Source of the DNA: a virus
Virus record (IMG/VR): IMGVR_UViG_3300012936_000185
Location: 1 to 22,897 of that record
DNA: 22,897 nt
Reading direction: 5' to 3' (one strand)
The notes beneath the pieces were generated by a model. The model was not told the DNA's origin. It saw only the letters and a program-made list of their open reading frames with translations, and did not search any database. The position numbers and the translations under genes were made by a program. Positions 1 through 22,897 of the stretch are shown here, one piece after another; the stretch's first letter is position 1, and every line of letters starts with the position of its first letter.

Positions 1-1
1 C

Positions 2-268
2 CTGATTGAACTTGAAAATGGTCAATATGCACTGTATCCTAACAACAGAATGCGTATTTTTGACAATAGTTTGACACCTGTTGATCCTAAGATGCCTGAT
101 TTTAAGGTATCAACACAATATTACAGTGTTGAAAATGGTTTTGAGCGCCTTGGAATGGGTCGTGAGGACGAATATTTCTGGAAAACTGCGAAAGAGCGCG
201 AAAGAGAAGAAGAAACAGCAGAAGATATGTACAAATCACAAGAGGATCGTCCTCTTGACACTCAATAA
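2..268 (+). CDS. C-terminal part of an unrecognised phage protein (5' end outside window)
   Basis: The frame is open from the window edge to TAA at 266-268, giving at least 88 residues; an internal ATG at 50 is probably not the true start. The visible part contains LYPNNRMRIFDNSL, then a stretch ending VENGFERLGMGREDEYFW, and finishes in a strongly charged, probably helical tail (KEREREEETAED). I see no membrane segment or catalytic motif. I do not recognise the family. Its place directly upstream of a baseplate cluster, on the same strand, fits a small conserved gene of marine T4-like phages, but that is inference. The stop codon overlaps a late-promoter-like box. The competing frame-3 ORF at 81-272 is a shadow, because only this frame continues to the window edge. 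Confidence 0.75.
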   Translation: MIELENGQYALYPNNRMRIFDNSLTPVDPKMPDFKVSTQYYSVENGFERLGMGREDEYFWKTAKEREREEETAEDMYKSQEDRPLDTQ

Positions 269-271
269 ATA
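264..271 (+). promoter_or_regulatory. T4-type late promoter box AATAAATA
   Basis: The octamer AATAAATA fits the T4-like late consensus TATAAATA/NATAAATA and overlaps the stop codon of the preceding gene. It lies 16 bases before the ATG at 288, so a transcript starting a few bases downstream would have a very short leader. AT-rich sequence makes chance matches likely. The same arrangement before gp8 supports it. Confidence 0.5.
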
Positions 272-287
272 ACAAAAAAGGGAAAAA

Positions 288-473
288 ATGGGACATCCAA
301 AGCATTTAGACGGTTCAGTTGACAAAGGAAGTGACTTTATCAACTCTGGAATGACTCTTATCACTGAAGTTGAGAGTGAAAAATACCTAAAAATGGCAAA
401 AAATCGTAAAAAAGTGAAAACTCAACAAAGTAATGAAGGATTCTTTGATACTACAGAGACTTTCATTGACTAA
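288..473 (+). CDS. small hypothetical protein, 61 aa
   Basis: An ATG at 288 follows the purine-rich sequence AAGGGA (278-283) at usable ribosome-binding spacing, and the frame ends at TAA 471-473. The product starts MGHPKHLDGSVDKGSDFI, is basic in the middle (MAKNRKKVK) and acidic at the end (TTETFID). It has no membrane segment, cysteine cluster or known domain that I can see. I do not recognise a function. The short spacing on both sides, the shared strand and a plausible ribosome-binding site argue that it is a real gene and not a chance frame. It probably shares transcription with the adjacent structural genes. Confidence 0.65.
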   Translation: MGHPKHLDGSVDKGSDFINSGMTLITEVESEKYLKMAKNRKKVKTQQSNEGFFDTTETFID

Positions 474-489
474 ACTCTAAAAAACCGCG

Positions 490-497
490 TCTAAATA
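490..497 (+). promoter_or_regulatory. late-promoter-like box TCTAAATA upstream of gp25
   Basis: TCTAAATA differs from NATAAATA at one position (C for A) and is followed by AG, like the box before gp8 (…TAAATAAG). Initiation a few bases downstream would leave a leader of about 20 bases before the gp25 ATG. It would exclude the left arm of the inverted repeat at 481-489. GTCTAAAT is repeated directly at 489-496 and 518-525. Confidence 0.4.
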
Positions 498-498
498 A

Positions 499-520
499 GA
501 CAGAATCATAGTATTTTGTC
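499..520 (+). other. hairpin immediately before the gp25 start codon
   Basis: GACAGAAT (499-506) can pair with ATTTTGTC (513-520) over 8 bp with one G-U wobble, leaving a six-base loop. It ends three bases before the ATG at 524, where a ribosome must load, and no clear Shine-Dalgarno sequence is present. A CCTCTAGAGG palindrome follows at 527-536. The stem is AU-rich, so its stability is uncertain. Confidence 0.4.
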
Positions 521-523
521 TAA

Positions 524-925
524 ATGCCTCTAGAGGGAGTCAGTCGCGGTTTTAAAGATATTAGTTTTTCGTTTGGAAAGCATCCAATCAGCAATGATTT
601 GGTTGCATTAACAAATGAAAGTGCAATATCTCGTGCTGTTCGCAATTTAGTGTTGACTAAGATTGCTGAGAGACCCTTTAATAGAGATCTTGGTACAAAA
701 GTAAAGGACGCACTATTTGAAAACTTTGATGCGATTACCGCTAACATCATTGAGGATGAGATTCGTTTTATATTGAATCGTTATGAAGAAAGAATAACAA
801 TCAGAGACGTGTCTGTTCTGCATGACAATGATTCAAGTATCGTTGAGTGTAAAATAAAATACGAAATCGTAGGTAGACCAGAAACACTTCAGGAACTCAC
901 ATTTGCATTAGAGTCGGTTCGATAA
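524..925 (+). CDS. gp25: gp25-like baseplate wedge protein
   Basis: This 133-residue product matches T4 gp25 in length (132 aa) and pattern. gp25 belongs to the GPW/gp25 family, an inner wedge component that links the baseplate to the first sheath ring. The family core is visible: ERPFNRDLGTKV at about residues 49-60, then ALFENF and ITANIIEDEI, then NRYEERI at about 86-91. This lines up with the T4 stretch containing RPFDPEFG, QLFEN, TADTVE and NYEPRI, as I recall it. The family's Glu-Pro-Arg triplet reads Glu-Glu-Arg here. The start at 524 is chosen because MPLEGVSRGFKDI gives the expected length. The leader lacks an obvious Shine-Dalgarno site and is potentially structured. The stop is immediately followed by the gp6 ATG, suggesting coupled translation. 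Confidence 0.93.
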   Translation: MPLEGVSRGFKDISFSFGKHPISNDLVALTNESAISRAVRNLVLTKIAERPFNRDLGTKVKDALFENFDAITANIIEDEIRFILNRYEERITIRDVSVLHDNDSSIVECKIKYEIVGRPETLQELTFALESVR

Positions 926-2833
926 ATGGCACTAGTAAATTTTACAAATCTGGATTTTGACCAGATAAAAACACAAATCAAGGATTATTTGAGAGCAAAC
1001 TCAAATTTCACTGATTTTGATTATGAGGGATCTAACTTATCGATCCTGATTGATACTCTTGCTTATAATACTTACATTAGTGCTTACAATGCTAACATGG
1101 TTAGCAATGAAGTGTTTATTGATAGTGCAACACTTAGAGAAAACGTTGTTTCACTCGCAAGAAACATCGGATATGTCCCCAGATCAAAAACTGGAGCAAA
1201 AGCAAGAATCACTTTCACTATCAGCACTGCAAACCTATCAACAAACCCTGTTCAGATCACTCTTAAGAGGGGCGTAGTTGCCACTACAAGGGCGACGGGG
1301 AACACTTCCTATACATTCACCATACCAGCAGACATTACCGTCCCTGTAGAGAATGATCTCGCTGTATTTACTGATATTGAAATATCTGAGGGCACTTACT
1401 TAACTGAAACATATACAGTAAGTGCATCAAATCCAAATCAAAGATTTATTCTTGATAACCCAAATATTGACACATCTTCTATTCGGGTATCTATTGATGA
1501 AGACGGCACTGGACCTCTTCAGGCAGTAACATATACTCTTGCAAATAGTCTTTTTGATGTAACTAATACATCGAGAGTATTTTTCATACAAGAAATTGAA
1601 GATGAGCGTTATGAACTGATTTTTGGTGATGGAGTATTTGGTAAGAAGTTAGAATCACCTGCTACCGTCACAGTTAACTATAATGTCACTCACGGAGAAG
1701 ATGTCAATGGTGCATCTTCATTTGCCTTTAGTGGTAGGTTATTAGATAATGATGGAAATGTCGTAAATGAAGCAACTTCTTTAATCAAAACGGAACAAGA
1801 TGCAATAGGTGGTTCTAAGATCGAATCGATTGCTTCAATCAAGAAGTATGCACCAAAGATTTACGCATCACAAAACCGTGCAGTAACGGCAACAGATTAT
1901 GAAGCACTTATTCCCCAGATCTATCCAGAAGCTGAATCTGTATCAGTCTTTGGTGGTGAAGAACTCGATCCGCCAAAGTATGGAAAGGTCTTTATTACAA
2001 TCAAACCATCCTTCGGTCCATTTGTTCCAGAAGGAGTCAAACAAAATCTTGTAAAGCAACTTAGAAAGTATAGTGTTGCAGGTATTCTTCCAGAAATCAC
2101 CGATCTTAAGTATCTGTATCTGGAGTTAGATACTTCAGTCTATTACAATCCAAATATGGCACCAAGTGCCAACTATGTTCTTGCAATCGTAAAAGAGAAT
2201 CTTCAAGCATATGCCGATTCTACTGAATTAAATCGATATGGTGCAAGAATGAAATATAGTAAACTTGGAAGTTTGATTGATAACTCACATGAGTCTATTA
2301 CATCAAATATAACCACGATTGAGATGCGTAGAGATATGCGCCCAAGACTTAATCAGTTTTCAGAATATGAAATTTGTTATGGTAATCCAATCAGGGTAAA
2401 TAGAAAGACAGGATACAATATTCGTTCTTCTGGATTCCGTATTGCGGGTGTAAACTCTACAGTATATCTTTCTGACACACCAAATGCTGATGAAAAAACT
2501 GGATCACTGTTTTTCTTCAGACTTCTTGCAGATGATCAGGTGAAAGTCATAAGAAGATCTGTGGGAATCATTGATTATGAAAAAGGAGAGATTCTTTTGA
2601 ATCCTGTAAATATAATAGGATCTTCTGTAGTAAAAGGTGCAGATATTATTGAGATATCAGCACCTCCAGTATCTAATGATGTTATTGGTCTCCAAGATCT
2701 CTATCTGCAACTTGATATAACTAATACAACAGTTGATATGGTTTCTGATGAGATTTCTTCTGGAAGTTATCCTTCTGGATCAAAATATGTAATAACCCCA
2801 AGCTACTCCACTAGAGGCTTAGTTAGAAAGTAA
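926..2833 (+). CDS. gp6: gp6-like baseplate wedge protein
   Basis: The product has 635 residues; T4 gp6 has 660. In T4, gp6 forms the ring of inner wedge dimers that ties neighbouring wedges together. The N-terminus (FDQIKTQIKDYL, FTDFDYEGSN, LIDTLAYNTYISAYNANM, then ATLRENVVSLARNIGYVPRS) is the pattern I associate with gp6 of marine T4-like phages. A baseplate-J-like segment around residues 320-370 contains TATDYEALIPQIYP, VSVFGGEELDPPKYGKVF and ITIKPSFGP. The C-terminal third carries RVNRKTGYNIRSSGF and an all-beta region. The ATG sits directly after the gp25 stop (TAAATG) with no spacer, so initiation may depend on ribosomes finishing gp25. Six bases separate its stop from the next gene, consistent with one late operon. 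Confidence 0.93.
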   Translation: MALVNFTNLDFDQIKTQIKDYLRANSNFTDFDYEGSNLSILIDTLAYNTYISAYNANMVSNEVFIDSATLRENVVSLARNIGYVPRSKTGAKARITFTISTANLSTNPVQITLKRGVVATTRATGNTSYTFTIPADITVPVENDLAVFTDIEISEGTYLTETYTVSASNPNQRFILDNPNIDTSSIRVSIDEDGTGPLQAVTYTLANSLFDVTNTSRVFFIQEIEDERYELIFGDGVFGKKLESPATVTVNYNVTHGEDVNGASSFAFSGRLLDNDGNVVNEATSLIKTEQDAIGGSKIESIASIKKYAPKIYASQNRAVTATDYEALIPQIYPEAESVSVFGGEELDPPKYGKVFITIKPSFGPFVPEGVKQNLVKQLRKYSVAGILPEITDLKYLYLELDTSVYYNPNMAPSANYVLAIVKENLQAYADSTELNRYGARMKYSKLGSLIDNSHESITSNITTIEMRRDMRPRLNQFSEYEICYGNPIRVNRKTGYNIRSSGFRIAGVNSTVYLSDTPNADEKTGSLFFFRLLADDQVKVIRRSVGIIDYEKGEILLNPVNIIGSSVVKGADIIEISAPPVSNDVIGLQDLYLQLDITNTTVDMVSDEISSGSYPSGSKYVITPSYSTRGLVRK

Positions 2834-2839
2834 AATACA

Positions 2840-5800
2840 ATGGTAAAAAGAGTAAAAATCAGTTCGGTAATCGAGAGCCAACTTCCTGCATTTGTAAGGG
2901 AGGATTTTCCTCGCGTAGCAGAGTTTTTACAAGAATATTATAGATCTCTTGATAGTCAAAGTGGTACACTAGATATCCTTCATAACATTGACAAGTATGT
3001 CAAGGTTGAAGAGATGACTAATCTCAACTTTGAAACAAGTTTGACATCTAACGTCTCAAGATTTGATGATACTGTTGAGGTTGAAGATACTACAGGGTTT
3101 CCAGATAACTATGGATTGATTCAGATTAACTCTGAGGTTATCACATATACAGGAAAAACTTCTACATCGTTTACTGGATGTGTTCGTGGTTTTTCTGGCA
3201 TCACATCATATAAAAGTCAAAATAAACCAGACTCTTTAGTTTTTTCTGATACTGCTATTGGTAAGCATACTAGTGGTGCAACAGTAAAAAACCTTAGTGT
3301 TCTTTTCTTAGATCAGTTTTTAAGAAAGACTAAAGCACAGGTTACTCCAGGGTTTGAAGATAGAACATTATATTCGGGTATTAATCAGAATGTCTTTATA
3401 AAGCAGTCTAAAGATTTTTATGAAACCAAAGGAACTGATCAGTCCTTTGAGATTCTGTTCAGAGCACTGTACGGAAAGGACGTAGAAGTTTTAAAACCAA
3501 GAGATAATCTTTTTGAACCATCAAACGCTCAGTATAGTGTTACTAAGGATCTTGTTGTAGAAGCTATTACTGGAGATCCTCTAAACTTAGAGAATAGGAC
3601 TCTCTTTCAAGATAAATCTTCCAACTATGAAGAGGCAAGCGGTTCTGTAACTAAAGTTGAAAAGTTTTCTAGAGACTCAAGGGATTATTATAAGTTAAGT
3701 CTTGACTTTGACTATGACAAAGATATCGACGTATTTGGATCTCTCTTTGGAGAGTTTAAGGTTCATCCAAAAACTAAGGTTATTACAGCAGTTTCTGCTG
3801 GTTCTAGTGTTCTTGATGTTGACTCAACAGTAGGATTTTCTACTTCGGGAACAATTGTTTTAAATAACGCTACTGGAACACCTACTGTAGTTACCTATGG
3901 TTCAAAATCTCTGAACCAGTTTTTTGAGTGCTCAAATGTTCCAGATGTTCTCGCCAAAACTTTTATAAGAGATAACGTATTTGCATACGCTTATGAAGGT
4001 CCAGGAAAAACTAACCCAATCACAGTTCGTGTTGGCGCTGTTTTATCGGATATAGAATTTGACACTACTACTGCAGGTCTTAAAGATAAAGATACTTTAA
4101 AAATCAAGTCTCTTGGTAGAAGAACTGATGATTCTAAGTCAAACAACTGGGTATTTAATATTCCAGGAACTTATGATGTAAAATCAATAGTTCTTGTTGA
4201 TGCATCAGACTTTACGTTTAGAATTACGACGCATGATAGAATAACTGCGTTTGATGGAGATATTCTCACCATAGTAGCACAAAACGGATTTACTGCACTG
4301 GGAGAGATTACTTCTGTTGAGAATGATGTCACAATCCAGGTAAGAGTTGGACAAACTCTCAATACCAGTCTCTCATACGAAATAAAGAAAAATCTCACAA
4401 AGGCAACCGCCACTAATTTCCCTAACATTAATAAAATTAATGCAAACGTTCAAAATGCTTACATAGATTTAAACGATAATCTTTATATTTCAACACCTTC
4501 TCTTCCAGCATACTTTAAGCAAGAGTTAAAAGTAAAAGATCGTTCTATTTCTTTTAGTGGAACATATACTGATGCTGAAGTCGTAAGAATCGGAGATCAT
4601 GGATTATATACTGGAGATTCTGTTGTTTATGTTCCTGGGACTGGAACAAACAAATTAAATATTGATGCAGGTGTATATTTTGTAAAGAGAGTATCTGCAA
4701 ATGAAGTTTCCATTTACAGAAGCAGAGCAAATATCTTTAATAATGTATTCATTGAAATCAATGGATCAGTAACCAATAACAAGTTTGAAATCTTTAGTCT
4801 TTCTGGACAAACTTTAGACTCTCAAAACCTTATTCGTAAGTTTCCGAACCCAGAAAACAGTCAAGTTGTTAATAAAACAACTCCTGGTCAAACTGGAATG
4901 TTGGTCAATGGTGTTGAGATCTTAAACTATAAGTCCTCAGACTCTATTTTTTATGGTCCGATCAACAATATTATTGTAACATCTCCTGGTTCTGGATATG
5001 ATGTTATCAATCCTCCTGTTTTAGGGATAACTGATCCAGTTGGAACTGGTGCAACTGGATTACTTGGTGTAGAGGGTTCTTTTGAAAATATCCTTGTAGA
5101 AGATGGTGGATTTGATTACATTGGAACTCCAACAATCACTATAACTGGTGGCGGTGGTCAAGGAGCAACTGCAAAAGCTGACATGATTACTGTGAAGCAT
5201 GTCAATAACTTCAATGCTTTTGGAGAGGCACTGCGTGTTGATCTGACTAATAATACTATAGGATTTTCTTCTTTCCACAAGTTTAGAAATGGTGAAGCAG
5301 TAATATATTCTACAAACGGTGCTGCAAATGTTGGCGGTATTTCAACGGATTCTGAGTATTATGTTTCTACTACAGAAAGTTCTTCATATGTAAAACTTCA
5401 TTATACCATGCAAGATGCCATTGCTGGCATTAACACTGTGAATATCACTTCTTATGGAGAGGGTACTCATTCATTTGTATCTAAGCAAAGAAAAAGAATA
5501 ATCAATCAAGTTAAGGTCACAAACCCTGGAACGGGATATAAAAACAAAGCAGTATATGCATCTAGAAGTCAGATCAACATTTATTCTGACACCATCAATG
5601 TAATAAACCATGGATACTTTGATGGAGACATTGTTGTTCATACGACAATGGGAACCTCTCCAACTGGATTGGTAGATGGAAATAGTTATTATGTTACCAA
5701 AGTAAATGATAACAGTTTCAGACTTTCTATTCTTGGTGACGGTACAACCGAAGAAAAAGATTTCTACTTTAAAACTAAGCAGTATGTAAATATAAGTTCC

Positions 5801-7300
5801 CAAGGAATAGGTATTCAAGTCTTCAACTACGAACCTATTAAAGTTACTGTTAATGGAGTTATAGGAATAACAACTTTCTCTAATCAAGATTTTGGTGCAA
5901 AGTTGTTGCCTGTTGTAAGAGGTCAAATCACTTCGGTTACAATGTCCAACAATGGCGTTGGATATGGTAGTAGTGAAATTATTGGAGATAATAGACAACC
6001 ACTGTTTACATTTAACAGAGGTTCTGGTGCAATATTAGAACCTGTTGTAATCAATGGGACTATTATTGAAGTTGTTATCAAGTCTGGTGGTTCTGGATAT
6101 AACTCTGTCCCATCTCTTAATATTATTGGAGACGGTCAAGGAGCAGAGTTAACACCTATCGTCAGAAATGGTTCTATTGTTGATGTATTCATTGCAAACA
6201 GTGGTTATAACTATACAAATAGTAAAACCAGTATTAACGTTCAACCAGCGGGATCTGGAGCCGCTTTGCAGGCAGAAATTAAGAACTGGGTAATAAATCT
6301 GTTTGAAAGATCTTTGATCGTTCCAAACATTACAGATGATGATGGATATCTTACTGAAGGATTAAATCCAGATTATGGACTTCAGTATTGTCACATTTAC
6401 GCACCTAGAAAGTTCAGGCAGAATGTTTATAGAGAGATAACAAGATTAAACACTCAGGTATTTGTTCCTGACCTAATCATTGATCCTGTATCTTCTGCAG
6501 AAATTGCATCCAAAAATCACTCACCAATCATTGGTTGGGCATATGATGGCAATCCAATATATGGTCCTTATGGATATGACAAACCAGATGGTGGTATTGT
6601 CAGAGCAATGGTCTCTGGATATGAAAGAAATACTCTAGATGATCGTCCTCCAGTAGCAAAGTTCCCTAAAGGATTTTTGATTGATGATTACCTGTTTACA
6701 AATAATGGAGATCTTGACAAATACAATGGAAGATTCTGTGTAACTCCAGAATATCCAAATGGAACTTATGCATACTTTGCTACAGTTTCAAATGGTCCAG
6801 CGGAATCTGTTGGTCCATTTAAAGGATATAAACTTCCACAGTTCCCATACTTTATTGGTGATGAGTACAGATCTGCTCCAGTTGATTTTAACTTTAAGAA
6901 AACATCCAATCAGAATGACTTTGATTTAGTTAGAAACAAACTTATTAGAAATACTACTCCATATAACAACAACTCAGATACTCAAAGATATGAGTATTAT
7001 ATTGATCCAACAACTATTCAAGATCATGATAGCACAATTGATGATGTTGAAAATGGAAAAGTAGAATCTATTAAGATTAAGAACAAAGGTTTAGATTATA
7101 AAGTAGATGATAGGGTAAAGTTTGATAATACGGAGACCAGTGGTAGAGGAGCTACAGCCAAAGTTTCTAGAGTTGATGGTGTTACTGTAACTGGAGTTAG
7201 TGTTGCAACAACTCAAGTTACTGGAGTTGAGTTTGGACAATCTGGATCTACTGGAGTTTTAGTTGGTTATGCTCAAGATCCTCATGGATTTATTAAATAA
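2840..7300 (+). CDS. giant gp7-like baseplate wedge protein, part before the internal TAA
   Basis: The frame opens with MVKRVKISSVIESQLPAFV and runs 1,486 residues to TAA at 7298-7300. Residues ~1-320 resemble the C-terminal region of T4 gp7 as I recall it. The best stretch, DFYETKGTDQSFEILFRALY (about 192-211), corresponds to T4 DFYSTKGIEASYKFLFKVLY. The 6-this-8 gene order matches T4. gp7 is the large outer wedge protein that binds gp6, gp8 and gp10. The rest is modular: HG-x-x-x-G-D modules near 4589, 5268 and 5602; G-x-G-Y modules near 4979, 5095, 5516, 5941, 6076, 6190 and 7078; and a YHYH-like domain at ~1210-1344 (IIGWAYDGNPIYGPYGY). The frame continues unchanged past the TAA to 15874, so this is probably the N-terminal third of one polypeptide. 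The gp7 assignment rests on remembered sequence plus synteny. Confidence 0.85.
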   Translation: MVKRVKISSVIESQLPAFVREDFPRVAEFLQEYYRSLDSQSGTLDILHNIDKYVKVEEMTNLNFETSLTSNVSRFDDTVEVEDTTGFPDNYGLIQINSEVITYTGKTSTSFTGCVRGFSGITSYKSQNKPDSLVFSDTAIGKHTSGATVKNLSVLFLDQFLRKTKAQVTPGFEDRTLYSGINQNVFIKQSKDFYETKGTDQSFEILFRALYGKDVEVLKPRDNLFEPSNAQYSVTKDLVVEAITGDPLNLENRTLFQDKSSNYEEASGSVTKVEKFSRDSRDYYKLSLDFDYDKDIDVFGSLFGEFKVHPKTKVITAVSAGSSVLDVDSTVGFSTSGTIVLNNATGTPTVVTYGSKSLNQFFECSNVPDVLAKTFIRDNVFAYAYEGPGKTNPITVRVGAVLSDIEFDTTTAGLKDKDTLKIKSLGRRTDDSKSNNWVFNIPGTYDVKSIVLVDASDFTFRITTHDRITAFDGDILTIVAQNGFTALGEITSVENDVTIQVRVGQTLNTSLSYEIKKNLTKATATNFPNINKINANVQNAYIDLNDNLYISTPSLPAYFKQELKVKDRSISFSGTYTDAEVVRIGDHGLYTGDSVVYVPGTGTNKLNIDAGVYFVKRVSANEVSIYRSRANIFNNVFIEINGSVTNNKFEIFSLSGQTLDSQNLIRKFPNPENSQVVNKTTPGQTGMLVNGVEILNYKSSDSIFYGPINNIIVTSPGSGYDVINPPVLGITDPVGTGATGLLGVEGSFENILVEDGGFDYIGTPTITITGGGGQGATAKADMITVKHVNNFNAFGEALRVDLTNNTIGFSSFHKFRNGEAVIYSTNGAANVGGISTDSEYYVSTTESSSYVKLHYTMQDAIAGINTVNITSYGEGTHSFVSKQRKRIINQVKVTNPGTGYKNKAVYASRSQINIYSDTINVINHGYFDGDIVVHTTMGTSPTGLVDGNSYYVTKVNDNSFRLSILGDGTTEEKDFYFKTKQYVNISSQGIGIQVFNYEPIKVTVNGVIGITTFSNQDFGAKLLPVVRGQITSVTMSNNGVGYGSSEIIGDNRQPLFTFNRGSGAILEPVVINGTIIEVVIKSGGSGYNSVPSLNIIGDGQGAELTPIVRNGSIVDVFIANSGYNYTNSKTSINVQPAGSGAALQAEIKNWVINLFERSLIVPNITDDDGYLTEGLNPDYGLQYCHIYAPRKFRQNVYREITRLNTQVFVPDLIIDPVSSAEIASKNHSPIIGWAYDGNPIYGPYGYDKPDGGIVRAMVSGYERNTLDDRPPVAKFPKGFLIDDYLFTNNGDLDKYNGRFCVTPEYPNGTYAYFATVSNGPAESVGPFKGYKLPQFPYFIGDEYRSAPVDFNFKKTSNQNDFDLVRNKLIRNTTPYNNNSDTQRYEYYIDPTTIQDHDSTIDDVENGKVESIKIKNKGLDYKVDDRVKFDNTETSGRGATAKVSRVDGVTVTGVSVATTQVTGVEFGQSGSTGVLVGYAQDPHGFIK
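6460..6880 (+). other. YHYH-like domain inside the giant structural protein
   Basis: Residues ~1208-1347 of the frame starting at 2840 contain HSPIIGWAYDGNPIYGPYGY, then FPKGFLIDDYLF, LDKYNGRFCVTPEYP and NGTYAYFATV. This is the layout of YHYH-family domains (SPIIGxAYDGxPIYGP, then a C-terminal YHYH). The name-giving tetrad here reads Tyr-Ala-Tyr-Phe. The domain's biochemical role is not known to me; in a baseplate protein it may be structural or may contact a ligand. Confidence 0.7.
7298..7300 (+). other. in-frame TAA splitting a ~4,340-codon frame
   Basis: Both large frames (2840-7300 and onward to 15874) are in the same phase, and the frame stays open from 7301. Upstream the protein reads QDPHGFIK and downstream DEVTISGLSTTNTNLQRFF. 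Together these form an HG-x-x-x-[TAA]-D-x-V module like HGLYTGDSVVY and HGFVTGQKVVY elsewhere in the same protein. The stop occupies the usual Gly/Asn position. No ATG or GTG start lies between 7301 and 7388. A nonsense mutation, a sequence error, read-through or an unusual restart could explain it. Confidence 0.9.
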
Positions 7301-7387
7301 GATGAGGTAACTATAAGTGGTTTATCGACAACAAATACAAATCTACAAAGATTCTTCTCAATAAATGTTCCAAAAAATACCCTCGTA

Positions 7388-10300
7388 TTGAGGTCAGGTA
7401 TTGGAAGCACCTCTACAACGGGTATAGTAACCTTTGTAAGTGTATCTGGTGAGATATCTGATATAAGTTCAGATGACATCTATACAATAAATGATGAAAA
7501 AGTTAGAGTCTTAAATGTAGACGAGAAGTCATCCAGATTAAGAGTTGAAAGAAACTATGATGGCACGGTTGGACTGGCACATAGTGCGTCTTCCTTTGTA
7601 TTTGAATCGCCAAGAAGATTATTTGTTAACGTTGGATATTCGGAAAAACTTGATCTGAAGGCAAACAAAAAGATTTACTTTAACCCAACAGAATCTATTG
7701 CAGCTGCTGGTTTCGGTGCAACTGACCTTGTAAGTGTGATCAACGTTGGTGTAGTTACTTTTGTTGGAATATCTTCAGCAATCACTGTAAGTATTTCTAA
7801 TCCAGGAACAGGAGTAACTGCAGTAACTCTGTCTGAGAAACAGATTTATCTTCCAAATCATGGATTAGAAACTAATGATAAACTGGTTTATACCCCTTCA
7901 GGTGGAGATTCTATAAAAGTATCTCTGGCACAAAGTGCCAGAACCGTAATTGATGGAAACACTGTAGTTGCAACTGACTATGTTGTTGGTATTAATACTT
8001 TTACACTCTCTAGTCAGCATATTTTATATGCTGCAAAGATAAGTGACGACATCATTGGTATTGCTACAAATCCTGTTGCCAAAGTTGATGGAACATTTGT
8101 TGGTATTGGTTCAACCAGCAGTGGGTTATTATTCTTTACTAATCTTGGTTCTGGACAAAAGCACAACTTTACAACTCAATATTCAAATACTATCAGCGGA
8201 TCAATCAATAGAAATGTTGTAACAGTTTCAACAGCATCTACTCATGCATTAGTTGCTAATGAATCTTTGAAGATTGATGTTTTATCTGGTGTTACTACAA
8301 CTCTGAAACTTTCTTATAATGAAGAAACGCGGAGAGTTCTTGGACCTAAAAAATCTTTTACAAGAGCAGAAGTTGATCTCTTAGATAATATTATCGAAAT
8401 TCCAAATCATGGATTCGTAACAGGACAAAAAGTAGTTTATGTGTCTGCACTGTCTTCTTCTGATAGAGTTATTTTAAAGGATACTGTTATTAGTGAGACA
8501 ACCATATTCCCATCACCATTAGAAGTTGAAAGACCATTTACACTGAGAGCAACTTCTACTGGCGTTATCATTGTTGACGCTGACGCTATTCCAAATAATA
8601 GTATATTCTATGTTACTGTTCTAGATTATAATAGGATTCAACTTGCAACTTCTTACCATAATGCAACCAAACCAACTCCAACCGTAGTTGATCTTATCTC
8701 CAATACTTTTGGTAGTGTTTCACCAGTTAACCCACCAATAGCATTAATCAAGAATCAAACGGTTGACTTTGATCTCTCTGATCCATCTCTTTCATACAAG
8801 AGAGGATCTATTGATTATCCTGCATTTGAGTTTAACTTGTATACTGATGCAAACTTCAAAAACAAGTTCTTCTCATCTACGCAAACAGATGTTTTTGAAG
8901 TTACATCTTCTGGTAAGATAGGAACATCTGGTGCTAAAATATCCATTTTAGTTTCAGATTATCTTCCTAAAAACTTATACTATAGATTAACACCAGTAGA
9001 TATAACAGAAACCCCAGAACCCTTTAGAGAGGTTCTTGTAGATGATGAAAATATTCCAAATAACAATGCAATAATCGTTACCTCTAGCGGTTATAGTGGA
9101 AATCACAGAATCACTGGAGTTACAACAGACACGATTCAATATAATGTATTACTGAAACCCGAGAAAGATTCTTATAATACTTCAGAGGCTGTAATGACTT
9201 ACAGCACTAACTCTAGAAGAGCTATTGGTCCAATCAATGATATTAATATTCGCAGTGGTGGTAAAAACTATGAGTTGCTTCCTGCGATAACAAGTGTTGG
9301 ATCTACTTGGGGTAGAGGTGCTATCTTAGAGGCAGAGTCCTCTAGTATTGGTAAAGTTGATCATTATTGTATTAATGACATTGGATTTGATTATCCATCA
9401 GATAATACTCTTAGACCTTCTATTAGTGTCCCTCAGATATTAAAACTTGAACCACTAGCAGCAATTGAAAAAATTGGTATTAGTTCTGTAGGTGTAGGAT
9501 ATGGTATTGCACCAGATCTTATTTTTATCGATGGTAATACTGGAAAAGTAGTTGATGTTGATCTCTCATATAAGTTGGGTGATAGTACAGTCACCATTAA
9601 TAAAAACAGCACAGAGATCTATAATATTACTCCAGTTATTATTCCAACAAATAACACTAACGGTGTTGGTATTAGTTCCATCACTTATGATAGTGGACAG
9701 AAAACTGTTGAGATTGTCTTAAAGACTGTTGGTTACAGCACTGCAAGTACATTCCCATTTGAAGTTGGTGATAAAATCTACGTAGAAAACGTCAGTGTTG
9801 GAGTTGGAAGCACTGGAAGAGGGTTTAACTCTGAAAAATACAACTATAAGTTATTCACTGTTACCGAGACTGATCCTAATATTGGCGGAGCAAATCCAAC
9901 CATCAAGTATAGTCTTGATGGAGATTTAACTGATGGAAGAGTTCCTGGAGTTTTTGACTCTAGCAACTCTGCTGGTAGAGTAATACCTCAAAAGTATTTC
10001 CCAATCTTTGCAGTCACTCTTAGGAAAAATACGTTTATCCAGGGAGAAATTGTACGTTCTGGTCTAAAAGAAGGTTTAGTTGAAAGTTGGAACTTTAGAG
10101 GAGATGATCTAAATGTAAGATTAACCTCAGATTCAACATTTAAGACTGGAGATATTGTAAGAGGGGAAACGAGTGGTTCTGTTGCTACGATTGAAAGCAA
10201 TAAAACTTATAAAGCATCATACGTTATTGGAGGAACCAGCATTGTAGAAAATGGTTTCTTAAAGGATACTGGAAGAGTCAACTTTGATCTCCAAAGACTG

Positions 10301-13300
10301 CATGATAATGATTACTACCAGTACTTCTCATATTCTGTTAAGTCTGAAGTTGATCTTGAGAAGTGGGATAATGCTGTAAGCTCTCTAGATCATACTGCGG
10401 GATTTAAGAAGTTCAGTGATCTACAACTGGTGTCTGCTGGTGCTACAACTGGTATTGCGACAGATCAAAATGACGGAGACTTCTTAGGTATTGCCAATAT
10501 TGATCAGTTAATTGATCTAAACTGTGTAAACGATTATGATTTAGCAACTGAAAACAATATCTTTATTAATGACGAGGTTCGTTCTGATGAGATTATCTTA
10601 AAAACAAGAGATCTCCAAGATTATTTTGAATCGATTGGTAATAGAGTCTTAATGATTGATGATATTAGTGATCAGTTTAATGACAGACCAAGACCTACAA
10701 GATTCTCAGTTATTGATGAGTTCCCACTCACAAGTTTCCGTGCTAGGAAGTATCTCCTTTTTGTTCGTGATAGAAGATTTACAGAAACTAGAGAAAACAT
10801 TTTTGTTTCAGTACTTCACGATGATCAGTTTGGTTATCTTAACCAATATGCAAGGGTTGAAACTGTCGAAGACATGGGTTACTTCGACTTTGATATTGTT
10901 AACGGTAATGGAAGACTTCTGTTCTTCCCAGAGAAGTTTAGATTTAACAACTTTGATGTAACTTTTGCTGCATATGGTCTGAAAGATGGTATCTCTGGAG
11001 TTGGCGACACATCTTTGGGAAATGTTTCTGAAATAAGAACAACAACTAAAGATGTTCCAACTGGTGTTGTAACTCCTATCGTCTCTATTGCAAATACCTA
11101 TAGAGCATCAAAACTTCTGATTGATATACAAACCGATGATCAACGCTATGAGTTTGATGAGTTTACCATTATTCATGATGGTAATGGATCTTGTGGAGAG
11201 ATTGATGCTATTGAATATGCACAGTTAACCTCACACTCCCGTGATGACGCAAGTAGCGTTGGTCTTGGAACTTACAGTGTTGTTTGTGGTGCTGCAACAA
11301 CTCAGTCATATCTTGTTGGTCTTAGCACTGCACTCTTCACATCTTTGGTTGGATTTGCTACTGCACCTAATGGAACAGGTATTGGCAATAACGGCGGATT
11401 TGCGATTGGAACACACCTCAAAGTATTTGGAGATACAGGAATTGGCACAGACAAGAGAGTTGCTATTACAACATCACTTGATGTACAAACTTTAGATACC
11501 TTTGTCTTAACTGGTCTTGCTGGTGATGATAATAATGGTGGCGAAGAACCAATGGATGCTGTTGGTAGAAATGAGTCTTTAGTGCTTAACTACAGTATTG
11601 ATGGCGGGACCACATTTATTGGTATCGGTACTATTATTGGACCAAATGATGTTACCGCTCCATTGAGAGAGTACTCTCTGACAATTCCTGTTGCTGCTAG
11701 AACATCATCTACAATATTCCAGATTGAGCAACCAACATCTAATGGATCTGCATTTGATGAATATGGTATCACTCATATTGGATTTAGAGATTCTTCAGGA
11801 ACTGATAATATTATTGTCAACTTCCACCCATTTGCAGGTGTTGCTGCAACAGTTGATATTCTTAGAGTCTCTATTGGAGACACTTCGGCAACAGGAGTTG
11901 GAACAACAACTCTCAATACTGCTATCATTGATTCCAACTATACCTCTATCGGATCTTCAAGTTCACCAATAGAAAATACAGTGGCAACGTATGATGCCAG
12001 AATCTATAATGGTGGATATTACATTGCTACTGTAGAAGATCTCACAAACGGTTACTCTCAGGTTTCTGAGTTAATGGTTGCCAACAATGATCAGTTTACC
12101 AACATCACTGAGTTTGGTGAACTGGTCACGATGGTCACTCTTGGTGAGTTTGGTATAAGAAGATCTGGCGATGAAGTTCAGATTACATTTGAACCAAATC
12201 CAGACGCTGATATGGAAGTCAGAATCTTCCAGAATGCAATGAGACTGGTAGATCCTCTAAATGGAGTAACTACTGTAGATCTCAATAATGGTACGATTCA
12301 AACAGGTGCTGGAGAATATTTTGGTACGGAAAATGATGTTAAGAGATCATTTGAACTCACTCATAGAAATCTCCCAATCTTTAGAAGAGTATTTGATCCA
12401 GGTGCAGTTGGTGTTGTAAGTATTACCGATAATACCTTTAGAATACCAGAAAACTTCTTTGTAACTGGCGAAGAAGTTACTTATACTGCTGCAGATAGAC
12501 TGATTCTACCAGAACCTGTTGGTATTGCTACCACTACTATTGCAGGTGTTTCTACAGATAAACTTCCATCAACAGTTTACATTGTCAAACTGAATGAACT
12601 TGATGTTCAAGTTGCTGCTAGTGCATCAGAAGCATTATCAGTACCACCCTCAGTCTTAGATATTACCTCTGTTGGTGTTGGAACTGTTCACAGATTTGAT
12701 GCACGCAAACAGAATACAAAAGGTTTGGTTGCTCTTGATACCATGATTCAATCGCCTATTGCAGGTTCTGCAATTACGATGAGTCTTGTAGAGACAGTTC
12801 AACCAACCACAGATCGTATTACACTCAGTGGTATAACCTCAGTTTTTGCTGGCGATCTTCTTAAGGTCAACAATGAAATCATGAGAGTTGCAACAGTTGG
12901 TGTTGGAACTACCAACGTCTTGATTGTTAATAGACCTTGGATGGGAACTGGACTGGGAACTCACCAAAGTGGAGATGGTATCACCAAGATTGTAGGTAAC
13001 TATAATATTCAGGATAACCAACTTCACTTTGCTGCAGCACCTTTCGGCGCATATCCTCTCAGCACAACCAGTGGACGTGTAGATGAAAGAGATTGGACTG
13101 GAGTCACTACACATAGTACCTTTAGCGGAAGAATTTTTACAAAAACTTCCGAAGAGGGTAGTAATATTGAACCATACGCTAACAATGTAATATTTGACGA
13201 TATCTCAACAGATTTCAATGGCATCACAACTTCCTTTAGATTAAAATCTGAAGGAAATGACGTTACAAACGTTGCTCAGGATAATGGTATTATTCTGGTC

Positions 13301-15874
13301 AGAGACATCTACCAAGGACCAAGAAGAGCAGATGATGTAGTTATTATTGGTGGTGATTATGAACTTGTTGAGGGTTCTGGAATAACCACTGCTATTTTCC
13401 AAGGAACTGATAATAATGTCAAGTATGACAACAATACAAACAACATCCCCAGAGGCGGTATAATAGTCTCTCTTGGATCAACAGAGTCTCGTGGGTATCA
13501 ACCCCTCATTGGTGCTGGAGCGACCGCCACAGTGTCTTCTGGGGCGATTACAGCGATCTCTATTGGTAACACTGGAGCTGGTTATAGAGAGTGGTATCAA
13601 ACTGAAATATTAGTCAGTGCTTACAATCCAGTAACAGGAACATCTTCAACTATTGGTGTTGCAACTGTATTTGATGGTCATGTTATTGGTACAAGACTGG
13701 ATTCTCCAGGAACTGGATATGCCAGCACCAATCCTCCAACAATATTACTTGATCATCCTTCAGGATATTCAAATATTCCACTGATATACTCTAATGATTA
13801 TCCTAATAATAGTGGAGTTGGTACAGGTTTAGTTGTTGATATAACTGTAGGACAAGGTTCTACGGTAGTCGATTTCAACATTGTTAACTATGGATTTGGA
13901 TATAAAGAAGGAGACATTCTCACTATTCCAAGAAGTGGTATTGGTAGTATACCTCGTGATTCTGGTATTGGTCATGTTGAGTTTACACTCACTGTACAAA
14001 AAACCTATAGAGATGAGTTCAGTGGATGGTCTCCTGGAAACTTCCAGAGATTTGACGATATAAGCACTCTCTTTAACGGATATAGAACTGCATTCCCATT
14101 AGTCTTTAATGGAGTTAGAACATCTATCCGTGCTAAGAAAGGATCTCAAATCGACGTACAAGCAGCATTACTTGTCTTTATCAATGATATTCTCCAGATC
14201 CCTGGAGAAGGTTATATCTTTGATGGTGGATCTACTATTACATTCACTGAGGCACCTATTGGATATGATGAATCTGCACCATATAATGGTGATCAAGTTA
14301 AGATCATGTTCTATAGAGGATCTAAGGATATTGATGTTGTTTTAGTAGATGTTCTTGAAACCATTAAGGTTGGCGATACTGTTGAACTATATGATGATCA
14401 TCCTGTATACGATGAGGATCCAAGACTTGTTGTAGATATTACAGCGACTGATACTTTAGAAACTAACGTTTATCCTGGTCCTGGAATCTCCACAGATCTT
14501 TCTTATGAGAGAGCATTACAGTGGTGCCGTCAAACCGAAGATAAGATTATCAATGATCAACCAGTAGCAAAAGATAGAGAAATCTATAAATCACTGGTAA
14601 ATCCAGCAGCTGCTATCTTGCAGGATGTTGGAGTTGGTGATACTACAATCTACGTTGAGAGTGTTAGGACATTCTTTGACAGCACCAAAGAAAATGCTCA
14701 AGGAAAGATTAAAAACTCTATTGAGATTATGTCTCAAGATGCAGTATGTGCCGCTGCTGCAACTGCTGTAGTTTCCGCTGCTGGTACTATCTCATCTATT
14801 GTTCTTACAGATCCAGTCACTGGACTTGGAACTACAGGTGCTGGTGGATCTGGATATTTAACTGCCCCAGATGTAACCATATCACTACCAACTGGAATAG
14901 GTATAACAGGTAAAGCAGAAGCAACCGCTAACATTAGCAATGGAATGGTGACTAGTTTCACCATTACTAATCCTGGTTATGGATATACATTTACCAATGT
15001 TCCTTTGGTAATGATATCAGAACCCAAACTTCATAAGGAAGAACTTCTCGGTAAGGGTTATAGTGGTGATTTTGGTATTATTGTTGGTGTTGCCACAACA
15101 TCAGTTGTTGGAACTGCAACTACTGGAGTTAAGGGTTTAATTCTTAATCTTGAGATCGAAGATGATTCTTTCCTCAGAGATCCTGCATATGTGGGAACTG
15201 CTATTAGCGAAACTAGAATTCAAGTTGGAGATTACTTTGCTATTAGTAACACCAACTTAGGTTTTGGAATGACTGCTCTTAGATATGCTGATGGATCTGT
15301 GATTAGTTATGGATCAACATTCTTTGATGGAATCTATCAAGTTGCTAATGCTGAATATGGATCAAGTCTTGCAGGGACTTTAATCGAAGAAACTCGCTAT
15401 GTCACTATTGACTTTGAAATGTTTGATAGTCCTGTTGTGGTCGGTCCAAATGACCCAGACGGAACTCTTATCACTGGCTCACCATTCACATTTAGTGTAA
15501 CAGAAACTATTGATAGTCCTGTAGAGATTTCTGCAACATCTACTGCAAGAATATTAAATGGAGTCACTCTTACAATTGATGATATTGCAAGAACTGCCCT
15601 TATTGTTAATGATTCTGCGAGAGCAATCATTGGTGACAGTGTTCCCTCTAGAATCACAGTTCGGGTTGAAGACTACAACGGACTTGTTCCACAACAATAT
15701 CCAGGTAGTTATAAAGGAAGATTCTATGGTGACTATAGTTGGGGTAAGATTGACATTACTCAAAGGACTTCAACTAGAGACTTTGTTGGATATTCTACAG
15801 AAGGTTATGTTGGTCTTTCATCTTCACCATTTATTAGAAGAAAGAATCCACTTAAGACAATCAACTATCTTTGA
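7388..15874 (+). CDS. giant gp7-like baseplate wedge protein, part after the internal TAA (5' limit uncertain)
   Basis: The first standard alternative start codon after the TAA is TTG at 7388, but the frame is open from 7301. Residues encoded by 7301-7387 complete a recurrent module, so TTG is probably not a natural start. From TTG the product would be 2,828 residues. Visible modules: HG-x-x-x-G at 7852, 8399 and 12442; an INDE-type module at 7478 with a copy near 12850; G-x-G-Y units near 9246, 9370, 9479, 13562, 13696, 13879, 14839 and 14962; YQYFSYSVKSEVD then DHTAGFKKF near 10316-10415; and FDDIS-T-x-F-N-G units near 13193 and 14051, the second followed by LLVFINDILQIPGEGY. Such beta-rich modules are common in phage tail and fibre proteins. 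It ends RRKNPLKTINYL at TGA 15872-15874. I read it as the C-terminal two thirds of the protein begun at 2840, an outer baseplate wedge component. Confidence 0.8.
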   Translation: MRSGIGSTSTTGIVTFVSVSGEISDISSDDIYTINDEKVRVLNVDEKSSRLRVERNYDGTVGLAHSASSFVFESPRRLFVNVGYSEKLDLKANKKIYFNPTESIAAAGFGATDLVSVINVGVVTFVGISSAITVSISNPGTGVTAVTLSEKQIYLPNHGLETNDKLVYTPSGGDSIKVSLAQSARTVIDGNTVVATDYVVGINTFTLSSQHILYAAKISDDIIGIATNPVAKVDGTFVGIGSTSSGLLFFTNLGSGQKHNFTTQYSNTISGSINRNVVTVSTASTHALVANESLKIDVLSGVTTTLKLSYNEETRRVLGPKKSFTRAEVDLLDNIIEIPNHGFVTGQKVVYVSALSSSDRVILKDTVISETTIFPSPLEVERPFTLRATSTGVIIVDADAIPNNSIFYVTVLDYNRIQLATSYHNATKPTPTVVDLISNTFGSVSPVNPPIALIKNQTVDFDLSDPSLSYKRGSIDYPAFEFNLYTDANFKNKFFSSTQTDVFEVTSSGKIGTSGAKISILVSDYLPKNLYYRLTPVDITETPEPFREVLVDDENIPNNNAIIVTSSGYSGNHRITGVTTDTIQYNVLLKPEKDSYNTSEAVMTYSTNSRRAIGPINDINIRSGGKNYELLPAITSVGSTWGRGAILEAESSSIGKVDHYCINDIGFDYPSDNTLRPSISVPQILKLEPLAAIEKIGISSVGVGYGIAPDLIFIDGNTGKVVDVDLSYKLGDSTVTINKNSTEIYNITPVIIPTNNTNGVGISSITYDSGQKTVEIVLKTVGYSTASTFPFEVGDKIYVENVSVGVGSTGRGFNSEKYNYKLFTVTETDPNIGGANPTIKYSLDGDLTDGRVPGVFDSSNSAGRVIPQKYFPIFAVTLRKNTFIQGEIVRSGLKEGLVESWNFRGDDLNVRLTSDSTFKTGDIVRGETSGSVATIESNKTYKASYVIGGTSIVENGFLKDTGRVNFDLQRLHDNDYYQYFSYSVKSEVDLEKWDNAVSSLDHTAGFKKFSDLQLVSAGATTGIATDQNDGDFLGIANIDQLIDLNCVNDYDLATENNIFINDEVRSDEIILKTRDLQDYFESIGNRVLMIDDISDQFNDRPRPTRFSVIDEFPLTSFRARKYLLFVRDRRFTETRENIFVSVLHDDQFGYLNQYARVETVEDMGYFDFDIVNGNGRLLFFPEKFRFNNFDVTFAAYGLKDGISGVGDTSLGNVSEIRTTTKDVPTGVVTPIVSIANTYRASKLLIDIQTDDQRYEFDEFTIIHDGNGSCGEIDAIEYAQLTSHSRDDASSVGLGTYSVVCGAATTQSYLVGLSTALFTSLVGFATAPNGTGIGNNGGFAIGTHLKVFGDTGIGTDKRVAITTSLDVQTLDTFVLTGLAGDDNNGGEEPMDAVGRNESLVLNYSIDGGTTFIGIGTIIGPNDVTAPLREYSLTIPVAARTSSTIFQIEQPTSNGSAFDEYGITHIGFRDSSGTDNIIVNFHPFAGVAATVDILRVSIGDTSATGVGTTTLNTAIIDSNYTSIGSSSSPIENTVATYDARIYNGGYYIATVEDLTNGYSQVSELMVANNDQFTNITEFGELVTMVTLGEFGIRRSGDEVQITFEPNPDADMEVRIFQNAMRLVDPLNGVTTVDLNNGTIQTGAGEYFGTENDVKRSFELTHRNLPIFRRVFDPGAVGVVSITDNTFRIPENFFVTGEEVTYTAADRLILPEPVGIATTTIAGVSTDKLPSTVYIVKLNELDVQVAASASEALSVPPSVLDITSVGVGTVHRFDARKQNTKGLVALDTMIQSPIAGSAITMSLVETVQPTTDRITLSGITSVFAGDLLKVNNEIMRVATVGVGTTNVLIVNRPWMGTGLGTHQSGDGITKIVGNYNIQDNQLHFAAAPFGAYPLSTTSGRVDERDWTGVTTHSTFSGRIFTKTSEEGSNIEPYANNVIFDDISTDFNGITTSFRLKSEGNDVTNVAQDNGIILVRDIYQGPRRADDVVIIGGDYELVEGSGITTAIFQGTDNNVKYDNNTNNIPRGGIIVSLGSTESRGYQPLIGAGATATVSSGAITAISIGNTGAGYREWYQTEILVSAYNPVTGTSSTIGVATVFDGHVIGTRLDSPGTGYASTNPPTILLDHPSGYSNIPLIYSNDYPNNSGVGTGLVVDITVGQGSTVVDFNIVNYGFGYKEGDILTIPRSGIGSIPRDSGIGHVEFTLTVQKTYRDEFSGWSPGNFQRFDDISTLFNGYRTAFPLVFNGVRTSIRAKKGSQIDVQAALLVFINDILQIPGEGYIFDGGSTITFTEAPIGYDESAPYNGDQVKIMFYRGSKDIDVVLVDVLETIKVGDTVELYDDHPVYDEDPRLVVDITATDTLETNVYPGPGISTDLSYERALQWCRQTEDKIINDQPVAKDREIYKSLVNPAAAILQDVGVGDTTIYVESVRTFFDSTKENAQGKIKNSIEIMSQDAVCAAAATAVVSAAGTISSIVLTDPVTGLGTTGAGGSGYLTAPDVTISLPTGIGITGKAEATANISNGMVTSFTITNPGYGYTFTNVPLVMISEPKLHKEELLGKGYSGDFGIIVGVATTSVVGTATTGVKGLILNLEIEDDSFLRDPAYVGTAISETRIQVGDYFAISNTNLGFGMTALRYADGSVISYGSTFFDGIYQVANAEYGSSLAGTLIEETRYVTIDFEMFDSPVVVGPNDPDGTLITGSPFTFSVTETIDSPVEISATSTARILNGVTLTIDDIARTALIVNDSARAIIGDSVPSRITVRVEDYNGLVPQQYPGSYKGRFYGDYSWGKIDITQRTSTRDFVGYSTEGYVGLSSSPFIRRKNPLKTINYL

Positions 15875-15880
15875 TAAATA
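15873..15880 (+). promoter_or_regulatory. T4-type late promoter box GATAAATA upstream of gp8
   Basis: GATAAATA fits NATAAATA exactly and overlaps the TGA of the preceding giant gene, as the box at 264-271 overlaps its upstream stop. It lies 19 bases before the gp8 ATG, giving a leader of roughly a dozen bases. A promoter here would let gp8 and the next gene be expressed independently of the 13-kb gene upstream. Confidence 0.6.
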
Positions 15881-15899
15881 AGTAAAAAACTCATAAGAA

Positions 15900-17495
15900 A
15901 TGGCTGCCATTATAACTGACCAACTGAGGATTTTGAATGCTAAGAACTTTGTTTCTTTGGCATCATCTGATAAAAACTCATATTATGCGTTTGTTGGTCT
16001 ACCCCACCCACAGGAGTTGTATTCAGATTGGGATACAACTCCACCTGCTCCTAAGGATGCTGAAGATCAGGAGAACTCTTATTGGGACACGATGATCGCT
16101 CTCAAAAAGATTATACCTGGTGATGTCAGACAGGTAGTCAGAAAGATTGAGTGGGTCTCTGGAAATACTTATGATATGTATCGTCATGATATAACTAGAG
16201 ATCATCCATCTAAACCATCTCAAGCACTCAGTATTTACTCTGCAAATTATTATGTTGTAAATAGCGATTTCAGAGTTTATATTTGCTTACAAAATGGTAC
16301 TAACCCAGAAAACCCAAATGGGAGACCCTCTCTTGATGAACCAACATTCACAGACTTAGAACCAAGGGCAGCTGGTTCTAGTGGTGATGGTTATGTCTGG
16401 AAGTATCTCTATACTATCAAACCAAGTGATATTGCAAAGTTTGATACTATTAACTTTATGCCAGTTCCAAAAAACTGGGATACTGAAACTTCAACAGACG
16501 CTTGTGGTAACAATGTAGCATCTGTTAGAGAAAATGCTGGCACCAGTGGACAAATCAAAATTTGTACCATCAAGAATCGTGGCGTTGGCATTGGAACTGC
16601 CAATACAACATACACTAAAGTTCCTATCAGAGGTGATGGATCTGGTGCAGAGTGTACTATTGTAGTTAATAATGATTCAAAAGTAGAGTCTGTTACTGTC
16701 TCTAATGGTGGTTCTGGTTATTCATATGGAACTATAGACACAAATGCTGGTGGTGTTCCATCAGGAACTACTTCTCCAGTGTTTGACGTGATTATTCCAC
16801 CACAAGGTGGTCATGGGGCAGATATTTACAGAGAACTTGGTGCTTTTAGAGTCTTGGTTTATTCAAGAATTGAAAATGACACTCAAGATCCAGATTTTAT
16901 TACTGGAAACCAGATTTCTAGAATTGGTTTGGTAGAAGATCCAAAAGCATTTGGAACAACTACTGTTTTAAGAAAATCAAAAGCAAGTGCTCTGGGTGCT
17001 ATTCGTTTGGGTATTGGATACAGCACTGCAACATATCCAGCAGACTCTGTGATTTATCAAACTATTGGAACAGGATCTACTGCTGTTGCTAGAGTTGTAT
17101 CTTACGATAAAACAACAGGTGTATTGAAGTATTGGCAGGATAGAACTCTTGTTGGATTTAATACCGATACAACAAATCTTCTTGAGTTCACTAAAAATAC
17201 CTCTCCAACATATGGATTTGATTTAAAGGATTTTACAGCAACTCCATCTAGTGGCGGATCTATTCAAATCATCAAAGCAGGTGACACTGCAGGTGTTGGT
17301 ATTGATACTGCACTTACTGGTTCTACACTGTCACTAAATAATAAAACATACAACTTGGGTCAAGAGTTTACAAGTGGTCTGGCGAATCCAGAGGTTCAAA
17401 AGCACACTGGAAATATTCTTTATGTAGATCATAGACCTGCGATTACAAGATCTCAAAATCAAAGAGAAGACATAAAAATAGTATTGCAATTCTAA
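15900..17495 (+). CDS. gp8: gp8-like baseplate wedge protein with extra modules
   Basis: The product has 531 residues against 334 for T4 gp8, which sits in the outer wedge with gp7 and gp10. Two segments match T4 gp8 well: SGDGYVWKYLYTIKPSDI at about residues 161-178 (T4 GDGYVWEYLFEIPPDV) and HTGNILYVDHRPAI near 502-515, followed by DIKIVLQF at the end (T4 HSGEMIYMENRPPI… INILFTF). YRELGAFRVLVYSRI, about residue 309, marks the central conserved strand region. The extra length lies mainly at about 215-300, which carries G-x-G-Y units (VSNGGSGYSYGTI), and about 365-430 (VIYQTIGTG, ARVVSYDKTTGVLKYWQD). The start MAAIITDQLRILNAKNFV is the first ATG after a late promoter; the ribosome site is weak. 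The next gene starts six bases after its stop. Confidence 0.92.
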   Translation: MAAIITDQLRILNAKNFVSLASSDKNSYYAFVGLPHPQELYSDWDTTPPAPKDAEDQENSYWDTMIALKKIIPGDVRQVVRKIEWVSGNTYDMYRHDITRDHPSKPSQALSIYSANYYVVNSDFRVYICLQNGTNPENPNGRPSLDEPTFTDLEPRAAGSSGDGYVWKYLYTIKPSDIAKFDTINFMPVPKNWDTETSTDACGNNVASVRENAGTSGQIKICTIKNRGVGIGTANTTYTKVPIRGDGSGAECTIVVNNDSKVESVTVSNGGSGYSYGTIDTNAGGVPSGTTSPVFDVIIPPQGGHGADIYRELGAFRVLVYSRIENDTQDPDFITGNQISRIGLVEDPKAFGTTTVLRKSKASALGAIRLGIGYSTATYPADSVIYQTIGTGSTAVARVVSYDKTTGVLKYWQDRTLVGFNTDTTNLLEFTKNTSPTYGFDLKDFTATPSSGGSIQIIKAGDTAGVGIDTALTGSTLSLNNKTYNLGQEFTSGLANPEVQKHTGNILYVDHRPAITRSQNQREDIKIVLQF

Positions 17496-17501
17496 CGAAT
17501 T

Positions 17502-20500
17502 ATGCCACAGGAACTCAACCTCAACGTATCGCCATATTTTGACGATTTCAATAAAGATAAAGAATACTACAAGGTTCTATTCAAACCTGGGTATCCTGTA
17601 CAGGCGAGAGAGCTAACTGGTCTCCAGTCAATTCTACAGAACCAGATAGAGCAGTTTGGTAACCACGTTTTTAAGGAGGGATCTGTTGTAATCCCTGGCC
17701 AGATCAGTTATATTGACAACTACTATGCAGTAGAAGTTCAATCTGAGTATCTTGGCATTAACATTTTAGCATATCTCAAATCTCTTGTTGGTAAAACGAT
17801 AAGAGGAGAAAATACTGGTGTTAGAGCAACAATCATTTCGGTATTGCCATCTACAGAGTCTGAAAGAGGTAACAACACTTTATACGTAAACTTTTTAGAT
17901 TCTGATTATCTTACTTCTTCATATCAATCTTTTGCAAATGATGAAGTTCTCCTTTTAGAGGAAGGTTTATTTGGATCTAATGAAATTGAAGCGGGTAAAA
18001 GTATTATTGTTCAACCTGGATCTGGTTTTGCAGTAACTATTCCTGTTAATACGAACTCGGTTGGTTCAGCAATATATTTGAATGAAGGAGTATATTTTTT
18101 AAGAGGTTATTTTGTAACTGTTCCTGAGCAAACTTTAATCCTTGATCAATATAGCAATACATCTAGTTATAGAGTTGGTTTTCAAATAACAGAAGAGGTT
18201 GTAGACTCTAATGAAGACGAATCTCTTGTAGATAATGCAAAGGGATTCAATAACTATGCTGCTCCTGGAGCAGATAGATTAAAAATCACTGCAGATCTTG
18301 TTAAAATAGACCTCGGTCAAAATGACGTAGAAAACTTCGTAGAGTTATTAGAAGTAAGAAATGGAGTTTTAAGATCTTTAATCCAAGATTCTCAATATAA
18401 TATCCTTGGTGATGAACTGGCAAAGAGAACTTTTAATGAATCTGGTGATTACTACATTAATCAACCAACTGTCATTTCAAAAGAAACTCTCAATGACCTT
18501 AAGGGAAATGGTGGTATTTTTAATGCAGGAGAGGTAACTTATAATAACAATAATCCAAGTGATGATCTGGCAACATATCAGATTTCTCCAACTAAAGCAG
18601 TTGTAAAAGGATATTCTGTAGAAACTATCAGCTCTGCTTTTGTAGATTTCCCCAAACCAAGAACTACAAAATCAGTTACTAACCAAAGAACAAACTATGT
18701 AACTGGTCCAACATATACTCTTAATAGAGTTCATGGTTCTCCAGAAATTGGCATTGGAACTAATTTTGTTGTTCATTTGATGGATTCCCGTAAGGGAGCA
18801 TCTGGAATCGCCTCTGCTGGAAGGGAAATTGGACTTGCTAGAGTTTATGACTTTGCATTAGAAAGTGGATCTTATGATACCACTAATCCAGATACTAATG
18901 AATATGATATTTCATTGTATGATATTCAAACATACACAGAAATAACCCTGAATCAAGGAGTTGAACTTACTGTTCCTACTCATGTAAGAGGAAAATCTAG
19001 TGGTGCAACTGGATTTTTAAGATATAATACATCTGGGGGAAGACTCCTCACAGTATATAATACCAAAGGAAAGTTTAGAGATGGTGAAGAGTTTATCTTT
19101 GACGGTGTAGATAACTCTAGAGTTTCTGTCGCAACTACTGCGTATGGAACGGAGCAAGTAAAATCAATATTTGCCACTGTTGCAATAGGGGGAACATTTA
19201 ACGCTGATATCAAACAGCGCACTGCAACCACTGTAGGTTTTGTAAGCATCACAGCTTCATCTGGTGGAGTTAGTACTGTAACTTCTGCTGATGTTAACTT
19301 CGTGGGTATTGCAACTCTTGGAAGCACGGTAGCATTTACTAATGCTGGTTACTCTACGGTAAGTCTTGCTAGAGTCAACAGTGTTTCTAGATCTTCTTTG
19401 ACTATTGCTGGTGTAACAACAGTTGCTGGTATTTGTGATGGTGCTCTTCCCACAAATACTATTTCTCCAAGCGATTTTAGAATATTATCTTCATCGTTCC
19501 AGTCTTCAACTGATAATACTCTTTATACAGTATTACCTAAGAAGAATATTTCTAATGTAGACACTGCAAACTCTTCTCTTATTATTAGAAAAAAATATTC
19601 AGTTACTGTTGCTAGTAATGAGACTAGCACGATTCAAACTAATGCAGGCGAAACCTTCTTACCATTTGATGAAGAGAGATATCTTCTCATGCGTAATGAT
19701 GGAACTGTAGAGGAGTTAACTGCTGATAAGTTTATTTTTAACTCTGCGAATACAACTTTAAAGATTGAAGGTTTAGCAAATACTGATGGGGGCGCAACTC
19801 TGATTGCAACACTCACAAAATCATCAGTCACAGCGAAACAAAAAAATAGAAAGAAGATTAATGTTTTAAATCTTACTTTCTCATCAAATGCAGCATCTGG
19901 AGTTGGCACAACTACTCTCAATGACGCTCTTACCTATGGAACATATCCATATGGAACCAGAGTACAAGATAAGGATATCTGTTTACTAAAACCAGATGTT
20001 ACTAACCTCTGGGGTGTCTTTGAATCCGATGATAATGCATTTGCAGATCTGCCCTCTATCAATCTAACTGGAATCAGTGGCGTTAATGCAAAAACTACTG
20101 ATCTTCACATTGGTGAGGAGTTTGAAGGGCAGAGTAGTGGTGCTATAGGCATTTATTGTGAAAAGTTATCTGATAGTAAAATTGGATATATTTTACTTAA
20201 TCAAGAACTTTTCCAAGAAGGAGAAACCTTAAAGTTCAAAGAAACTGGTGTCCTAGCAACTGCAGAGATTACTAATAGAGGTGATAACAATATCACCAGA
20301 AACTATACTCTTGATAATGGTCAAAGATCTACGATTTATGATTATGGAAGAATTGTAAGAAAGGATCTCAAATCAGCACCAACAAGAAAGTTGAAAGTTG
20401 TATTTGAAACCGCTGAGTTTAGTTCTTCAGATGCTGGTGATATTATAACAGTTAACAGTTATAATGAGTTTGATTATGGTGATATCACTAGAGTAAATGG

Positions 20501-22897
20501 CATTCCAAACTCAGATATTCTTGATATTAGACCAAGAACGTCTACAGTAGGTGTTGTTACAACTGGAGATTTATCTCCCTTTGAGTTTAGAGGTAGATCT
20601 GTCAATGCTACTGGAAACTCTGTTCCTAATATTTTGGCAGGTGACGAACAGATTAATATTGGATATTCATATTATCTTCCTAGAATAGACAGACTGTTCT
20701 TGACCAAAGATGGTGTATTCCAGTTAAATCGTGGCACCCCTGCAGAAAGTCCTCAACTACCAAGTGCTGTCGATGATGCAATAGAAGTTGCAAGAGTATC
20801 CCTCCCAGCATATCTCTATAATGTTGATAATGCAGACATCGATGTCTTTGAGTATAAGAGATATAAGATGTCCGACATCAATAAACTTGAGAAGAGATTA
20901 AGTAATCTTGAACTCTTTACTGCATTATCTCTTCTTGAGGTTGATACTGCTAATCTTCCAATCAAAGATAACAATGGACTGATAAGATTTAAGTCTGGTT
21001 TCTTTGTTGATGACTTCTCTTCAACAAAGGCGCAAAGAAAGGAGACTATCGTAAAAAATAGTATTGATATTGTCAATAGTGAGTTAAGACCTGCTCCTTA
21101 TACTACTGAAGTTGATCTCCTTCTCGGAAGCACTTCTACAATAGGTATTAATGGCGCTGCAGATCCTTTTGTTGATACTGAGTTTGTTTCTGATTTACTT
21201 GGTTCAAATGTTAAGAAAACAGGACAACTTGTAACTCTTGATTACACAGAAGTTTCTGAAGTTGAGCAACCATATGCAACTAGACAAGAGAGAGTTTCTC
21301 CTATTCGTTCTTCTTACTATGGAGGAAGCATTGAGTTGACTCCATCATCAGATGTTTGGGTTGATCAAACAACAGTAAATGCTAGAAACAATGAATATCT
21401 GAGTAACTACACCGAATCTCCAGAACAGTTGGGTGTAACTGATAATGATAAGCAGACAGGATTTAACCCAGTTGTTTGGGGTTCTTGGGACACATTCTGG
21501 TCAGGTTTAGATGATGGATATTCATCTAATATCCTTGAAAACTATGATGTAGTAAATGATTACATTCAGACATATAACAAGACAGGAACGACTTCAGTTC
21601 AAAATGCAAGAAAGGTTCTGAAGAATCTTTTCGGTGATAATGCTAGTTCTCAGATTGTTCCATATCTCAGAACTAGAAATATTGAATTTGTTGCCAGAAG
21701 AATGAAACCATTTACAAGAGTTTATGGCGTCTTTGAAGGACAAGATATTCAAAAATATATGATTCCTAAACTGATAGAAATTGAAATGATTTCTGGTTCT
21801 TTCCAGGTTGGAGAGACAGTTGTTGGATTATTTGGAAGTAAGTTTGATACTAACATTCCATCAATCAAGTTTAGAGTTGCTCAACAAAATCATAAGTTTG
21901 GTCCATATAACCTGCCAACTCAAGTCTTTGGTGCAAATCCATATTCTAGAGAAGCAGTTATTCCTTCAGCATATTCAGCAACCTCTACAATATTAAACGT
22001 TGATACTTACAGTTTGTCTGCACAATCTCTTGGAGACTTCTACGGTTGGGTAACGACTAACATGACTTTAAGAGGTCAAACCAGTGGAGCTGAAGCAACC
22101 ATCAGAGACGTTAAGTTTATTACAGATCAAAAAGGTGTGGTTGTTGGTTCTCTCTTTATTCCAGATCCAAGTATTACATCAAACCCAGCATTTGAAAGTG
22201 GCGTAAAAACATTTAAACTTTCAAGTAACAAGGTTCTGTCTCAAACTAGTGGCGTTCCTCTTACAAGCGCAGAAGAAAAGTTCTATTCTGTTGGCATCTT
22301 AAATAATACTCAAGAGAATCTAACTGCTACACGTCCAGTTAGATCTGAAACTCAGAACCTTGTAGATTTCACTATTAATAGGAGTGGTAAGTCGTCTGTT
22401 GTTTCTACAACTACTTTAGGTAACGATTCTCCATCACAAACACCTAGTGGTGATATAGCATCTCCTACTGCAGGACTTCAAGGTGTTCAGGGAACTCAAG
22501 GTGCTCAAACATCTCAGTTTGTCTCTGGTATTCAAGGAACGGTAACTTCTATCGGAACAATAGAACCAACTGCTTCACCAGCATCTCCAGATACGGTTGC
22601 TCCTGGTCCTGTTAATATTGCAAGTGAGTTTTTCTCTGTTTCTATAGGTCCATCAGCAACATCGACAAACTTAACTGCTTCTGCAAATGAAACTGTAGAA
22701 GTAAGCACAACGTTTTTAGCAACCTCTGATATTTCTCAGTCTTCTAGTGCTAGCAACAATAATGGCGGTGGTTCTAGTAGTTCTAGTAGTTCTAGTAGTT
22801 CTGGCAGCAGTGGATCAGGTGGTAGCAGCGGATCAGGCGGCAGTAGTGGATCAGGTGGTAGCAGCGGATCAAGTGGCAGTAGTGGATCAGGTGGTAG
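17502..22897 (+). CDS. very large virion structural protein with DUF4815-type N-terminus (3' end outside window)
   Basis: From ATG 17502 the frame is open to the window edge, at least 1,798 residues. The N-terminus has SPYFDDFNKDKEYYKVLFKP, then GYPVQARELTGLQSILQNQI and FGNHVFKEGSVVIPG, the pattern of phage proteins I know as DUF4815. Around 1123-1165 a likely short coiled coil (MSDINKLEKRLSNLE) is followed by ALSLLEVDT, GLIRFKSGFFVDDF. Near 1395-1425, RRMKPFTRVYGVFEGQDI resembles a recurring phage fibre/baseplate motif. The C-terminal visible part is low complexity: four collagen-like triplets, an Ala/Ser/Thr/Pro-rich stretch, then Ser/Gly repeats. It follows gp8 where T4 has genes 9 and 10, suggesting a peripheral baseplate or fibre-attachment role. 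That role is inference; I see no enzyme motif. Confidence 0.88.
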   Translation, partial: MPQELNLNVSPYFDDFNKDKEYYKVLFKPGYPVQARELTGLQSILQNQIEQFGNHVFKEGSVVIPGQISYIDNYYAVEVQSEYLGINILAYLKSLVGKTIRGENTGVRATIISVLPSTESERGNNTLYVNFLDSDYLTSSYQSFANDEVLLLEEGLFGSNEIEAGKSIIVQPGSGFAVTIPVNTNSVGSAIYLNEGVYFLRGYFVTVPEQTLILDQYSNTSSYRVGFQITEEVVDSNEDESLVDNAKGFNNYAAPGADRLKITADLVKIDLGQNDVENFVELLEVRNGVLRSLIQDSQYNILGDELAKRTFNESGDYYINQPTVISKETLNDLKGNGGIFNAGEVTYNNNNPSDDLATYQISPTKAVVKGYSVETISSAFVDFPKPRTTKSVTNQRTNYVTGPTYTLNRVHGSPEIGIGTNFVVHLMDSRKGASGIASAGREIGLARVYDFALESGSYDTTNPDTNEYDISLYDIQTYTEITLNQGVELTVPTHVRGKSSGATGFLRYNTSGGRLLTVYNTKGKFRDGEEFIFDGVDNSRVSVATTAYGTEQVKSIFATVAIGGTFNADIKQRTATTVGFVSITASSGGVSTVTSADVNFVGIATLGSTVAFTNAGYSTVSLARVNSVSRSSLTIAGVTTVAGICDGALPTNTISPSDFRILSSSFQSSTDNTLYTVLPKKNISNVDTANSSLIIRKKYSVTVASNETSTIQTNAGETFLPFDEERYLLMRNDGTVEELTADKFIFNSANTTLKIEGLANTDGGATLIATLTKSSVTAKQKNRKKINVLNLTFSSNAASGVGTTTLNDALTYGTYPYGTRVQDKDICLLKPDVTNLWGVFESDDNAFADLPSINLTGISGVNAKTTDLHIGEEFEGQSSGAIGIYCEKLSDSKIGYILLNQELFQEGETLKFKETGVLATAEITNRGDNNITRNYTLDNGQRSTIYDYGRIVRKDLKSAPTRKLKVVFETAEFSSSDAGDIITVNSYNEFDYGDITRVNGIPNSDILDIRPRTSTVGVVTTGDLSPFEFRGRSVNATGNSVPNILAGDEQINIGYSYYLPRIDRLFLTKDGVFQLNRGTPAESPQLPSAVDDAIEVARVSLPAYLYNVDNADIDVFEYKRYKMSDINKLEKRLSNLELFTALSLLEVDTANLPIKDNNGLIRFKSGFFVDDFSSTKAQRKETIVKNSIDIVNSELRPAPYTTEVDLLLGSTSTIGINGAADPFVDTEFVSDLLGSNVKKTGQLVTLDYTEVSEVEQPYATRQERVSPIRSSYYGGSIELTPSSDVWVDQTTVNARNNEYLSNYTESPEQLGVTDNDKQTGFNPVVWGSWDTFWSGLDDGYSSNILENYDVVNDYIQTYNKTGTTSVQNARKVLKNLFGDNASSQIVPYLRTRNIEFVARRMKPFTRVYGVFEGQDIQKYMIPKLIEIEMISGSFQVGETVVGLFGSKFDTNIPSIKFRVAQQNHKFGPYNLPTQVFGANPYSREAVIPSAYSATSTILNVDTYSLSAQSLGDFYGWVTTNMTLRGQTSGAEATIRDVKFITDQKGVVVGSLFIPDPSITSNPAFESGVKTFKLSSNKVLSQTSGVPLTSAEEKFYSVGILNNTQENLTATRPVRSETQNLVDFTINRSGKSSVVSTTTLGNDSPSQTPSGDIASPTAGLQGVQGTQGAQTSQFVSGIQGTVTSIGTIEPTASPASPDTVAPGPVNIASEFFSVSIGPSATSTNLTASANETVEVSTTFLATSDISQSSSASNNNGGGSSSSSSSSSSGSSGSGGSSGSGGSSGSGGSSGSSGSSGSGG
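22473..22508 (+). repeat. collagen-like Gly-x-x run (4 triplets)
   Basis: In frame with the gene from 17502, the residues are Gly-Leu-Gln, Gly-Val-Gln, Gly-Thr-Gln, Gly-Ala-Gln. Collagen-like runs are common in trimeric phage fibres. Four triplets alone would not make a stable helix, so this may be a linker or a remnant. A further GIQGT follows soon after. Confidence 0.5.
22773..22799 (+). repeat. three exact 9-bp tandem repeats TCTAGTAGT
   Basis: TCTAGTAGT occurs at 22773-22781, 22782-22790 and 22791-22799, in frame with the large gene. With the next TCT codon it encodes ten serines after Asn-Asn-Gly-Gly-Gly. The units are identical at DNA level, which points to recent slippage duplication. 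Confidence 0.9.
22806..22897 (+). repeat. five 18-bp units encoding Ser-Ser-Gly-Ser-Gly-Gly, cut by window end
   Basis: Units begin at 22806, 22824, 22842, 22860 and 22878, each around GGATCA, and encode SSGSGG (the fourth SSGSSG). Odd and even units differ by synonymous changes (AGT GGA TCA GGT GGT against AGC GGA TCA GGC GGC or AGT GGC), giving a 36-bp higher period. The array runs on past the window. Confidence 0.92.

Follow-up and report, generated by a model that had tools for sequence, protein, structure and literature searches.

A putative T4-type late promoter upstream of gp25 lies within a predicted lineage-specific RNA fold in a probable marine T4-like phage

In bacteriophage T4, the box of late promoters occupies positions -13 to -6. 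This late TATA box is described as lying approximately one helical turn upstream of the transcription start, and in the late promoter of phage Aeh1 a/gC replaces TA at -13/-12 (PMC2988020). For cyanophage S-PM2, the late promoter NATAAATA was reported and was also found in others (PMC2984593). Some T4 genes are subject to control by RNA structure: e, soc, 49 and I-TevI are reported to be silenced in read-through RNA through pairing of the Shine-Dalgarno (SD) sequence and/or the AUG, and expression from an internal late promoter has been described for e and I-TevI (PMC3014915, PMC2988022). T4 gene 25 is likewise listed among the repressed genes, with a split ribosome-binding site (PMC3014915). 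A literature search found no title or abstract opening on cyanophage gp25 leaders.

Here, we analysed the region upstream of gp25 in a 22,897-nt stretch of viral DNA, the whole of which is referred to as the window. According to the list of open reading frames, the window starts with the tail end of an open frame on the + strand. This is followed on the same strand by a gene for 61 amino acids (288-473; phrog_12480, unknown function), the baseplate wedge gene gp25 (524-925, ATG at 524; Pfam PF04965, phrog_261) and, directly 3' of it, gp6 (926-2833; PF21379). Among the named matches of gp25, that to Synechococcus phage Bellamy ranks first, with 48% identity. This suggests that the DNA most likely comes from a marine T4-like phage that belongs to, or is close to, the Kyanoviridae, the family of Bellamy.

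The late promoter box and the gp25 leader

A preliminary description of this DNA had noted a late-promoter-like box at 490-497 (+ strand), and its position was confirmed. The box TCTAAATA, with C at the -12 position, is a form of the conserved motif [N][A/C]TAAATA, and its first base lies 34 nt upstream of the gp25 ATG. Given that Aeh1 has a/gC at -13/-12, the C at -12 has a precedent. CTAAATA occurs just twice in the window.

The motif is conserved at this place. Out of 242 loci searched, 241 contained gp25 and 8 were unusable (short upstream sequence or no start found); the remaining 233 and the window gave 139 distinct leaders. Of these, 132 carried [N][A/C]TAAATA at 20-50 nt ahead of gp25, compared to 40 of 2780 random sites from the same loci. 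The seven leaders without the box were L063, L065, L066, L111, L123, L166 and L167. A slightly wider motif was found in 149/159 leaders (158 usable leaders from 162 loci with gp25, plus the window) versus 71/3180 random sites. Both counts omit L081-L093, L096 and L097, which are duplicates or unrelated matches, and the 139-leader count also omits T4 (L258). After removal of near-duplicates, 87 dissimilar leaders remained, in which the box took the forms AATAAATA (31), TATAAATA (21), GATAAATA (21), TCTAAATA (8) and others (6). The form TCTAAATA itself was found in all of L001-L012, and Bellamy and P-SSM2 likewise carry a late box before gp25. In an alignment with six relatives, the promoter bases were identical at 8/8 positions in every one. 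Thus, an 8-mer similar to TATAAATA precedes a late gene at a position conserved beyond chance, as is characteristic of T4-type late promoters, and the assignment of TCTAAATA at 490-497 as the putative gp25 late promoter of this type is well supported.

Two further late-like boxes were observed in the window: AATAAATA at 264-271 (+ strand), just before the start of the 61-aa gene at 288, and GATAAATA at 15873-15880, just before a gene start at 15900. The gp25 late box itself sits within a small inverted repeat in the window (GTCTaaataAGAC, 489-501), in L006 (CTGTCTaaataAGACAG) and in L009 (TACCTTctaaatAAGGTA).

From the position of the box we infer a transcription start at approximately 503, 6 nt past the box. 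The late gp25 mRNA is predicted to begin with a leader of ~21 nt (503-523, + strand) that holds no SD sequence. SD-like 4-mers were detected in just 4 of the 87 dissimilar leaders. This suggests that gp25 in these phages is usually translated without an SD. A late sigma factor of the phage, together with its sliding clamp, would bring RNA polymerase to TCTAAATA, and transcription from near 503 would provide a short, AT-rich, SD-less leader for gp25 and probably also for gp6 downstream.

Folding around the promoter and its conservation

The promoter is enclosed by an inverted repeat. As the preliminary description had claimed, the left arm AAAACCGCG (481-489) and the right arm CGCGGTTTT (545-553), both on the + strand, form a perfect 9-bp repeat (9/9 pairs) around the box, a hairpin, a palindrome and the gp25 ATG. 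A weak extension with 79% pairing reaches 469-492/542-565, but it is not kept outside 481-553: the partner of 558 in the window, base 476, differs in L002, so that this pair is lost there. The leader hairpin, previously placed at 499-520, is present with one more base on each side (498-521, + strand; arms 498-506 and 513-521) and contains 9 pairs, one of them G-U. The palindrome CCTCTAGAGG (527-536, + strand; gp25 codons 2-5) also exists, although in the RNA fold of minimum energy 528-531 is instead paired with 536-539; the corresponding sequence is CCTTTAGAGG in L003 and L006 and CCATTAGAAG in L009.

A transcription start just past the box had been proposed to remove the left arm of this structure. 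Promoter conservation supports this: provided that the predicted start at ~503 is right, the late transcript would be without the 5' strand of the structure, as the box follows 481-489 and adjoins 498-506. One could also suppose that the leader hairpin aids translation, in the way that a structure between SD and AUG of T4 gene 25 improves initiation (PMC3014915). In the predicted late leader no SD-like sequence lies before the hairpin as in a split ribosome-binding site, and late initiation would itself remove half of the hairpin, making such a role scarcely credible.

Within the window, perfect 9-bp repeats whose loops measure 3-60 nt are frequent, with 19 overlapping matches versus 9.0 ± 4.0 in 40 shuffles; one has at least 5 G+C per arm, compared to 0.6 in the shuffles. 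For DNA this AT-rich, the 9-bp repeat by itself is nothing unusual. The combined fold is rarer. A 101-nt region, chosen after the fact, folds with -27.2 kcal/mol (z = -4.31), and 0/200 shuffles reached an energy as low. Across the window, 0/228 tiles had z ≤ -4.3 (lowest tile -4.26, 25 shuffles per tile), and the raw energy was equal or lower in 50/1140 tiles. By z, the combined fold is an outlier within the window, which counts against the reading that we favour below.

The pairing is conserved in the closest relatives only. All 22 pairs are common to the window, L001 and L002, which have 95% identical gp25, and the left arm is identical in these three. In L003, L006, L009 and L010 the left arm matches at 5/9 bases and the right hairpin arm at 5-6/9. 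The outer stem keeps 5/9 pairs in L003 (74% identity), 6/9 in L006 (65%) and 5/9 in both L009 and L010 (52%), and the hairpin keeps 6/9, 6/9, 5/9 and 5/9, respectively; 9/9 outer-stem pairing is confined to the window, L001 and L002 among the seven aligned sequences. These seven sequences gave no support for covariation in the outer stem plus hairpin, with 287/500 shuffles reaching the observed score, and the sole two-sided change among the aligned relatives is one A-U to U-G in L003. A lack of conserved pairing in related phages had been named beforehand as an outcome that would refute the regulatory fold, and this is what was observed: pairing is not conserved past ~95% identity and is broken at 74, 65 and 52%. 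Of the arms, 498-506 is nearly identical in the aligned relatives, in contrast to the left arm of the outer stem and the right arm of the hairpin. The fold z-scores of the same region in L005, L008, L009 and L010 range from -0.4 to -0.9. A viral scan with the left-arm sequence CCGCG-TCTAAATA matched just the contigs of L001 and L002. Scans of viral sequences by pattern or gp6 yielded no relatives in the 75-95% identity range, and the gp6 search turned up no additional contig lying between L001/L002 and L003/L006.

The right outer arm lies within gp25 codons 8-10 (Arg-Gly-Phe) and is part of Ser-Arg-Gly-Phe codons that are kept in relatives without the left arm. The use of CGC for Arg in this arm had been taken as a sign of maintained base pairing. 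CGC is indeed rare in the window (9/297 Arg codons versus 228 AGA, with an assumed frame for 17496-22897), but it does not indicate pairing, because L006, L009 and L010 keep CGC, and L003 has CGA, all without the outer stem.

Among the window, L001 and L002, 0/44 stem positions vary compared to 58/582 other positions in 300-925 (Fisher p = 0.026); in a local comparison of the same sequences the values are 0/44 versus 5/57 nearby non-stem positions (p = 0.067). Between the window and L001, no unchanged run is longer than 471-558 (88 nt, permutation p = 0.048). The unvaried stem positions speak weakly in favour of a switch, and part of the invariance is promoter and coding constraint.

Alternatively, the structure might act on the RNA, as a weak terminator of transcription or a site of RNase processing located after the 61-aa gene and before gp25. 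Consistent with this, the GC-rich stem ends in TTTT, and L033 and L044 have an intrinsic-terminator-like hairpin with a T run just upstream of their gp25 late promoter, which it sets apart from the preceding gene. In the window, however, the T run is located inside the stem, the loop measures 55 nt and the structure is not conserved. As a terminator scan found none on the + strand in 200-1000, we rejected the terminator reading for the window; an effect on termination or processing is highly improbable overall.

Predicted opening of the gp25 start region

The preliminary description had proposed silencing of the T4 e/soc type, with a gp25 leader that may fold in read-through RNA and be free in late RNA. 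In such a switch, RNA entering from upstream would fold into a three-way junction that blocks ribosomes at gp25, and late RNA without the left arm would be translated. The architecture is present and stable in the predicted read-through RNA, where outer stem and hairpin form with a probability of about 0.97 (outer stem 0.97-0.98). The lack of an intrinsic terminator in the scanned region is also compatible with such a switch, which has precedents among T4 genes such as e, soc, 49 and I-TevI (PMC3014915, PMC2988022), and so is the stem invariance among the three close sequences. However, computed folding of both RNAs placed the AUG in the junction of the read-through RNA, mostly unpaired (0.97/0.74/0.52 for its three bases). 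In the late RNA it is more paired (503-583: 0.71/0.08/0.02) or about equally open when the 3' end is longer (503-640: 0.59 each). Compared with read-through RNA, the late RNA is thus predicted to leave the AUG no freer.

Opening of the region -15 to +15 would cost 11.8 kcal/mol in read-through RNA versus 9.2 kcal/mol in late RNA, independent of the exact start within 500-507. While this difference is in the direction expected for a switch, opening of the AUG alone costs 0.6 in read-through versus 2.0-3.0 kcal/mol in late RNA, and the difference of 2.6 kcal/mol is below the family mean of 3.65 kcal/mol (45 leaders). When the upstream sequence was shuffled, 27 out of 100 shuffles were as closed as the window for -15 to +15, 3 for -10 to +10, 10 for -20 to +3 and 74 for the AUG alone. 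The few shuffles as closed at -10 to +10 and -20 to +3 suggest that a mild local closing of the gp25 start region is possible in this phage. The late-like box at 264-271 further suggests that the upstream 61-aa gene may itself be late. With the pairing unconserved, the AUG unpaired, no SD to hide and shuffled upstream sequence closing the start site equally well over 87 leaders, the proposed silencing was not supported, and we regard a read-through switch in this phage as unlikely.

A general read-through block across gp25 leaders was assessed by four forms of test, none of which we read as support. The opening cost of -15 to +15 in 87 leaders averaged 9.92 kcal/mol in read-through RNA versus 9.64 kcal/mol with shuffled upstream sequence (paired t p = 0.26; KS p = 0.59). 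For -20 to +3 the KS test gave p = 0.017, with the departure towards higher, not lower, p values, and among 45 leaders the opening cost gave KS p = 0.29. Duplex energies between the upstream and start regions of 55 leaders had a mean p of 0.42 (KS p = 0.005). As only 1/55 was at p ≤ 0.05, this departure does not reflect a surplus of strong cases. Pairs spanning the two regions in the same number of leaders averaged 10.4 versus 10.1 with shuffled upstream sequence (KS p = 0.36), and 10.4 versus 8.4 with whole-sequence shuffles (KS p = 0.009).

Individual leaders show folds of their own. In L108, opening is predicted to cost 20.2 kcal/mol in read-through versus 5.3 kcal/mol in late RNA (p = 0.02, the smallest value possible with 60 shuffles). 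About 45 nt ahead of gp25 in L108 and L110, there is a stem of ~7 bp (GAGATGG/CCATCTC) that ends immediately before the ATG and has ACTAAATA in an inner hairpin. In L040, L042 and L079, a long near-perfect repeat surrounds TCTAAATA within -50 to +30 nt of the gp25 ATG, which itself lies in a CGCC..GGCG hairpin. L102-L107, which are 68% identical to these three, fold around the promoter too, with different sequence. The spanning-pair p values were 0.007 for L040, 0.17 for L079 and 0.17 for L102, among 55 tests. The seemingly convergent fold of L040/L042/L079 may be taken as a lead only. Folds closing around their own promoter were also seen in L162, L114, L055 and L249. The occurrence of such folds outside the window's lineage speaks weakly for a switch.

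One could propose that read-through-blocking folds at the gp25 late promoter arise repeatedly in separate marine T4-like lineages, with the arrangement selected and no single stem conserved. The lineages concerned, each with its own sequence, would be the window with L001 and L002; L040/L079, perhaps with L102; L108/L110; and L114/L162. Some such enclosing folds are expected among 55-87 tests. We consider repeated selection quite improbable.

Separately, L121, L138, L149, L150, L159 and their kin share a conserved CAGC..GCTG hairpin that falls after the late box and before the gp25 ATG, at the presumed late start, and another hairpin takes its place in L114, L115 and L162. In 17 sequences of this clade (18 listed, with L127, which is without the hairpin, omitted), the leader hairpin gave no covariation signal over shuffles.

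The reading that we favour, with a probability of roughly three in four (0.77), is that gp25 has an ordinary, conserved late promoter of the T4 type, situated within a young, possibly accidental, lineage-specific fold that most likely has no regulatory role. The right outer arm would then be conserved protein-coding sequence, and the left arm of the outer stem, like the right arm of the hairpin, would be a peculiarity of the closest relatives. Any effect of the fold on translation of read-through RNA would be incidental or small.

Comparison with known late promoters and RNA switches

In common with the late promoters of T4 (TATAAATA), cyanophages (NATAAATA) and Aeh1, the window has an 8-bp box suitably spaced ahead of a late structural gene, with an AT-rich segment downstream of the box. 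Unlike in those promoters, the box joins T at -13 with C at -12, and the start site is a predicted one. The gp25 late promoter is new only as another member of the T4-type late promoters.

Akin to T4 e, soc and I-TevI, the window has a putative late promoter inside an inverted repeat, and its late transcript would be without the left arm. In contrast to these genes, there is no SD, the AUG is largely unpaired in the predicted read-through fold and the pairing is not conserved. The window differs from the e/soc type in the pairing of the SD or AUG in read-through RNA and in the upkeep of the structure by compensatory changes. The stem of L108/L110 is nearer to the e/soc layout than the window's own fold. 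A striking RNA fold around a promoter in a single genome should not be taken as a switch without relatives.

With T4 gene 25, the window shares the gene itself and RNA structure near its start. In T4, however, gene 25 directly adjoins gene 26, and within the 700 nt preceding the ATG of gene 25 the closest [N][A/C]TAAATA box is at -633, whereas gp25 of the window has its own putative promoter and no SD. This suggests that the conserved late promoter gives gp25 of marine T4-like phages its own short SD-less transcript, unlike in T4, where gene 25 follows right after gene 26.

Follow-up and report, generated by a model that had tools for sequence, protein, structure and literature searches.

The interrupted gene and its neighbourhood

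The window analyzed here, a virus record of 22.9 kb (IMGVR_UViG_3300012936_000185, positions 1–22,897), contains a giant reading frame broken by one stop codon, which raises the question of whether this stop belongs to the phage or only to the contig. The preliminary description had given a TAA at 7298–7300 as the sole interruption of the frame 2840–15874, and our frame scan bore this out: on the plus strand, the frame runs from an ATG at 2840 to a TGA at 15872–15874, with 4,344 codons ahead of the final TGA, 1,486 of them before the internal TAA and 2,857 after it. No second lesion was detected by the scan, either in these 2,857 codons or in the other genes.

The frame lies in a baseplate cluster with the order gp25-gp6-gp7-gp8, all on the plus strand. 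Upstream are a gp25-like wedge gene (524–925, 133 aa; PF04965 GPW_gp25 and phrog_261) and a gp6-like wedge gene (926–2833, 635 aa; phrog_219, E 2.5e-194, and the Gp6-like_1st Pfam domain), while an intact gp8-like wedge gene follows (15900–17495, 531 aa; phrog_438, E 1.7e-158, and Pfam Phage-Gp8). Pfam and PHROGs confirm, through gp25, gp6 and gp8, the earlier view that the baseplate gene lies between gp6 and gp8. In profile searches, both halves of the interrupted protein fit collinearly on phrog_2885, a profile of 4,179 positions (P0001 at 8–1481; P0002 in four stretches, the best at 1843–2741; E given as 0 in both cases), and a query piece bridging the stop gave one continuous match to the same family. 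Judged from these matches, which run the length of the protein, and from its position between gp6 and gp8, the frame 2840–15874 is a giant gp7-like baseplate wedge gene of T4-like cyanophages, although in the contig as it stands the TAA keeps it from being a single uninterrupted frame. Searching solved structures with either half gave no match. Within the protein, residues 1222–1317 (window 6503–6790) match a YHYH domain (PF14240, E 2.3e-23).

The peptide around the stop reads ...YAQDPHGFIK-stop-DEVTISGLSTT..., as first noted, and the four modules to which it had been likened (HGLYTGDSVVY, HGYFDGDIVVH, HGLETNDKLVY and HGFVTGQKVVY) are all present in the gp7-like protein. The claim that the stop stands where the others have Gly or Asn also holds, its counterparts being, in order, G, G, N and G. 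Among the 91 homologues spanning the site (see below), this is a variable position that starts a module in which length variation is common.

The stop site in the closest relative and in other homologues

The closest relative found is the IMG/VR viral contig IMGVR_UViG_3300037963_002714 (L002), which aligns with the window without gaps over 6,422 bases at 92.8% nucleotide identity. The alignment covers the greater part of gp6 and the beginning of gp7, and L002 ends 426 bases past the site. Its frame is open there, with Asn-Lys at codons 7295–7300 where the window has Lys-stop, owing to two adjacent bases at 7297–7298 (plus strand). These two bases, which fall in an A-rich run, are the sole differences between the contigs in the 30 bases around the site. 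An equivalent reading of the 6-base stretch is that two neighbouring A-runs each changed by one base and so compensated each other, one A being gained in one short run and one A lost in the next. Adjacency alone is not unusual, since 42 of the 465 bases at which the contigs differ begin an adjacent pair.

L002 was the only close relative returned by a downstream-protein scan of viral contigs. A degenerate DNA pattern covering the site matched 41 contigs, the only close match at the site being L119, which is the L002 contig again, and a scan of GTDB genomes found no relative.

We then compared a wider set of viral contigs and cultured phages, as had been proposed. Ninety-four loci have a stretch over the site; leaving out the window's own copy, L002 and the duplicate L119, 91 further homologues remain, and each spans the site as a single open stretch. 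A stop is present at the site in none of the 92 other homologues (the 91 and L002), and none ends and restarts there. The residue found instead is most often L (18), N (16), G (14), K (12, including L002 and its duplicate), S (8) or R (6), with F, T, Q, Y and others making up the rest.

Selection on both sides of the stop

Compared with L002, the part of gp7 before the stop has a dN of 0.030 and a dS of 0.298 (dN/dS ~0.10), and the 141 codons after it a dN of 0.019 and a dS of 0.303 (dN/dS ~0.06). Third positions account for 24 of the 31 differences after the stop. Over the 141 codons compared, purifying selection is as strong past the stop as before it, so this part of the gene was under purifying selection until very recently.

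Contig error or recent nonsense allele

According to our analysis, the TAA is best explained as a local error in the consensus or assembly of the metagenomic contig, with a probability of about 0.6. Two adjacent bases in the A-rich run would have been called or merged wrongly, and the phage itself would carry an uninterrupted gp7-like gene encoding one wedge protein of ~4,345 residues, like its relatives. We favour an error because L002 is open and departs from the window near the site only at the bases that make the stop, because the 91 other homologues are all free of a stop there, because dN/dS is as low after the stop as before it, and because the downstream codons and the other genes bear no second lesion. 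The compensating changes in two A-runs also have a shape that suggests a consensus error. The gp7 of T4 is an essential wedge protein, and losing two thirds of such a protein should be lethal, which also counts for an error. The homologues are open at the site and the codons just downstream are under purifying selection; that the lesion is technical rather than biological is our inference. Against this, errors of this kind are rare in short-read assemblies, and the TAA could instead have arisen by a true change of two bases, or by one change if the ancestor had Lys-Lys.

The main rival, ranked second as a tentative possibility, is a real and very recent nonsense allele in the sampled phage population, either in the genome of a dead or defective particle or as a minority variant that reached the contig; any rescue would come from co-infection or from weak natural read-through. 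As a fresh mutation predicts, the surrounding DNA is otherwise perfectly coding, and the target is large: 1,195 of the 4,344 gp7 codons (~27%) are one substitution away from a stop, and ~2% of neutral substitutions would be nonsense. However, the consensus of a contig should show the majority allele, selection should remove an allele that costs a wedge protein two thirds of its length, and the close relative L002 is open.

The preliminary description had left four explanations standing: base or assembly error, recent loss-of-function allele, read-through and split gene. This list was well founded, but it can be shortened. Since the relatives are open at the site and no restart or read-through signal is seen, an error or a very recent allele remains, while read-through and a split gene are unlikely for the reasons given below.

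Read-through, code reassignment and split genes

Programmed or host-assisted read-through of the TAA would yield two forms, of ~1,486 and ~4,345 residues. It would explain the intact frame past the stop and the purifying selection on the first 141 codons of that frame. We nevertheless consider it very unlikely, since a conserved programmed event would be expected in L002 at 93% identity and is absent there, as it is from every other homologue read. Folding of the 100 bases downstream was no stronger than that of shuffled sequence (z = +0.58), giving no sign of a stimulatory structure, the neighbouring genes usually end in TAA, and no tRNA gene, hence no suppressor tRNA, was found within the 22.9 kb window, the rest of the genome being unseen. 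That the lineage truly carries the stop and has recently evolved a dual-product wedge gene by low-level read-through is less probable again.

Reassignment of TAA to an amino acid in this phage, to which we give practically no weight, would account for the continuing frame, its only support. Yet the 4,344 codons hold just one TAA, and five other frames of the window, as had been stated, close with TAA (at 268, 473, 925, 2833 and 17495), gp25, gp6 and gp8 among them; the one at 288–473 is small, with 61 codons, and unproven. Whole-genome reassignment had already been judged unlikely, and the usage of TAA agrees. Recoding was rejected, as the many in-frame TAA codons and the disuse of TAA as a terminator that mark recoded phages were both lacking.

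A naturally split gene, with one protein ending at 7300 and a second starting just downstream, is a slim prospect that we rank below programmed read-through. Some phages do appear to have split gp7-like genes (B23 and L043), but no homologue read breaks at the stop site, and the break in the window has no start of its own. The first 180 bases after the stop hold no in-frame ATG or GTG; the first conventional start in frame is a TTG at 7388, 29 codons on, with no visible ribosome-binding sequence ahead of it. Reinitiation was rejected on the same grounds. Moreover, the known split forms change frame and restart at once, whereas the window keeps its frame.

Frame breaks in other gp7-like genes

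None of the 94 gp7-like loci surveyed, with a gp7-like span of ~865 kb, is interrupted as the window is, by one in-frame stop alone. Frame breaks were seen in five of them: L020, L043, L076, S-SKS1 and B23. The Synechococcus phage B23 (L132, genes 257/258) is split at 14408 and L043 at about 7700–7753. In terms of the window protein, both splits fall at the same homologous place, around residue 3,148, where the frame changes and an ATG stands at the break. Shared by two otherwise separate phages, the split looks genuine, and the giant wedge protein may naturally be encoded there by two genes. It is not homologous to the window's stop, since it lies ~1,660 residues beyond it and combines a change of frame with an ATG directly at the break. 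A literature search returned nothing specific on split or truncated gp7 in cyanophages.

The other three breaks differ from one another. In the Synechococcus phage S-SKS1 (L125), the gp7-like gene is in four pieces over 8324–20710, with three frame changes, mostly beside A-runs; these are probably old sequencing errors, and most of the gene (8323–15320) is without annotation. L020, a contig of the metagenome that also yielded L002, breaks frame at 6513–6659, a short way downstream of the homologous site, and seems to have lost ~60 residues there. In L076, a single frame change at about 5902–5918 looks like a small indel; its counterpart in the window protein is near residue 1,188.

Implications

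The window's stop most probably reflects a slip in sequencing or assembly, or else a recent dead-end mutation, and not new biology. As an error it would serve as a caution: a gene of ~13 kb offers single-base errors a large target, and an automated annotation would list a truncated baseplate protein followed by a false second gene. Were the stop real, it would mean that a T4-like phage can live with the truncation of an essential wedge protein, or can regulate it. The split shared by B23 and L043 may be of more interest than the window's stop.

Comparison with known phages

The nearest cultured relatives are T4-like phages of Synechococcus and Prochlorococcus, which have gp25 and gp6 in the same place. 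In tblastn, cultured phages gave one continuous stretch across the stop site, and the gp7-like gene is unbroken, at ~12.2–13.0 kb, in Bellamy, RN05-S, SynMITS9220M01, S-SM2, P-TIM68 and S-SCSM1. The PHROG 2885 relatives in Synechococcus phages (Bellamy gene 111, S-SM2 gp7 and RN05-S) are collinear with the window protein over both halves and share the order gp25-gp6-gp7, with gp8 next or close by; S-SM2 and, judged by position, Bellamy have the gene order of the window. In Bellamy, S-SM2 and RN05-S, the gp7-like gene is one unbroken frame, whereas that of the window carries one internal TAA.
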